Positions 1 to 64,000 of a stretch of DNA of 64,000 nucleotides are shown here, piece after piece (position 1 is the stretch's first letter; every line of letters begins with the position of its first letter). Source of the stretch: Alphaproteobacteria bacterium (GTDB lineage Bacteria > Pseudomonadota > Alphaproteobacteria > CACIAM-22H2); assembly GCA_017308135.1 (NCBI GenBank), contig JAFKFM010000008.1, positions 186,001 through 250,000 on the forward strand, in the 5' to 3' direction. Made by a program: the position numbers and the translations under genes. The notes below the pieces were generated by a model. It was not told the origin of the DNA. It searched no databases and saw only the letters and a list, made by a program, of their open reading frames with translations.

Positions 1-291
1 GGGTCGGTGTTCTGCGTGCGCGAAAGAAAGTCGGTCGCCAAGCTGCGGATGCTTTACGTCGATCGCGACGCGCGCGGCACGGGCACGGGCGCGCGGCTGG
101 TCGACGAAGTGATCGCATTCGCCAAGGCGAAGAAATATCGCCGTTTGGTGCTGTGGACGAACGATATCCTGACCGCCGCGCGGAAGATCTATCTCGCGCG
201 CGGATTCGTGCTTGAGAAGTCCGAGAAGCATCGCAGCTTCGGCAAGGCGCTGGTCGGCCAGTATTGGTCGCTCGATCTCGCGAGCAAATGA
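1..291 (+). CDS. GNAT acetyltransferase C-terminus (partial), probably a MarR/GNAT fusion
   Basis: The gene is open at the left edge, so only the last 96 residues are seen and the start is outside the window. They carry the GNAT acetyl-CoA binding signature RGTGTGARLVDE, then VLWTND and RKIYLARGF, ending in GQYWSLDL. In family terms this tail closely resembles the acetyltransferase half of helix-turn-helix MarR/GNAT fusion proteins, where ARG-G-G--LVDE and LWTND-L-AAR are typical. The DNA-binding half would lie upstream and cannot be checked. The stop codon overlaps the start of the next gene (ATGA), so the two are probably co-translated. The acetyl acceptor is unknown. Confidence 0.85.
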   Translation, partial: GSVFCVRERKSVAKLRMLYVDRDARGTGTGARLVDEVIAFAKAKKYRRLVLWTNDILTAARKIYLARGFVLEKSEKHRSFGKALVGQYWSLDLASK

Positions 292-1151
292 CGACGGAAC
301 GCGTCGCGCTCGGGATCGCCATCGCGACCGGCGTGCAGGTCGGTGCCGCGATCGTCGCGACGCGCGCGGTCGCGGGGGCCGTCGATCCCGTCACGCTCGC
401 CTTGCTGCGCTACACCGTCGGTGCGGCGGTAATGGTGCCGATCGCACTGGCCGCGCGCGTTTCCTGGCGCATGGCGCCGCGGGATTTCGCGGCCGTCGTG
501 GTGCTGGGCATCCTGCAGTTCGGTGTGCTGATCTGGCTGCTGAATTGGGGCATGGCGCATGTGCCCGCCGCCGACGGAGCGGTGTTGTTCGCGACGTTTC
601 CGTTGCTCGCGCAGATTTTCGCCGCCTGGGCGGGCTACGAAGCCTTGTCGCGCGATCGCGTGTTGGGGGCACTCTGCGCCTTCGCGGGCGTCGTGATCGC
701 CCTCAGCGGCCATCTTTCCGGCGATGGGTTCGGCGCCGGCGCGCTGCTTGGTGCGGGCGCGGTGTTGCTCTCCGCCATCATCGGGGCGGCGTGCTCGGTC
801 GCATATCGGCCCTATATCGGCCGTTATCCGCCGCTTGCCGTCGGCACGATCGCGATGCTCGCCTCGCTCGTCGCCTTGGCGCCGTTGAGTTTCGTGCAAG
901 ACGCCGCGACGTCGTTGGACGCGGGCGGCTGGGCTGCCGTCGTCGGGCTCGGCGTTTCCAGCGGCGTGTTTTATTGGCTGTGGCTCGTCGCGTTGAAGGT
1001 GATCGGTGCCGCGCGCACGTCGGTCTTCCTGTCGCTCGGGCCTCCGGCCGCCGGAATAATCGGCGCCGTGTGGCTCGGCGAATGGCCGGGCATCGAGCTC
1101 TGGGCCGGGATGGTCGCGGTCGCGTTCGGCCTGCGCCTGGCGACGCGATAG
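288..1151 (+). CDS. EamA/DMT-family inner-membrane transporter
   Basis: A 287-residue, very hydrophobic protein with about ten membrane segments arranged as two EamA halves (roughly residues 1-140 and 145-285). This is the usual size and layout of drug/metabolite transporter permeases. Typical motifs are LALLRYTVGA after the first helix and the paired glycine-rich ends of each half. I chose the ATG that overlaps the upstream stop rather than one eight codons earlier, because the ATGA overlap is the rule in this window. Members export amino acids, nucleosides or other metabolites; the substrate cannot be read from sequence. It converges on the SDR gene that follows. Confidence 0.88.
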   Translation: MTTERVALGIAIATGVQVGAAIVATRAVAGAVDPVTLALLRYTVGAAVMVPIALAARVSWRMAPRDFAAVVVLGILQFGVLIWLLNWGMAHVPAADGAVLFATFPLLAQIFAAWAGYEALSRDRVLGALCAFAGVVIALSGHLSGDGFGAGALLGAGAVLLSAIIGAACSVAYRPYIGRYPPLAVGTIAMLASLVALAPLSFVQDAATSLDAGGWAAVVGLGVSSGVFYWLWLVALKVIGAARTSVFLSLGPPAAGIIGAVWLGEWPGIELWAGMVAVAFGLRLATR

Positions 1152-1862
1152 TCAGCTCGTCAGCGAAATCGTCTCGCCGTGCCGCGTGCAGCCGGGCAGT
1201 GCGAGATCGACGAACGCGCCGGCGATGTCCTCCGGTTTGCGCAGCGTCGCGGGATCTTCGCCGGGAAAGGCGGAAGCGCGCATGCGCGTGGCGATGGGGC
1301 CGGGCGACAGAAGATTGACGCGCACCTTGGTGTTGGCGAGTTCGTCTGCCCAGGTCAGCGCCATCGCTTCCAGCGCCGCCTTCGACGCGGCATAGGCGCC
1401 CCAATAGGCGGTGTTGCTGCGCGCCGCACCGGAGGTGACGATGATCGCGCGGCCCGCATCGGACAAACGCAATGCCGGTTCCAGACTGCGGATCAGCCGG
1501 AAATTGGCGTGGACGTTGATGCGGAACGTCTCTTCCCACAATTTCGGCTCGTGGTGGGAAATGGGGCCGACCGTGCCGAGCCCGCCCGCATTGGCGACGA
1601 AGATGTCGACCTTGCCGAAGCGCTGATAGAGCGACGGCCCGAGCGCTTCGAGCTTATCGAGATCGTTGAGATCGACGGGGACGAGTGTCGCCGAGCCGCC
1701 TCGCTTGCCGATTTCGTCGTCGAGTTCCTCGAGCGCGCCGACGGTGCGAGCCAGCGCGATCACATGCGCCCCTTCGGCCGCGTAACGCAACGCGACCGCC
1801 CGGCCGATGCCGCGCGAAGCGCCCGTCACGACCGCGATACGACCATCCAAAACGCCGCTCAT
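1152..1862 (-). CDS. short-chain dehydrogenase/reductase (SDR)
   Basis: A 236-residue classical SDR. It has the dinucleotide-binding GASRGIGRAVA near the N-terminus, the VANAGG motif of the central strand, a catalytic serine in VTSGAA and the catalytic pair in YAASK. The tail LLSPGPIATRMR is typical of the cofactor-loop region. It is the last gene of the purF-side run on this strand and its start overlaps the DUF2937 stop by four bases. An SDR downstream of purF is common in alphaproteobacteria, but its substrate is not established and I do not assign one. Confidence 0.88.
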   Translation of the reverse strand: MSGVLDGRIAVVTGASRGIGRAVALRYAAEGAHVIALARTVGALEELDDEIGKRGGSATLVPVDLNDLDKLEALGPSLYQRFGKVDIFVANAGGLGTVGPISHHEPKLWEETFRINVHANFRLIRSLEPALRLSDAGRAIIVTSGAARSNTAYWGAYAASKAALEAMALTWADELANTKVRVNLLSPGPIATRMRASAFPGEDPATLRKPEDIAGAFVDLALPGCTRHGETISLTS

Positions 1863-2314
1863 CGCGCATACCCCGCGTGTTGGCGCGGCAGGAAAAGCCG
1901 CGCGATTGCCGCGAGGATCGCGGAGGACATCAAACCGAGCAGCAAGCCGATCGCGCCGAAGCCGAGGGAATCGAGATCGAAGCGGAGGCCGGGCTGCATC
2001 ATGCCTAGCGCGCGCTTGGCGACGTCCATGTCGAGATCGAAGGCGGCGCGCAGGCGGCCGAAACCGCCTTGGGCGAGAAGATCGAGGCGCGCACGCAAGG
2101 CGGGCAATTCGGCTTCGGTGCGGGCGATCGTGGTGGCGTCGGGTGTGGGCGAAGCGCGCATCGTGGTCAGCAGATTCTCGATCGTGACCCGCTTTTCGTC
2201 GAGCCGATGGTGATAGAGCTCGAAGAACACGGGCAATTGCAGAAAGGCGAGCACAAAAGCCACGGCGAAGACGGCGTCGAAAAGACGCCTTATCTGCGTC
2301 GTGACGAAGTTCAT
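1859..2314 (-). CDS. DUF2937-type membrane protein
   Basis: A 151-residue protein starting MNFVTTQIRRLFDAVF. It has a membrane segment at about residues 10-30, a charged helical stretch that should face the periplasm (about 31-115), and a second membrane segment near 117-140. This two-helix plan and the opening motif fit the DUF2937 family, whose function is unknown. Longer reading frames exist upstream in this frame, but they run antisense through purF's own coding strand and lack its codon pattern. The ATG overlaps the purF stop (ATGA) and the gene's stop overlaps the SDR start, so it is surely part of the purF operon. Confidence 0.75.
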   Translation of the reverse strand: MNFVTTQIRRLFDAVFAVAFVLAFLQLPVFFELYHHRLDEKRVTIENLLTTMRASPTPDATTIARTEAELPALRARLDLLAQGGFGRLRAAFDLDMDVAKRALGMMQPGLRFDLDSLGFGAIGLLLGLMSSAILAAIARLFLPRQHAGYAR

Positions 2315-3774
2315 GCGATTTGAAGCAGCGTCGCGCGCGCGGGCGTTTCGCCGCGGTCCTGGAAATCGGTGAGTTCGATCGGATACTCGCCGGTGAAACA
2401 CGCGTCGCAGAATTTGGGTGCGGCGGGGTTGCGGCCCTTTTCGTTCATCGCGCGGTAGAGACCGTCGATCGAGATGAAGGCGAGGGAGTCCACACCGATC
2501 AAGCGCGCCATTTCCGGCACGTCGTGGCGCGCGGCGAGCAGTTGGTGCCGCTCGGGCGTGTCGATGCCGTAGAAGCAGGAATGCGTCGTCGGCGGCGAGG
2601 AAATGCGCATATGCACTTCCTTGGCGCCGGCCGCGCGCACCATCTCGACGATCTTGCGCGACGTCGTGCCGCGCACGATGGAATCGTCGACCAGGATCAC
2701 GCGCTTGCCTTCGATCTGCGCGCGATTGGCGTTGTGCTTCAGCTTCACGCCCAAATGGCGGATCTGATCCGTCGGCTCGATGAAGGTGCGGCCGACATAG
2801 TGGTTGCGGATGATGCCGAGGTCGAACGGAATGCCGGATTCCTGCGCGTAGCCGATCGCTGCCGGCACGCCGGAATCGGGAACCGGCACGATCAGATCGG
2901 CGGCCACGCCGCTTTCGCGCGAGAGTTCGGCGCCGATGCGCTTGCGCGCCTCGTAGACGCTTTGGCCTTCGACGACCGAATCCGGCCGCGCGAAATAGAT
3001 ATACTCGAACACGCAAGGCCGCTTGGTGTGCTGCGGGAAGGGCCGCATCGAGCGGAAGCCCTTGCGGTCCATCACCAGCATTTCGCCGGGTTCGACGTCG
3101 CGCACGTAATCGGCGCCGATGATGTCGAAGGCGCAGGTTTCCGACGCGACGATATAGGAATCGTCCAGCTTGCCGAAAACGAGCGGACGCACGCCGCGCG
3201 GATCGCGCACGGCGATGATCTTGTCCTCGGCGATGCAGGTCAGCGAGTAAGCGCCTTCGACCTGGCTCAACGCCGTGATGAGGCGCGTGACGACGTCGCC
3301 ATGGGCCTTGGCCATCAGATGGATGATGACTTCGGTGTCGGTCGACGACTGGAAGATCGAGCCTTGGCCGATCAGCTTCTTGCGCAGGAACGCGGCGTTG
3401 GTGAGGTTGCCGTTATGCGCCAGCGCGAAGCCGCCGAACTCGAACTCGGCGAACAGCGGCTGGATGTTGCGCAAGGCCATGCCGCCGGTCGTCGAATAGC
3501 GCGTATGGCCGATGGCGAGATCGCCCTTCAGGGAGTCGATCACCGAGCGCGCGCTGAAATTGTCGCCGACCAAGCCGACCGCGCGATGCGTATGGAACTG
3601 CGCACCCTCGAGCGCCACGATGCCCGCCGATTCCTGGCCGCGATGCTGGAGCGCGTGAAGCCCCAAGGCGGTCAAAGCGCCGGCGTCCTTATGGCCGTGG
3701 ATGCCGAAGACCCCGCACTCCTCGTGGAGCTTGTCGTCGTCGAATGGATTGGTCGTCGGCAAATCACCGTCCAT
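2311..3774 (-). CDS. purF: amidophosphoribosyltransferase
   Basis: First committed enzyme of purine synthesis: PRPP plus glutamine gives phosphoribosylamine. The protein has 487 residues. A 19-residue leader precedes the nucleophile Cys20 in EECGVFGIHG, so the leader must be cleaved to expose the cysteine, as in the Bacillus-type enzyme. The N-terminal glutaminase domain includes QHRGQESAG. The PRPP-binding loop is VILVDDSIVRGTT. Four cysteines in the positions expected for an iron-sulfur cluster are visible (RPCVFEY, THSCFYG and KFCDACF). cvpA lies just upstream, as in many Proteobacteria, separated by 35 bases. purM and purN are elsewhere in the window. Confidence 0.97.
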   Translation of the reverse strand: MDGDLPTTNPFDDDKLHEECGVFGIHGHKDAGALTALGLHALQHRGQESAGIVALEGAQFHTHRAVGLVGDNFSARSVIDSLKGDLAIGHTRYSTTGGMALRNIQPLFAEFEFGGFALAHNGNLTNAAFLRKKLIGQGSIFQSSTDTEVIIHLMAKAHGDVVTRLITALSQVEGAYSLTCIAEDKIIAVRDPRGVRPLVFGKLDDSYIVASETCAFDIIGADYVRDVEPGEMLVMDRKGFRSMRPFPQHTKRPCVFEYIYFARPDSVVEGQSVYEARKRIGAELSRESGVAADLIVPVPDSGVPAAIGYAQESGIPFDLGIIRNHYVGRTFIEPTDQIRHLGVKLKHNANRAQIEGKRVILVDDSIVRGTTSRKIVEMVRAAGAKEVHMRISSPPTTHSCFYGIDTPERHQLLAARHDVPEMARLIGVDSLAFISIDGLYRAMNEKGRNPAAPKFCDACFTGEYPIELTDFQDRGETPARATLLQIA

Positions 3775-3809
3775 ACGAGAAGTCCCCTTCGGGTTCGATC
3801 GATGACGTT

Positions 3810-4508
3810 TCAGCGCGGAGATTTAGGCGGTTCGGTGCGGCGCAACAACTGCCCGATCGCGTCGTCGGATTTATATCCGGTTTCGTTCCCGGCCGGGAGA
3901 TTATTCGGCTGGGGCGAAGTGCTTGTTCCGGCGGGATTTCCGACCTGCTGGAGCGCTTTGATGGCCTGGGTTGCGCGATCCGCATCCTGGCCCGCCTGGC
4001 GGACCTGGCCGCGGAATTCGGGCGGCGCCAAGCCGACCAGCATTTCGGCCACCCATTCGACCGCCGGGCGGGTGCGCGAATCGTGGATCCAGCCGGGCTG
4101 GCGCTCGACCGGCAGGGCCCAGGAAAGGGCGAGCCAGCCCAAGCCCAGCAGGATGGCGCCACGGCCGATCCCGAACACGAAACCGAGCGAGCGATCGACC
4201 GCCGATAGGGCGCTGGATCGATGCACCAGCGCCGCAATGCCATGCGCGATCATCGCGAAGACCAGCAAGCTGACCACGAACAAGGCGATGCCGGCGGCGA
4301 CGTCGGCCAGCAACTGGCTATCGATGAAGGCACGCGCATAGGGCCGCGCGTAATTGAGGCCCCAAAGGGTGACCAGCACCGCCCCGGCCCAAGCGGCGAG
4401 GCTCAAGACTTCCTTGACGAAGCCGCGCCACATCGCGATCAGCGCCGAAATCAGGACGACGCCGATGACGGCCAGGTCGAATGGGGAAACGGGCAACGAA
4501 TCGGGCAT
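3810..4508 (-). CDS. cvpA: CvpA-family inner-membrane protein
   Basis: A 232-residue protein with four hydrophobic segments in the first 130 residues and a long polar C-terminal tail. The motif AMWRGFVKEVLSLAAW near residue 27 is the hallmark of the CvpA family, named from colicin V production in E. coli. Its position directly upstream of purF is conserved from E. coli to alphaproteobacteria. The molecular activity is not known; the family has been linked to envelope stress tolerance. The gene follows radA by 25 bases and is likely in the same transcript. Confidence 0.92.
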   Translation of the reverse strand: MPDSLPVSPFDLAVIGVVLISALIAMWRGFVKEVLSLAAWAGAVLVTLWGLNYARPYARAFIDSQLLADVAAGIALFVVSLLVFAMIAHGIAALVHRSSALSAVDRSLGFVFGIGRGAILLGLGWLALSWALPVERQPGWIHDSRTRPAVEWVAEMLVGLAPPEFRGQVRQAGQDADRATQAIKALQQVGNPAGTSTSPQPNNLPAGNETGYKSDDAIGQLLRRTEPPKSPR

Positions 4509-4533
4509 GATCGGGCCCTAAGTTACCACCGCG

Positions 4534-5937
4534 CTAAACCGCGCGCACCGGCGCGGTTTGGCGTTTCGGGCCCGGCGGCGGGGTGCCCAACGCCTCGACG
4601 AGGTCGGTCAGCAGCCGCATTTCGACCGGCGCCATACCCGCAACATTTACGGCCCGTTTGCCGCGCGCGGGTGCGAACGCCTTGGTGAAGCCGAGCTTGG
4701 CGGCTTCCTTCAACCGCGCTTCGGTCTGGCCCACGGCGCGGACTTCGCCCGACAAGCCGATTTCACCGAACACGACCGTCTCGTTGGGGACGGGTGTATC
4801 TGTCAAGGCCGAGACGAGCGCCGAGGCAACCGCGAGATCGGCGGCGGGTTCCGCGATGCGTAAACCGCCGGCGACGTTTAGGTAAACGTCCGCCGCCCCG
4901 AAGGCGAGGCCGCAGCGCGTTTCCAGCACGGCGAGAACCATGGCGAGGCGTCCGGAATCCCAGCCGACGACGGCCCGGCGCGGCGTGCCATAGGACGTGG
5001 GCGAGACAAGGGCCTGGATTTCGACCAGCACGGGCCGCGTGCCCTCCATCCCGGCGAAGACGGCGGCGCCCGAGACCTCGCCGCGCCGTTCGGCCAGGAA
5101 CAAGGCCGACGGGTTGGCGACTTCCGACAACCCGCGCTCGGTCATCTCGAACACGCCGATCTCGTCGGTCGGGCCGAAGCGATTTTTGACCGCGCGCAGA
5201 ATTCGGAACTGGTGCCCGCGCTCGCCTTCGAAATAGAGCACCGTGTCGACCATGTGTTCGAGCACGCGCGGGCCGGCGATGGCGCCTTCCTTGGTGACGT
5301 GGCCGACCAGGATGACGGCCGTGCCCCGGCGTTTGGCGAGGCGGATGAGCTCGCTTGCCGACGAGCGTACCTGTGCGACCGTGCCCGGCGCTGAGTCGAG
5401 CTGATCGACATACATCGTCTGGATTGAATCGATGACCGCGAGGTCGGGCGCGTCGTTGGCGTCCAACGTCGCCAGGATGTCACGCACATTGGTCGCCGAG
5501 GCGAGCGCGACGTTCGATTTCGACAAGCCCAGGCGCGCCGCACGCATGCGGATCTGGTCGACCGCTTCTTCGCCCGAAACATAGGCGACGCGCGCGGTTT
5601 TGGAGAGGGCCGCCGCCGCTTGCAGCAGCAGCGTCGACTTGCCGATCCCCGGATCGCCGCCGACCAGCACAGCCGAGCCTTTGACCAAGCCGCCGCCGAG
5701 CACGCGATCGAGCTCGGCGATCCCGGTCGTGCGGCGCGGCGCCTTGTCGCTTTCGCCGTCGAGGCCGACAAAGGCAATCTTGCGCCCGCCCTTGGGCGAC
5801 ACACCTTTGGGGGCGGCTTCGGGAACCGCTTCCTCGATGATGCTGTTCCACGCCCCGCAGGCTTCGCATTTGCCCGCCCAGCGCGGCGTAACGGCACCGC
5901 ATTCCTGGCAAACGAATTGGCTGCTCGCTTTTGCCAT
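4534..5937 (-). CDS. radA: DNA repair protein RadA (Sms)
   Basis: A 467-residue RecA-like branch-migration helicase that processes recombination intermediates. It begins with a four-cysteine zinc finger (FVCQECGAVTPRWAGKCEAC), followed by the Walker A motif GGDPGIGKSTLL, the RadA-specific KNRFG motif (VKNRFGPTDEIG) and a Lon-like C-terminal domain from about residue 300. A GTG lies one codon earlier, but the ATG overlapping the mlaF stop (TGATG) is the better start. The length matches the family. It is usually found beside alr and mlaFE in alphaproteobacteria. Confidence 0.97.
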   Translation of the reverse strand: MAKASSQFVCQECGAVTPRWAGKCEACGAWNSIIEEAVPEAAPKGVSPKGGRKIAFVGLDGESDKAPRRTTGIAELDRVLGGGLVKGSAVLVGGDPGIGKSTLLLQAAAALSKTARVAYVSGEEAVDQIRMRAARLGLSKSNVALASATNVRDILATLDANDAPDLAVIDSIQTMYVDQLDSAPGTVAQVRSSASELIRLAKRRGTAVILVGHVTKEGAIAGPRVLEHMVDTVLYFEGERGHQFRILRAVKNRFGPTDEIGVFEMTERGLSEVANPSALFLAERRGEVSGAAVFAGMEGTRPVLVEIQALVSPTSYGTPRRAVVGWDSGRLAMVLAVLETRCGLAFGAADVYLNVAGGLRIAEPAADLAVASALVSALTDTPVPNETVVFGEIGLSGEVRAVGQTEARLKEAAKLGFTKAFAPARGKRAVNVAGMAPVEMRLLTDLVEALGTPPPGPKRQTAPVRAV

Positions 5938-6707
5938 CACACGGGGATCTGCATCCGGATCGGGCCCTCGGCCCGGCCATGGATGAATTGATCGACGAAC
6001 GGATTGTTCGAATGATCGATCTCAGCGACCGGGCCGTCCCAAATGATCTTGCCCTGATAAAGCATCGCCACGCGGTTGGCGATTTTGCGGCAGCTCGCCA
6101 TGTCGTGCGTGATCGACAGCGCGGAAGCGCCCAGCACATGCACGCAGTCGACGATCAGATCGTTGATGACGTCCGACATGATGGGGTCGAGGCCGGTCGT
6201 CGGCTCGTCGAAGAAAATGATCTCCGGCTGCGTCGCGATGGCGCGGGCAAGACCCACGCGCTTCTTCATGCCGCCGGACAGTTCGGCCGGATAAAGCTCA
6301 CCGGTTTGTGGCGGCAAGCCGACCTGGCCGAGTTTTTCGATCGCGATTTTCTTCGCTTCGGCCTTGGGCAGTTTCTGCGCCGCGATCAAACCGAAAGCGA
6401 CGTTCTCCCAGACGCGCATTGAGTCGAACAACGCGGCCGACTGGAACAACATGCCGAATTTCGTGTTGATCGCCTCGCGCTCGCGCCCGCGCATCCCGAC
6501 GACTTCCTGGCCGTCGATCTTGATCGAACCGGCTTCGGGCTCCAGCAAGCCGAGGATGCATTTCAGCAGCACGGATTTGCCCGTGCCCGAACCGCCGATG
6601 ACGACGACGGATTCCGCGACGCCGACATCGAGATCGATGCCGTCGAGCACGACCTTGGGGCCGAAGCGCTTCTTGAGACCGCGGATGGAGATTTTCGGCG
6701 TCGCCAT
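5937..6707 (-). CDS. mlaF: MlaF-type ABC transporter ATPase (phospholipid transport)
   Basis: A 256-residue ATPase with Walker A GGSGTGKSVLL, signature LSGGMKKR, Walker B IIFFDEPTTGLD and the switch histidine in SITHDMAS. The opening ISIRGLKKRFGPKVVLDG and the methionine in the signature are typical of the MlaF/Ttg2A group. It would power the MlaE permease encoded two bases upstream to move phospholipids between the inner membrane and the periplasmic carriers. The substrate-binding MCE protein MlaD is not next to it, so it must be encoded elsewhere if the complex is complete. Confidence 0.93.
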   Translation of the reverse strand: MATPKISIRGLKKRFGPKVVLDGIDLDVGVAESVVVIGGSGTGKSVLLKCILGLLEPEAGSIKIDGQEVVGMRGREREAINTKFGMLFQSAALFDSMRVWENVAFGLIAAQKLPKAEAKKIAIEKLGQVGLPPQTGELYPAELSGGMKKRVGLARAIATQPEIIFFDEPTTGLDPIMSDVINDLIVDCVHVLGASALSITHDMASCRKIANRVAMLYQGKIIWDGPVAEIDHSNNPFVDQFIHGRAEGPIRMQIPV

Positions 6708-6709
6708 GA

Positions 6710-7486
6710 TCAGCGCCCCGAGAAGAAGATTTCAGTGATCCCGTAATTGAATACGAGGATCAGGATGGAGGCGGAGACGACCGCGTTGGTCGTGGCGCGG
6801 CCGACACCTTGCGCCCCGCCCTCGGAATTGTAGCCGTGATAGCAGCCCATCAGCGAAATGATGAAGCCGAAGACCGAGGCTTTCACAAGGCCCGAAACGA
6901 CGTCCATCACTTCGAGATAGTCGAAGGTCTGCTTCAAATAGGTGCCGGCGTTGAAGTCGAGCTTATAGACGCCGACGATATAGCCGCCGAACACGCCGAT
7001 GATATCCGCGACCAGCACCAGCAGCGGCAGCATGGCCGCACCGGCGATGATGCGCGGGGCGACGAGATACTTCATCGGGTTGGTCGATAGCGTGTGAAGC
7101 GCGTCGATCTGTTCGGTCACGCGCATCGTGCCGATTTCGGCCGCCATCGAGGCGCCGATGCGCCCCGCGACCATCAGGCCCGCGATGACGGGGCCAAGTT
7201 CGCGGGTGATCGACACAACCACGACTGTGGCGACCGCGCCCTCGGCGGAGAAGCGCGCGAAGCCGGTATAGCTTTGCAGGGCCAGCACCATGCCGGTGAA
7301 CAGCGCGGTCATGCCGACGACGGGCAGGGAGTAATAGCCGATCTCCATCATCTGCAAGCCGACATGGCGCAGATAGAAGGGCGGGCGCACGCAATGCGAC
7401 ACGGCGCGCGAGGCGAAGAACGCCACGGCGCCGATGCGCTGCAGGAAGGCGATCGCGAAACGGCCGATCGTGGCGAGCGGGTTCAT
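6710..7486 (-). CDS. mlaE: MlaE-family ABC permease
   Basis: A 258-residue membrane protein of the MlaE/DUF140 family, the permease half of the outer-membrane lipid asymmetry transporter. Diagnostic stretches are TALFTGMVLALQSY, SITRELGPVIAGLMVAGR, AAEIGTMRVTEQIDAL and GCYHGYNSEGGAQGVG. The ATG chosen overlaps the alr stop (ATGA). A longer in-frame extension upstream is antisense-like reading of alr and was excluded. It is paired with mlaF downstream. Confidence 0.94.
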   Translation of the reverse strand: MNPLATIGRFAIAFLQRIGAVAFFASRAVSHCVRPPFYLRHVGLQMMEIGYYSLPVVGMTALFTGMVLALQSYTGFARFSAEGAVATVVVVSITRELGPVIAGLMVAGRIGASMAAEIGTMRVTEQIDALHTLSTNPMKYLVAPRIIAGAAMLPLLVLVADIIGVFGGYIVGVYKLDFNAGTYLKQTFDYLEVMDVVSGLVKASVFGFIISLMGCYHGYNSEGGAQGVGRATTNAVVSASILILVFNYGITEIFFSGR

Positions 7487-8577
7487 GGTTCGATATAGGT
7501 CCGCGCGAAACGCGCACCCAAGCGCGTGAGGATTTCGTAACCGATCGTGCCGGCCGCTTCCGCCACCGCATCGACCGGCAGATTCGGCCCCAGCAATTCG
7601 ACCATTCGTCCTTGCGTCGCGGAAGCCATGTCGCTCACGTCGATTGTGATCAGGTCCATAGACACGCGCCCGATGAAGGGAAGGGACCGACCATCGATCC
7701 ACGCCTGCCCCTTACCCTGGAACGTGCGCAGCCAGCCATCGGCATAACCGCAAGCGATCGTCGCCACACGCGTGGGCCGAGTCGCTTTCCACATCGCACC
7801 GTAGCCGACGGTTTGGGGCGAATCAATTTCGCGGACCTGGAGGATACGCGCCTCCAATTTGGCCGTTCCGCGCATGGGATTTGGACGATCCGGCGTGGGG
7901 TTGATGCCGTAAAGCGCGCAGCCGGGCCGGGCCACGTCGAAATGATATTCCGGGCCCAGGAAGATGCCGGAGGAGTTGGCGAAACTCGCCGCCACATCCG
8001 GAAACGCCGCGCGCCATTTCTTGAAAGCCGCAAGCTGTGTCGCGTTGATCGGATTGTCGCGTTCTTCTGACGCGACCAGATGGCTCATCACATAGGAAAG
8101 CGCGATCCCATCAAGCTTCGTGCGGTCGGCGAGCAGAGCGTCGCCTTCCCGGGGCGTGAGGCCCAGGCGCGACATGCCGGTGTCGAAATGCAATGTCGCG
8201 GCAAGTTTCTCGCCCGCCGCTTTGGCCTGCGCCGACCACTCGGCGATCTGCCCCGGATCGTTGAGCGATGGCGTCAAGTTGCGGCGGCGATAGAGCTCGG
8301 CTTCGCCTTTCATCAGACCGTCGAGCACGGTGACGCGGCAATCTTCCGGCACCGCATCGCGTACGGCCAAGCCTTCGTTGAGGCGGGCGACGAAGAAATC
8401 GCGGCAACCGGCTTTGGCCAAGGCGTGCGCGACGGCGACGGAGCCGAGGCCGTAGCCATCGGCCTTTACGACGGCGGCGCAGCGTGCGGGCGCCACACGC
8501 GCGGCAAGGTCGCGCCAATTGGCGACGATGGCGCCCAGATCGACGGTCAGCAGCGAAGCCGGATCAGCCTTCGCCAT
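7483..8577 (-). CDS. alr: alanine racemase
   Basis: A pyridoxal-phosphate enzyme converting L-alanine to D-alanine for peptidoglycan. The cofactor lysine is Lys38 in VVKADGYG, and the second catalytic tyrosine region appears as VGYGAMWKATRP. The substrate-binding end of the barrel is seen in CGYADGW and RVSMDLITIDV. The length of 364 residues is normal. Its start lies inside the last 14 bases of dnaB, so translation is probably coupled. The dnaB-alr-mlaE order is conserved in alphaproteobacteria. Confidence 0.97.
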   Translation of the reverse strand: MAKADPASLLTVDLGAIVANWRDLAARVAPARCAAVVKADGYGLGSVAVAHALAKAGCRDFFVARLNEGLAVRDAVPEDCRVTVLDGLMKGEAELYRRRNLTPSLNDPGQIAEWSAQAKAAGEKLAATLHFDTGMSRLGLTPREGDALLADRTKLDGIALSYVMSHLVASEERDNPINATQLAAFKKWRAAFPDVAASFANSSGIFLGPEYHFDVARPGCALYGINPTPDRPNPMRGTAKLEARILQVREIDSPQTVGYGAMWKATRPTRVATIACGYADGWLRTFQGKGQAWIDGRSLPFIGRVSMDLITIDVSDMASATQGRMVELLGPNLPVDAVAEAAGTIGYEILTRLGARFARTYIEP

Positions 8578-10132
8578 CGCCGCCGTAGCCGGCCATCTCG
8601 GCCGGGTCGAGATTGTCGAACTTGGTGAATTCGCCGATGAATTTCAGCGGCACCGTGCCGATGGGCCCGTGACGCTGCTTGGCGATGATGATCTCCGCCT
8701 TCGCGTGGATCAGGTTGCCGCGCTCCATCCACTTCTGATGACGTTCGTTGAATTTCGAATCGTCCTCTTCGGGGCGGCGCATCGGCTCGGCGCGCGAATG
8801 GTAGTACTCCTCGCGGAACACGAACATCACGACGTCGGCGTCCTGTTCGATCGTGCCCGATTCACGAAGATCGGAAAGCTGCGGGCGCTTGTCTTCGCGT
8901 TGTTCGACGGCGCGCGACAGCTGCGATAGCGCCACGACGGGCACTTCCAATTCCTTGGCGAGCGCTTTGAGGCCGCGGGTGATCGCGGAGATTTCCTGCA
9001 CGCGGCCTTCGGCGCGCGCGTCGGGCGGGCCGGAGAGCAGCTGCAAATAGTCGATCACGATCATGCCCAGGCCGTGCGTGCGCTTCAGGCGCCGCGCACG
9101 CGTGCGCACGGCCGTGATCGACAGGCCCGGCGTGTCGTCGATGAACAGCGGCAGGCGGGCGAGTGTGGCCGACGCATGCGCGAATTTCTCGAAATCCGAG
9201 GCCATGACTTCGCCGCGCCGGATCTTGTCCGACGGCACTTCGACCTGTTCGGACAGAAGACGATTGGCGAGCTGCTCGGCCGACATTTCGAGCGAGAAGA
9301 ACGCGGTCACACCGCCTTCCGCGCCCTTGGGATCGGGCTCATTGCCCAGCCGCGGATTGTCCTCGCGCCATTTCATGCGCGCTTGCGCCGCGTTGAAGGC
9401 GATCTTGGTCGCGAACGCCGTCTTGCCCATCGAGGGACGGCCCGCGACGATGATGAGGTCGGAGGGGTGGAAACCGCCGAGCTTGTCGTTGAGCGCGTCG
9501 AAGCCGGTCGTCACGCCCGTGACGGCGCTGTCGCGCTTGAACGCGCTGTCGGCCATGTCGATGGCGACACCCAGCGCCCGGGAGAATTCCTTGAACCCGC
9601 CTTCGGACGAGCCCTTTTCGGCGAGGTCGAACAGCGCGCGCTCAGCTTTTTCGAGCTTCGCGGCGGAATCTTCCTCGACGTCGAATTCATGCGCTTCGTT
9701 GACGATGTCCGTGCCGATGCCGATCAATTCGCGCCGGCGATAGAGATCGAAAATCTGCTCGGCATAGTCCTTCGCGTTGATGATCGTGACCGCGTTGGCT
9801 TGCAGGCGGGCGAGATACTCGGCCCCGCCGATATCCTTCAGCTCCTCGTCGCGATCGAAATAGCTTTTGAGCGTCGCGGCGTTCGCTTGGCGGCCTTGTT
9901 CGACCAGCTTGCGGATGGCCGCGTAGATGCGTCCGTGGCGGCCATCGGCAAAATGTTCGGGTTCGAGAATCTCGCCCACGCGCTCGAAGGCGCGATTATT
10001 GGCGAGGAGGGACGCCAGCAGGCCCATCTCGATTTCGAAATTATGCGGCGGAATGCGAGGTGCAGGCGTGCCCTCGCTGCGTTCGCTCGCGGCGGGATGG
10101 GTGACGACGTTATCGCGGGCTGGCGTTTCCAT
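8564..10132 (-). CDS. dnaB: replicative DNA helicase DnaB
   Basis: A 522-residue hexameric helicase that unwinds the replication fork. The N-terminal domain starts at about residue 35 with the family motif PHNFEIEMGLLASLL. The RecA-like C-terminal domain has Walker A AGRPSMGKTAFATK, Walker B LGMIVIDYLQLL and the arginine-finger region LSQLSRAVEQREDKRPQLSD. I start at the ATG of METPARDN rather than 13 codons upstream, since the shorter form begins with a polar leader like that of other alphaproteobacterial DnaB proteins. Its upstream region holds a DnaA-box-like site and the rplI terminator. Confidence 0.97.
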   Translation of the reverse strand: METPARDNVVTHPAASERSEGTPAPRIPPHNFEIEMGLLASLLANNRAFERVGEILEPEHFADGRHGRIYAAIRKLVEQGRQANAATLKSYFDRDEELKDIGGAEYLARLQANAVTIINAKDYAEQIFDLYRRRELIGIGTDIVNEAHEFDVEEDSAAKLEKAERALFDLAEKGSSEGGFKEFSRALGVAIDMADSAFKRDSAVTGVTTGFDALNDKLGGFHPSDLIIVAGRPSMGKTAFATKIAFNAAQARMKWREDNPRLGNEPDPKGAEGGVTAFFSLEMSAEQLANRLLSEQVEVPSDKIRRGEVMASDFEKFAHASATLARLPLFIDDTPGLSITAVRTRARRLKRTHGLGMIVIDYLQLLSGPPDARAEGRVQEISAITRGLKALAKELEVPVVALSQLSRAVEQREDKRPQLSDLRESGTIEQDADVVMFVFREEYYHSRAEPMRRPEEDDSKFNERHQKWMERGNLIHAKAEIIIAKQRHGPIGTVPLKFIGEFTKFDNLDPAEMAGYGGDGEG

Positions 10133-10204
10133 GGGGAGGCGGACCTTAGGATGCGACAGGCGGCGGAACAAAGGAAATGCGTGGGGCTTGCGACAAGCGC
10201 GAGG

Positions 10205-10213
10205 TTATCCACG
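10205..10213 (+). promoter_or_regulatory. DnaA-box-like nonamer upstream of dnaB
   Basis: The sequence TTATCCACG differs from the consensus DnaA box TTATCCACA only at the last base. It lies 73 bases before the dnaB start, in the 180-base gap between dnaB and rplI. In a GC-rich genome an AT-containing match of this kind is uncommon, but a single site is weak evidence. Confidence 0.35.
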
Positions 10214-10242
10214 GGATAGTGTGAACAACTCCGCCCGTCCGC

Positions 10243-10280
10243 CCCAAACGAAAACGGCGCGCCCCGCAGGACGCGCCGTT
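10243..10280 (-). terminator. intrinsic terminator of the rpsF-rplI operon
   Basis: A perfect nine-base stem, AACGGCGCG with CGCGCCGTT (10253-10261 and 10272-10280), encloses a ten-base loop. Read on the minus strand it is followed by TTTTCGTTTG. It begins 33 bases after the rplI stop. This is a good rho-independent terminator by the usual criteria and separates the ribosomal operon from dnaB. Confidence 0.8.
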
Positions 10281-10312
10281 CATTCGTGAAGAAAGCGAGA
10301 AGAGCGAGGGGC

Positions 10313-10963
10313 TTAGGCTTCCTCGGTCTTTTTTGCTTTCTTGGCCTTCTTGGGCTTCGCATCGGCGGCCGGGGCTTCTTCCGCGGCCGACTCGGCAGGC
10401 GCCGCTTCGGCCGGGGCTTCCGCCGGGGCGGCTTCGGCGACCGGGGCTTCCTCGGCGTCCGCGTTGCGGCGGACGGCCTTGCCTTCGGCCTGGAGCTTCG
10501 CTTCTTCTTCCGACTGCGCGACGTTGACGGTGATCGTCACCGACACTTCCGGATGCAGCGCGATGCGGGTCTTGAACAAGCCCAGCTCCTTGATCGGCTG
10601 GACGAGCAGAACCTGCGCGCGGCCGATCGTGACGCCGGCCTTGGTCACCGCTTCGGCGACGTCGCGCGTGGCGACCGAGCCGTAGAGCTGACCGGACTCG
10701 CCGGCCGAGCGGATGATGACGACCGAGAACGTGTCGCCCATCTTGGCCGCGACCGCTTCGGCTTCGCCCTTGGCCTTCAGGTTCTGGGCTTCGAGCTGGG
10801 CGCGCTGCTTGTCGAAGTATTCGCGGTTCGCCTTGGTGGCGCGCAGCGCTTTCTTCTCGGGCAGCAGGTAGTTGCGAGCATAGCCCGGCTTCACCTTCAC
10901 CACGTCGCCCATCTGGCCGAGCGATTCGATGCGTTGAAGCAGAATGACGTCCATCTGCGACAT
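10313..10963 (-). CDS. rplI: 50S ribosomal protein L9 with long C-terminal tail
   Basis: A 216-residue L9. The N-terminal domain ([19 protein letters not shown], then [11 protein letters not shown]) binds 23S rRNA, and the second domain ends near residue 150. The start is set by AAAGGAGA six to seven bases before the ATG. The normal protein has about 150 residues; here an Ala/Glu/Pro-rich extension of some 60 residues ends in a lysine cluster ([10 protein letters not shown]). Such tails occur in alphaproteobacterial L9. It is the last gene of the operon. Confidence 0.97.
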
Positions 10964-10983
10964 GGGTTGTCTCCTTTGTCTTT

Positions 10984-11919
10984 CTATTCCGAAGCGCCGC
11001 GCGCTTTGGCGCGCGCTTTGAGTTGGGTGAGGGGTTCGGCCAAGCCCAGCACGGCGACGACCGCGATAGGCCAACCGAAAACGATGATGGCACCGTAGCT
11101 CGCACCCAGAGCCACGCCGCGCCATTGCAGCTTCGCCGTCACCGCGTGCAGGACCGAAAGCCCCGCGAGCGCGTAAACGGCGACGAACAGGACGATCATG
11201 TTGCGCGACACGAAGCCGCCGAGCCCGTCGAGCAGGCTGCCGGCCGCGAAGATCGCGACCAGCCCCATCAGCGAAGCGGGAAGATCGAGATCCTCCATCT
11301 TCGGAGCGGGCCGGATCGGCTGGGCGAAGCGCTTGACCAACGCAAACGCCAAGGCCGCGTTGACCACGCTCATGAACAGCCACGACACGCCCAGGATCCC
11401 GGGGAAGAAGCGGGCGACCGCTTCCGCGAAGGGTTCGAGGCGCGACGTGTCGATCCCGGGGGCGCGCAAGCTGCGGAAGGCTTCGATGATGAAGTCCTTC
11501 AGCGCCGCTTCCAGCCCGCCTTCCGGTCCGGCGAAGGCGAAGACGAGGCCCGCGAACAACGCGCCGAGCAGGCCCACCAGGGTCAGCAACACGTTGCCAA
11601 TCGGATAGAACTCGATTCCGCCGTCCGGTGCCGGGCGCCAGCGCAAGGCTTGGCGCACCAGCACATAGGCCGGGCCCGCATTGGCCAGGAAATAGGCCAA
11701 AGCGAACACGAAGCCGCCGGTCACGAACGCGATCAGCGTGCCCATCGCCACCGCCACACCGGCGGCGGACGTGCCCATCCACAAGCCGGCCGCGAAAAGC
11801 GGCAGCTGTGCGAGATAGGCCAGCAGGAACGATGCGGGCGAACCGGTCATCAACGATCCGTGAAGGACCGCGCTGACCGCTCCCATACCGCCTGCGATGA
11901 GCAACGCTTGGGTTTTCAT
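10984..11919 (-). CDS. DUF2232 membrane protein
   Basis: A 311-residue integral membrane protein with about eight hydrophobic segments. Its position between rpsR and rplI is the conserved place of DUF2232 proteins in alphaproteobacteria, and its length and hydrophobic pattern agree. The family resembles the membrane components of ECF-like transporters in its fold class, but no substrate or function is established. The gene ends 20 bases before rplI starts and lies 49 bases after rpsR. Confidence 0.85.
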
Positions 11920-11968
11920 GATCGTTGAAGGCCCGGCTCGCCCGAAAGCGAACCGATCCTTCCCGTCC

Positions 11969-12256
11969 TTAGCTCACCAGATAGGGCAGCAGGCCCAGGA
12001 AGCGCGCGCGCTTGATCGCCTTGGCGAGTTCGCGCTGCTTGGGCGCCGACACGGCCGTGATACGCGCCGGCACGATTTTGCCGCGCTCGGACACGTAACG
12101 CTGCAGCAAGCGGATGTCCTTGTAGTCGATCTTCGGCGCGTTGGGGCCGGAGAACGGGCAGGACTTGCGGCGGCGGAAGAACGGACGACGACCGCCGAAG
12201 CCGCCGCCGGAAGCGCCCTTCTCGGCGCCGGGATTTTCGTTGCTGGGACCGGTCAT
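11969..12256 (-). CDS. rpsR: 30S ribosomal protein S18
   Basis: A 95-residue small-subunit protein that pairs with S6 on the platform of the 30S subunit. The conserved core begins at RRKSCPFSG and continues through [19 protein letters not shown] and [21 protein letters not shown] glycine-rich leader of about 28 residues precedes it. It starts one base after the rpsF stop, so the S6 and S18 partners are made together. Confidence 0.98.
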
Positions 12257-12257
12257 A

Positions 12258-12695
12258 TCAGTTCACTCCCATCGCGGGGGCTGCATCGTCGAAATCGCGA
12301 CGGCGGGGACGGTCGCCGCGATCGCCGCGGGGGCCGCCGAAGCCGCGATCGTCACGATCGCCGCGATCTTCGCGCTTCTGCATCATCGCCGTCGGGCCTT
12401 CTTCGAAGGCTTCGTCGACGCGCACAGAAAGGAAACGCAGCACGTCTTCGTTCAGACGCAGCTGACGCTCGAGTTCGGCGAGGGCGGCACCCGAGCATTC
12501 CAGCCCGAGATACACGTAGTGGCCCTTGCGGTTCTTCTTGATGCGATAGGTCAGCGAACGCAGACCCCAATATTCGCGCTTCTTCACTTCGCCGCCCAAC
12601 CCCTTGAGGAGTTCGGTCATCTGATCGGCGAGCGCGTCGACTTGGGCTTGCGCCAAGTCCTGACGCGCGATGAACACGTTCTCGTAGAACGCCAT
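12258..12695 (-). CDS. rpsF: 30S ribosomal protein S6
   Basis: A 145-residue S6 beginning [13 protein letters not shown], the standard opening of the family. An ATG three codons earlier touches the AGGAG ribosome site directly and cannot be used, while the chosen ATG lies nine bases after AGGAG. The core reads through [20 protein letters not shown]. The C-terminal tail is rich in Arg, Gly and Asp. First gene of the rpsF-rpsR-DUF2232-rplI operon; the promoter must lie in the 194 bases before it, where I see no clear motif. Confidence 0.97.
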
Positions 12696-12889
12696 CGTTG
12701 GCATCTCCTGCTCGGTTTACGGACCAAAGCCATACCCAGGATGGGAACGACCCGGCCCTCAGCCCGCCTCTCGATCCAATGGGGATCGGCCAAGACGGGC
12801 AAGGAGGACGGACGGGATATGGCCCCGACCGCCGTTGAGGCGCGGCTTATAGGCGGTTTCCCGGGCTATAGCAAGCCGGGGCGGGGCGG

Positions 12890-13333
12890 TCAGTGCCCCT
12901 GGCCGTGGCCGCCGGCGCGGGGCTGGCGAACCTCGACTTGGACCTGGACTTCGCCGCCGCGCTCGAATTTGAGGGTCAGCGGGAATTTTTCCCCCAGTTT
13001 GAGGGGGGATTTGAGGTCCAGCAGCATCACATGCAGCCCACCGGGCTGGAGTTTCACCTCCGTGCCCGGCGTCACCTGAATGGCGTCCACGGGGCGCATC
13101 TGCATGACGTTGTTGTTCATCGTCATGCTGTGCAGTTCGGTCTTGCCCGCGACCGGGGCGCTGGCGGCGACCAAGCGGTCGGGCGCGCCGGTCGTGGTGA
13201 TCGTCAAGTAGGCCGCCCCGTTGCGGGCTTGGCCCAAGGTCGGACGCGCCCAGGCATCGTCCACCTTGATATCGGCGGCAAGCGCGGGAAAAGCGAACAG
13301 GGCCGCGAATGCGGCGATCAGGATGCGTTTCAT
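12890..13333 (-). CDS. periplasmic copper chaperone PCu(A)C
   Basis: A 147-residue secreted protein. A signal peptide is evident (MKRILIAAFAALFAFPALAA). The copper site of the family, H-M-x10-M-x21-H-x-M, is matched by ELHSMTM, then MQMRP, then GLHVML. PCu(A)C proteins deliver Cu(I) to the CuA centre of cytochrome oxidase. The C-terminus is a short Gly/His tail (GGHGQGH) that could also bind metal. It is a single-gene unit diverging from fabD; a longer upstream extension lacks a signal peptide and was not used. A different gene elsewhere in the window (30845-31012) encodes an oxidase subunit. Confidence 0.92.
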   Translation of the reverse strand: MKRILIAAFAALFAFPALAADIKVDDAWARPTLGQARNGAAYLTITTTGAPDRLVAASAPVAGKTELHSMTMNNNVMQMRPVDAIQVTPGTEVKLQPGGLHVMLLDLKSPLKLGEKFPLTLKFERGGEVQVQVEVRQPRAGGHGQGH

Positions 13334-13459
13334 GCCGGGAGTCCTACCAGGGGCGGCCCGGCGCCGCCACCGGGTGCGACGGCTTGACACGGGGGGCCGC
13401 GCTTTGTACGCAGACGGCCTTCCCGACAAATTCCCCTCTCATCGCGACGGTATTTCCGC

Positions 13460-14413
13460 ATGCGCGCTTTCACGTTTCCCGGTCAAGGTTCCCAGGCACC
13501 CGGCATGGGCAAGGATCTGGCGGAAGCCTTCGCCGCCGCCCGCGCGGTGTTCGAAGAGGTCGACGAGGCCCTGAAGCAGAAGCTGTCCAAGCTGATGTTC
13601 GAAGGCCCGGCCGAAGAACTGACCCTGACCGCGAACGCCCAGCCCGCGTTGATGGCGCATTCGATCGCCGTGCTGCGCGTGCTGGAAAGCGAAGCGAAGC
13701 TCGATTTCGGCAAACACGTGTCGTTCGTCGCCGGGCATTCGCTGGGCGAGTATTCCGCACTGGCCGCCGCGGGCACGTTCAGCCTGTCGGATGCGGCGCG
13801 CCTGCTGCGTTTGCGCGGTACGGCCATGCAAGCCGCCGTACCCGTGGGCGAGGGGGCGATGGCGGCCCTGCTGGGGCTCGATGCGCCCGCCGCCGAAGAA
13901 GTCGCCGCTGAAGCCCGCAAGAGCCCCGAGGGCAAGGACGAGGTTTGCGACTTCGCCAACGACAACGCGCCGGGTCAGGTCGTCGTGTCGGGTGCGAAGG
14001 CCGCCGTCGAACGCGCCCTCGATATCGCCAAAGCGAAGGGGGCGAAGCGCGCTGTACTTCTGCCGGTGTCGGCACCCTTCCATTGCGCGCTGATGAAGCC
14101 CGCCGCCGACGCGATGGCCGAAGCGCTCGCCAACACGAAAATGGCGCCGCCCAAAGTGCCGCTGGTCGCCAATGTGACCGCCGCCCAAGTCTCCGATCCC
14201 GAGACGATCCGCGAGCTGCTGGTGAAGCAGGTGACCGGCCGCGTGCGCTGGCGCGAATGCGTTTCCTATATGAAGGCGCAGGGTGTGGCGCAGCTTTACG
14301 AACTGGGTGCGGGCAAGGTTTTGTCGGGTCTGGTGAAGCGTATCGAGCCGGATGTCGTCGGCACCGCGCTCAACGGCCCCGCCGATATCGAAGCTTTCGC
14401 GAAATCACTGTAA
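13460..14413 (+). CDS. fabD: malonyl-CoA:ACP transacylase
   Basis: Transfers malonyl groups from CoA to acyl carrier protein. The protein has 317 residues and opens with FTFPGQGSQAPGMGKDL. The nucleophile is Ser94 in AGHSLGEYSAL, and the catalytic histidine lies in PVSAPFHCALM. The conserved QPALMAHS stretch is also present. First gene of the fab operon; it diverges from the copper chaperone across a 126-base gap that should hold the promoter. Confidence 0.97.
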   Translation: MRAFTFPGQGSQAPGMGKDLAEAFAAARAVFEEVDEALKQKLSKLMFEGPAEELTLTANAQPALMAHSIAVLRVLESEAKLDFGKHVSFVAGHSLGEYSALAAAGTFSLSDAARLLRLRGTAMQAAVPVGEGAMAALLGLDAPAAEEVAAEARKSPEGKDEVCDFANDNAPGQVVVSGAKAAVERALDIAKAKGAKRAVLLPVSAPFHCALMKPAADAMAEALANTKMAPPKVPLVANVTAAQVSDPETIRELLVKQVTGRVRWRECVSYMKAQGVAQLYELGAGKVLSGLVKRIEPDVVGTALNGPADIEAFAKSL

Positions 14414-14424
14414 GGAATTTCCGC

Positions 14425-15165
14425 ATGTTCGATTTGACCGGTAAGACAGCGCTCGTCACGGGCGCTTCGGGCGGCCTGGGTACAGCGATCGCGATCGCGT
14501 TGGCCAAAGCCGGCGCGAAAGTCGCGCTGTCGGGTACCCGCGTCGAAGCGCTGGAAACGGTGAAGGCGAAGATCGGCGACGCGGCCGTGGTCGTCCCCGG
14601 CGATCTTTCGGACGCGGCGGTCACCGAGAAGCTGTTCAAGGACGCCGAAGCGGCCTTGGGCGGCGGCGTCGATATTCTGGTGAACAACGCCGGCCTGACG
14701 CGCGATGGCCTTGCCATGCGCATGAAGGACGAGGATTGGCAGAAGGTCATCGACGTCGACCTGACGGCCGCCTTCCGCCTGTCGCGCGCCAGTTTGCGCG
14801 GCATGATGAAGCGCAAATGGGGCCGGATCGTCGGGATCACTTCCATTGTCGGCGTCACCGGCAATCCGGGTCAGGCGAACTACGCCGCCGCGAAGGCCGG
14901 CATGATCGGTATGTCGAAGGCTTTGGCCCAGGAAGTCGCCTCGCGCGGCATCACGGTCAATTGCGTGGCGCCGGGCTTCATCGTTTCGCCGATGACCGAC
15001 GCGCTGAACGACGAGCAGAAAACCCGGCTTCTGGGCGGCATTCCGTTGGGACGCATGGGCACGGCCGAGGAAATCGCCGCCGCCGTTCTGTATCTTGCGT
15101 CGAACGAAGCCGCCTTCGTCACCGGCCAGACCTTGCACGTCAATGGCGGGATGGCCATGATCTAA
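14425..15165 (+). CDS. fabG: 3-oxoacyl-ACP reductase
   Basis: A 246-residue NADPH-dependent SDR that reduces beta-ketoacyl-ACP. It has VTGASGGLGTAIA for the cofactor, NNAGLTRDGLAMRM, a catalytic serine in GITSIVGVTGNPGQ and YAAAK. The C-terminus is GGMAMI, the usual FabG ending. The start has TAAGGA about seven bases upstream. It follows fabD by 11 bases, and acpP lies downstream. Confidence 0.97.
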   Translation: MFDLTGKTALVTGASGGLGTAIAIALAKAGAKVALSGTRVEALETVKAKIGDAAVVVPGDLSDAAVTEKLFKDAEAALGGGVDILVNNAGLTRDGLAMRMKDEDWQKVIDVDLTAAFRLSRASLRGMMKRKWGRIVGITSIVGVTGNPGQANYAAAKAGMIGMSKALAQEVASRGITVNCVAPGFIVSPMTDALNDEQKTRLLGGIPLGRMGTAEEIAAAVLYLASNEAAFVTGQTLHVNGGMAMI

Positions 15166-15184
15166 GGCCCAAGGTATTGGCAGG

Positions 15185-15201
15185 GCGGGTATTTCCCCCG
15201 C
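15185..15201 (+). terminator. possible weak hairpin between fabG and acpP
   Basis: A five-base stem GCGGG/CCCGC with a seven-base loop follows the fabG stop by 19 bases and leads into TTTCC. It could attenuate read-through, since acpP is often made in excess from its own promoter in the following 90 bases. The stem is short and chance is possible in GC-rich sequence. Confidence 0.3.
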
Positions 15202-15291
15202 TTTCCATGACCCGCGAATTCGTGTTAGCTACCCCCGTTTTTCCAGACGACTCCGCACGAGGCGGCGCGTCCCTTAGAAAGGTAACGAGAA

Positions 15292-15528
15292 ATGAGCGAC
15301 ATCGCCGACCGCGTTAAGAAGATCGTCGTCGAGCATCTGGGCGTCGAAGAAGCCAAGGTCACGGAAGCGGCGAGCTTCGTGGACGACCTCGGCGCCGACT
15401 CCCTCGACACGGTCGAGCTGGTCATGGCCTTCGAAGAGGAATTCGGCATCGAGATTCCGGACGACGCGGCCGAGAAGATCTCGACCGTGAAGGACGCGAT
15501 CGACTTCATCGGCAAGGCGAAGGCCTAA
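15292..15528 (+). CDS. acpP: acyl carrier protein
   Basis: A 78-residue acidic protein that carries growing acyl chains on a phosphopantetheine arm. The arm attaches to Ser37 in [16 protein letters not shown], the perfect family signature. GAAAGGTAACGAGAA before the ATG supplies a ribosome site. It has a 126-base leader after fabG and is 18 bases from fabF, the standard fab order. Confidence 0.98.
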
Positions 15529-15546
15529 CCGGGACCGCCGCCGCTT

Positions 15547-16809
15547 ATGCGCCGCGTCGTCGTCACCGGGCTGGGTTTGGTCACACCGCTGGGTTGCGGT
15601 GTGAAAACCTCGTGGGATCGCATCGTGGCCGGCGAGTCCGGCCTTGCGGGGATCCAAGCCTTCGACGTTTCCGATTTGCCGGCCAAAGTGGCGGCGATGG
15701 TGCCGCGCGGCGATCTCGCGTCGGGGAAGTTCAATCCCGACGATTGGGTGCCGCCCAAGGAACAGAAGAAGATGGACGACTTCATCGTCTATGGCGTCGC
15801 CGCGGCGACCCAGGCGGTGGAGGATGCGGGCTGGAAGCCGACGGACGAGGAAAGCCTCGAACGCACCGGCGTGATGATCGGCTCGGGCATCGGCGGCTTG
15901 CAGTCCATCTACGAAGGTTCGATCACGCTGAAGGAACGGGGCCCCCGGCGCATCTCGCCGTTCTTCATTCCCTCGGCGCTGATCAACCTCGCGTCGGGCC
16001 ATGTGTCGATCAAATACGGCTTCAAGGGCCCGAACCATTCGGCCGTGACCGCCTGCGCGACGGGTGCGCATGCCATCGGCGATGCGGGCCGTTTGATTGC
16101 ACTTGGCGATGCCGACGTGATGGTCGCGGGCGGTGCGGAAGCGGCGATCTGCCGCCTGGGCATCGCGGGCTTCGCGGCCGCGCGGGCGCTCTCGACCAAT
16201 TTCAACGACGAGCCGCAACGCGCGTCGCGTCCTTGGGATAAGGACCGCGACGGTTTCGTGATGGGCGAAGGGGCGGGCGTCGTCGTGCTCGAGGAATACG
16301 AGCACGCGAAGAAGCGCGGCGCCAAGATCTACGCCGAGCTCACCGGCTACGGCCTGTCGGGCGACGCGCACCACATCACCGCCCCGCCGGAAGACGGCAA
16401 TGGCGGGTTCCGCGCTATGACCGCCGCGCTGCGCAACGCCAAGCTCGACAAGACGTCGATCGACTACATCAACGCGCATGGCACCTCGACGCCGCTGGGC
16501 GACGAGATCGAACTCGGTGCGGTCAAGCGCCTGTTCGAAAGCCACGCCTATTCGCTGTCCATGTCGTCGACCAAATCGGCGATCGGGCATCTGCTGGGGG
16601 CCGCCGGCGGCGTTGAAGCGATCTTCTCGATCCTCGCCATCCGCGATCAGGTCGCACCGCCCACGCGCAATCTCGACAATCCGTCGGAAGGCTGCGACAT
16701 CGACCTGGTTCCCAAGCAGGCGAAGCCGCGCAAGATCCGCCACGCGCTGTCGAACTCCTTCGGGTTCGGCGGCACCAACGCGGCGGTGATCTTCTCGAGC
16801 GTGAATTGA
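15547..16809 (+). CDS. fabF: 3-oxoacyl-ACP synthase II
   Basis: A 420-residue condensing enzyme that elongates acyl-ACP. It starts MRRVVVTGLGLVTPLG. The catalytic triad is visible: the cysteine in AVTACATGAHAIGDA, the first histidine in YINAHGTSTPLGD and the second in AIGHLLGAAGG. The C-terminal FGFGGTNAAVIF loop is intact. It overlaps mltG by four bases. Confidence 0.98.
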   Translation: MRRVVVTGLGLVTPLGCGVKTSWDRIVAGESGLAGIQAFDVSDLPAKVAAMVPRGDLASGKFNPDDWVPPKEQKKMDDFIVYGVAAATQAVEDAGWKPTDEESLERTGVMIGSGIGGLQSIYEGSITLKERGPRRISPFFIPSALINLASGHVSIKYGFKGPNHSAVTACATGAHAIGDAGRLIALGDADVMVAGGAEAAICRLGIAGFAAARALSTNFNDEPQRASRPWDKDRDGFVMGEGAGVVVLEEYEHAKKRGAKIYAELTGYGLSGDAHHITAPPEDGNGGFRAMTAALRNAKLDKTSIDYINAHGTSTPLGDEIELGAVKRLFESHAYSLSMSSTKSAIGHLLGAAGGVEAIFSILAIRDQVAPPTRNLDNPSEGCDIDLVPKQAKPRKIRHALSNSFGFGGTNAAVIFSSVN

Positions 16810-17777
16810 AGCCGGCGCGCTTCGCCGCCTTCCTCATCGTTGTTTTAGGGTTGGCCGCGACCGGTTTCTGGTTCGCGGCCAATCTCTATTTGGGGCCCGG
16901 CCCATCGACCGAGACCGTGCGCGTGCTGATCCCACGCGGAAGCGGGGCGCAGGACATCGCCGAACTTCTCGAAGCCAAACGCGCCATACCCAACGCCTGG
17001 GTGTTCCTGGGCGGCGCGCAGTTCGACGGCCAGCTCGCGCGCTTGAAAGCGGGCGAGTACGACATTCCGCCGCGCGCGTCGGGGCGCGAGATCGCTTCGT
17101 TGATCGCGTCGGGCAAAGCGGTCGTGCGGCGCATCACCTTCGCGGAAGGTTTGATGTCGGGCCAGATCGCCGCGCTGCTGAACACCGCCGAAGGCTTGGA
17201 CGGCGATCCGGTGGCCGTACCGCCGGAAGGCAGCGTGTTGCCGGACACGTATTTCTACGCGTGGGGCGACCCGCGCGGGCGGATCGTCGAACGCGCGACC
17301 CGCGCGATGCGCGAGACGCTGGCGGAGCTTTGGGCCAAACGCGCCGAGAATCTGCCGTTACGTGATCCCGCGGAGGCTTTGGTGCTTGCCTCGATCGTCG
17401 AGCGTGAAACCGGCCATGCCGACGAGCGCGGGCGCGTCGCCGCCGTGTTCGTCAATCGCCTGCGACGCGGCATGCGGCTGCAAGCCGATCCGACCGTGGC
17501 ATACGGTATCGACCGGATGGCGCCGTTGGGACGGCCGCTGTCGCGCGCCGATCTCGATACGCGCCACGACTGGAACACCTATGTGATCGCGGGTTTGCCG
17601 CCCACGCCGATCGCCAATCCGGGGCGCGCGTCGATCGAAGCCGTGCTCAACCCGCCGCAGACCGACGAGCTTTACTTCGTCGCCGATGGCGAGGGGCGCC
17701 ACGCCTTCGCGCGCGACTTGGCCGAGCATAACCGCAACGTCGCCAAGCTTCGCGAGATCGAGCGCAATCGCCGTTAG
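16806..17777 (+). CDS. mltG: endolytic transglycosylase MltG
   Basis: A 323-residue inner-membrane enzyme that cuts nascent glycan strands and so terminates peptidoglycan chains. A single membrane anchor lies at about residues 5-25. The catalytic glutamate is in LASIVERETGHADERGRV, matching the E. coli active-site segment, and FVNRLRRGMRLQADPTVAYG follows. The start is a TTG overlapping the fabF stop; no ATG exists in the signal-anchor region, so I accept it. The downstream position after fabF is conserved, here without pabC between them. Confidence 0.94.
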   Translation: MKPARFAAFLIVVLGLAATGFWFAANLYLGPGPSTETVRVLIPRGSGAQDIAELLEAKRAIPNAWVFLGGAQFDGQLARLKAGEYDIPPRASGREIASLIASGKAVVRRITFAEGLMSGQIAALLNTAEGLDGDPVAVPPEGSVLPDTYFYAWGDPRGRIVERATRAMRETLAELWAKRAENLPLRDPAEALVLASIVERETGHADERGRVAAVFVNRLRRGMRLQADPTVAYGIDRMAPLGRPLSRADLDTRHDWNTYVIAGLPPTPIANPGRASIEAVLNPPQTDELYFVADGEGRHAFARDLAEHNRNVAKLREIERNRR

Positions 17778-18535
17778 CCCTTCTTGGGCATTCGCGCCAT
17801 CAGCATGTCGGTCAGGAATTGCGGCAAGCCCGCGATCAGTCGCGTCGCCCAATAGGTCGGCCAGGGATAGGCGATGCGCGGTTTGTCGGCCGCAAGGCCG
17901 CGCAACATGATCCGCGCCGCGCGATCCGCGTCCATCAGGAACGGCATTTTGAAATTGTTCTTGGCGGTCATGCGCGAGCGCACGAAACCCGGGCAGATCA
18001 CGTTGATCTTCAAGCCGCGCGGCCGCCAATCGGCCCGCAACGCTTCGCCCCAGACGCGCACGAAGGCTTTCGAGGCGCAATAGGTCGGCGCCCCGCCGAA
18101 ACCCCGGAAACTCGCCAGCGACGACATGATCGCGATCTGTCCCTTGCCGCGTGCCGCCATCGCGGCCAAAGCGGGCCGCACGGTGGCGATCACGCCGTCC
18201 ACGTTCGCGGCGAGGATTTCGGCGATCTGCTCGTCGGTTTCGTCGCCGCCGCCCGTACCGGCCGACACGCCGGCATTGGCGATCACCAGATCGAGCGGCA
18301 CTTCCGCCTCGATCTCGCCAATCAGTCCGGCCATCGCGGTGAAATTCGCGGCATCGATCTGGAAGGCGCCAACGGCCGCCCCCTTCATTTTGCAGGCGTC
18401 GGCCACACCGTCGAGCCGGGCTTTGTCGCGCCCCGTGATCGCCAGAAAAACGCCCGGTGCGGCGAGTTCCAGCGCCATGGCCTGTCCAAGGCCTGACGAG
18501 CCGCCGGTGATCAGGATCGCCTTCCAGGGCCACAT
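17774..18535 (-). CDS. short-chain dehydrogenase/reductase
   Basis: A 253-residue classical SDR. It has ILITGGSSGLGQAMA, then IANAGVSAG, a catalytic serine in IMSSLASF and YCASK. The C-terminal region after about residue 210 is basic and ends RMPKKG. The start is the ATG preceded by AAAGGAAC about seven bases away, 17 codons inside the longest frame. It converges on mltG, sharing four bases at the stops, and diverges from yicC. Substrate unknown. Confidence 0.88.
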   Translation of the reverse strand: MWPWKAILITGGSSGLGQAMALELAAPGVFLAITGRDKARLDGVADACKMKGAAVGAFQIDAANFTAMAGLIGEIEAEVPLDLVIANAGVSAGTGGGDETDEQIAEILAANVDGVIATVRPALAAMAARGKGQIAIMSSLASFRGFGGAPTYCASKAFVRVWGEALRADWRPRGLKINVICPGFVRSRMTAKNNFKMPFLMDADRAARIMLRGLAADKPRIAYPWPTYWATRLIAGLPQFLTDMLMARMPKKG

Positions 18536-18606
18536 GAGATTGTTCCTTTCGCCGCCCGGAGTATAAGTCGGACGGAATTCGACCACGACGAGTCGCGGGA
18601 GTGACG

Positions 18607-19497
18607 ATGAGCCTCGCCAGCATGACCGGTTTCGCGCGCGCCACGGCCCAGATACTGGGCCGCGCGGTTGTTTGGGAAGGCCGGTCGGTCAACGGGCGCG
18701 GGCTCGAAGTTCGTCTCCGCTTGCCGCCGGGTTACGACAGAATTGAGGCGGAAATTCGCGCGCGTGCCGCAAAGCGTTTCGATCGCGGCAATGTGACGAT
18801 CAATCTTGCGGTCGAAACGCCGCCGCAAGCGCCGAAATTGCAGATCAATCGCGCGGCGTTGGATCAGATCATCGGACTGGTGAACGATCTTCAGGGCCAG
18901 GTCGATGCGGCGGCCCCGCGTCTCGATGGGTTGCTGGGTTTGCGCGGCGTCATCGAGACCGTGCCCGAACAAGGCCTCGACGAAGCCGGGATGGCCGAGC
19001 TCGACAAGGGTATCCTCGCCGCGTTCGACCAATGCCTCGACGGGCTCGCCGCCGCGCGCGCCGGCGAGGGCAAGGCGCTGGCCGGAATTCTCAATTCGGC
19101 CCTCGCCGAAATCGAAGCGCTGGTCGGCGAGGCGACCGCCAACGCCGCGAGCCGCGCGCCCGCGATCAAGGCCAAGCTCGAAGCGCAGATCGCCGAGTTG
19201 ATCGGCGGCACGCATTCGGTCGCGCCCGAACGTCTGGCGCAGGAAGCCGCGATGCTGGCGGTCAAAGCCGATGTGCGCGAGGAATTGGATCGGCTGACCG
19301 CGCATATCGAGCAAGCGCGCGAATTGCTCGCCAAGGGCAAGTCGATCGGCCGCAAGCTCGATTTCCTGTCGCAGGAATTCAACCGCGAGGCCAATACGCT
19401 CTGCTCCAAATCGGGCGATATCGCGCTGACGCGCACGGGCCTCGCCCTCAAAACCGCGATCGATCGGCTGCGCGAGCAAGCCGCCAACGTGGAGTAG
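18607..19497 (+). CDS. yicC: YicC-family endoribonuclease
   Basis: A 296-residue YicC/YloC protein. It starts MSLASMTGFARA, the family's invariant opening, and ends near FLSQEFNREANTLCSKS, also invariant. In E. coli YicC is an endoribonuclease with a role in small-RNA decay. A GTG two codons earlier is possible, but GGGAG lies five bases before the ATG. It is followed by gmk after four bases, a pairing conserved across bacteria. Confidence 0.95.
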   Translation: MSLASMTGFARATAQILGRAVVWEGRSVNGRGLEVRLRLPPGYDRIEAEIRARAAKRFDRGNVTINLAVETPPQAPKLQINRAALDQIIGLVNDLQGQVDAAAPRLDGLLGLRGVIETVPEQGLDEAGMAELDKGILAAFDQCLDGLAAARAGEGKALAGILNSALAEIEALVGEATANAASRAPAIKAKLEAQIAELIGGTHSVAPERLAQEAAMLAVKADVREELDRLTAHIEQARELLAKGKSIGRKLDFLSQEFNREANTLCSKSGDIALTRTGLALKTAIDRLREQAANVE

Positions 19498-19501
19498 GGA
19501 C

Positions 19502-20134
19502 ATGGCCGACATCACGCGAAGGGGCCTCATGCTCGTTCTGTCCTCGCCCTCGGGGGCGGGCAAAACGTCGATCTCGCGCGAGATCCTGCGCCGCGAGAGC
19601 GGCCTTACCATGTCGGTCTCCGCCACGACGCGCGCCAAGCGGCCGGGCGAGATTCACGGCACGGATTATTTCTTCGTCGACAAGACCGAGTTCGGTTTGA
19701 TGCGCAATCGCGGCGAGTTCCTGGAACACGCCAAGGTCTTCGACAACTACTACGGCACGCCGCGCAGCTTCGTCGAAGAGAAGCTGTCCGCGGGGCTCGA
19801 CGTGTTGTTCGACATCGATTGGCAGGGCACGCAGCAATTGCGCGAGGAAGCGCATACGGATCTCGTATCGGTCTTCATCCTGCCGCCGTCGACCTACGAA
19901 TTGGAGCGCCGCTTGAATGCGCGTGCACAGGACCCCGCCCATGTCGTCGCCGCGCGCATGTCAAAGGCCGCCGACGAGATGAGCCATTGGCCCGAGTACG
20001 ACTACATCATCGTCAACAGCGATCTCGACGTGTCGGTCGCGCGCGTGCAGTCGATCCTGACGGCGGAGCGCTGCAAGCGCGACCGTCAGGTCGGCCTGGG
20101 CGATTTCGTCAAACGACTGCGCGACGGCCAATGA
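19502..20134 (+). CDS. gmk: guanylate kinase
   Basis: Phosphorylates GMP to GDP. It is a 210-residue P-loop kinase with SSPSGAGKTSISRE, the GMP-binding TTRAKRPGEIHGTDYFFV and the lid region DIDWQGTQQLR. Codons and length are ordinary. The stop overlaps the start of the DUF1835 gene (ATGA). Confidence 0.98.
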   Translation: MADITRRGLMLVLSSPSGAGKTSISREILRRESGLTMSVSATTRAKRPGEIHGTDYFFVDKTEFGLMRNRGEFLEHAKVFDNYYGTPRSFVEEKLSAGLDVLFDIDWQGTQQLREEAHTDLVSVFILPPSTYELERRLNARAQDPAHVVAARMSKAADEMSHWPEYDYIIVNSDLDVSVARVQSILTAERCKRDRQVGLGDFVKRLRDGQ

Positions 20135-20991
20135 TCCTTCACATCACCAACGGCGATATCGCGGCCGACAAAATGGCGGCGGCGGGGATCGCGCCCGTCT
20201 TGCGCTGGCGCGACGTGCTGCATGACGGCGAATTGCCGGCCGATCCAACGAGCGAAACCTTCCGGGCCGCGCGCGTCGCGTTTATCGTCGAGCGCGGCTG
20301 GGCGCCCGAGCATCTGGTCGCGTCGGCTTTCGCGGCGCGCGACGCGGCTTTGGCGCTGGCGGCCAAAAGCGGCGACGAATTCGTGCTGTGGTTCGAAGCC
20401 GATCTCTACGATCAGTTCCAAATGCTCGATGTATTGGAACGGTTGCGCCGCTACGGCGTCGCCGCCGATCGGATTTCGGCGCATGTCGTCGACGCATGGC
20501 CGGGGATCGCGCGTTTCGCCGGGCTCGGCCAATTTTCGCCCGAGGATTTCAAGACCCTGGCGGCTCAAGCGCCGGCGCCGGTCGATCTCGATTTCGCCGG
20601 GCGCGCTTGGGCGGCGCTGACGGTCGCTCCCCCGCATCTGGCCGCGATCGCGCGCGCGAAGATCGGCGGCGCGCTGCGTTTCGTGCCGGACGCGTTCGCG
20701 CGCTGGATGCGCGAATTCCCGTGGACCAGCGACGGTCTGACGCTAACCGAGCGTCGCGTGGTCGATGCGTTGGCGCAAGGTCCGGCGAGTGCCGACGATC
20801 TGTTCCGCGCGATCGGCCAAGCCGAGATGCGGCCCTGGCTTGGCGATCTGTCGTTCTACGATCGGCTGGACGCGCTGGCCGAGATGGGGGCGATCCGCGC
20901 CGATGGCGATGTCTATCGCGCGGGCAAAGGCAAGATGCCTTCCCGGCCCTGGCGCTACGATCCCGAACGCGACGCGGTCGTGGCCGCGTAA
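20131..20991 (+). CDS. DUF1835 domain protein
   Basis: A 286-residue soluble protein that opens [19 protein letters not shown], the signature of the DUF1835 family. [22 protein letters not shown] near residues 85-110 is the most conserved part of such proteins. A C-terminal half (about 190-275) has a winged-helix look with [16 protein letters not shown]. The biochemical role is unknown. It is translationally coupled to gmk. Its last 37 bases overlap rsmA on the other strand, an unusual amount for this window. Confidence 0.85.
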
Positions 20992-21806
20992 GCGCGGGCG
21001 AGCGCGCAGAATTCCTCGACCGACAGCGTTTCGGCGCGGCGCGTGGGATCGATCCCGGCGGTTTCGAGCATGCTGGCCGCGTCGCCGATCGATTTGAGCG
21101 ATTGGCGCAGCATCTTGCGCCGCTGGCCGAAGGCGGCGGCGACGACGCGTTCCAGCGCTTTCGCGTCCGCCTCGGCCAAGGGTTTGGCGCGCGGCACGAT
21201 TTCGACCACGGCGGACATCACGGCGGGCGGCGGCACGAAGGCCGAGGGCGACACGTCGAACAGCGGCCGCGCTTGCCAGCGCCATTGCGCGGCGACCGCC
21301 AGGCGCCCGTAATCCTTGCCGCCGGGCTCGGCGCAAATGCGCTCGACCACTTCCTTTTGCAGCATGATCACGATGCGCTCGAACGCGTCGGGCCGGGCGA
21401 GCCAGCCGAGCAGCATATGCGTGCCCGCGTTATAGGGCAGGTTGGCGATGATCCGGCGCGGGGCCGTGCCCAGTGCGGCCGCGTCGACCGCCAGCGCGTC
21501 ACCTTCGAAGATTTCGAGCTTGCCCGGATAGGCGGCGGCGATTTCGGCGAGGGCGGGCAACGTGCGCGCGTCGCGCTCGATGGCGATGACGCGCGTCGCC
21601 CCTTCCATCAGCAACGCGCGGGTCAGGCCGCCGGGGCCCGGGCCGACCTCGATCGTCGTGCCTGTGGCGAGATCGCCGCCGTTGCGCGCGATGCGCCGCG
21701 TCAGATTCAGATCGAACAGGAAATGCTGGCCGAGGGATTTCCGCGCATCGAGCCCGTATTTGCGGACCGTCTCCGCGACCGGCGGAAGGCCGTCGTTGGT
21801 GCTCAC
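20955..21806 (-). CDS. rsmA: 16S rRNA dimethyladenosine transferase
   Basis: A 283-residue methyltransferase that dimethylates two adjacent adenines in helix 45 of 16S rRNA. It has [17 protein letters not shown], the SAM site [14 protein letters not shown] and the catalytic [14 protein letters not shown]. The chosen GTG overlaps the surA stop (GTGA). The longer frame upstream has an Arg-rich start that is an antisense-like reading of surA. The 3' end runs 37 bases into the opposing DUF1835 gene. Confidence 0.96.
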
Positions 21807-23050
21807 GCGCGAATATCGACCACGGCAACGCGGCGCAGATCGCGCAGATAGCGGCGCGCGGCGTTCTCGATCCGCTGACGGGCGAGATTGTCCTCGATAT
21901 CGGTTTCGGTCGGCACGTTCGATTGCGCTTCGGTGCGCACGCAAATCATCGCGACGGCCTCGCCGCGATCGGTGTTGAACACTTCGGTCGATTCGCCCAC
22001 GCCCAAATCCTTGACGCGCGCGCGCATGTCGGGCGTGAGATCGCCCACGCGCAAATCGGCGATGCGCTGCGGCTCGGGGATTTTGGCTTCCGTCGCGACG
22101 CGGTCGAGATCGGCGCAGCCTTGCACGGTTTCGCGCACCATCTCGGCCAGCGCCTTGGCGGCTTCGCGCTCGGCGGGGTTGGTCGCGGGGAAGACGAGCT
22201 GGGCGAGATCGACGCGCGCGTCCTCGGGCTTGGGCGGCGCGATCGTGCGCGAATCGCGCATCGCATAAAGATAGAAACCGGCGGCGACGCGCACCGGGCC
22301 GACCAACTGGCCGCGCTGTGCCGCCGCGATCGCCGGGCTTACTTCCGGATCGAGCGTTTCGCGCTCGACCCAGCCGATATCGCCCTGTTCGCCGGCGGAG
22401 GCGGATTGCGAATATTGCTGGGCCAGCACCGCGAACGGCACGCCACGGCGCAACTGCGCGATGATGTCCTCCATCCGCTCGCGCACTTCGTCTTCCTGGT
22501 CGGGCTGATCGACCGCCAGGAAGATCTCGCTCAGTTGGAACTCCTGCACCGGCTCGCCGGTCTGGTAGCGGCGCAGCACTTCCTCGACCTCGTCGCGGCC
22601 GATCTCGACCGTCGGGCGCAGGCGGGCACTCACCACGCGCTGCCAGGATTGCGTGGCCTCGATCTGGCGTTCCAGCGCCACCAGCGGCACGCCGCCTTGG
22701 CGCAACGCGCGCTCCAGCCCGCCTTGCGGCAGGTTGTTGGCCTGTTCGATGTTGCGCAGAATCTTGTCGATCTCCGCGCGCGGCAGCGACAGACCCAAGC
22801 GCCGCGCCTCCTGCATCTGGATGCGCTCGTCGATCAACTGGCGCAGCACTTGCGAGCGCATGCGCGCGCGGGTTTCGGGCGTGTCGGCGGGGCCGGCCCC
22901 CATCATCATCAATCCGACGCGCGCGTCGATGTCAAAATTCGAGATCACGTCGTCGTTTACGACAGCGACGATGCGCTGTTCTTGCGCCGCCGCGAAAGGC
23001 GGGGCGGCGAGAACCAGGGCGAGGGCGAGTCCGGCGAGAAGACGCTTCAT
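21803..23050 (-). CDS. surA: SurA-type periplasmic peptidyl-prolyl isomerase/chaperone
   Basis: A 415-residue secreted protein. The signal peptide is [23 protein letters not shown] SurA N-terminal domain follows ([16 protein letters not shown], then [18 protein letters not shown]), then a parvulin domain at about residues 175-270 with [10 protein letters not shown] and [13 protein letters not shown], and a weaker second module. It escorts outer-membrane proteins to the BAM complex. It lies between lptG and rsmA; lptD and pdxA, which are usual neighbours, are missing. Confidence 0.95.
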
Positions 23051-23084
23051 GGCGGGTCTTATACGGGAGATGGAGGGAAGAGGG

Positions 23085-24179
23085 CTAGCCGTCCTCGAGA
23101 TGGAGCAAAAGCGCCACCCCGAGCATGGCCGAAACGGCCGCCGGCGACCAGGCGGCCAGGATGACCGGAATGGCGGCACTTTGGCCCAGCGCGCCGACCA
23201 GACTGGAGACGAAGAAAAGGAGGAATCCCGCCCCCACGCCCGAGCCGATCAGCAGGCTGGTGCCGCCGCGCCGATGCGGGCGAAGCGAGAATGTCGCGGC
23301 GATCAAAACCATCGCCGCCAGCAGCAGCGGGATTGCCAGCAATTGGTGCCAATGCAGACGATGGCGCGTGGCGGAGAAGCCGGCCGCTTCCAGCAGGCGG
23401 ATGAAGCCCGGCAATTCCCAGAACGAGATCGTTTCGGGCGACGAGAACGAATCCTGGATCTGCTCGGCCGTCATGTTGGTCGGCACGCGATAGCTGCGCT
23501 CGAACCGCGAGGGGCGGTTGGGCGCGGTGATCCAGGCGTCGGACACGTCCCAATAGCCGGGGGCGAGGACGGCCTTGGCGGCGTCCACACGGCCGATGAA
23601 GCGGTCCTTGCCTTCGAAATTGAAAATGATGACGTCGTAGAGCGCCATTTCGGCGGAAGTCACGCGCCGCGCATGGACGACCGAATTGCCCTGGTCGTCG
23701 ATCTGGCGCAGCCAGAACCCGTTTTCCGACACGGCAAGCAGGCTGGAACTGCCGCGCAGCAACTGCGCTTCCATGCGTTCGTAGCCCGCGTAAAGAACGG
23801 CGGCGGCCGGGTTGATAACCGTAATCTTGAACATCCCGAACAACGCCGCGACCGCGACGACCGGCAACAGGAACTGCCAGACCGACACGCCCGCGGCGCG
23901 CGCGACGGTCAATTCGTGCGAGCGCGTCAGCCGCCAGAAGGTGATGATCGCCGCGAACAGCACGACGAAGGGGGCGAGCTGCTCGGCCATGTAGGGAAGC
24001 TTCAGCAGCGCCATGCGCAGCACCAGCCCGGTCGAGGCTTCGGGGCGGCTGGCAGCCCGGCGCAGCAATTCGATCGCGTCGAACATGTAGACGACGATCA
24101 TGAACAGCGCGAGGAAGCCGATCAGCGCCAGTGCGAATTGGCGGCCGATATAGCCCGACAACGTGGTGGAGACGCGCAT
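23085..24179 (-). CDS. lptG: LPS export ABC permease LptG
   Basis: A 364-residue inner-membrane protein of the LptF/LptG family. Three membrane segments lie in the first 120 residues and three in the last 100, with a periplasmic beta-jellyroll between. It opens STTLSGYIGRQFALALIGFL and has RAAGVSVWQFLLP, where the family contacts LptB. With LptF it extracts lipopolysaccharide from the inner membrane; the ATPase LptB is not in the window. It begins one base after the lptF stop. Confidence 0.94.
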   Translation of the reverse strand: MRVSTTLSGYIGRQFALALIGFLALFMIVVYMFDAIELLRRAASRPEASTGLVLRMALLKLPYMAEQLAPFVVLFAAIITFWRLTRSHELTVARAAGVSVWQFLLPVVAVAALFGMFKITVINPAAAVLYAGYERMEAQLLRGSSSLLAVSENGFWLRQIDDQGNSVVHARRVTSAEMALYDVIIFNFEGKDRFIGRVDAAKAVLAPGYWDVSDAWITAPNRPSRFERSYRVPTNMTAEQIQDSFSSPETISFWELPGFIRLLEAAGFSATRHRLHWHQLLAIPLLLAAMVLIAATFSLRPHRRGGTSLLIGSGVGAGFLLFFVSSLVGALGQSAAIPVILAAWSPAAVSAMLGVALLLHLEDG

Positions 24180-24180
24180 G

Positions 24181-25302
24181 CTACGCCGCCTCCGGCATCG
24201 GGCCGGGATTGCGCTTGCGGCGCGGGCCCTGCACCAGCGCCCAGGCGGAAATCGAGATCGCCGCCAGCGGAACCGCGTAGAGGAACGGGATCGTCGCCGG
24301 GATGCGCGCGGCGAGATTGGGCAGCGCGATCGAAATCGCTTGCACCGCGATGCCGGCGGCGGCCGCGGCCAGCACGCGCTTGCCCATGCCGCGGCGGTTG
24401 AAATCGCCCGGTAGCAAACAGGCGAGACCGACGATCACCAGCGCGAAGACGTAAAGCGGCGTCGATAAGCGCGTATGCGCCTCCGCGATCAGCTTGTTGG
24501 CGAAATAACGGTCGTTGCTGTTGTCGTAATCGGGCCAGAGAAGCTCGTGCAGATATCGCTCCCCGGGTTCGCGCCAGCGATACTCGGCCTGCGCGCCCGA
24601 TTGCCCGATCTCGACCGAATAGCGTTCGAAATAGAGCAGCGACAACTTGCCCGCCTCGCGATCGACCTGCTGGCGATTGCCGTTGAGCAGGATGACACGC
24701 GGGCCTTCCTCCGTTGCGGCGAGGGTGCCGCGCTCGGCCAGCAGCGTGACCGGGTTCGAAGGGTCGCGCGAATCATGGACGATAAGCCCATGCAGATCGC
24801 CATTCGCCTCACGCTCGCGGACATAGACGGTGAGGTTGCCGCCGATGCGCGTGAAGGCGCCTTCCTGCAACAACAGGCCGGAATAATCGGAGCGGATATC
24901 CGCTTGCAGATTTTTGAACTGGCTGAAGCTCGCCGGGATCAGCCACAGGTAAAACACATAGGCGATCAGCGTAGCGCCGGCGGCCAGCAGTAAGGCGGGG
25001 CGGGCGAGTTGTCCCGGCCCGTAGCCGACCGCGCGCATGACGACGAGCTCGCTGTCGCCGGTCAGGCGGTTGTAGACGAACATCGTCGACACGAAGAGCG
25101 CGATGGGCGTGACCAGCGCCAGGAAGCTCGGCATCAACAGCGTGGTCAAAAAGAAATAGCCGCCGATCGTCAGGCCGCGATTGACGATCAGATCGATGAA
25201 CCGCAGCGACTGGGTCAACCAGATCGCAAGGGTCAGCGTGACCAGCACGAACAACGCCGTGGTCAGCACCTGGCGCAGGATATAGGCGGTGATGCGGGAC
25301 AT
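24181..25302 (-). CDS. lptF: LPS export ABC permease LptF
   Basis: A 373-residue partner of LptG with the same plan. It opens MSRITAYILRQVLTTALFVL and has YNRLTGDSELVVMRAVGYG, the LptF version of the coupling helix. The C-terminal end is Arg/Lys-rich. It is the first gene of the lptF-lptG-surA-rsmA run and diverges from pepA across 168 bases. Confidence 0.94.
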   Translation of the reverse strand: MSRITAYILRQVLTTALFVLVTLTLAIWLTQSLRFIDLIVNRGLTIGGYFFLTTLLMPSFLALVTPIALFVSTMFVYNRLTGDSELVVMRAVGYGPGQLARPALLLAAGATLIAYVFYLWLIPASFSQFKNLQADIRSDYSGLLLQEGAFTRIGGNLTVYVREREANGDLHGLIVHDSRDPSNPVTLLAERGTLAATEEGPRVILLNGNRQQVDREAGKLSLLYFERYSVEIGQSGAQAEYRWREPGERYLHELLWPDYDNSNDRYFANKLIAEAHTRLSTPLYVFALVIVGLACLLPGDFNRRGMGKRVLAAAAAGIAVQAISIALPNLAARIPATIPFLYAVPLAAISISAWALVQGPRRKRNPGPMPEAA

Positions 25303-25470
25303 GGGATTCGCCTAATTATAAGCGTTTACGGCCCCGTTGCCGCCGGAACTTTCATCGAACACGATGCGGGCCGCGCTTTTATTTCCATTCCGGTCGGCTA
25401 TTGTGACGGCCAACCCGGCATCCTTCGTCGGGATCGTAAAAATCGCATCGCCGCAAGGACTCCTCCGCCC
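25303..25470 (+). promoter_or_regulatory. divergent promoter region between lptF and pepA
   Basis: The 168-base gap separates two genes reading outward, so both promoters must lie here. It contains a TATTGT that could be a -10 element about 70 bases before pepA, and AATTATAAG close to lptF. Neither has a confident -35 partner. The lptF-pepA divergence is common in alphaproteobacteria. Confidence 0.4.
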
Positions 25471-26973
25471 ATGAAGATCGCATTCTCGAAGCCCGAGACG
25501 CCGACCACCGGCAGCTATGTCGTGACCGTTCTCGAGGACCGCAAGCTGGCCCCCGCCGCCGCCGCCCTCGACAAGAAGACCGGCGGCGTCATCACCCGCG
25601 CGATGGGCGCGACGCGCTTCAAGGGCAAGAAGGACGAGTTGCTCGATATCCTGGCGCCCAAGGGCGTGCCCTTCGCGCGTATCGTGCTGGCCGGTCTCGG
25701 CAAGCTCGACAAGCTCGACGCCAACGGCGCGGAAGCTTTGGGCGGCAAACTCGTCGAACACCTCAACCGTGCGGGCGAAACCCAAGCGACCGTTTCGGCC
25801 GAACAGATCCCCGGCTCGCCGTTGGGCGCTTCGGAGTTTGCCGCGCATGCGGCGATGGGGGCGAAGCTGCGCAGCTATCGCTTCGATAAATACAAGACGC
25901 GCGAAAAGGAAGACGCGAAGCCGACGCTGAAGGCGATCAACTTCCTGGTCACCGACGTCGCCGCCGCGCGCAAGGTCCATGGTCCGCTCGACCATGTCGC
26001 CGATGCGATCCATTTCACGCGCGATCTGGTGTCGGAACCGCCGAACGTCCTTTACCCCGAAAGCCTTGCGGAGCGTTGCAAGCGCTTGGCGTCGTTCGGC
26101 GTGAAGGTCGAGATTTTCGACGAGAAGCAGCTTGAGAAGCTGGGTGCCGGCGCGTTGCTCGGCGTGGGCCAGGGTTCGGTCCGCCCGTCGCGCATGGTGA
26201 TCCTGCGCTACGAAGGCGCACCCAAAGCCAAGGACAAGCGCCCGGTCGCCTTCGTCGGCAAGGGTGTCACGTTCGACACCGGCGGGATCTCAATCAAGCC
26301 GTCGGCCGGCATGGAAGACATGAAATGGGACATGGCGGGTTCTGCCGCCGTTATCGGCACGATCGAAGCGCTGGCCGCACGCCACGCCAAGGTCAACGCG
26401 ATCGGCGCGGTCGGCCTCGTCGAGAACATGCCCGGCGGGAACGCGCAGCGCCCGTCGGACATCGTGAAGTCGATGTCGGGCAAGACGATCGAAGTTCTGA
26501 ACACCGATGCGGAAGGCCGCCTCGTGCTCGCCGACGTGCTGTGGTACGTGCAGGACCGTTTCAAGCCCAAGGCGATGGTCGATCTCGCCACGCTGACCGG
26601 CGCGGTCATCATCGCGCTGGGCCACGAATATGCGGGCATCATGGCGAACGACGACGCGCTCGCCGACAAACTGATCGCGGCGGGCAAGAAGACGGGCGAG
26701 CCGTTGTGGCGCCTGCCGCTGGGCGAAGCTTATGACCGCGACATCGACAGCCCGGCCGCCGACGTGAAGAACATCGCGGCGGGGCGGGGTGCGGGGTCGA
26801 TCATCGGCGGCCAGTTCCTGGCGCGCTTCGTGGGCGAAACCGCGTGGGCGCATCTCGACATCGCCGGCGTGGCGTGGTCGAGCAAGGACAAGCCGACCTG
26901 CCCGAAGGGGGCGACGGCGTTCGGCGTGCGTCTGCTCGACCGCTTCGTCGCCGATCATCACGAGGAGAAGTGA
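25471..26973 (+). CDS. pepA: leucyl aminopeptidase (M17)
   Basis: A 500-residue two-zinc aminopeptidase. The metal and catalytic residues are in GKGVTFDTGGISIKPSAGM, DMAGSAAVIG and VLNTDAEGRLVLADVLWY, all intact. The N-terminal macro-like domain spans about residues 1-175. It trims N-terminal leucine and other residues from peptides; in E. coli the orthologue also binds DNA at Xer sites. The holC start lies 11 bases after the stop, a conserved pairing. Confidence 0.97.
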   Translation: MKIAFSKPETPTTGSYVVTVLEDRKLAPAAAALDKKTGGVITRAMGATRFKGKKDELLDILAPKGVPFARIVLAGLGKLDKLDANGAEALGGKLVEHLNRAGETQATVSAEQIPGSPLGASEFAAHAAMGAKLRSYRFDKYKTREKEDAKPTLKAINFLVTDVAAARKVHGPLDHVADAIHFTRDLVSEPPNVLYPESLAERCKRLASFGVKVEIFDEKQLEKLGAGALLGVGQGSVRPSRMVILRYEGAPKAKDKRPVAFVGKGVTFDTGGISIKPSAGMEDMKWDMAGSAAVIGTIEALAARHAKVNAIGAVGLVENMPGGNAQRPSDIVKSMSGKTIEVLNTDAEGRLVLADVLWYVQDRFKPKAMVDLATLTGAVIIALGHEYAGIMANDDALADKLIAAGKKTGEPLWRLPLGEAYDRDIDSPAADVKNIAAGRGAGSIIGGQFLARFVGETAWAHLDIAGVAWSSKDKPTCPKGATAFGVRLLDRFVADHHEEK

Positions 26974-26984
26974 GCGGGGCGGCG

Positions 26985-27446
26985 ATGGCCGAGATCCGCT
27001 TCTATCATCTGACCTCGTCGACGCTCGATCGCGCGTTGCCCGCCATCCTGCAAAAGGCCTTGGCGAACGGGCAGCGTGCGGTCGTCGTCGCGGGCAGTCC
27101 CGAGCGCGCCAAGGCGCTCGACTTGCAGCTCTGGACCTACGAGGAGCGCTCGTTCCTGCCGCACGGGCTCGCCCCCGCCTCGGGCGAGGACGAGTTCGCG
27201 GCCGATCAGCCGATTTGGCTCACCACCAAGGTCGAGAACCCGAACGGCGCGGGGCTGCTGGTGCTGATCGACGGCCAGACGGTCGACACACCCGACGATT
27301 GGAAACTCGTCTGCGAGATTTTCGACGGCAACGACGACGATGCCGTTACCGCCGCGCGCGCGCGCTGGAAAACGCTGAAGGCGCAGAACCACGAGCTCGC
27401 CTATTGGCGCCAAACACCGTCCGGCGGCTGGGAAAAGGCCGCGTAA
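26985..27446 (+). CDS. holC: DNA polymerase III chi subunit
   Basis: A 153-residue clamp-loader accessory subunit that links the polymerase to single-strand binding protein. It starts MAEIRFYHLTSSTLDRALP and has QLWTYEERSFLPHGL and IDGQTV, typical of HolC. A GTG overlapping the pepA stop would add five residues and cannot be excluded. The pepA-holC-ndk order is common in alphaproteobacteria; here an extra gene separates holC from ndk. Confidence 0.94.
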   Translation: MAEIRFYHLTSSTLDRALPAILQKALANGQRAVVVAGSPERAKALDLQLWTYEERSFLPHGLAPASGEDEFAADQPIWLTTKVENPNGAGLLVLIDGQTVDTPDDWKLVCEIFDGNDDDAVTAARARWKTLKAQNHELAYWRQTPSGGWEKAA

Positions 27447-27457
27447 TTTGCGGTGTT

Positions 27458-27495
27458 CGTAAGAAAACTTACGGCCGTGATTTCGGAAAATCACG
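27458..27495 (+). terminator. two tandem hairpins after holC
   Basis: Two perfect stems lie side by side: CGTAAG/CTTACG around an AAAA loop (27458-27473) and CGTGATTT/AAATCACG around a CGGA loop (27476-27495). Both are far more AT-rich than the genome and begin 11 bases after the holC stop. They probably end the pepA-holC transcript, though no long U-run follows. They could also be leader structures of the autotransporter gene, which starts 47 bases later. Confidence 0.6.
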
Positions 27496-27542
27496 TATCC
27501 ACACTTTCCATCACTGCGGGAATCCCGTTAATTTAATGACGG

Positions 27543-29135
27543 ATGAAAAATGCCGTTTTAACGATTGCCGTTGTTGCGCTGTTGGGATTTTCGACCGGCG
27601 ATAGTCGCGCCGAGCCGCCGAAATGGGGCGCGCATATCGATCTGGAAGGCAAGATCGGCAGTAAGCGCGATCTGGGCGAGGCCGATATGTTCGTGCCGCT
27701 CGCGCAGAACGCGCGGACGTTGTTGTTCGGCAATCTGCGCGCGCGTTTGGACGATAACGAAAGTCAGGAAGGCAATTTCGGCGTCGGCCTTCGGCACATG
27801 CTCGACGCGGGCTGGAACCTCGGCGCCTACGGCTATTTCGACCGGCGCCGGACCGAGATGCGCAACGCCTTCTCGCAAGCGACGCTCGGCCTGGAAGCGC
27901 TGTCGCTCGATTGGGATTTCCGCGCCAATGCCTATGTGCCGACGGGCCGGCGCGTCTACGAGGTCGATCGCTTCAATACGGCGGAGGTATCTGGGACGAC
28001 CGTGATCTTCCGCGGCGGCGAAGAGCGCGCGATGGGTGGTTTCGACGCCGAGATCGGCTGGCGCGCGCCGATTTTCGCGCCCGAAGACGGCAAGCAATTC
28101 CGCCTTTATGCGGGCGGCTACCGCTTCACCGAAGACAGGCTGCCCGATGTCGCGGGGCCGCGATTGCGGGCGGAATTCGTGCTCGATCAGGTTCCCGGGC
28201 TTTGGAACGGCGGGCGCCTGTCGTTGGGCGCCGAATGGCAGCGCGATACGCCGCGCGGCGCGCAGAATTTTTTCGGGGCGCGGTTGCGCGTTCCGCTGCA
28301 ATGGGGCGGCGGCCCGGCGCGCGCGTTGACGCCGATGGAGCGGCGCATGACCGATCCGGTCGTGCGCGATATCGACGTCGTCGCGCAGGCCGGCACGTTC
28401 GGCGCGCCGGAAGCCGCGACGGCGAAAGCGGGCGGCGGTGCTTTCACCGTGCTCAATAGCGCCACGACGACCGGCGCCAATCTCGCGACGGCCATCACAA
28501 ACGCCGGCAACAACAGCACGGTTCTGCTGTCCGGCAATTTCGATACCGGCGCGACGCTGCTGAATATGGCGACGGGGCAAACCTTGACCGGTACGATGAC
28601 AGTACAAAGCGCGTCGGGCCGTTTGGCGACCGTCAATACCGGCGCCACGATAACAGCCGCCAACGCGTCCAGCGCGATCCAGGTCAATGCGGGCGGTACG
28701 GTATCCGGATTGGCCGTGTCGAACGTCTATAGCGGCGGTGCGGGTGGGCGCACCATTCTCGTCACGGACGGTTCCACCAACGTAAATATCTTCAACAATC
28801 GCATCACCGCCACGCAAAGTGGCGCCAATGGGGCGCTAGCTATCGCCGTCGGTCAGAACACGTCCGCGACGATCGCCGGCAACACGCTCATCGTTACGGG
28901 TAGCGGCGGTGCCCAAACGCTGACCGCGTTGGGGATAAACAGCAACAATACGACCGTTACGGTATCGAATAATTCGCTCGGTGCGTCGGGCGGGACCACG
29001 AACAATATCGTCTGGTCCACCGGGACGACGACGATTAACGCCGGATCGACGGGCAATATCCGCGGTTCGGGCGTATGCAACGGGACCAGCGCCAGCGGTT
29101 CCGTGGCATTCACCAATGGGACGACCTGTCCGTAA
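27543..29135 (+). CDS. inverse autotransporter with beta-helical passenger
   Basis: A 530-residue outer-membrane protein with no close functional name. A signal peptide ends near SRAEPPKW (residue 23). Residues about 25-260 look like an inverse-autotransporter (intimin/invasin-type) beta-barrel: GLRHMLDAGWNLGAYGYFD, then QATLGLEALSLDWDFRANAY and YVPTGRRVYEV are family-like. A short linker, then a passenger of about 250 residues follows, rich in Thr, Asn, Gly and Ser. Repeated short turns such as VNIFNNRITA, ATIAGNTLIV and VTVSNNSLGA suggest a right-handed parallel beta-helix. There are no Ig-like repeats, unlike most intimins. Two cysteines at 512 and 529 may form a terminal disulfide. It lies alone between holC and ndk with hairpins on both sides. 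Likely a surface adhesin; the ligand is unknown. Confidence 0.8.
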   Translation: MKNAVLTIAVVALLGFSTGDSRAEPPKWGAHIDLEGKIGSKRDLGEADMFVPLAQNARTLLFGNLRARLDDNESQEGNFGVGLRHMLDAGWNLGAYGYFDRRRTEMRNAFSQATLGLEALSLDWDFRANAYVPTGRRVYEVDRFNTAEVSGTTVIFRGGEERAMGGFDAEIGWRAPIFAPEDGKQFRLYAGGYRFTEDRLPDVAGPRLRAEFVLDQVPGLWNGGRLSLGAEWQRDTPRGAQNFFGARLRVPLQWGGGPARALTPMERRMTDPVVRDIDVVAQAGTFGAPEAATAKAGGGAFTVLNSATTTGANLATAITNAGNNSTVLLSGNFDTGATLLNMATGQTLTGTMTVQSASGRLATVNTGATITAANASSAIQVNAGGTVSGLAVSNVYSGGAGGRTILVTDGSTNVNIFNNRITATQSGANGALAIAVGQNTSATIAGNTLIVTGSGGAQTLTALGINSNNTTVTVSNNSLGASGGTTNNIVWSTGTTTINAGSTGNIRGSGVCNGTSASGSVAFTNGTTCP

Positions 29136-29140
29136 TTCCT

Positions 29141-29193
29141 GGGGGCAAGGGCGGGGGGGTTGCCCCCTTGGCCGGGCGCGGCTATAAGCCCGG
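29141..29193 (+). terminator. tandem hairpins after the autotransporter
   Basis: GGGGGCAA pairs with TTGCCCCC (29141-29148 and 29160-29167) around an 11-base loop. Twenty-one bases beyond the first arm's partner, CCGGGC pairs with GCCCGG (29172-29177 and 29188-29193). The first begins five bases after the autotransporter stop and is a probable terminator without a U-run. The second lies 30 bases before ndk and could affect its promoter or leader. Confidence 0.6.
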
Positions 29194-29223
29194 ACCCTTT
29201 TCCAAGACGGATACGAGAGACCC

Positions 29224-29646
29224 ATGGCCATCGAGCGTACCTTTTCGATCATCAAGCCCGACGCGACCCGCCGCAATCTGACGGGCGCCATCAACGCCCT
29301 GATCGAGAAGTCGGGCCTGCGCATCGTCGCCCAGAAGCGCATTTGGATGACCAAGACCCAGGCCGAGACGTTCTACGGCGTCCACAAGGAACGCCCGTTC
29401 TTCGGCTCGCTGGTCGCGTTCATGACCTCCGGCCCCGTCGTCGTGCAGGTGCTGGAAGGCGAAAACGCCGTCGCCAAATATCGCGAAGTGATGGGCGCCA
29501 CCAACCCGGCCAACGCCGCCCCCGGCACGATCCGCAAGGAATTCGCGGAATCGATCGAGGCGAACTCGGCGCATGGTTCGGACAGCGTCGAAAACGCGGC
29601 GATCGAAGTCGCGTTCTTCTTCGCCGGCCTCGAAATCGTCGGCTGA
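29224..29646 (+). CDS. ndk: nucleoside diphosphate kinase
   Basis: A 140-residue kinase balancing nucleoside triphosphate pools. The phospho-histidine lies in [12 protein letters not shown], and the opening [20 protein letters not shown] is invariant in the family. [14 protein letters not shown] is conserved as [16 protein letters not shown]. The length is standard. It is followed by a GFA-type gene after two bases. Confidence 0.98.
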
Positions 29647-29648
29647 AG

Positions 29649-30053
29649 ATGAAGATCGCGGGCGGTTGTCACTGCGGCGCCGTCCGCTACGAGATCAATG
29701 GCGAAGCGCTGACGCATGCGCTTTGCCATTGTTCCGATTGCCGCCGGCATTCGGGCGCGCCGATGGTCGCTTGGGCGATGTTCCCGGCCGACGCGGTCAA
29801 GACGACCAAGGGCACGACGAAAACCTACGCGTCCTCGACGGACGGACGGCGCTATTTCTGCGCCGATTGCGGCACCGGATTGTTCTATACGAACGCGGCG
29901 ATCCTGCCCGGCATCACCGACGTGCAGAGCGCCACATTCGACGATCCGAACGCGCTGCCCGCGCACGCGCATATCCAAACGGCCGAGCGTATCGGCTGGA
30001 TGGAAGCCGCGCACGATCTGCCGATGTTCGAGCGTTATCCGCCGCAGAATTAA
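29649..30053 (+). CDS. GFA-family zinc protein (CENP-V/GFA fold)
   Basis: A 134-residue protein of the glutathione-dependent formaldehyde-activating family. The zinc cysteines are in GGCHCGAVRYE, CHCSDCRRHSG and FCADCGTGL. The family name comes from one member; most bind zinc through the CENP-V fold and have no proven substrate. It follows ndk by two bases and converges on the DUF2927 gene. Confidence 0.9.
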   Translation: MKIAGGCHCGAVRYEINGEALTHALCHCSDCRRHSGAPMVAWAMFPADAVKTTKGTTKTYASSTDGRRYFCADCGTGLFYTNAAILPGITDVQSATFDDPNALPAHAHIQTAERIGWMEAAHDLPMFERYPPQN

Positions 30054-30065
30054 TTGACGGGCGCT

Positions 30066-30833
30066 TTAGCGCCCCGGCCGCCACTCGTCCAATAGCCGCC
30101 GCGCCAGGGCTTTCGCATCGGCCGGCGGCGTTCCGATCCGCATGCGCGGCTCGTAGAGCAGCTTCAGCATCATTTCGTCCGGCGGCGTCAGGTCCACATA
30201 AGGCGTGCGATCGTTGAAGATCGAATAGGTGTTGAGCTCGCTGTCGTTGAACAGCCCCAGCGACTGGGTGATCTCCTCCACGATGCAGCGCCACGCGGTC
30301 GACGGATCGCGCTGCGACGGGATGACCGCCAGCGCGCCGGCGATGCCTTGGCCGCCGCCGCGAACGTTGAAATAGCAATTGGCCGTGCGCGGCTGGTTGG
30401 CGACGAAGGCTTCCAGCGCCGCATCGTCCCCGCCCATCAACGCGCGCATGGCGTTGCGCACATTGCCTTGCGGCTGCGCGAAAATGTCGGGCGTGAAAAC
30501 GACGACGAAATTCGCCTGACCCGCCGTGATGACCTGGATGTCGTGGCCGGTGATCCGGCGCAGCAATTGGACATGCCGCTCGACGAAGGGGCGGAAGATC
30601 GGCACGCGATCGCCCATCACGCCGATGCGCACCGGTGCGGCCCATTTGACGATCGGGCGCTCGATGCCCTGGCGGTTTTCCGATTGCAGCGCCACGCGGC
30701 CGAACCATTCGGCCAGCAACGCGTTGGACGGATCGAACTCGATCGCCGCCGGCGGCGTCTGCGCGAACGCGGCTGAACCAAAAAGACAAAGGGCCGCCCC
30801 GAGGAGGCGGCCCTTCCACGTCGCGCGGTTCAC
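30066..30833 (-). CDS. secreted DUF2927 protein
   Basis: A 255-residue protein with a signal peptide (KGRLLGAALCLFGSAAFAQ). The rest is globular; SLGLFNDSELNTYSIFNDR and the nearby IVEEITQ are the conserved core of DUF2927. That core resembles the helix-and-turn arrangement around the active site of small metallopeptidase-like folds, but the family has no proven activity. I take the GTG before NRATWKG as the start because it places the signal peptide normally; there is no strong ribosome site, so the exact start is uncertain. It follows the coxIV gene by 11 bases. Confidence 0.75.
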   Translation of the reverse strand: MNRATWKGRLLGAALCLFGSAAFAQTPPAAIEFDPSNALLAEWFGRVALQSENRQGIERPIVKWAAPVRIGVMGDRVPIFRPFVERHVQLLRRITGHDIQVITAGQANFVVVFTPDIFAQPQGNVRNAMRALMGGDDAALEAFVANQPRTANCYFNVRGGGQGIAGALAVIPSQRDPSTAWRCIVEEITQSLGLFNDSELNTYSIFNDRTPYVDLTPPDEMMLKLLYEPRMRIGTPPADAKALARRLLDEWRPGR

Positions 30834-30844
30834 GCGACGGAAGC

Positions 30845-31012
30845 TCAGACGGGCTTGCCGTGCGGAACCAAGAAGGCCCACATCAGGATGAGGAGCAGCA
30901 CGGTCAGGCCGAGCGTCCACTTGGCGAGCGAATTGAAATTCGCCCAGGTTTCCAAATGCGGCGTCATGTCGTGCTTGAAGTTCGGGTCGTTTTCTTGCGG
31001 GGCGGCGGCCAT
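30845..31012 (-). CDS. aa3-type cytochrome c oxidase subunit IV (small)
   Basis: A 55-residue protein, below the size cut used by most gene lists. It begins MAAAPQENDPNFKHDM, has HLETWANFNSLAKWTLG, one membrane helix (TVLLLILMWAFLV) and ends PHGKPV. This is the pattern of the bacterial aa3 oxidase subunit IV family, a single-helix accessory subunit of cytochrome oxidase. The catalytic subunits are not in this window, so it is a remote piece of that complex. Confidence 0.85.
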   Translation of the reverse strand: MAAAPQENDPNFKHDMTPHLETWANFNSLAKWTLGLTVLLLILMWAFLVPHGKPV

Positions 31013-31066
31013 AGCTGACTCCGTTTCGTGAATTCCGCCCGGAACATAGCCGAGCTTGGGTTTTCG

Positions 31067-31687
31067 TCAAAGAGGCGGATTATAGACCGTCGGGACGGCG
31101 CCGGCCGGTGCCGGCCTGCCCGATGCGACCGCGGCCAAGGCGGCCGGGTAGATCTTGTGCTCGGCGACCAAGACGCGGGCGGCGAGGGTAGGGGCGTCGT
31201 CGCCCGGCAGGATGGGCACGGCCGCCTGGGCGACGATCGGGCCCACATCCATTTCGCTGGTCACGAAATGCACCGTGCAGCCGCCGAACTTCGCCCCGGC
31301 ATCGATGGCGCGTTGATGCGTGTCGAGGCCCGGAAAGGCGGGCAGCAGCGACGGGTGGATATTCAGCATCTTGCCGGCCCACGCATCGACGAAGAACGGC
31401 GTCAGCAGCCGCATGAACCCGGCGAGGCAGACGAGTTCCGTGCGCGCTTCCAGCAGGCGCGCATGCAGTTCGCGTTCGAAGGCTTCGCGCCCGCCTTTGC
31501 CGCGATGGTCGATCGTCGCGGTGTCGATCCCGGCCGCACGCGCGATGTCGAGCCCGCCGGCCCCGGGCACGTTCGCGGCGACCAGGACGATCTCGGCCGG
31601 GTAGGCGGGGTCCTTCGCCGCGTCGAGCAGCGCCTTCATGTTGGAGCCGCGCCCGGAAATCAGCACGGCGGTCCGCACGCGTTTCAT
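31067..31687 (-). CDS. purN: phosphoribosylglycinamide formyltransferase
   Basis: A 206-residue enzyme that formylates GAR with 10-formyltetrahydrofolate, the third step of purine synthesis. It has AVLISGRGSNMKALLDA, the catalytic NIHPSLLPAFPG and the SEMDVGPIV region. The start follows the purM stop by five bases, so the two are co-expressed. The purM-purN pair is standard. Confidence 0.97.
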   Translation of the reverse strand: MKRVRTAVLISGRGSNMKALLDAAKDPAYPAEIVLVAANVPGAGGLDIARAAGIDTATIDHRGKGGREAFERELHARLLEARTELVCLAGFMRLLTPFFVDAWAGKMLNIHPSLLPAFPGLDTHQRAIDAGAKFGGCTVHFVTSEMDVGPIVAQAAVPILPGDDAPTLAARVLVAEHKIYPAALAAVASGRPAPAGAVPTVYNPPL

Positions 31688-31692
31688 GCGCG

Positions 31693-32754
31693 TCAGATCT
31701 TCCACGCGTCGAGATTGGCAACGACGCAGCCCGGCGCCTCGGCCGAGGGCTTGTCGGCGACCACGCCGATCTCGAACGCCGTTTCGCCATGCTCGCGTGC
31801 CAGCTTCAGCGCCGCGTCCTTGTGCGCGGGATCGACGATCATGACCATGCCCACGCCGCAATTGAACACGCGCACCATCTCGGCCGCCGAAACCTTGCCC
31901 GCACGCGCGAGCCACGCGAAGACCGGGGGTAAGATCCAGGAACGCGCGTCGATCTGGACTTGCACGCCGTCGGGCAGGACGCGCGGCACGTTCTCCACCA
32001 AACCGCCGCCGGTGATATGGGCAAGCGCCTTGGCGTGGCCCGCGCGGACGAGCTTGATGCAGGATTTCACGTAGACGCGCGTGGGGGTGAGCAGCGCGCG
32101 CGCCAGCGTATCGTTGGCAAACGGGGCGGGCGCATCCCAGGCGAGTTCGGCGGCCGCGACGACTTTGCGCACCAGCGAGAAGCCGTTCGAATGCACGCCG
32201 GTCGAGGCGAGGCCGACCACCACGTCGCCCGCCTTCACGGTCGATCCGTCGATGCCGGCACCACGTTCCATGGCACCGATCGAGAAACCGGCGAGGTCGT
32301 AATCGCCGCTCGAATACATGCCAGGCATTTCGGCGGTTTCGCCCCCGACCAGCGCGCAACCCGCTTGGCGGCAGCCTTCGGCGATGCCTTTGACGATCGC
32401 GGTCCCGGCGGCGACGTCGAGCTTGCCGGTCGCGTAATAGTCGAGGAACAGCAAAGGCTCGGCGCCCTGGACGACCAAATCGTTGACGCACATGGCGACG
32501 AGGTCGATCCCGACCGTGTCGTGCTGGCCGCTTTCGATGGCGATTTTCAGCTTCGTGCCGACGCCGTCGGTCGTGGCGACCAGGATCGGGTCCTTGAACC
32601 CGGCGGCTTTCAGGTCGAACAACGCGCCGAAACCGCCCAATCCGGCCTCGGAACCCGGCCGGCGGGTGGATTTGGCCAGCGGCTTGATCGCTTCGACAAG
32701 TGCTTCGCCCGCATCGATATCGACACCGGCTTCGGAATAGCGGTTCGTGGTCAT
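31693..32754 (-). CDS. purM: phosphoribosylformylglycinamidine cyclo-ligase
   Basis: A 353-residue ATP-dependent enzyme that closes the imidazole ring (FGAM to AIR). It starts [20 protein letters not shown] and has [39 protein letters not shown] and [16 protein letters not shown], all family-diagnostic. It diverges from the DUF2066 gene over 85 bases. Confidence 0.97.
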
Positions 32755-32839
32755 TGGCGCCCCTTTGCGGGACCGGCTATAACACCCCGGCGCGGCTCGT
32801 TACAGGGCCGGAAAAATATCGGTTTTGGAAAGGGTTGGG

Positions 32840-33946
32840 ATGGCGTTGCGGGCCTTCCTACTGGCGATTTTAGTGGCGTTGGCGGCGACTCCGCCGGTTC
32901 ACGCCCAGCGCGCGGGCGACGGCGTGTTCACCGTACGCGGCGTGGAAATCGACCGGACCGCGCCCTCGGCCCCCCAGGCGCGCGATCAAGGCGTGACCGA
33001 AGGCCAGCGTTTGGCGTGGCGACGGCTGGTCGAGCGCTTGGTGCCCGTCGCCGGGCGCGGCAATCTCGCTTCGTTGCCGGCCCCGCAGATCGCCGAATTG
33101 CTGGAAAGCTACGAGATCGAAGCCGAGCGCGCGACCGGCAATCGCTGGATCGGGCGCGTGGCCTATCGCTTCGAGGCGGAGCGGGTGCGCAATCTTTTCC
33201 GGACCCGCGAAGTCGCTTACGCGGAAACGCGCGCGCGTGCCGTGCTGATCGTGCCGCTGCTGATCGACAACGGCATTCCCAAATTATGGGAAGAAGAAAA
33301 CCTCTGGAAGCGCGCCTGGGTGGCGCTGGGCATCGACGACGGCTTGCAGCCGCGCCGCGTGCCCGAAGGCAATCTCGAGGATATCGCCACGCTTGAAGCC
33401 GCCCAGGCCGATGCCGGCGATGCGGCCGCTTTGCGCCGCCTGGCCGAAGTCTATCAGGCGCAAGGGGCGATCGTCGTGCGCGTGCAGGTCGATACGATCG
33501 AAGGCCAGACTCTGGCGGTCGTGACTTTCGATCGCGTGGGTGCCCGTGCGCAGGATCAAAGCTGGCAGAAGATCGAAACGCTGAAGCCGGGCGAAGATCT
33601 CGAAGCCGCGTTCAAGCGTTTGGCGCAGGAAGCGGCGAACGAGATCGAGGAGCGCTGGAAACAGGAAGTGCTGGTCGGCACGGGGGCGGGGCAAGGCGGC
33701 ACGCTGCGCGCGCAGATCCGCGCCGAGGATATCCGCGATTGGGTCGCCGTGCGCGCGCGCTTGGCGGAGGTCGCGGCCATCCGCAATATCGACGTATTGG
33801 CTATGGGGCGCGGCGGTTTGATCGTCGACGTGGATTACGACGGCGCGGTCGAAACCTTGCGCGCGGCGATGGCGCAGCGTGAATTGACGCTCGCCGCCGA
33901 TGGCGAAGCGTGGATCATCGCCATCGCGGGACAGGCCACACGTTGA
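32840..33946 (+). CDS. secreted DUF2066 protein
   Basis: A 368-residue protein with a signal peptide (MALRAFLLAILVALAATPPVHA). EGQRLAWRRLVERLVP near residue 55 and the run toward SYEIEAERATGNRWIGRVAYRF are typical of DUF2066, a periplasmic family of unknown role. The ATG is preceded by GGAAAGG; a TTG five codons earlier was not used. It heads the DUF2066-phosphatidyltransferase-AI-2E-hda run, an order seen in many alphaproteobacteria, suggesting an envelope link. Confidence 0.85.
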   Translation: MALRAFLLAILVALAATPPVHAQRAGDGVFTVRGVEIDRTAPSAPQARDQGVTEGQRLAWRRLVERLVPVAGRGNLASLPAPQIAELLESYEIEAERATGNRWIGRVAYRFEAERVRNLFRTREVAYAETRARAVLIVPLLIDNGIPKLWEEENLWKRAWVALGIDDGLQPRRVPEGNLEDIATLEAAQADAGDAAALRRLAEVYQAQGAIVVRVQVDTIEGQTLAVVTFDRVGARAQDQSWQKIETLKPGEDLEAAFKRLAQEAANEIEERWKQEVLVGTGAGQGGTLRAQIRAEDIRDWVAVRARLAEVAAIRNIDVLAMGRGGLIVDVDYDGAVETLRAAMAQRELTLAADGEAWIIAIAGQATR

Positions 33947-33956
33947 CGGCCGGCAC

Positions 33957-34508
33957 TTGATCAATCTTCCCAACATCCTGTCGTTCTGCCGCCTGATGGC
34001 CGTGCCCGTCGCCGTCTGGCTGATGCTCGACCAGCATTTCCCGGCGGCGTTCTGGCTGTTCGTCGCGGCCGGCCTGACGGACGCGATCGACGGTTTCCTC
34101 GCCAAGCGTTTCGGCTGGGAAACCGAGCTCGGCTCCTATCTCGATCCGCTGGCCGACAAGGCGCTGCTCGTTTCGGTATTCGTCGTTCTGGGCTGGATCG
34201 GGCATATTCCCGTCTGGCTGGCGATCATGGTCGTGTTCCGCGACTTGCTGATCATCGGCGGGGCGCTGGTGGCCGTGGCGATCACCGGCACGTTCAAGGC
34301 CGATCCCATGTATGTCAGCAAGCTCAACACCACGGTGCAGATCGCACTCGCCGCCGCCGTGCTGGCGAAATTGGGGCTGGGGCTCGATCTCGACACGCCG
34401 ATTTGGCTGCTGGTCGCACTCGCCGGGATCACGACGTTCGCGTCGGGTATTGCGTATCTCGTGCGCTGGACGCGCATCATGAGCGCGCAGGAGGAAGAGC
34501 CGTCATGA
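33957..34508 (+). CDS. CDP-alcohol phosphatidyltransferase
   Basis: A 183-residue membrane enzyme with about five helices. The catalytic motif of the family is complete: LTDAIDGFLAKRFG followed by LGSYLDPLADK. It transfers a CDP-linked phosphatidyl group to an alcohol, probably glycerol phosphate (PgsA-like) or a related acceptor; sequence alone cannot decide. I use the TTG at INLPNILSFCR, where family members typically begin, since an earlier start would lie in the DUF2066 gene. The stop overlaps the next start (ATGA). Confidence 0.88.
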   Translation: MINLPNILSFCRLMAVPVAVWLMLDQHFPAAFWLFVAAGLTDAIDGFLAKRFGWETELGSYLDPLADKALLVSVFVVLGWIGHIPVWLAIMVVFRDLLIIGGALVAVAITGTFKADPMYVSKLNTTVQIALAAAVLAKLGLGLDLDTPIWLLVALAGITTFASGIAYLVRWTRIMSAQEEEPS

Positions 34509-35584
34509 CCGCCGAACCTTCGCCGCAAATTCCGTGGGGCCGTTTCGTCGCGTGGCTGATGATCCTGGGGGCGCTCGGCTTCACGATCTACGCGCTTTCG
34601 GCCGTGCTGCTGCCGTTCCTAGTCGGGGCGGGGGTCGCCTATCTGCTCGATCCCGTCGTCGATCGCGCGGAAAAGGCGGGCGTGCCGCGCGCCTACGGCG
34701 CCGCTATCGCGACCGCGATCTTCTTCGTCGCCGTCGGCGTCACGCTGGCGCTGCTCGCCCCCGTGCTGCAAACGCAGATCTTCGGCCTTGCCGAACGCCT
34801 CGCCGTCGTTATCCGCCACGGCATCGAATGGGCCCGGCCCTATCTCGAGGAGTTTTTCGCCCAGATCGGCCACGCGGACTCCCAGCAATTGCGCGGGGCG
34901 GGCGATGCCGCGCGCCAAGTCCTGTCGGTCTTGGCGAGTGCGGCCGTCGGCGTGCTGACCAGCGGCATCGCCATCGTCAATCTGATCTCGCTGCTGCTGA
35001 TCACGCCGGTCGTGTCGTTCTATCTGATCCGCGATTGGAACAAGGTCGTGGCGCGGATCGACACGTGGCTGCCGCGCGACCACGCGAACGATCTGCGCGG
35101 TGTGGCCAACGAAATCGACGAACGCCTTGCGGGCTTCCTGCGCGGCCAAGCCTTGGTCTGCGTGTGCCTGGGCATTTTCTATGGCGTGGGCCTGACGCTC
35201 GCCGGCCTCAATTACGGCTTGCTGGTCGGATTGATGACCGGCTTGTTGGGCTTTATCCCGTTCGTCGGCGTGACCCTCGGCACGGTCACGGGCCTCGCCA
35301 TCGCGTTCTTCCAATTCGGCGATTGGGTCGGCATCGCGATCGTCGCGGGCGTTTACATCGCCGGTCAATTGCTGGAAGGCAGCGTGCTCACACCCAACCT
35401 CGTCGGCGATCGCGTCGGCTTGCATCCGGTGTGGATGATCCTGGCGATCCTGGCGGGCGCATCGCTGTTCGGCTTCACCGGCGTGTTGCTCGCCGTACCC
35501 ATCGCCGCGGCGATCGGCGTGTTGTTGCGCTACGGGCTCAAACGCTATCTCGGCTCGTCGCTTTATCTCGGCCGGGGGCGATGA
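34505..35584 (+). CDS. AI-2E-family permease
   Basis: A 359-residue membrane protein with about eight helices. It has a long soluble segment between helices three and four (about residues 95-205), the PVVSFYLIRDWNK turn and the LGFIPFVGVTLGT and GQLLEGSVLTPNLVGDRVGL motifs of the AI-2 exporter/PerM superfamily. Members range from autoinducer exporters to sodium/proton antiporters, so the cargo is not predicted. It overlaps the upstream stop and the hda start by ATGA. Confidence 0.92.
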   Translation: MTAEPSPQIPWGRFVAWLMILGALGFTIYALSAVLLPFLVGAGVAYLLDPVVDRAEKAGVPRAYGAAIATAIFFVAVGVTLALLAPVLQTQIFGLAERLAVVIRHGIEWARPYLEEFFAQIGHADSQQLRGAGDAARQVLSVLASAAVGVLTSGIAIVNLISLLLITPVVSFYLIRDWNKVVARIDTWLPRDHANDLRGVANEIDERLAGFLRGQALVCVCLGIFYGVGLTLAGLNYGLLVGLMTGLLGFIPFVGVTLGTVTGLAIAFFQFGDWVGIAIVAGVYIAGQLLEGSVLTPNLVGDRVGLHPVWMILAILAGASLFGFTGVLLAVPIAAAIGVLLRYGLKRYLGSSLYLGRGR

Positions 35585-36243
35585 GCCCCACGCAACTGAC
35601 CTTCAACCTGCCGCATCGATCGGCGTTGGGGCGCGAGGATTTTCTCGTCGCGCCCGCCAACGAAGCGGCGGTCGCGTGGCTCGATTCATGGCCCGACTGG
35701 CCGAGCCACGGCTTGGTCGTTCACGGGCCCGAGGGCAGCGGCAAAACGCATTTGGCCCAGGCGTGGCGCGCGCGCAGCGGGGCGAAACCCGTCGCCGGCG
35801 ACATCGATGAGTCGCGCGAATGGCTGCTCGACGACGCGGATCGCGTGGCACCCGACGAGACCGCGTTCTTCCATCTGTTGAACATGATCGCCGAACGGCG
35901 CGGGCATTTGCTGATCACGGCCCGCACGCCGCCCGCGCGCTGGAACGTGAAGCTGCCCGACCTCGCCTCGCGCTTGAAGGCGCTGCCCGCCGTCGGGTTG
36001 GGCGCGCCCGACGACGCGCTGGTCGAAGCCGTGCTGGTCAAACACTTCGCCGACCGCCAATTGCGCGTGGCACCCGAAACGGTACGCTTCGTCGCGCGCC
36101 GGCTTGAGCGATCGCTCGGCGCGGTCGCGCGGGTTAGCGACGCGCTCGATCGTGCCGCCTTGGCGCAAGGCCGGGCGATTTCCATACCGCTTGCGCGCGA
36201 CGTGCTCGCCGCGCAAGGATTCGCCACGACATCCGAGGAGTAG
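35581..36243 (+). CDS. hda: Hda-like DnaA regulatory inactivator
   Basis: A 220-residue DnaA-related AAA protein lacking the DnaA DNA-binding domain. It opens with a clamp-binding-like QLTFNLPHR, then has Walker A GPEGSGKTHLAQAW, a Walker B-like LLDDADR and the sensor region KLPDLASRLKALP. Together with the beta clamp it would promote ATP hydrolysis on DnaA and limit re-initiation, as HdaA does in Caulobacter. This placement after the AI-2E gene is conserved. Function is by family; the clamp motif supports it. Confidence 0.9.
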   Translation: MSPTQLTFNLPHRSALGREDFLVAPANEAAVAWLDSWPDWPSHGLVVHGPEGSGKTHLAQAWRARSGAKPVAGDIDESREWLLDDADRVAPDETAFFHLLNMIAERRGHLLITARTPPARWNVKLPDLASRLKALPAVGLGAPDDALVEAVLVKHFADRQLRVAPETVRFVARRLERSLGAVARVSDALDRAALAQGRAISIPLARDVLAAQGFATTSEE

Positions 36244-36248
36244 GGACG

Positions 36249-37028
36249 ATGGATCTGGGATTGAAAGGCCGCAAGGCGATCGTGTGCGCGGGCTCGAAGG
36301 GTTTGGGCAAGGGCTGTGCGGCCGCCTTGGCGGCGGAAGGCGTCGATCTCGTCGTCAACGGGCGTGGTGTCGAAGCGCTCGAAGCCACGGCCGCCGAACT
36401 GCGCGCCAAATACGGCGTGAAGGTCACCGCTGTCGCCGCCGACGTGACGACCGCCGAAGGCCGCGCCAAATTGCTCGCCGCGTGCCCGGATCCCGACATC
36501 CTGATCAACAATGCGGGCGGTCCGCCGGCTGGCGATTTCCGCGAATGGGACGAGGCCGCGTGGCACAAAGCGGTCGAAGGCAACATGATCACGCCGATCA
36601 TGCTGATCAAGGCGACGATCGACGGCATGATCGGCCGCAAATTCGGCCGCATCGTCAACATCACCTCGGGCGCCGTGAAGGCGCCGATCGCGCAGCTCGG
36701 CCTGTCGAATGGCGCGCGGACCGGCCTGACCGGCTTCGTCGCCGGGCTGTCGCGCCAGGTCGCCAAGCACAACGTCACGATCAACGGGTTGCTGCCGGGC
36801 CCGTTCGAGACGGATCGCTTGCGCTCGCTGTTCACCGCCGCGTCCAAAACCAGCGGTCAGCCGATCGAGCAGGTGGCCGAGGCGCGGCGCAAAGCCAATC
36901 CGGCCGAGCGCTTCGGCACGGCCGAGGAATTTGGGGCGGCCTGCGCCTTCCTGTGCAGCGTCCATGCGGGCTACATCGTCGGCCAGAATATCCTGCTCGA
37001 CGGCGGCGCCTTCCCGGGCACGTTATAA
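36249..37028 (+). CDS. SDR-family protein with altered active site
   Basis: A 259-residue SDR. The cofactor site AGSKGLGKGCAAALAAEG and NNAGGPPAGDF are good. The catalytic serine is in NITSGAVKA, but the tyrosine and lysine of YxxxK are replaced: thirteen residues after the serine the sequence reads SNGAR. This fits a BKR-like SDR group that lacks the usual Tyr-Lys pair. The C-terminus ends GGAFPGTL. GAGGAG lies upstream of the start. Function unknown. Confidence 0.85.
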   Translation: MDLGLKGRKAIVCAGSKGLGKGCAAALAAEGVDLVVNGRGVEALEATAAELRAKYGVKVTAVAADVTTAEGRAKLLAACPDPDILINNAGGPPAGDFREWDEAAWHKAVEGNMITPIMLIKATIDGMIGRKFGRIVNITSGAVKAPIAQLGLSNGARTGLTGFVAGLSRQVAKHNVTINGLLPGPFETDRLRSLFTAASKTSGQPIEQVAEARRKANPAERFGTAEEFGAACAFLCSVHAGYIVGQNILLDGGAFPGTL

Positions 37029-37048
37029 TTCGTGCATTAGCTTAGAGT

Positions 37049-37078
37049 CCCCCTGTAATCCTTTATAATTACAGGGGG
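37049..37078 (+). terminator. strong hairpin after the SDR gene
   Basis: An eleven-base perfect stem, CCCCCTGTAAT with ATTACAGGGGG, surrounds an eight-base loop (CCTTTATA). It begins 21 bases after the SDR stop. A short T-run is only partly present (AATTTG), so the structure may also act as an RNA end-protector or processing site. Two smaller inverted repeats follow at 37094-37108 and 37119-37132. Confidence 0.75.
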
Positions 37079-37172
37079 AATTTGCATGTCATTAAAGAGT
37101 AATTCTTTGCCAGTTGCCGCCCCTCAAGGGGCCCCCTAAGGTCTGCCGCGCCGGGCAAACGAGGGCGCAGCA

Positions 37173-38753
37173 GTGTCGAGCGAAGCCAAAAACGCGACGG
37201 AGATCGAGCTGAAGCTCGCCGTCCCGGCCGAAGCCTTTGCCAAATTGGTCCGCGCGCCGCGTTTGTCCGCGTTGTTCGCGTCGAAAGCCCCGATCCGCAA
37301 ACGCTACGTCACCACCTATTTCGACACCGCCGATCGCCGCTTGGCCGAAGCCGAGCTTGCCTTGCGCGTGCGCCGCGACGGGCGCCGGCGCATCCAGACG
37401 GTCAAGACGGCGGCCGCGCCGGAGATCGCCGGCCTCGCGCGCGGCGAATGGGAACGCGAGATCGTCGGCGAAACGCCGGTGCTGGACGAGGCCTGGATCG
37501 CCGAAATCGGCGACAAGAACGTGCGCAAGGTTTTGGGCAAGCCCAAGATCCAGGCCGGTTTGGCGCCGTTGTTCACGACCGATTTCCGCCGCCAAGCCTG
37601 GCGCGTGCGCTATGGCGTTTCCGATATCGAAATGGCGTTCGACAAGGGCGAGATTTCGGCCGGCAAGGGCAGCGCGCCGATCGCGGAAGTCGAACTCGAA
37701 TTGAAGGACGGCGATCCCGCCGATCTTTACGGGCTCGCGCGCGATATCGCGAATATCGTGCCCGCCAGCGTGGAAGCGCGCACGAAGGCCGAGCGCGGCT
37801 ACGCGCTACTCGACAAGAAAGGCGCGGGAAAATCGCCGTCGGCGGTGCGCGCCGCACCCATCCGCTTGGCGCCGGAAACGACGACGGCCGAAGCGTTCGC
37901 GCTGATCGGCCGCGCGTGCTTCCGGCATATGCGCGCCAATGAATCGCTGGTGCGCGGCAAACCCTTCGTCGAAGGCGTGCATCAGCTGCGCGTGGCGCTG
38001 CGCCGCCTGCGCTCGGCCCTGTCGGCGTTCCGCGACATCCTGCCCGAGGACGATCGCAAGACGATGTCGGAGGAATTGCGCTGGATCGCGTCCGCCTGCG
38101 GTCAGGCGCGCGACTGGGACGTATTCCGCAGCGAATTGCTGAAGCCGCTGGCCGAACATGTCGAGGACGATCCCGCCTTGGCCAATGTGGCCGCCGCCGC
38201 CGATCGCGCGCGCAAACGCAGCTACGCCGACGTGACGGCGACCTTGGCGAGCCCGCGTTTGACCCAAGCGCTGCTCGACGTCGAAGCGTGGTGGGAGAAG
38301 GGCGCTTGGCGCGAAGGCATGGGCAGCTGGGCGTTGCTGCCGGCGGAGGAATTCGCCGCCGCGACGCTCAAGAAGCTCCATCGCAAGGTCGAGAGCTTGG
38401 GCGAGCAGATCGGCGATCTGGAGGAAGTCGAACTTCACGAGCTTCGCATCCGCTGCAAGAAGCTGCGCTACGCCGCCGAGTTCTTCCGCGGCCTTTATTC
38501 CAAGAAATCCGCAAGCGCCTATCTCGACGCGTTGGCCGGCGTGCAGGAACATCTGGGCGCGCTCAACGACGCGGTCGTCGCCAAGGCGCTGATCGCGCGG
38601 CTGGGCAAGTCGTCGAAGGATTTGTCGCCGGAGGTTTTGGCGCGCGCCGACGGCATCGTCACGGGCTGGATCGCCGCCCGGATCAAGTCCGATCTCGAGG
38701 AATTGCCGGGCGTTTGGGACGAATTCCGCCGCCGCAAGCCCTTCTGGAAGTAA
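37173..38753 (+). CDS. CYTH/CHAD protein (triphosphatase-type)
   Basis: A 526-residue soluble protein. Residues 1-200 form a CYTH domain: EIELKLAVPAEAF is the metal-binding opening, followed by YFDTADRRLAEAELALRVRR and EVELELKDGDPADLY. Residues about 230-526 form a CHAD domain rich in histidine and basic helices, with KPFVEGVHQLRVALRRLRSAL and LHELRIRCKKLRYAAEFF. CYTH domains hydrolyse triphosphate; CHAD domains bind polyphosphate. The start is GTG. It is common for such fusions to sit near phosphate genes, but none is visible here. Confidence 0.92.
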   Translation: MSSEAKNATEIELKLAVPAEAFAKLVRAPRLSALFASKAPIRKRYVTTYFDTADRRLAEAELALRVRRDGRRRIQTVKTAAAPEIAGLARGEWEREIVGETPVLDEAWIAEIGDKNVRKVLGKPKIQAGLAPLFTTDFRRQAWRVRYGVSDIEMAFDKGEISAGKGSAPIAEVELELKDGDPADLYGLARDIANIVPASVEARTKAERGYALLDKKGAGKSPSAVRAAPIRLAPETTTAEAFALIGRACFRHMRANESLVRGKPFVEGVHQLRVALRRLRSALSAFRDILPEDDRKTMSEELRWIASACGQARDWDVFRSELLKPLAEHVEDDPALANVAAAADRARKRSYADVTATLASPRLTQALLDVEAWWEKGAWREGMGSWALLPAEEFAAATLKKLHRKVESLGEQIGDLEEVELHELRIRCKKLRYAAEFFRGLYSKKSASAYLDALAGVQEHLGALNDAVVAKALIARLGKSSKDLSPEVLARADGIVTGWIAARIKSDLEELPGVWDEFRRRKPFWK

Positions 38754-38816
38754 CGTTTTCCCGGTTTTGCGCGAAATCTCCGGCAAGGCTATTCTGCACG
38801 CCAGGGAGTTCCGCGA

Positions 38817-39167
38817 ATGCGTATTCACATTGTACCCGTCTTGGCGGCGGCGATCGGCATCGCGGGCGGTTTTTCGGCCGCGAGTTTCGTCTTCGCGCAA
38901 GCCGCACCGGGCGAGATCGTGGTCGTGCAGCGCGACATCGATTTCGACAAACGCGCGGTGACGATCCGGGCCGGCGGTCAGGTCGTCTATATCAACGAGG
39001 ACCGCTTCGGTCATAACGTGTTCTCCGAAACGCCGGGCGGCGAGTTCGATATCGGCCGCCAAGCGCCGAACAGCCGTGTCGGCGTGCCGTTCCGGCGTCC
39101 CGGAACCTTCACGGTCAATTGCCGGATCCATCCGCGCATGGAAATGACCGTGACCGTGGTTCAATAG
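38817..39167 (+). CDS. periplasmic cupredoxin (plastocyanin-like)
   Basis: A 116-residue protein with a signal peptide (about residues 1-28). The type 1 copper ligands can be placed: histidine in RFGHNVFSE, and cysteine, histidine and methionine in [11 protein letters not shown]. It should be a small periplasmic electron carrier, or a copper-binding protein; the partner is not shown. It precedes the hybrid kinase by 14 bases, but there is no evidence that the two act together. Confidence 0.88.
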
Positions 39168-39181
39168 GCCGCCGCCCGGCC

Positions 39182-41479
39182 ATGTCGCGCCTGTCGCTTC
39201 GCGTCAAACTCATCGCCGCGTTCCTGTTGGCGCTGGCGGCGGTCGGCACGCTGGGTGTGGGCGCGTTCGACGCGACGCGCACGCTCGGCTCGCTGACTAT
39301 GCAAATGTTCGACGGGCCGTTGCAGGCGATCAATTTCACGCGTTTGGCGCAGACCGATTTCGCCGTTCTGCAGCGGCGCGAACACGAAATGGGCGCCGCG
39401 CCCGACGAGTCCGCGATGCGCGAGATCGAGCGGCTGGTCGAGGATTTCCGCAAGGACCTTGCCGTCGCCGGACAGCGTTCGGCTTCGCCCGACGTGCCCG
39501 AATTGATCGCCGGTATAATCAACGATCTCGACGCATGGGAAAAGGCGATCCGCGCGGCGCGCGTGGCGTCGGGCCCCGGCACCGTGTCCGAAGCGGCCCG
39601 CGAACTCGGTTTCAAGATCCGCGGCGAGTTGGAGATCCTGACCCAGATCGCCGCCGACGAAGGTTATGTCTTCCGCGAGGAAGCCGCCGCACGCATCGAC
39701 GAAACGCGCGATTACCTGATGGCCGTTATCGCGGGCACGGCATTGGTGCTGTTCGCGGTCGCGGCCTTGCTGGTGCGCGACATCGTGCTGCCGCTCAACG
39801 CGCTAAACCGCAAGATGCGCCGCATCGCGCGCGGCGACGACGACGTGCACGTCCTCTATGTCGACCGCAAGGACGAGTTGGGCGATACGGCGCGCGCCAT
39901 GACGGTGTTCAAACGCGTCATGGGCGAGATCAGCGGCGCGCGCGACGAGGCCGAAGCGGCGACGAAGGCGAAATCCGAATTCCTCGCGATGATGAGCCAC
40001 GAGATCCGCACGCCGATGAACGGCATTATCGGCATGTCGCGCTTGCTGCTGAAATCGGAGTTGACGCGGGAGCAGCGCGAGAACGCGCGCATCGTGCTCG
40101 ATAGCGGCGAGGCGCTGCTGCAAATCCTCAACGACGTGCTCGATTATTCGAAGCTCGAAGCGGGCAAACTCGACGTCGAAAGTATCGATTTCGATTTCCG
40201 CCGCATGCTGGAGGATGTCGGCGCGCTGATGGCCTCGAAAGCGGCGGAAAAGGGGATATTCCTGGTCGAGCGATGCGATTCCGGCGTGCCGCGCTTCCTG
40301 AAGGGCGATCCCGGCCGTTTGCGTCAGGTGCTGCTGAACCTCACCGGCAACGCGATCAAATTCACCGAAAAGGGCGGCGTCACCATCGTCGCGGCCGGAT
40401 CGGAAAGCGGCGGGCGCGTGCGCTTGCGCGTTTCGGTGCGCGATACCGGCATCGGCATTTCCAAGGAAGCACAGGCCAAATTGTTCGGCAGTTTCGTGCA
40501 GGCCGATTCCTCGATTACGCGGCGCTTCGGCGGAACAGGATTGGGCCTCGCCATCAGCCGCCGGCTGGTCAACGCGATGGGCGGCGATATCGGCGTCGTC
40601 AGCGCGCCGGGCGAAGGCTCGGAGTTCCATTTCACGCTCGACCTGCCCGCCGGCGTCGAACCCGCGGAGATCGATCATGCGGCGGAAATCGGCGGCGATC
40701 TGCGACCGCTGCGTATTTTGCTGGCCGAAGACAACATCGTGAACCAGAAAGTGGCGCTCGGCCTGCTGAAACCCGGCGGCCATAGCGTGGACGTCGCCAA
40801 TGACGGCCGTGCCGCTTTGGCGCTGGCGACCGCCAATGATTACGACGTCGTGCTGATGGATATGCATATGCCGAATATGGACGGCATCGAGGCGACCAAG
40901 GCGATCCGCGCCTTGCCGGCGCCGCGCGGCACGGTGCGCATCATCGCCGCCACGGCGGGCGCGTTGCAGGCCGATATCGACCGGTGCCTGGAAGCGGGTA
41001 TGAACGATTACATCGCCAAGCCGATCGTGCCGGAAAAGCTGTTCGCCGCGTTGTGCGCGGCGGCACCGGCGGCCGCGCCCGTTTCGACGCAAGATCTGCT
41101 TGCGGCGAGCGATGCGGTGCTCGATGCGAATGTCATCGCCACGCTGGAAAGCCAGATCGGCGCCGATACCGTGGCAATGCTGGTCGACGATTTCGCGGCG
41201 AGCGCCGACGAGGCCGTCGCCCAGATCGCGCGGGCGCGCGCGTCGGACGATTTGGTCGTATGGACGCGGGCCGCGCATTCCTTGAAAAGTGCCGCCGCCA
41301 ATATGGGCCTCGCGCGCGTGTTCCAACTGGCCGATGCGATCGAAGCGGCGGGGGGAAAGCGCGATCGGTCGACGATGGAAGCGTCCTCGGATAGATTGGC
41401 CGGCGCGGCGGCCGAAGGTGTGTCGGCTTTGCGCGCGCGCTATGCGGCGATCGCGGCCGGCGAGGAAACGGTGAATTGA
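39182..41479 (+). CDS. hybrid histidine kinase with receiver and HPt domains
   Basis: A 765-residue inner-membrane sensor. A membrane helix spans about residues 5-28 and another about 180-203, with a helical periplasmic sensor between. HAMP follows, then the dimerization/phospho-acceptor domain with His273 in [14 protein letters not shown], and the ATPase domain with [23 protein letters not shown] and [10 protein letters not shown] receiver domain follows with Asp560 in [12 protein letters not shown], and a C-terminal HPt domain with His699 in [14 protein letters not shown]. This is a complete internal phosphorelay. The signal is unknown. The stop overlaps the next gene's start (TGATG), so the pair is co-translated. 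Confidence 0.94.
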
Positions 41480-41901
41480 TGAACACGCAACAAGGCGCGC
41501 CCGGCGATCCGCTTTTCGCCAATCTGTCCGTGCTGCTGGTCGAGGACGACGCCTTCGCGATCAAGATCGCGCAGACCGTGCTGCGCCAATTGAAGGTGCC
41601 TTATATCAGCACCGCCAAGGACGGCGCCGAGGCGCTGGACGTGCTCAATTCCGGTACGCAGCGCTTCGATCTGATCATCTCCGACTGGAACATGCCGGAG
41701 ATGAGCGGCCTGCAACTGCTCAAAGCCGTCCGCATGAAGTGGGCAGGGATGCCGTTCATCATGCTGACGGGCAAGGCCTCGCCCGAATTCGTCGTCGAGG
41801 CGCGCGACAACGGCGTGGACGCCTATGTCGTCAAACCTTTTTCCCCCGCTCAGCTTGGGCAGAAGATCGCGGCCGTGGTCGCGGCGAAAGCGAAGAAATG
41901 A
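41479..41901 (+). CDS. single-domain response regulator (CheY-like)
   Basis: A 140-residue receiver with no output domain. LLVEDDAFAIKI supplies the acidic pair, Asp69 in IISDWNMPEMSG is the phosphorylation site, MLTGKAS the threonine switch and VVKPFSPAQLG the lysine. A TTG one codon earlier is possible, but the ATG overlaps the kinase stop. It probably receives phosphate from the kinase's HPt histidine. Target is unknown; single-domain receivers often act by protein binding. Confidence 0.93.
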   Translation: MNTQQGAPGDPLFANLSVLLVEDDAFAIKIAQTVLRQLKVPYISTAKDGAEALDVLNSGTQRFDLIISDWNMPEMSGLQLLKAVRMKWAGMPFIMLTGKASPEFVVEARDNGVDAYVVKPFSPAQLGQKIAAVVAAKAKK

Positions 41902-42368
41902 CGGACGAGATCTATATGCGCCGCGCGATCGAGTTGGCGCGCGAACATTCGATGTCGGGCGCGGGCGGTCCGTTCGGCGCGGTCGTCGTCAAAGACGGCA
42001 AGATCGTCGGCGAAGGGTGGAACCGCGTCACCTCGACCAACGATCCCACGGCCCATGCCGAGATCGTGGCGATCCGCGAGGCCTGCAAGGCCCTCGGCAC
42101 GTTCGATCTGACCGGCGCGACGGTCTATACGAGCTGCGAGCCGTGCCCGATGTGCCTGTGCGCGATCCTGTGGTCGCGCGCCGAACGCATGTGCTACGCC
42201 GCCAACCGGCGCGACGCGGCCGAGATCGAATTCGACGACGAGGCGTTCTACGTCGAAGTCGCCAAGGATATCGACAAGCGCGACCTGCCCACATCGAACG
42301 TGCTGCGCGACGAAGCGCGCGCGGTTTTCGCCGAATGGTTCGTCAAGCCCGACAAGGTCGCCTATTGA
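41898..42368 (+). CDS. guaD: guanine deaminase (cytidine-deaminase fold)
   Basis: A 156-residue zinc deaminase. The active-site glutamate is in AHAEIVAIREAC and the zinc cysteines are in TSCEPCPMCLCAILW. The C-terminal half, with RRDAAEIEFDDEAFY and an aromatic end KPDKVAY, is close to the Bacillus-type guanine deaminase, which swaps its C-terminus between subunits. It would convert guanine to xanthine. It overlaps the receiver stop by four bases. The MFS gene begins two bases after it. Confidence 0.85.
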   Translation: MTDEIYMRRAIELAREHSMSGAGGPFGAVVVKDGKIVGEGWNRVTSTNDPTAHAEIVAIREACKALGTFDLTGATVYTSCEPCPMCLCAILWSRAERMCYAANRRDAAEIEFDDEAFYVEVAKDIDKRDLPTSNVLRDEARAVFAEWFVKPDKVAY

Positions 42369-42369
42369 A

Positions 42370-43602
42370 ATGACCGGCGGCCGCGCGGTCTTCGCCTTTG
42401 TCCTGGCGGCGTCGTTCTTCACCTATGCGTTCGTGCAACGCGTGGCGCCGTCGGTCATCGTCGGCGAGTTGATGGCGGAATTCGCCGTCGGTGCTGCGGT
42501 GCTCGGCAATCTCGCGGCTTTCTATTTCTACGGCTACGCGCCGCTGCAAATCCCCGTCGGCATGTTGATGGACCGGTTCGGGCCGCGCCGGCTGATGAGC
42601 TTCGCGGTCGGCGTGTCGTCGATCGGGGCCGTCATCTTCGCGATCGCCCCGACGATCGAGATCGCCTATCTCGGCCGCTTGCTGGTCGGCATCGGCGCGG
42701 CGTTCGGCTGGGTCGGCGTGCTGACCGTCGCCACGCTATGGTTCCCGCCGACGCGTTTCGCGATGCTGACCGGGATCGCGCAATTGTTCGGCATGATCGG
42801 TGCGATTTTCGGCCAAGCGCCGTTGGCGCTGTCGGTCGATGCGTGGGGCTGGCGCGGCACGCTGGGGGCCCTCGCCGTGTTCGGCGCGTTGCTCGCGGTC
42901 GCGATCTTCGTCGTGATCGCCGACAAGCGTACCGCACCGGCGCACGTGACGGGCAGTTTCGCCGCCGGCTTGCGTGGCGTGTTGCGCGCGCGCGATGTGT
43001 GGATCGCGACGGTCTATGGTTTCGCGATGACCGGCACGATGCAGTCCTTCGCGGCACTTTGGGCCGTGCCGTGGCTGATGCAAGCGCATGGGCTGGAGCG
43101 CGGATCGGCGGCGCTGTTGAGCTCGGCCATGTTCGCGGGCTGGGGGATCGGGGCGCCGATCATCGGCTATGTCGTCGATCGCTTGGGACGGCGCGTCGGC
43201 CCGATGCGCCTGCTCAGCGCGGCTATGGCGATTTCGCTCGCCGCGATCCTCTACTGGCCGGGCCTGGGATTACCCGCGCTCGCGGTGTTGATGTTCGTCA
43301 ACGGCGTATGCGCGTCGTCGATGGTGATCTCCTATGCCCATGCGCGCGACCATTCGCCGGCCCATGCCAGCGGGGCGGCCTATGGGCTGGTGAACACCGC
43401 CGTGGTGGGGTCGGGGGCGGTGCTGCAGCCCGCCATCGGCGCGCTGCTCGATCGCGCGTGGGACGGCGCGCTTTCGGGCGGCAGCCGCGTTTATTCGCCG
43501 GCGGCTTTCGAGCAGGGGTTCTCGATCTTGCTGGCCGTGGCGGTTTTGGGCGCGCTGTCGGCATGGCTGATGCGCGAGCCGGCCCCGGCAAAAACCCTTT
43601 AA
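42370..43602 (+). CDS. major facilitator superfamily transporter
   Basis: A 410-residue permease with twelve hydrophobic segments. The MFS loop motif between helices two and three reads GMLMDRFGPRRLM. A corresponding motif after helix eight is DRLGRRVGPMRL. Its position after guaD and before ilvD gives no clear substrate. It starts at ATG two bases after the guaD stop. Confidence 0.9.
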   Translation: MTGGRAVFAFVLAASFFTYAFVQRVAPSVIVGELMAEFAVGAAVLGNLAAFYFYGYAPLQIPVGMLMDRFGPRRLMSFAVGVSSIGAVIFAIAPTIEIAYLGRLLVGIGAAFGWVGVLTVATLWFPPTRFAMLTGIAQLFGMIGAIFGQAPLALSVDAWGWRGTLGALAVFGALLAVAIFVVIADKRTAPAHVTGSFAAGLRGVLRARDVWIATVYGFAMTGTMQSFAALWAVPWLMQAHGLERGSAALLSSAMFAGWGIGAPIIGYVVDRLGRRVGPMRLLSAAMAISLAAILYWPGLGLPALAVLMFVNGVCASSMVISYAHARDHSPAHASGAAYGLVNTAVVGSGAVLQPAIGALLDRAWDGALSGGSRVYSPAAFEQGFSILLAVAVLGALSAWLMREPAPAKTL

Positions 43603-43656
43603 CAACGAGGCCTTGAAACGCTACCTTCGCGTCCGGTTCCCGGGAGGAGTCCTGTT

Positions 43657-45387
43657 ATGTCCGCGACGAAATTCGACAAATCGAAGCTGCCCAGCCGCCA
43701 CACGACCGTGGGGCCGACCAGTGCCGCGCACCGCGCGATGCTCTATGCGATGGGCCTGACCAAGGAACAGATCGCCCAGCCGCTGGTCGGCGTCGTCACG
43801 ACGTGGAACGAGGCGGCCCCCTGCAACATCACGCTGTCGCGCCAGGCGCAGGCGGTGAAGAAGGGCGTTTCGTCGGCCGGCGGCACGCCGCGCGAATTCA
43901 CCACCATCACCGTGACCGACGGCATCGCGATGGGCCATGCGGGCATGAAGGCCTCGCTCGCCAGCCGCGAAGTGATCGCGGACTCGATCGAACTCACCGT
44001 GCGCGGCCATTGCTACGACGCGCTGGTCGGTCTCGCGGGCTGCGACAAGGCGCTGCCGGGATTGATGATGTCGATGGTGCGTTTGAACGTGCCCTCGATC
44101 TTCATCTATGGCGGCACGATCATGCCGGGCAAATTCCAGGGCCGCGACGTGACGATCGTCGACGTGTTCGAGGGCGTGGGCAAGAACGCCTCGGGCAAGA
44201 TGACGGATGCCGAGCTCGAGCATCTTGAGCAAGTCGCGCTGCCCACGGGCGGCGCTTGCGGCGGCCAGTTCACGGCCAACACGATGGCCTGCGTCTCCGA
44301 GGCGATCGGCCTGGCGCTGCCGGGTTCGGCCGGCACGCCCGCACCCTATGAAAGCCGCGACCGCTGGTGCTATCAGTCGGGCGAGCAGATCATGAATCTG
44401 ATCGCGCAGGGTCTGCGCCCGCGCGACATCGTCACCCGCAAATCGCTGGAAAACGCCGCGCGCGTCGTCGCCGCCACGGGCGGGTCGACCAATGCGGCAC
44501 TGCATTTGCCGGCCCTCGCCAACGAAGCGGGTATCGATTTTGACCTGCACGAAGTCGCGCGCATCTTCCGCTCGACGCCCTACATCGCCGACATGATGCC
44601 CGGCGGCAAATACACGGCGTTCGACCTTTACTCGGTCGGCGGCATTCCGGTCGTGATGAAGGAGCTGCTGGACTCCGGCTTCCTGCACGGCGACTGCATC
44701 ACCGTCACCGGCAAGACGATGGCCGAGAACCTCAAAGACGTGAAGTTCCCGGAAAACCAGGAAAAGAAGATCGTCTATCGCGTCAAAAACCCGATCTCGA
44801 CCACGGGCGGCGTCGTCGGCCTCAAGGGCAATCTCGCGACCGAAGGCGCCATCGTGAAGATCGCGGGTTTGAAGAAGCTGACCTTCAAGGGCCCGGCGCG
44901 CTGTTTCGACCGCGAGGAAGAAGCCTTGGCCGCCGTGCTGAAGCGCGACCTTAAAGACGGCGAAGTCATGGTCATCCGCTACGAAGGGCCCAAGGGCGGC
45001 CCCGGCATGCGCGAGATGCTGTCGACGACCGCCGCTCTTTACGGTTGGGGCAAGGGCGACGAGATCGCGCTGATCACCGACGGGCGTTTCTCGGGCGGTA
45101 CGCGCGGCTTCTGCGTGGGCCATGTCGGACCCGAAGCGGCGGTCGGCGGTCCGATCGGCCTGCTGAAGGATGGCGACATCATCACTATCGACGCCGAAAA
45201 AGGCACGTTGGACGTCGACGTGTCGGCCGAGGAGATGGCCAGGCGCAAGGAAGCCTGGAAACCGCGTCCGCACGAATACCAGTCGGGTTCGATCTGGAAG
45301 TATTCGACGACCGTGGGCTCGGCCGAGAAGGGCGCGGTCACGCATCCGGGTGCTTCGAAGGAAACCTTCGACTACTCGCGGAGCTAA
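43657..45387 (+). CDS. ilvD: dihydroxy-acid dehydratase
   Basis: A 576-residue iron-sulfur dehydratase of branched-chain amino acid synthesis. The three cluster cysteines are in [26 protein letters not shown] and [14 protein letters not shown], as in the [2Fe-2S] enzymes. The [22 protein letters not shown]-terminal signature is complete. GGAGGAG lies nine to ten bases before the ATG. A sugar-acid dehydratase is less likely, because the motifs follow IlvD. It heads a cluster with the M81 gene. Confidence 0.93.
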
Positions 45388-45396
45388 GGAAGGCGC

Positions 45397-46902
45397 ATGG
45401 CCCGCATCGCCGTCGGCACGTTCCAACACGAGACGAATACCTTCGCGCCGACGAAGGCGGATCGTGCGGCATTCGTGAATGGCGGCGGCTGGCCGTCGAT
45501 GGTTCGGGGGGACGCGATTCCCCCGGCCTTCGCCGGCATGAACGTGCCGATCGCCGGCTTCATCAAAGCCGCGACCGCGCGCGGACATAAATTGGCGCCG
45601 CTGATTTGCGCGAACGCCACGCCGTCCGCGCATGTGACGGACGAGATTTTCGAAAGCGTCGTCAAAACGCTGTGCGAAGATCTCGCCAAGGCATTGCCGG
45701 TCGATGCGGTCTATCTCGATCTGCACGGCGCGATGGTCACCGAAAGCCTGGAAGACGGCGAAGGCGAGATTCTCGCCCGCGTGCGTGCGGTCGTCGGCCC
45801 GCGCATTCCGGTCGTCGCCTCGCTCGATCTGCACGCCAACGTCACCCAGCGCATGGTCGATCAGGCCGACGGTATGGTCGCCTATCGCACCTATCCGCAT
45901 ATCGACATGGCCGATACGGGCGAACGCGCTTGCGACATGCTGGAGGCGATGCTGAAAGCGGGATCGCCGCCGGCGAAGTTCTTCCGCCAATTGCCGTTCA
46001 TGATTCCGATCACGGCCCAGTGCACGTTCATCGAGCCGGGGGCCGCGATCTATAAGCGCCTCGCCGAGATCGAGGCGACCAGCGGCACGATGCTGTCCTA
46101 TTGCTCGGGCTTCCCGGCCGCCGATATCCGCGATTGCGCGCCGTCGGTGTTCGGGTTCGGCGCGGATGCGCGCAAAGCCAAGGACGCGACCGACGCGTTG
46201 TACAACGTCGTCGCGGACGCGGAGCGCGACTACGTCGCCGAGATCTATTCGCCCGAGGATGCGATTGCCCGCGCCGTGGCGCGCGGCGGGCGCAACGGCA
46301 AGCCCGTGGTGCTGGCCGATACGCAGGACAATCCCGGGGCGGGCGGCAACGGCGACACGACCGGCTTGCTCGCCGCGATGCTGCGTTTGAAACCGAAAGA
46401 CGCCGTGCTCGGCATGTTGATCGATCCCGCATCGGCCAAGCGCGCGGTCGAAGTGGGGGCGGGTCACACCGCGCCGTTCAAGCTCGGCGCCATTTCCGGC
46501 TGGCCGGGCGTTTCGCCCATCGAACGGCCGTTCAAGGTCGAGCGCATCGGGACGGGCGAAATCCTGTGCACCGGCCCGTTCTATGGCGGCAGCAAGATGA
46601 AGCTGGGGCCCATGGCGCTGCTCGAAGCCGAAGGTGTGCGCGTCGTCGTCGCCAGCCACAAAGTGCAGGCCGCCGATCAGGAATTCTTCCGCCATCTCGG
46701 CATCGAGCCGATCCAGCAGAAGATCGTCGCGGTCAAAAGCTCGGTCCATTTCCGCGCCGACTTCCAGCCGATCGCGGAGGAAGTTCTGGTCGTCGCATCG
46801 CCGGGCCCGAACCCCGCCGATCCCGCCGATCTCGTCTGGAAACGACTGCGCCCCGGCCTGCGCTTGAAGCCGCATGGCCCCGTGTTCCAGGGGCGCGCGT
46901 GA
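45397..46902 (+). CDS. M81-family metallopeptidase (MlrC-like)
   Basis: A 501-residue zinc-type protein. It opens IAVGTFQHETNTFAP and has YLDLHGAMVTESLEDGEGE, TYPHIDMADTG and LADTQDNPGAGGNGDTTGLL, the conserved motifs of MlrC, the peptidase named from microcystin breakdown. Most members are not involved in microcystin and act on unknown small amide or peptide substrates. It follows ilvD by nine bases and its stop overlaps a small secreted gene. Confidence 0.9.
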   Translation: MARIAVGTFQHETNTFAPTKADRAAFVNGGGWPSMVRGDAIPPAFAGMNVPIAGFIKAATARGHKLAPLICANATPSAHVTDEIFESVVKTLCEDLAKALPVDAVYLDLHGAMVTESLEDGEGEILARVRAVVGPRIPVVASLDLHANVTQRMVDQADGMVAYRTYPHIDMADTGERACDMLEAMLKAGSPPAKFFRQLPFMIPITAQCTFIEPGAAIYKRLAEIEATSGTMLSYCSGFPAADIRDCAPSVFGFGADARKAKDATDALYNVVADAERDYVAEIYSPEDAIARAVARGGRNGKPVVLADTQDNPGAGGNGDTTGLLAAMLRLKPKDAVLGMLIDPASAKRAVEVGAGHTAPFKLGAISGWPGVSPIERPFKVERIGTGEILCTGPFYGGSKMKLGPMALLEAEGVRVVVASHKVQAADQEFFRHLGIEPIQQKIVAVKSSVHFRADFQPIAEEVLVVASPGPNPADPADLVWKRLRPGLRLKPHGPVFQGRA

Positions 46903-47378
46903 TCCGCGCCGCGATCCTTGCCGTCGCGTTGATCGCGGGTTTGGCGCCGGGTGCGCAGGCCCAACAGCGCGACCGCCATGCGGGCTATTACTATCCCGTG
47001 CCGCATTCGACCGAGACGTATGTTTCGCGCGCCAAGGTGCTGATCGACTCAGATCGCTCCAAGCGGCTCGAATTCGTCAACGGCCTGACCGCGGCGCAGT
47101 TGAGCCTGCCTTATCGTCCGTCCTACGCGATTTTCGCCAAGGGCGATCGCGCCGACCGTTTGATTATTTCGGCCTTGGACAAGGGCCATCTCGACACGGT
47201 CTATCGCGCGCGGGCGTTGCTGGCGCAGCTCACCGCCGCGTCGCGCACCAGCCCGATGTTCGTCGAATACGGCGTGGACGAGCTGTTTACGTTCCTGGAC
47301 CTGCTGAAACTGCTCGGTTTCACCACGCTGACCATCGGCGACGGCGAAAATTTTGCCCATCAAATCGCGATACGTTAG
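46899..47378 (+). CDS. small secreted protein, family not assigned
   Basis: A 159-residue protein with a signal peptide (MIRAAILAVALIAGLAPGAQA). The mature part starts with a tyrosine-rich stretch (HAGYYYPVPHSTETYVSR) and ends FHHQIAIR-like (GENFAHQIAIR). Similar proteins occur in alphaproteobacteria but I know no function. The GTG start overlaps the M81 stop, so the two are co-translated. That coupling is the only functional hint. Confidence 0.65.
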   Translation: MIRAAILAVALIAGLAPGAQAQQRDRHAGYYYPVPHSTETYVSRAKVLIDSDRSKRLEFVNGLTAAQLSLPYRPSYAIFAKGDRADRLIISALDKGHLDTVYRARALLAQLTAASRTSPMFVEYGVDELFTFLDLLKLLGFTTLTIGDGENFAHQIAIR

Positions 47379-47478
47379 ACACCGGGCCGTTGAACAACCT
47401 TTCCGATATCGCTTAACCTGCCTGTAACCGGACCCTCCGATCCTGTCGGACGAAGGTTCGCGTGCGAGGGAGGTTGCG

Positions 47479-48876
47479 ATGGACGGGACGGGACCGGCGG
47501 CCGCGCATTCGGGCGTGCTGACCGACGTGGCGGTCGAGGCGGGATCGCTGGGCGTCGAACTCGCCGACGTCGCGGGATACATCGACGACATCGCGGCGAA
47601 TTTGCAGCGTCAAGTCGGGCTGTTCGGCGAGACACGCCAAGCCACCCAGGAACTCGCCGCCGCGAACGCCGACGCCGCGCGCGCGGCGGACGAGGCGAAG
47701 GATCTCGCCGGCAAAGTCTCGGCGGAAATGGGCGCCTCGCGCGTGCAGGTCGATCAAGCGATGGGCGACATCTCGGCGCTGGTCGGGGCGGCGCGCGAGA
47801 TCGCGGCCGATTTGGGCGGATTGCAAACGGCCCTCGAGCGCATCGGCAAAGTCGCCAAGCAGATCGACGCGATCGCGCGCCAGACCAATCTTCTCGCCCT
47901 CAACGCCACGATCGAGGCGGCGCGCGCGGGCGAGGCGGGGCGCGGCTTCGCCGTCGTCGCGGGCGAGGTGAAAGCGCTCGCGCGCCAGACCGCCGAAGCG
48001 ACGGCGGAGATCGGCGGCACGCTCACCGAACTCGGCCAGCAGGCCAAACGCCTGATCGGCCGCTCGGAAGAAAGCCAGGCGCGCGCGCAATCGGCCGAGA
48101 CCGGGGCCGCCGCGATCGGCGGCGTGATCGGCACCATCGCGACGCATGTCGACGAAGTGGCCGGACGCATCGATCGGATTTCGGGTGCGGTGCGCGAAAT
48201 CGACGCGCGCTCGGGCAAGGTGCTCGACGCGATGGGGGCGTGCGGCGACGGCGTGACCGCTTCGTCCAAAGCCATCGACGGCACGAAGGAACGGCTTTCG
48301 CGCCTCGTTTCGATGGGCGAGCGTTTGATTCAAATCACGGCCGCGTCGGGCGTCGAAACGGTCGATACGAAATTCATCGCCGCCGCGCGTGATGCGGCCG
48401 CCAAGCTATCGGCGGCATTGGAAGGGGCGGTGTCGCGCGGCGAAATCCGTCTCGACGATTTGTTCGACGAGAGCTACGCGCCCATTCCGGGCAGCAATCC
48501 GCAACAGGTGCGCACGCGCTTCCTCGATGTGGCGGATCGCTATTTCCCCGCGATCCAAGAACCGCTGCTCGATCTCGATCCGCGCGTCGTGTTCTGCGCC
48601 GCCGTGGATCGCAACGGGTACCTGCCCACGCACAACAACAAATTCTCCAAGCCACACGGACCCGACCCGGCGTGGAACACGGCCAACGGCCGCAACCGGC
48701 GCATCTTCAACGATCGCGTCGGGCTCGCCGCCGGGCGCAACCGCGCGGATTTTCTGGTGCAGACCTATCGCCGCGACATGGGCGGCGGGCAGTTCACGCT
48801 GATGAAGGACGTCTCGGCGCCGATCGTCGTGCAGGGCCGTCCCTGGGGCGGCGTGCGGCTCGCCTACAAAATCTAG
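47479..48876 (+). CDS. soluble methyl-accepting chemotaxis protein
   Basis: A 465-residue receptor without membrane segments. Residues about 1-290 form the coiled-coil signalling domain; the hairpin tip is [21 protein letters not shown] and then [18 protein letters not shown]. Residues about 320-465 are a C-terminal globular domain with [11 protein letters not shown]-like [22 protein letters not shown] and a final [10 protein letters not shown], which resembles the C-terminal sensor-like domains of alphaproteobacterial receptors. The order, signalling first and sensor last, is the reverse of E. coli receptors. A GAGGGAGGT precedes the start. Ligand unknown. Confidence 0.9.
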
Positions 48877-49646
48877 TCGCGCAGTTCGATCCACGCGGGC
48901 GTGTGATCGGACGGTTTTTCCAGCGTGCGCGGATTGCGGTCGACGCCCGCTTCGCCCAAGCGGTCGGCGGCTTCGGGCGACAGCAGCAGATGGTCGATGC
49001 GCAAACCGTGATCGTGGGTGAAGCGATCGCGGAAATAATCCCAGTAGCTGTAAAGCCGCGCGGCCGGATGGCGATGACGCAAAGCATCGGTCCAGCCTTG
49101 ATTGACCAGGGCGCGCCACGCTTCGCGCGCTTCGGGTGAAATCAGCGCGTCGCCCGCCATCGCCTTGACGTCCCAAAGATCGATGTCGGTCGGGCAGACA
49201 TTGTAGTCGCCGCCCAGCACGACCGGCTTCTCGAGCGCGAACAGCGTTTTGGCGTGTGCTTGCAGGCGCGCCATCCAGCCGAGCTTGTAGTCGAATTTCG
49301 GGCCGGGGCAGGGATTGCCGTTGGGCAGATAGATCGACGCGACGCGTAACCCGTCGATTTCGGCTTCGATATAACGCGACTGAACGTCGGCATCGTCGCC
49401 GGGCAGACCGCGCCGCACGATATCGATCTTGCGGCCCTTCGCGAGAATGGCGACACCGTTATAGGTCTTCTGGCCATGCGTCTCGACGGCATAGCCGAGC
49501 GCTTCGACCTCCAGGCGCGGGAACTCGCCGTCCTGGCATTTCAATTCTTGGAGCAGCGCGATATCGGGCGCGAAATCGGTCAGCCAGCGCGTGAGATGCG
49601 CGGTGCGCGCGCGCGCCGAGTTGACGTTCCAGGTCGCGATCTTCAA
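48873..49646 (-). CDS. xth: exodeoxyribonuclease III
   Basis: A 257-residue AP endonuclease/exonuclease of base-excision repair. It opens [17 protein letters not shown], has the metal glutamate in [21 protein letters not shown] and the catalytic histidine in [10 protein letters not shown]. The length is typical. It converges on the chemoreceptor, sharing four bases (CTAG) at the stops, and lies six bases after erpA. Confidence 0.96.
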
Positions 49647-49652
49647 GGGAAG

Positions 49653-50012
49653 TTAGACCGAGAACGAGTTGCCGCAGCCGCAGGAGCTCTTGGCGATCGG
49701 GTTCTTGATCTGGAACGAGGCGCCGATCATGTCCTCGACATAGTCGATCATCGAACCGCCGAGCAGTTCCAGCGACGTGTTGTCGATCAACACCGTGGCG
49801 CCGTCCTTCTCGATCTTCAGATCGTCGTCGTTCGCCGTATCGTCGAAGGTGAAACCATATTGGAAGCCCGAACAACCGCCGCCCGAAACGGCGATGCGCA
49901 GCATCATGCCGGGCTGGGCTTCCTGCGACAGCACGAAGGCGATCCGCTTGGCGGCGGCGTCGGTGACGACGACCGGGGCGGTTTGCGGTTCGGCGAGGGC
50001 GGTATCGGACAT
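49653..50012 (-). CDS. erpA: iron-sulfur insertion protein ErpA
   Basis: A 119-residue A-type carrier that delivers [4Fe-4S] clusters. The three cysteines are in SGGGCSGFQYGF and SSCGCGNSFSV. A polar leader of about 14 residues precedes the core. AAGGAG lies seven bases before the ATG. It is upstream of xth and diverges from dgt, the typical alphaproteobacterial arrangement. Confidence 0.96.
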   Translation of the reverse strand: MSDTALAEPQTAPVVVTDAAAKRIAFVLSQEAQPGMMLRIAVSGGGCSGFQYGFTFDDTANDDDLKIEKDGATVLIDNTSLELLGGSMIDYVEDMIGASFQIKNPIAKSSCGCGNSFSV

Positions 50013-50157
50013 ACGGAAACTCCTTGGTCCTTCAGAGTTAAGGAGCGCCCCCGGATATGTCAATGCACGGGCGTGAACAAAGCGCGAAAAAGCCCCGAAT
50101 ATCAGCGAGTATATAGGGCGTTGCGGGGTATGTAACGCGACGCTAGCTTGGCCCGAT

Positions 50158-51321
50158 ATGACGGCCTTACCCAAATCCGAGTCGCCCGAACGCGCGGGTT
50201 TGGCGCCTTATGCCTGCGATTGGCGCGCAAGCCGCGGCCGGCGTCATGCCGAACGGCCCAGCGCTTTGCGCTCGCCATTTCAGCGCGACCGCGACCGGGT
50301 GATCCATTCGACCGCGTTCCGCCGCCTGAAGCACAAGACCCAGGTCTTCGTGGCGGGCGAAAGCGACCATTTCCGCACGCGGCTGACCCATTCGATCGAG
50401 GTGGCGCAGATCGCGCGCACGATTGCGCGCGCATTGGGCCTCGACGAGGATCTGACCGAGTGCTTGGCGCTCGCCCACGATCTTGGCCATACCTGCTTCG
50501 GCCATGCGGGCGAGGATGCGCTCGACGCCGCCATGAAGGATCACGGCGGCTTCGATCACAACGCGCATACGCTGCGTTTGCTTACCGAGCTTGAGTGCCG
50601 CCATATCGGCTTCGACGGTTTGAACCTGACCTGGGAATCCCTGGAAGGTGTGGTCAAGCATAATGGTCCGGTGACGGGATCGGACGTGCCGGGCGCCATC
50701 GTCGAATTCGACCGCGTCTATCCGCTCGATCTTTCGACCTACGCGTCGGCCGAGGCGCAGGTCGCGGCCTTGTCCGACGACATCGCCTATAACGCCCACG
50801 ATCTGGACGACGGATTGCGCGCCGGGCTGTTCGGCGAGGACGATCTGGCCGAAACCCCGTTGTTCGGGCCTATTTTCGCCGGAATTCGCAAGCAACATCC
50901 CGGGATCGATGTCCAACGCCGCCAGGCCGAAGCGGTACGTGAGGCGATCGGCCGGATGGTGGAAGATTTGCTGTCGGAAACGCACAAGCGCCTTCGCGCC
51001 TGGCGCCCGCGCGATGCGGACGCGGTGCGGGGGCTCGGCAAACCGCTGGTCGGTTTTTCGGACGCGATGCGCGCCGATATCGAAGGCGTGCGAAAATTCC
51101 TGTTCGCGCGTATGTATCGCCACGCCAAGGTCGTCGAACGCACCGACGCGGCCAAGGCGATCGTGCGCGACTTGTTCGCGCGTTACTGCGCGGCGCCCGA
51201 CCTTCTGCCGGAGGAATGGCGACGACGCGAACCGATCCATCGCGCGGTCGCCGACTACATCGCCGGCATGACCGATCTTTTCGCCCAAAACGAACACCGA
51301 CGGCTTTGCATCCCCTCATGA
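50158..51321 (+). CDS. dgt: dGTPase-like dNTP triphosphohydrolase
   Basis: A 387-residue HD-domain enzyme releasing triphosphate from dNTPs. The metal residues are in [17 protein letters not shown] and [39 protein letters not shown] is diagnostic of the family. It overlaps argS by four bases, a pairing conserved in alphaproteobacteria. A longer N-terminus is not needed. Confidence 0.95.
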
Positions 51322-53075
51322 ATATCTTCGCCGAATTCCACGCCGTACTCGCCAAGGCCCTCGACGCGCTGGTCGCAGAAGGCAAGCTGCCCGCCGGGCT
51401 CGACCTCTCGCGCGCCGTGGTCGAACCGCCGCGCGACATCACGCACGGGGATTTATCGACCAACGCCGCTTTGGTGCTGTCAAAGGGGGCGAAGATGAAA
51501 CCGCGCGACGTGGCGGAATTGCTCTCCGCCAAGCTCGCCGCCGATCCGCGCATTGCCGGAACCGATATCGCCGGGCCGGGCTTCGTGAACATGAAGCTCA
51601 AGCCCGAGATTTGGCGCGATCTCGCACGTTCGATCCTGACGCTGGGCGAAAAATTCGGCCACGGTGCGATGGGCGGCGGCAAGAAGGTCAACGTCGAATA
51701 CGTTTCCGCCAATCCGACGGGGCCGATGCATGTCGGCCATTGCCGGGGAGCGGTCGTCGGCGATGCGCTGGCCGCGTTGCTGGAAAAAACCGGCCACGAC
51801 GTGACGCGCGAATACTACATCAACGACGCGGGCGCGCAGGTCGATGTGCTGGCACGCTCCGTCCATCATCGCTATCGCGAAGCTTTGGGCGAAAATGTCG
51901 GCCCGGTCGCCGAAGGGCTTTACCCGGGCGATTATCTGAAGCCGGTCGGTGCCGCACTCGCCGCCGAATTCGGCGCCAAGTATCAAACGGCGGCGGAATC
52001 CGAGTGGCTCACACTGTTCCGCGAGCGCGCCATCGCCGCGATGATGGATTTGATCCGCGAGGATCTGAAGGCGCTGGGCGTCGTCCACAAGGTCTTCTCC
52101 AGCGAGAAGAACGACATCGTCGGCAAGGGCCGCGTCAACGATGCGATCGAATATTTGAAGGCGCGCGATCTCGTTTACACCGGCGTGCTCGAACCGCCCA
52201 AGGGCATGAAGCCCGAAGATTGGGAACCGCGCCCGCAAATGCTGTTCCGCGCCACGTCGTTCGGCGACGACGTTGACCGGCCGCTCGCGAAGTCCGACGG
52301 CACCTGGACCTATTTCGCGGCTGACATGGCCTATCACCTCGACAAATATCGCCGCGGTTTCGAGCGCTTGATCGACGTATGGGGTGCCGATCACGGCGGC
52401 TACGTGAAGCGCGTCGACGCGGCCGTGAAAGCGTTGTCCGAAGGCCGCGCGACGCTGGAAGTGAAGCTCTGCCAGATGGTCAATCTTCTGGACAAGGGCG
52501 AGCCGGTGAAGATGTCCAAGCGTGCCGGCACCTTCGTCACGCTGCGCGATGTGGTCGACGAAGTGGGTGCCGACGTCGTGCGCTTCGTGATGCTGACGCG
52601 CAAGCAGGATCAGCATATCGATTTCGACTTCGCCAAAGTGCGCGAGCAGTCGAAGGACAATCCGGTCTTCTACGTGCAATACGCGCATGCGCGGCACCAT
52701 TCGGCGTTCCGCCAAGCGAAGGCGACATTCGACGGGATCGACCTGTCGGACGCCACGCTTGCGAAAGCCGATCTTTCGCGCATCGGCGACGCGGACGAAC
52801 TCGCCTTGCTGCGCATGTTGTCGGGCTATCCGCGTATGCTGGAAGCGGCGGCGGAGGCGAGCGAGCCGCATCGCGTCGCGTTTTGGCTTTATGATCTTGC
52901 TTCCGCGTTCCATGCGCTGTGGACGCGCGGCAATGCCGAGCCCGGTTTGCGCTTCGTGCTGCCCGAAGATCGCGACACGACGCTCGCGCGTTTGGCCTTG
53001 GTGCGCAGCGTCGGCATCACGGTCGCTTCGGGCTTGCGCTTGCTGGGTGTGACGCCCGCCGAGGAGTTGCGCTGA
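51318..53075 (+). CDS. argS: arginyl-tRNA synthetase
   Basis: A 585-residue class I synthetase. An N-terminal tRNA-binding domain (about 1-120) precedes the HIGH motif, here HVGH in [13 protein letters not shown], and the KMSK loop [12 protein letters not shown]. The C-terminal anticodon-binding helical domain includes [11 protein letters not shown]. It overlaps the dgt stop, and the SPOR gene follows by two bases. Confidence 0.97.
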
Positions 53076-53077
53076 CG

Positions 53078-54013
53078 ATGCTGCCCGAAGGCGCCAAACC
53101 GATCTTGTCGAGCGGCGACGAGCCCGCCCCGTTGAGCGGCGGGCCCCAACGCACGCGCGGCAATGGCGGCGGCGGGCGCAATTGGGGGCGCCTCATCGCG
53201 GCCGTTTTCGCGTTCGCGGCCGTGGTCGGCTTCGGCTCGCTGCTTGCCTACACGTATTTGGAAACGCGCGACGGATCGACCGATCCCAATTCGTTGCCGA
53301 TCGTGCGCGCCGATACGCGGCCGATGAAAACGCGGCCCGATCAGCCCGGCGGCATCGAGGTGCCGTTCCAGGACAAGGAAATCTATAACCGCGTCGGCCA
53401 GCAATCCTCGGGCGGTGCCACGACCCAGGCCGCGCAAGGCGGGCAGGTGGAACGCTTGCTGCCCGGCCCCGAAGCCGTGATGCCGCGCCCTGTGCCCGAA
53501 CCGCCGCCGGCCCCCCGTGTGGTGGTGCCCGACGCGCCGCAGGTCGAGCCGACCGCCGACGCCGTGCCGGTGACCGCACCGCCGCGCGCCTCGATCCAGC
53601 CGGGCGGGGCGAACGCGCCCGCCCCCGTGCCGCCACCGGCACCGTTGCAGGCGCCGTCGGCGCCGCGTCCGCAACAAGCGGCCCCCGCGGCCCCCACGAC
53701 TGCGGCTCCGGCCGCACGCCCGGCGACGCCGGCTCCGGCCCCGCAAGTCGCGGCCGCACCCGCCGCCGGGGGCATTCGCATTCAATTGGCGTCGGTACGC
53801 AGTCAAGCCGATGCGCAGCGCGAATGGGAACGTTTGCGCCGCCAGCATGGCGACGTGCTCGGCAATCTGACCGCCAGTTTCCCGACCGTCGATCTGGGCG
53901 ATCGCGGCATGTTCTGGCGTATCCAAGCGGGCGGTTTCGCCAATGCCGATGCGGCGCAAGCCGCGTGCGCCGCGTTGCGCGCGCGCGGGGCGGGCTGCAA
54001 CGTGGTGCGATAG
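53078..54013 (+). CDS. SPOR-domain cell-division protein
   Basis: A 311-residue inner-membrane protein. A short cytoplasmic part is followed by one membrane helix at about residues 36-58, a Pro/Ala-rich linker of about 110 residues, and a C-terminal SPOR domain (about 230-311) that opens IRIQLASVRSQADAQREW. SPOR domains bind denuded glycan at the division septum. The linker is of low complexity and drifts freely. It lies between argS and nagZ as in related bacteria. Confidence 0.92.
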   Translation: MLPEGAKPILSSGDEPAPLSGGPQRTRGNGGGGRNWGRLIAAVFAFAAVVGFGSLLAYTYLETRDGSTDPNSLPIVRADTRPMKTRPDQPGGIEVPFQDKEIYNRVGQQSSGGATTQAAQGGQVERLLPGPEAVMPRPVPEPPPAPRVVVPDAPQVEPTADAVPVTAPPRASIQPGGANAPAPVPPPAPLQAPSAPRPQQAAPAAPTTAAPAARPATPAPAPQVAAAPAAGGIRIQLASVRSQADAQREWERLRRQHGDVLGNLTASFPTVDLGDRGMFWRIQAGGFANADAAQAACAALRARGAGCNVVR

Positions 54014-54026
54014 GAGAGGAGAAGCC

Positions 54027-55046
54027 ATGCGTCCTTCCGCGATCATTTACGGCTGTGCGGGCACGTCGCTGACCGCCGAGGAACGCGCGCTCTATCGCGA
54101 TGTCGATCCGCTGGGCTTCATCCTGTTCGCGCGCAACGTGGGCACGCCCGACGAAGTGAAGGCGCTGGTCGCGGATATGCGAAACTGCGTGGGCCGCGCC
54201 GACGCGCCTGTGTTGGTCGATCAGGAAGGCGGACGCGTCGCGCGGTTGAAGCCGCCGCATTGGCGCAAGGCGCCGCCCGCGATGACCTTTGTCGAGCGTG
54301 CGGGATCGCGCGGCGAAGCGGCCGCACTCGCGGCGTTGCGCACCAACTTCCATCTGATCGCGCGCGAATTGCTGGATGTGGGCATCACCGTCGATTGTGC
54401 GCCGGTCGCCGACGTGCCGGTTCCCGGCGCGCACGACATCATCGGCGATCGCGCTTACGGCAGCGATCCCGCCGCGATCGGCCGCTATGGCCGCGCCGTC
54501 GCGGAAGGCTTGCTCGATGGCGGCGTGTTGCCGGTGCTGAAGCACATTCCCGGCCATGGGCGCGCGCGCGCCGACAGCCATTTGGAATTGCCGGTCGTCG
54601 AAGCGAGCGTGGAAGAACTCGAACGCACGGATTTCGTGCCGTTCAAGGCGCTGGCCGATCTGCCCTGGGGCATGACCGCGCATGTGAAATTCCCGGCCTT
54701 CGATCCCGATCGCCCGGCGACGACCTCGCCCGTGGCGATCGAGGCGATCATCCGCCGCCGGATCGGGTTTCAGGGCTTGCTGTTGTCGGACGATCTTTCG
54801 ATGAAGGCGCTCGACGGTGATTTCGAAGCGCGCACGCGCGCCTGCCTCGACGCCGGCTGCGACGTGGTCCTCCATTGCAACGGTGATTTCGCCGAGATGA
54901 AGGCGGTCGCCGTGGCCGCGCGCCCGCTCAACGATTCCGCGATGGCGCGGGTGGAGGCGGGGGAACGCCTGCGCCTGTCGCGTGCGCAAAGGTCGTTCGA
55001 CGAAGCGGCGGCCAAAGCGGAGCTGGACGCGTTTTTGGCCGCATAA
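54027..55046 (+). CDS. nagZ: beta-N-acetylhexosaminidase NagZ
   Basis: A 339-residue GH3 enzyme that removes N-acetylglucosamine from recycled muropeptides. It has PLGFILFARNVGTPDE, LVDQEGGRVARLKPP and the catalytic KHIPGHGRARADSHLELP, the diagnostic loop of the family. The nucleophile lies in LLLSDDLSMKAL. GGAGAGGAG precedes the ATG. The 148-base gap downstream holds a DnaA-box match and an inverted repeat. Confidence 0.97.
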   Translation: MRPSAIIYGCAGTSLTAEERALYRDVDPLGFILFARNVGTPDEVKALVADMRNCVGRADAPVLVDQEGGRVARLKPPHWRKAPPAMTFVERAGSRGEAAALAALRTNFHLIARELLDVGITVDCAPVADVPVPGAHDIIGDRAYGSDPAAIGRYGRAVAEGLLDGGVLPVLKHIPGHGRARADSHLELPVVEASVEELERTDFVPFKALADLPWGMTAHVKFPAFDPDRPATTSPVAIEAIIRRRIGFQGLLLSDDLSMKALDGDFEARTRACLDAGCDVVLHCNGDFAEMKAVAVAARPLNDSAMARVEAGERLRLSRAQRSFDEAAAKAELDAFLAA

Positions 55047-55059
55047 CAGGCCGTTAGCC

Positions 55060-55068
55060 TGTGGATAA
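55060..55068 (-). promoter_or_regulatory. perfect DnaA box in the nagZ-scpA gap
   Basis: Read on the minus strand the sequence is TTATCCACA, a perfect match to the E. coli-type DnaA box. It lies 14 bases after the nagZ stop, in an AT-richer patch. A lone box does not make an origin; nearby clusters were not seen. Confidence 0.45.
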
Positions 55069-55101
55069 TCTTGCGCTTTTCCGGGGTTTTGCTTTGGCGT
55101 A

Positions 55102-55150
55102 TCCAAGATGCAGGTGGTGGCCCCGAGTCGCAACCACCGCATCTTGTGGA
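55102..55150. repeat. long inverted repeat before scpA
   Basis: AAGATGCAGGTGGT (55105-55118) pairs with ACCACCGCATCTT (55133-55145), with one unpaired A in the left arm and a 14-base loop. The outer TCC/GGA pairs extend it past a two-base bulge. It spans the ATG at 55108, which makes that codon a poor start. It could terminate nagZ or act as an RNA leader of scpAB. Confidence 0.6.
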
Positions 55151-55194
55151 CCAAGGGCTTAGCCCCCGATCTTAAAGCAGTGCCCGCCGCCGAT

Positions 55195-56043
55195 ATGACG
55201 ATCGAAACCGCAGCCGAGTTCGAAGCCGATCCCGAGCGCCGCCAAGCGGCGCCCGAGGCCGATGGCTTGCTCGTCGTCAATCTCGGCGCGTTCGACGGGC
55301 CGCTCGACCTGCTGCTGTCGCTCGCGCGCGATCAGAAGGTCGATCTCGCCAAGCTGTCGATCCTGGCGCTGGCCGAGCAGTATCTGACCTATATCGCCGA
55401 AGCCAAGCGCCTGCGCTTGGAAGTCGCCGCCGATTATCTGGTCATGGCGGCGTGGCTCGCGTTCCTCAAATCGAAGCTGCTGCTGCCGCCGGAGCCGACG
55501 GAACCCGAGCCCGAGCCCACGGCCGCGCAGATGGAAGCCGCGCTGCGCTACCAGCTCCAGCGCCTGCAGGCCATGCAGGAAGCCGGGGCGGGCATGATGG
55601 CGCGCGCCCAGCTTGGCCGCGACACGTTCGTGCGCGGCATTCCCGAAGGCGCGCCCGTCTCGACGACCGAGACCTGGGACGTGCGCCTGATCGACGTGCT
55701 CAAGGCCTATGCCGATTACCGCAAGCGCACCGACAAGCCGGTGCTGCGCATCGTGGCGACCGAGCTCGACACGATGGATGCGGCGATCGAACGCCTGTCG
55801 CGCATGCTGGGCGACATGGCGATCCCCGAATGGACGACGCTCCAGAACTTCCTGCCGCCCGACATCGCGGCAGGAACGATCGGACGCTCCTATGTGGCAG
55901 CCACGCTTGCCGCCACGCTTGAACTCGTGCGGACCGGCAGATTGCAGATCCGGCAGGAAGGCAACTTCCAGCCGATCTTCGTGCGCCGCCCGCCCGAAAA
56001 CCCCGTTTCCGAATTTCCCGCCGACCGTACGGTGCCGCAATGA
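55195..56043 (+). CDS. scpA: segregation and condensation protein A
   Basis: A 282-residue kleisin that with ScpB and SMC forms the condensin that organizes chromosomes. It has the SMC-binding DGPLDLLLSLARDQKVDLAK and the C-terminal winged-helix domain near residues 210-265. Two starts are possible. The ATG at 55108 lies in a strong inverted repeat; the ATG at 55195 gives a normal family length, so I chose it, with moderate certainty. It overlaps scpB by four bases. Confidence 0.9.
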   Translation: MTIETAAEFEADPERRQAAPEADGLLVVNLGAFDGPLDLLLSLARDQKVDLAKLSILALAEQYLTYIAEAKRLRLEVAADYLVMAAWLAFLKSKLLLPPEPTEPEPEPTAAQMEAALRYQLQRLQAMQEAGAGMMARAQLGRDTFVRGIPEGAPVSTTETWDVRLIDVLKAYADYRKRTDKPVLRIVATELDTMDAAIERLSRMLGDMAIPEWTTLQNFLPPDIAAGTIGRSYVAATLAATLELVRTGRLQIRQEGNFQPIFVRRPPENPVSEFPADRTVPQ

Positions 56044-57254
56044 GTAAAAGCGCCCGCAAAGCCCGCCGCGAAGCCGCAGCCCAGGAAGCCGCCGAAGCGG
56101 CCGCCGCTGCCGCACAGGGCGAAGCGCAGATCGTCGAATTGACCGTCGTTGAGGAAACGGCCGTCGTTGAAGAAATCGCGATCGTCGAGGAGACGACCAC
56201 GAGCGACGAACCCGTCGAGACGCAAGCCGCCGAGGAAACGCCGGCGGAAGAAATCGCGCCGGATGCGGCCGTCGCGGTCGACGGCGAAGCCGCCCCGGTG
56301 GAAGACGCCGCCGCAATCGTCGAATTGCCGCCCGAGGAATTGCGCGCGCAGGCGATGCGCGTCGTCGAAGCGATGATCTTCGCGTCGTCCGAGGCGTTGT
56401 CGGTCAAGGAAATCGCCAAGCGTCTGCCCAAGGGCGTGGACGTGCCGGGGATCGTCGCGGAAATCGAAACGCATTACGCGGCGCGCGGCGTCAATCTCGT
56501 GCGTGTGGCGGGCAAGCTCGCCTTCCGCACGGCGTCGGACGTGGCCGAGAAGCTGAAGATCGAGCGCGTCGTCGCGCGCAAGCTGTCGAAGGCGGCGACC
56601 GAAACGCTGGCGATCGTCGCCTATCAGACCGCCGAGGGCCGCCCCGTCACGCGCGCGGAGATCGAAGAAATCCGCGGCGTCGCGCTGTCCAAGGGCACGC
56701 TCGAAATCCTGATGGAAGCGGAGTTCGTGCAGCCCAAGGGCCATCGCGAAACGCCGGGCCGCCCCGTCACCTACGCGACGACCGACAAGTTCCTGGAGCA
56801 TTTCGGCCTCGACAGCATCAAGGCGCTGCCGGGCTTGAAGGAACTGCGCGAGCTGGGCTTGCTCGATACGCGTCCGGCCGTCAGCGCCTATAGCGAAGAC
56901 GGCGGCCTCGCCGAGCCGCCCACGATGGGCGAAGCGGCCGAGGAGGAGGAGGGCCCGATCGACGAGCGCGAAATGGCGCCCGAAGATCGCCCGTCCGCCG
57001 AGATCGTCGAATTGCATGCGGGCACGGATTCCGAAACGGCCGAAGCCGATGCGGAAACCGCGACCGAAGAAGCCGCCGTCGAAGAAGACTCCGACGCCGT
57101 CGATGACGACGTGGAAGACGATGACGACGACGAGAGCGAATTCGAAGACGACGACGAGGACGACGAGGATTTCGACGATGAAGAATCGTCGGGGGAAGAA
57201 TCGTCGGACGAAACCCCGGTCGATGACGAAGACCGAGAGCGTAAGCCGGAGTAG
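56040..57254 (+). CDS. scpB: segregation and condensation protein B with acidic extensions
   Basis: A 404-residue protein. The ScpB core spans about residues 101-280 as two winged-helix domains with RVVEAMIFASSEALSVKEIA and ETLAIVAYQTAEGRPVTRAEI. It is flanked by an Ala/Glu/Val-rich N-terminal part of 100 residues and a C-terminal tail of about 115 residues with long Asp/Glu runs, including DDDVEDDDDDESE. The usual ScpB has about 200-250 residues. The extensions look disordered; their role is unknown. It overlaps scpA by ATGA. Confidence 0.93.
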   Translation: MSKSARKARREAAAQEAAEAAAAAAQGEAQIVELTVVEETAVVEEIAIVEETTTSDEPVETQAAEETPAEEIAPDAAVAVDGEAAPVEDAAAIVELPPEELRAQAMRVVEAMIFASSEALSVKEIAKRLPKGVDVPGIVAEIETHYAARGVNLVRVAGKLAFRTASDVAEKLKIERVVARKLSKAATETLAIVAYQTAEGRPVTRAEIEEIRGVALSKGTLEILMEAEFVQPKGHRETPGRPVTYATTDKFLEHFGLDSIKALPGLKELRELGLLDTRPAVSAYSEDGGLAEPPTMGEAAEEEEGPIDEREMAPEDRPSAEIVELHAGTDSETAEADAETATEEAAVEEDSDAVDDDVEDDDDDESEFEDDDEDDEDFDDEESSGEESSDETPVDDEDRERKPE

Positions 57255-57269
57255 TCCTTCGTCGCCATA

Positions 57270-57290
57270 AGTTGCGAGAGCTTCGCAACT
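57270..57290. repeat. perfect inverted repeat before the ABC ATPase gene
   Basis: AGTTGCGA and TCGCAACT (57270-57277 and 57283-57290) flank a five-base spacer, a perfect eight-base inverted repeat. It ends 16 bases before the ATG of the ABC ATPase gene and starts 15 bases after the scpB stop. It may be an operator or a terminator. It fits none of the alphaproteobacterial iron-regulator sites I know. Confidence 0.55.
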
Positions 57291-57306
57291 ATCATAGTTT
57301 CCGTCG

Positions 57307-58410
57307 ATGGACGGAAATACGGCGAAACTCGATCTGCCCGGCCTGCATCTGCGGGACATTTCCCACGCCTTTGGCGCGCGCCGGGCGGTCGATCGCGTGA
57401 CATTGTCGGTCGCCCCGGGCGATCTCGTTTGTCTGCTCGGGCCTTCCGGCTGCGGGAAGACGACGTTGCTGCGTTTGGCGGCGGGGCTCGAAACGCTGCA
57501 AGCGGGCAGCGTGGCGCTCGACGGCCGCGTGCTCGCCATGCCCGGCCGCGCAATTCCGCCCGAAGCGCGCGGCATCGGACTTGTGTTTCAGGATTACGCG
57601 CTGTTCCCGCATCTCGATGTCGCGGGCAATGTCGCTTTCGGCATCGGCGCGTTGCCGGCCAAGGAACGCGAGGCGCGCGTGGCCGAAACCCTCGCGCAAG
57701 TCGGCATGCTCGATTACGCGAAAGCCTGGCCGCATGAATTGTCCGGCGGGCAGCAGCAGCGCGTGGCGCTGGCGCGCGCCTTGGCGCCCAAACCCCGCGT
57801 GGTGCTGATGGACGAACCGTTCTCCGGTCTCGATTCACGTCTGCGCGAAACGATCCGCGACGACACGCTGCATGTGTTGAAGGAAAGTGGTGCTGCGACG
57901 CTGATGGTCACGCACGATCCGGAGGAAGCGATGTTCATGGCCGACCGGATCGCGGTGATGCGCGACGGCCGCATCGAACAATTCGCGGCCCCCGATCGCG
58001 TTTACGGCGAACCCGCCAGCGCCTTCGTCGCGCATTTCTTCGGCCAGGTGAACGAATGGGTCGGCCATGTCGCGGGCGGCAAAGTCGCCACACCGTTCGG
58101 CGCGGTCGATGCGGCGGGGCACGCGGACGGCGCGAAAGTGCGCGTGTTGATCCGCCCCGAAGCGCTGAAGCTATCGCGCATCGCCGACAACGCGGCAGAA
58201 CCCGCGTGCGTCGCCAAGGTGATCGCCGCGCGGCTGCTGGGCCGTTCGTCGTGGGTGCATTTATGCTTGGGACGCACGCAAAAACCCGATGCGCATCTGC
58301 ATTTCCACGCCCGCGTCCCCGGCCGTTTTCTGCCGGCGGAGGGGGAAGTGCTGGCGGTCGCGCTCGATCCGCGCGAGGCCTTTATCTTCGCCGCCGACGT
58401 TCCTAACTAA
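57307..58410 (+). CDS. ABC transporter ATPase (FbpC/PotA-like)
   Basis: A 367-residue ATPase with all motifs: Walker A GPSGCGKTTLL, Q-loop QDYALFPHL, signature LSGGQQQRV, Walker B VVLMDEPFSGLD and VTHDPEEA. The C-terminal ~130 residues form a TOBE-type regulatory domain. The motifs resemble iron(III)/putrescine/sulfate importers. No permease or binding protein is next to it, so it is an orphan here. It sits between scpB and tatA, where related genomes usually have no such gene. An inverted repeat precedes it. Confidence 0.9.
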   Translation: MDGNTAKLDLPGLHLRDISHAFGARRAVDRVTLSVAPGDLVCLLGPSGCGKTTLLRLAAGLETLQAGSVALDGRVLAMPGRAIPPEARGIGLVFQDYALFPHLDVAGNVAFGIGALPAKEREARVAETLAQVGMLDYAKAWPHELSGGQQQRVALARALAPKPRVVLMDEPFSGLDSRLRETIRDDTLHVLKESGAATLMVTHDPEEAMFMADRIAVMRDGRIEQFAAPDRVYGEPASAFVAHFFGQVNEWVGHVAGGKVATPFGAVDAAGHADGAKVRVLIRPEALKLSRIADNAAEPACVAKVIAARLLGRSSWVHLCLGRTQKPDAHLHFHARVPGRFLPAEGEVLAVALDPREAFIFAADVPN

Positions 58411-58557
58411 TTGACTTAAGGCACGTAAGGAACGTTGCGGGCGGCGTCGCACTCGGCCATACTCCGCCCCTCATTTGGACCCTGGCGCGCCCGGAACCCT
58501 AGTTCCATCAGCGCGTTAGCGGCCGGAACTCAACCTCTCCACCACGGGAGCGAAGCG

Positions 58558-58791
58558 ATGGGTATGACGAGCATTTGGCACTGGCTGATCCTGCTGGTGG
58601 TCGTGCTGTTGCTGTTCGGCGCGGGCAAGATCCCCAAGCTGATGGGCGACGTCGCGGGCGGCATCAAGGCGTTCAAGAAGGGCATGAAGGAAGACGAGGG
58701 CGAGAAATCCGACGCCGCGTCCACGCCGGCCCCGCAAGTGACCGGCCAGACGACGACTACGACCGAAGCCTCCGACAAGTCGAAGGTCTGA
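58558..58791 (+). CDS. tatA: twin-arginine translocase subunit TatA
   Basis: A 77-residue protein with one N-terminal helix (about 5-20, [16 protein letters not shown]), the [22 protein letters not shown] motif and a polar tail. It forms the pore-like oligomer of the Tat system for folded proteins. GGGAG precedes the ATG. The 147-base gap upstream, after the ABC gene, should hold the tatABC promoter; I see no clear motif in it. Confidence 0.95.
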
Positions 58792-58831
58792 TCCGCGACG
58801 ACCACGGCGCCGGTACGAGGCGGGGGACGAC

Positions 58832-59305
58832 ATGCTCGATCTGAGCTGGGGCGAGATCATGATCATCGGCGCGGTCGCCGTGATCTTCATCGGCCCGAAG
58901 GAACTGCCGGGCGCGTTGCGGACCGTGGGCAAGTTCGTGGGCAAAGCGCGCATGATGGCGCGCGAGTTCCAGAACAACGTCGACGACATGGTCCGCGAGG
59001 CCGAACTCGAAGAGGTCAAGAAGCAGGTCACCAAGGCGACCGATTTCGCGACCGGCGGCATCGCGGGCGCCATCAAGAACGCGGTCGATCCCAAGGGCGA
59101 ACTCGAAAAGGCGATGCAAGCACCCGACCTGGGCACGCTTGGCGCCGAAACGCCCAAGCCCGCCGATCCGGCACCGGCGCCCGCGACGACGCCCGCCGCC
59201 GTGACGTCCGAACCCGCACCCGCTTTGCCGGCACCCGCCGCGACGCCCGCAGCAGCACCGGCACCGGAACAACCGGCGGCCGTTCCCGCCACCAAACAGG
59301 CTTAG
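58832..59305 (+). CDS. tatB: Tat receptor subunit TatB
   Basis: A 157-residue protein with one N-terminal helix. It opens MLDLSWGEIMIIGAVAVIFI, has the GPKELPGALRTVGKFVGKAR hinge and amphipathic helix, and a long Ala/Pro-rich tail from about residue 95. It binds Tat signal peptides with TatC. It lies 40 bases after tatA and 10 before tatC. Confidence 0.95.
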   Translation: MLDLSWGEIMIIGAVAVIFIGPKELPGALRTVGKFVGKARMMAREFQNNVDDMVREAELEEVKKQVTKATDFATGGIAGAIKNAVDPKGELEKAMQAPDLGTLGAETPKPADPAPAPATTPAAVTSEPAPALPAPAATPAAAPAPEQPAAVPATKQA

Positions 59306-59315
59306 GCTTCGTGTC

Positions 59316-60260
59316 TTGAGCAGCACCGACGATATCGAAGACAAGAAGATGCCGCTGATGGAGCATCTGGTCGAGCTGCGCACGCGGCTGCTCTATTCGA
59401 TCGTCGCGTTCATCGCCGCTTTTGGCGTCGCTTATTATTTCCACCAGCCGATCTTCAACTTCCTGGTGACACCGCTGAACCATGTGTTCGAAGGCCAGGC
59501 AGGCCGGCGGATGATCTTCACCGCACCCACGGAAGCCTTCTTCACCTATATCAAGGTCGCGTTCTTCACGGCTTGCGCGTTGTCCTTCCCGGTGGTCGCC
59601 AATCAGGTTTGGCTGTTCGTCGCCCCGGGCCTCTACCGGAAGGAAAAGAACGCGTTCCTGCCGTTCATCGTCGCCACACCGGTGATGTTCGGGATCGGCG
59701 CGGGGCTGCTTTATTACTTCGTGCTGCCCGTCGCGTTGAAATTCTTCACCAGCTTCGAATTGCCCGCCGCCGAAGGCCAATTGCCGATCCAGCTCGAAGC
59801 GAAGATGAGCGAGTATCTCTCGCTCGTTATGGCGTTGATCTTCGCCTTCGGCGTCAGCTTCGAATTGCCGGTGCTGCTGCTGTTGCTGGTGCGCGTCGGG
59901 CTGGTTTCGGCCGAAACGCTGGCCGGCAAGCGGCGCTATGCCGTGGTCGGCTGCGTCGCGTTCGCGGGCGTCGTCACGCCGCCGGACGTATTCAGCCAGC
60001 TGTCGCTCGCCATCCCGATGTATCTGCTCTACGAAGCGTCGGTGTGGATCGGGCGCTGGATCGAAAAGGGCAAGGCCGAGCGCGAAGCGGCGGAAGCCGC
60101 CGCCGAAGCGGCCGAAAACGGCGAAACGCCCTCGTCGCCCGCACCGTCGGCGCCGCCCAGTGCCGCACCCGCCGCGGCGGCTGCGACGGCGGCCGTGGTC
60201 GAAACGTCCGCGACGGGCACGACGCCGCCCGGCGAAACCGACTTCAACCAGTCACGTTAA
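59316..60260 (+). CDS. tatC: Tat core subunit TatC
   Basis: A 314-residue membrane protein with six helices. The N-terminal MEHLVELRTRLL contains the glutamate that reads the twin-arginine signal, and APTEAFFTYIKVAFFTA and VVTPPDVFSQLSLAIPMYLLYE are conserved. An Ala/Pro-rich tail of about 65 residues follows the last helix. The start is TTG; an ATG eleven codons on (MPLMEHL) is a possible alternative. Confidence 0.95.
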   Translation: MSSTDDIEDKKMPLMEHLVELRTRLLYSIVAFIAAFGVAYYFHQPIFNFLVTPLNHVFEGQAGRRMIFTAPTEAFFTYIKVAFFTACALSFPVVANQVWLFVAPGLYRKEKNAFLPFIVATPVMFGIGAGLLYYFVLPVALKFFTSFELPAAEGQLPIQLEAKMSEYLSLVMALIFAFGVSFELPVLLLLLVRVGLVSAETLAGKRRYAVVGCVAFAGVVTPPDVFSQLSLAIPMYLLYEASVWIGRWIEKGKAEREAAEAAAEAAENGETPSSPAPSAPPSAAPAAAAATAAVVETSATGTTPPGETDFNQSR

Positions 60261-60269
60261 GCGGCGTTC

Positions 60270-60283
60270 CGCGTTCGAACGCG
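60270..60283. repeat. 14-base palindrome before the enolase-superfamily gene
   Basis: CGCGTTCGAACGCG is a perfect palindrome centred on TTCGAA. It lies nine bases after the tatC stop and 23 bases before the next ATG. A length of 14 is notable even in GC-rich sequence. It could be an operator or part of a tatC terminator. Confidence 0.45.
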
Positions 60284-60305
60284 CGGCGATAGGGAAGATA
60301 AGCCG

Positions 60306-61424
60306 ATGCGGATCGTCGCCGTCGAGCCGTTCATCGCCCATTGCCCGATCCAGCAAGGCTCGATCCGGGATTCGACGCACAGCATCACCCATTGGGGCGT
60401 CGTCGGCTGCGTGATCCGCACGGACGACGGGCGCGAAGGCTGGGGCTTCACCGGCACGCATGCGCATCTGCCGTCGGATCGCTTGGTCACGTCGTGCATC
60501 CGCGATTGCTACGCCGATCTGCTGATCGGGGAGGACGCGATGGATGGCGATCGCTTGTGGCGCAAGCTCGCGCGTTATCCCGCCGTGCAATGGGTGGGGC
60601 GCGCCGGTATCACGCATATCGCGCTCGCGGCCGTGGATATCGCGCTGTGGGATTTGCGCGCCAAAAAGGCGGGCGTGCCGCTGTGGAAATTGCTCGGCGG
60701 CGCCACCAAGCCGAAGCTCGAAGCCTACAACACCGATATCGGCTGGCTGTCGATCCCGCTGCCCGAAATGCTCGATCTGTGCAAAGCCGCGATCGAGCGC
60801 GACGGGTTCCGGCGGATCAAAATCAAAGTCGGGCACGACGATCCGACGGTCGATTTGAAGCGCCTGGAAGCGGTGCGCCGACTGATCGGACCCTCGGTGA
60901 CGATGGCGATCGACGGCAACGGCAAATGGGATCTGCCGACGTGCCTGCGCTTTTGCCGCGCGGCCGAAGCGCTCGACATTTTCTGGTTCGAGGAACCGCT
61001 CTGGTACGACGACATCGCCGGGCATGCCGCTCTCGCGCGCGCCACCAGCATTCCCGTGGCCCTGGGCGAGCAGATCTACACCGCCGAAGCCTTCGAGCAA
61101 TTCATGGGGCAGGGGGCGGTGCATTACGTGCAGCCCGACGTCACGCGGCTTGCCGGCATCACCGAATATATCCGCGTGGCCGATGCGGCGCATGGACGGC
61201 GTCTGCCTGTCTGCGCGCATGCCGGCGACATGACGCAGGTACATGTGCATCTGGCGTGGTGGCATCCGGCGTCGACGATGCTCGAATACATTCCCTGGAT
61301 CCGCGAATGGTTCGCCGAGCCGATCGCGGTCGAAGGCGGGAACTACAAGCTGCCGCAAATGCCGGGGGCGGGCACCACGATGCGAGCGGGCGCGCTGGAC
61401 CGGGTCGGCCGGCCGCTCGGCTAA
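60306..61424 (+). CDS. enolase-superfamily enzyme (mandelate racemase/muconate lactonizing type)
   Basis: A 372-residue barrel enzyme. It has the general base motif IKIKVG, metal ligands in [15 protein letters not shown] and LGEQIY, and a histidine in [14 protein letters not shown]. The K-x-K plus His arrangement is like the mandelate racemase group, which acts on acid sugars or related carboxylates. The substrate cannot be told from these motifs. It occupies the place between tatC and surE where many alphaproteobacteria have serS. A 14-base palindrome lies 23 bases upstream. Confidence 0.88.
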
Positions 61425-61535
61425 GCGCTTGAAAAGGATTCGCTTCCGGCGATCTGTGGACGCGTCGCGAAGCGCTCACGTATAAACTCGGAGTCGCGCC
61501 TCGTTCCGGCATTTTTCCCGCGCGACCGAGGGGCC

Positions 61536-62354
61536 ATGTTCGGCAAACCGATCGATCCCGCCACGGCGCGCATTCTTGTCGTCAACGACGACGGCTATCG
61601 CGCGACCGGCATCGGCCTGTTGGAGAAAGTCGCGCGCCAGCTTTCGCGCGACGTGTGGGTCGTCGCCCCGGAAACCGAACAAAGCGCCGTCAGCCATTCC
61701 TTGACGATCCGCCGGCCGTTGCGCGTGCGCAAGCTGAAGGGCAATCGCTACGCGGTCGACGGCACGCCGACCGATTGCGTGATGCTCGCGGTCCAGGAAA
61801 TCATGAAGGACAAGCCGCCCACGCTATGCCTGTCGGGCATCAATCGCGGCGGCAATCTGGGCGACGACGTGACCTATTCGGGCACCATCGCCGCGGCGAT
61901 GGAAGCGACCATTCTGGGCGTGCCGTCGATCGCGCTGTCGCAGGTTTTGACCGCCCCGCATCCGGTGAAATGGGCGACGGCCGAGCACCATGCCGAGACG
62001 ACGATCCGTCATATCCTGAAACTCGGCTGGCCGGCGGAAACGCTGATCAATGTCAATTTTCCCGATGTACCCGCGGCCAATGTGCGTGGCGTCGCCGCCG
62101 CGCGCCAAGGCCGCTACAAAACCGGCGACGAGATCGTGCGCAATCTGGATCCGCGCGGCGAACCGTATTTTTGGATCGGTGCGGCGCGGCGCGGTCACGA
62201 CACGCGCGCCGGCACCGATATCCATTCCTGCGATCGCGGTTGGATTTCGGTCACGCCGATCTTCCTCGATCTCACGCACAAAGCGACATTGAAACGGTTT
62301 TCCGCGTCTTTAACCAAGGCATCGACCCAGGCTTCGAAAGGCCGTCGCGCATGA
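61536..62354 (+). CDS. surE: 5'-nucleotidase SurE
   Basis: A 272-residue phosphatase for nucleoside monophosphates, also linked to survival. The metal motif is ILVVNDDGYRATG, followed by SAVSHSLTI and SGINRGGNLGDDVTYSGTIA. The C-terminal part adds a Ser/Lys-rich end. The ATG follows a gap of 111 bases. It overlaps pcm by ATGA. Confidence 0.96.
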   Translation: MFGKPIDPATARILVVNDDGYRATGIGLLEKVARQLSRDVWVVAPETEQSAVSHSLTIRRPLRVRKLKGNRYAVDGTPTDCVMLAVQEIMKDKPPTLCLSGINRGGNLGDDVTYSGTIAAAMEATILGVPSIALSQVLTAPHPVKWATAEHHAETTIRHILKLGWPAETLINVNFPDVPAANVRGVAAARQGRYKTGDEIVRNLDPRGEPYFWIGAARRGHDTRAGTDIHSCDRGWISVTPIFLDLTHKATLKRFSASLTKASTQASKGRRA

Positions 62355-62986
62355 GCACGCCCAACCACAAGATCCGACTGGTGATGGAGTTGCGCGCGGC
62401 CGGCGTGGCCGACGTGGGCGTTCTCGCCGCGATCGAACGCACGCCGCGCGAAGTTTTCGTGCCGCCGACCTTCCGCGACCGCGCCTACGAGGACGCGGCT
62501 TTGCCCATCGGGCATGCGCAAACCTTGTCGCGGCCGTCGGTCGTCGGATTGATGAGCCAGGCCCTGGAGGCGGGGCCGCGCATGAAGGTCTTGGAGATCG
62601 GCACGGGTTCGGGTTACCAAACTTGCGTGCTCGCGCGCATGGTGCGCCGAGTCTACACGATCGAGCGGCATCGCGAATTGATGGTCCTGGCCGAAGAGCG
62701 GTTCAAAGCGTTGCGCGTCCACAACGTCGTCACCAAATTCGGGGACGGCTGGGCGGGCTGGCGCGAGCAAGCGCCCTTCGAACGGATTATCGTCACGGCA
62801 GCGCCTTCGGATATTCCCGGGGCGCTGGTCGATCAACTCGCCGAAGGCGGCGTGATGATCCTGCCCGTGGGGCGCGAGAAGCGCACCCAGGCACTCGTGC
62901 GTTTGCGCAAGCTCGACGGCCGGACGACCATCGAGGAACTCGACGCGGTACGCTTCGTTCCGATGGTGGCCGGCCTGCCGAATTAG
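62351..62986 (+). CDS. pcm: protein-L-isoaspartate O-methyltransferase
   Basis: A 211-residue SAM-dependent repair enzyme for isomerized aspartate. It has YEDAALPIGHAQTLSRPSVV, a substrate motif of the family, and VLEIGTGSGYQTCVLA for SAM. The surE-pcm coupling is conserved in Proteobacteria. The NlpD-like gene starts 14 bases later. Confidence 0.96.
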   Translation: MSTPNHKIRLVMELRAAGVADVGVLAAIERTPREVFVPPTFRDRAYEDAALPIGHAQTLSRPSVVGLMSQALEAGPRMKVLEIGTGSGYQTCVLARMVRRVYTIERHRELMVLAEERFKALRVHNVVTKFGDGWAGWREQAPFERIIVTAAPSDIPGALVDQLAEGGVMILPVGREKRTQALVRLRKLDGRTTIEELDAVRFVPMVAGLPN

Positions 62987-63000
62987 AAGGCGCGGGGCCG

Positions 63001-64000
63001 TTGCGGCCGCCCGCCCTTAAATTCGCCGCCGCCCTGGCGCTGCTGGCGCTGGCCGCGTGCGAACGCGGCAGCCCGCCGGCGCCGATCTTTGTCGGCGGCC
63101 GCCCGCAAGCCCAGCCGCAACAGCAGCAAACCCAACAACGCGCCGCCGCACCGGTCGCGGGTACGCTGCAACCGGGCACGACGCATGTCGTCGTTCCCGG
63201 CGACACGGTGTTCACGCTGGCGCGCCGTTCGGGCGTGCCCACGCGCGCGATCATCGACGCGAACCGCCTGCAAGCGCCCTATGCGCTCAATCCCGGCGAC
63301 AGGCTGACCATTCCCGCCGTGCGTGTGCACGAAGTGCGCAGCGGCGATACGGCCTCGCAAGTCGCGCAGCGCTACGGCGTCTCGCTCGCCGATCTCGTGC
63401 GCGCCAACGGCATCGAAGCGCCCTACATCATCCGTATCGGCCAGCGTTTGGTCATCCCGGGCAGCGCGCAGCAAACGCAGACCGCGATCGCCGCCGCACC
63501 GATCCAGACACCGGTTCAGCGCCCGGTCGAACAGGCCGCACTTCCGCCGCCGCCCGTCGCCGTGCAGCCCATGCCGGCCCCGCCGGCCAATTCACCGCCG
63601 TCGGCGGCGGTACCGCCCGTTGCGGTCGTGGTCCCGCCACCCGCACAGCCCGCTCCGCAAGCGGCGCCGCAGCCCGCACCGCCTGTACCCTCGGCGTTGA
63701 CCGCGCCCGAGCCGGTCGATCCCGCGCGCGCCGGGCGTTTCCTGTGGCCGGTGCGCGGCATCGTCGTGTCCGATTACGGGCCCAAGCCCGGCGGCTTGCA
63801 GAACGATGGCGTGAATATCGCGGCCCCGCGCGGCACGCCATTTCGCGCGGCCGAGGCGGGGACAGTGATCTATGCTGGAAACGAGCTTCGCGGCTTCGGC
63901 AACCTTTTGCTGCTGCGTCACGACGGCGGTTACGTGACGGCTTATGCGCATGCCGACGAGTTGCTCGTGCAGCGCGGCGACAATGTGCGGCGCGGCCAAA
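63001..64000 (+). CDS. NlpD-like lipoprotein with two LysM and a degenerate LytM domain (partial)
   Basis: An outer-membrane lipoprotein cut by the window end, so the C-terminus is missing. The TTG start is preceded by GAAGG. The lipobox is LALAAC, so the cysteine at residue 20 is lipidated. LysM domains follow at about residues 60-105 (VVPGDTVFTLARRSG) and 105-150 (VRSGDTASQVAQRYG), then a Pro/Ala-rich linker and a LytM domain from about residue 235. In the LytM domain the metal histidine and aspartate are replaced by asparagine (NDGVNIAAPRG), as in NlpD. Such proteins activate septal amidases rather than cut. The surE-pcm-nlpD order is standard. Confidence 0.93.
   Translation, partial: MRPPALKFAAALALLALAACERGSPPAPIFVGGRPQAQPQQQQTQQRAAAPVAGTLQPGTTHVVVPGDTVFTLARRSGVPTRAIIDANRLQAPYALNPGDRLTIPAVRVHEVRSGDTASQVAQRYGVSLADLVRANGIEAPYIIRIGQRLVIPGSAQQTQTAIAAAPIQTPVQRPVEQAALPPPPVAVQPMPAPPANSPPSAAVPPVAVVVPPPAQPAPQAAPQPAPPVPSALTAPEPVDPARAGRFLWPVRGIVVSDYGPKPGGLQNDGVNIAAPRGTPFRAAEAGTVIYAGNELRGFGNLLLLRHDGGYVTAYAHADELLVQRGDNVRRGQ

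Follow-up and report, generated by a model that had tools for sequence, protein, structure and literature searches.

Separate histories of lptD and pdxA, two genes missing from an alphaproteobacterial lptFG-surA-rsmA cluster

Several described systems come close to the arrangement reported here. As in xenologous gene displacement, native copies are gone, orthologs of other ancestry occupy new sites, and the gene trees conflict with host markers; unlike the described cases, two native genes of two loci are exchanged for one two-gene operon, which is found at several sites within one family. The element that carries this pdxA-pdxJ operon in the host genome resembles tRNA-integrated islands and ICE-like elements in its 47-bp repeat of a tRNA-Arg 3' end, tyrosine integrase, low G+C content, and transposase and Mob_Pre domains, but differs from them in holding the only PLP-synthesis operon found in its host. 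The surrounding genes match those of cop/cus copper-resistance clusters (P-type ATPases, MerR, HMA, DUF305, and DUF411 proteins, oxidase, cupredoxin, CusF, RND, and two-component genes), with the difference that pdxA-pdxJ is embedded among them. In Helicobacter pylori, pdxA and pdxJ are adjacent. Both H. pylori genes are reported to be repressed by iron through Fur. The likeness would lie in metal-linked regulation of both genes, whereas the metal and regulator there are iron and Fur, and the association in our host is with a copper island.

A compact lptF-lptG-surA-rsmA cluster

The window, that is, the whole 64,000-nucleotide stretch analyzed (G000:C8:186001-250000), comes from host genome G000, which comprises 5.2 Mb in 20 contigs and is 98.2% complete. 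The cluster consists of the following features, numbered from the first base of the window:

24181..25302, minus strand: lptF, LPS export permease (TIGR04407, 247.8 bits; cut-off 230)
23085..24179, minus strand: lptG, LPS export permease (TIGR04408, 284.7 bits; cut-off 240)
23051..23084: 34-base lptG-surA spacer, by direct reading; the position of lptD in genus g5 and many other Alphaproteobacteria
21803..23050, minus strand: surA, periplasmic chaperone (Pfam SurA_N and Rotamase domains)
21803..21806: 4-base surA/rsmA overlap, by direct reading; the position of pdxA in G012, G013, G014, G015, and G020
20955..21806, minus strand: rsmA (ksgA), 16S rRNA dimethyltransferase (TIGR00755, 228.2 bits; cut-off 171)
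19502..20134, plus strand: gmk, named from its own sequence; convergent, marking the rsmA end of the cluster

Direct reading of the minus strand of the window found neither lptD nor pdxA between lptF, lptG, surA, and rsmA, in agreement with an earlier note on this DNA, which had reported both genes missing from the cluster. That note also described the two junctions accurately: surA follows lptG after 34 bases, the spacer lying exactly at 23051-23084, and surA and rsmA overlap, with 4 bases common to both. The start of rsmA is our choice, based on this junction. For surA, the NCBIfam equivalog scored 103.7, below its cut-off of 394, and the assignment is supported by the SurA_N and rotamase domains. 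Comparison of cluster order showed that the gmk neighbor is conserved in relatives, and the closest named loci belong to metagenome genomes labeled Proteobacteria, Azospirillum sp., and Rhodospirillales. Elsewhere in the window, positions 27543-29135, located 3' of pepA and a holC-like gene, encode a secreted protein of 530 aa that by eye resembles a β-barrel of the inverse-autotransporter type.

Very probably, the two gaps result from two separate events: lptD was relocated once, by descent, and native pdxA, together with native pdxJ, was replaced by an operon with a different ancestry, which in G000 resides on a copper island at a tRNA-Arg gene. The earlier note had both genes lost from the locus or moved; movement is correct for lptD but does not describe pdxA, which was exchanged along with pdxJ rather than simply moved. 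A gene "missing" from a conserved cluster can in this way signal replacement, not loss.

Early relocation of lptD

In G000, lptD lies at C6:280414, between rpe and a convergent gene of the lptE family. Its product exceeds the Pfam cut-offs for the LptD barrel and N-terminal domains (PF04453, 195.6; PF03968, 26.0) and matches two LptD NCBIfam equivalogs at scores under their cut-offs. The genome also encodes lpxC (C7:121909), so that lipid A synthesis is expected. These findings accord with the earlier reasoning that LptD should be encoded elsewhere if LPS is made; the genome-wide check proposed for lptD, pdxA, and lpxC located all three in G000, outside the cluster. A true loss, in which the organism could not assemble LPS through LptD or could not make B6 de novo, has in its favor that both genes are absent from the usual locus, but its probability is negligible, considering that lptD, the LptE-family gene, lpxC, pdxA, and pdxJ are all present, with scores over Pfam cut-offs. 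Lost LPS assembly in particular was rejected on the presence of the first three of these genes.

The family set comprised 23 genomes, G000 and 22 relatives, with the lptG locus readable in 20. Three of these 20 (G014, G018, and G020, all of genus g5) carry lptD between lptG and surA, and in the other 17, including all nine readable genomes of the window's genus, lptD is absent beside lptG. Among the non-g5 family genomes having an lptD match, rpe shares the stretch with lptD in every case (18 of 18), at a distance of at most 390 bases in 17 genomes and 1,170 bases in G012, and lptE is found within 240 bases of lptD in 16, the exceptions being G012 and G003, the latter at a contig end. In the LptD tree, the 18 non-g5 family sequences form one clade with 100/100 support, apart from g5. 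Because the new site is common to all 18 genomes and their LptD sequences constitute a single clade, we conclude that lptD moved once, early, in the ancestor of the non-g5 genera of the family and was inherited vertically. The notion of a recent loss is not borne out: close relatives are likewise without both genes at the cluster, the outcome that the earlier note had named as the sign of an old lineage trait, and for lptD the move is such a trait.

The departure of lptD from the cluster happened in other lineages too. Across 80 named genome-contig loci, some of them cut by contig ends, lptD is present in the cluster at 48, surA or pdxA occurs without lptD at 19 (Azospirillum among them), and 13 show neither. 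The position of lptF varies as well: in G013, lptF (L246:14107-15234) is located ~6 kb from lptE, and the lptG loci of G013 (L224) and G011 (L222) showed no adjacent lptF.

Displacement of native pdxA and pdxJ

The native order surA-pdxA-rsmA is kept in G012, G013, G014, G015, and G020, and the native pdxJ site, beside rsh and near acpS, is occupied in six genomes of genera g3-g6 (G012, G013, G014, G015, G018, and G020). Twelve genomes of g1, g2, and g7 have acpS immediately next to rsh, without pdxJ in between, the two genes overlapping by 4 bases at the seven junctions that were read and also in G011. Native pdxA and native pdxJ are gone in these three genera wherever the sites are readable, and pdxA is instead found directly beside pdxJ in 12 of the 23 family genomes, all from g1, g2, and g7. 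An empty rsh site alone is no proof of replacement, since in G037, outside the family, pdxJ is also located away from rsh. Five of the 23 family genomes (G001, G007, G017, G021, and G022) yielded no PdxJ match, and three of the five, G007, G021, and G022, belong to g1/g7; many of the relatives are drafts, for which absences and island contents are unreliable, and draft incompleteness may account for some of the missing matches. In G017 (g4), which combines the lack of a PdxJ match with a pdxJ remnant, native pdxJ was lost elsewhere in the family; the remnant, N-terminal, is at the native site (L276:4241-4453), between acpS and a gene that by eye is superoxide-dismutase-like. The best PdxA of the same genome groups with a catabolic-looking PdxA copy of G000. 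Synthesis of B6 via PdxS was rejected as well: PF01680 had no match in the family, and its one match among 41 genomes was in the non-family genome G024.

In G000, the biosynthetic-type pdxA was located at C11:53067, within an operon (pdxJ, 52302-53030; pdxA, 53034-54044); no other biosynthetic pdxA and no other pdxJ was found in this genome. PdxA (4-hydroxythreonine-4-phosphate dehydrogenase) scores 383.9 against TIGR00557 (cut-off 290.35) and 464.3 against NF003699 (cut-off 378), PdxJ (pyridoxine 5'-phosphate synthase) scores 387.8 against NF003624 (cut-off 331), and histidines 171, 216, and 271 of PdxA, which we take to be metal-binding, are conserved. Judging from these family scores and conserved residues, both proteins are predicted to work normally. 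A second PdxA-family gene of G000 (C7:618079; L036:6972-7991), with apparent transporter and dehydrogenase genes as neighbors, scored under the pdxA equivalog cut-off, and its product is likely catabolic.

Phylogenetic analysis of the adjacent pdxA-pdxJ genes, hereafter the pair, sets them apart from the native ones. In the unrooted PdxJ tree of 57 sequences (41 native and 16 from pairs), in which groups are read as splits, 40 of the 41 native sequences, those of the family included, are separated from all 16 pair sequences plus native G036 with 99/97 support. In the PdxA tree, also unrooted, 14 of 15 pair sequences, including two from plasmids and that of G353 from another family, group with the partial sequence of G001 (99/95), and the pair grouping was repeated at 97/95 when Azospirillum and others were added. 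The exception is the pair PdxA of G011, which falls with a native PdxA (98/95), so that pairs arose repeatedly or underwent recombination. A Pseudoroseomonas plasmid carries the sister of the g7 pair (100/100), and at least two acquisitions therefore fit best. The PdxA tree omits G017, G026, and G030, the marker tree omits five outgroup genomes (G027, G030, G032, G034, and G035), and a Mesorhizobium plasmid is represented by its PdxJ, its PdxA, which reads in two pieces, having been omitted.

The main competing explanation is plain relocation, whereby native pdxA would have joined native pdxJ in a common ancestor, just as lptD joined rpe and lptE. The two genes catalyze consecutive steps, which makes their clustering plausible, and the PdxA of G011 does group with a native one. 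In AU tests with the family held together, PdxA alone gave weak rejection (p 0.048) and, without G011, none (p 0.119). However, PdxJ (p 0.00437) and the concatenation of PdxA and PdxJ (p 7.7e-68; without G011, p 1.9e-7) both rejected the same constraint. Furthermore, pdxJ is gone from its native site too, the pair occupies several different sites in the family, the g7 pair is closest to a plasmid pair, and the PdxA of near relative G001 is only 58% identical to that of G000, compared with 95% for LptD and 99% for Rsh. We therefore consider relocation improbable and rejected it on the empty pdxJ site, the split in the PdxJ tree, and the AU tests.

Comparison of neighboring genes resolved seven pair sites within the family: one common to G002-G005, another to G006 and G008, a third to G016 and G019, and one each in G000, G009, G010, and G011. 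Of 385 genomes sampled evenly across the class, 143 passed the PdxA threshold and 235 were PdxJ-positive, 150 of the latter being listed; among the 103 genomes present in both the listed PdxA and the listed PdxJ matches, pdxA and pdxJ are adjacent in three, G000, G002, and G353. Among the 30 PdxA loci closest to the island type, 2 have pdxJ as a neighbor, 25 have surA and/or rsmA, and 3 have none of these. Another alphaproteobacterial family, f82 (G103, G217, and G386; L350, L351, and L352), shows pdxA without surA/rsmA or pdxJ on the stretch examined.

The pair is also carried by at least three alphaproteobacterial plasmids, those of Mesorhizobium NBSH29 (typed as conjugative), Pseudoroseomonas cervicalis (pL11-C), and Geminicoccaceae SCSIO 64248 (p2), a minimum obtained by comparing the matches listed for 40 of 516 PdxA and 40 of 48 PdxJ records. 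The PdxJ context was inspected for 10 of these 48 records, namely, the three pairs, two Azospirillum replicons, and five others. These five are free of copper-resistance annotation and consist of three chromosome-type pdxJ-acpS clusters, one core-gene region, and one sugar-metabolism region with a divergent PdxJ. In Azospirillum thermophilum NZ_CP029356 (L391), a replicon called a plasmid, two ancestral clusters are found together: lptG-peptidylprolyl isomerase-pdxA and, ~5 kb on, rsh, pdxJ, acpS, lepB, rnc, and era. Azospirillum as the direct donor was rejected, as it is not sister to the pairs in the PdxA tree (the PdxJ tree is without Azospirillum). By contrast with its native gene order, G036 groups with the pairs in the PdxA and PdxJ trees and in the concatenation, and it may represent a lineage close to the donor. 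Phage carriage was rejected: five phage records contained only distant PdxA matches, of 39-52% identity.

Taken together, the closed native sites, the conflicting trees, the several sites, and the plasmid copies lead to the conclusion that, in the 12 genomes of g1, g2, and g7, native pdxA and pdxJ did not simply move but gave way to a pdxA-pdxJ operon with a different ancestry. Most likely, a mobile operon made the native genes redundant or, alternatively, rescued a lineage already without them, following a B6-auxotrophic stage. By either route, once the native copies were gone, the operon would have become essential and would have been kept for that reason, and its carrier would have been fixed in the host. 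An essential cofactor pathway traveling as a two-gene cassette, located in G000 on a copper-resistance island, would help to explain the patchy pdxA and pdxJ content of draft genomes, would caution against inferring B6 auxotrophy from bins that lose islands, and would make it possible to test directly why genes for B6 synthesis surface as copper-tolerance genes in Brucella Tn-seq.

The tRNA-Arg island and its copper genes

The G+C content of contig C11 falls from 0.67 to 0.53 at ~30.0 kb and reverts at ~102.7 kb, delimiting a 72.7-kb region with a G+C content of 0.591, compared with 0.660 and 0.651 in the flanks. The borders coincide with an exact 47-bp direct repeat (C11:29914-29960 and 102646-102692), the second copy of which covers the 3' end of tRNA-Arg(ccg), and a tyrosine integrase (Phage_integrase, PF00589; ORF L388:8220-9698) extends into the tRNA at 9649-9725. 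Because of the tRNA 3'-end repeat at both borders, the adjacent integrase, and the G+C shift, we conclude that pdxA-pdxJ of G000 lies within a tRNA-Arg genomic island. The island contains transposase domains, and one Mob_Pre domain but no full conjugation system was identified in the subset of island ORFs scanned. Misjoining or contamination of the C11 island or of the cluster junction could be suspected in a 20-contig genome with an island whose G+C content differs from that of its flanks. Such an artefact is highly unlikely, however: the contamination estimate is 0.83%, the G+C change coincides with the tRNA-Arg repeat and integrase, as site-specific integration predicts, the island flanks match the composition of the window, and the cluster order recurs in relatives. 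Near the integrase (L388:2984-4933), a small protein that by eye is multiubiquitin-like, a DUF6791-ThiF E1-like protein, and a third small ORF possibly form a ubiquitin-like conjugation cassette.

The copper genes around the pair in G000 encode two P-type ATPases, a MerR regulator, an HMA protein, DUF305 and DUF411 proteins, a response regulator, a kinase, a multicopper oxidase, a cupredoxin, CusF, and an RND pump; one further product weakly matches outer-membrane efflux proteins. The pair shares the strand of the two-component genes and comes after them. G009 carries, in this order and on a single strand, genes for a copper ATPase and an HMA protein, then pdxA and pdxJ, and then genes for a response regulator, a kinase, a cytochrome c, an efflux protein, and an oxidase; the run from the ATPase to the kinase has short gaps. 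Overall, copper markers were detected at 4 of the 11 distinct pair sites (G000, G009, and the Mesorhizobium and Geminicoccaceae plasmids), on stretches that vary in length (3.5 kb in G019), and at none of 77 control loci, which are native core sites rather than random places. This enrichment over the native controls is suggestive only.

These data bear on two readings of the copper association. The first, to which we give slightly better than even odds, is hitch-hiking: islands gather unrelated cargo, and pdxAJ was kept only because the host had lost its own copy. It fits the 7 of 11 pair sites without a copper marker, including that of the P. cervicalis plasmid, where the pair adjoins phn genes. 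The copper gene order beside the pair differs between G000 and G009, and, apart from the oxidase (86% identity), the copper genes compared are 39-65% identical, with PdxA at 60%. Moreover, plasmids often carry copper-type P-type ATPases, which occur in 4,273 of 72,556 records (4,810 places in 7.3 billion bases); by our post hoc arithmetic, a random plasmid position lies within ~8 kb of one in ~1% of cases, and the Mesorhizobium plasmid counts as a copper site through an oxidase, cueR, and DUF411, not through that ATPase. Against hitch-hiking stand the contrast between pair sites and controls, subject to the nature of the latter, the closely spaced single-strand run of G009, and the behavior of Brucella abortus. 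A Tn-seq study of this bacterium under copper reports pdxJ (-1.74), pdxA (-1.63), and pdxH (-1.06) as needed, and its authors suggest PLP-dependent HisC as the reason for the B6 need (PMC13001215). By analogy with this requirement, the link between copper and pdxAJ may be functional.

The second reading, which we put forward tentatively, is that some mobile copper-resistance islands of Alphaproteobacteria carry de novo B6 synthesis as a functional module, in which pdxA-pdxJ would be co-expressed with cop/cus genes, sustain PLP when copper disables its supply, displace the chromosomal copies, and thereby tie the host to the island. Among the open-licence papers listed, none describes pdxAJ as copper-island cargo in its title or the opening of its abstract. 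A CueR-type operator was rejected: among 390 loci, there was no exact match to a CueR-box pattern. On the Geminicoccaceae plasmid p2 (L307:3598-6207), a cas3-annotated helicase is encoded directly 5' of pdxA, its end overlapping the pdxA start.
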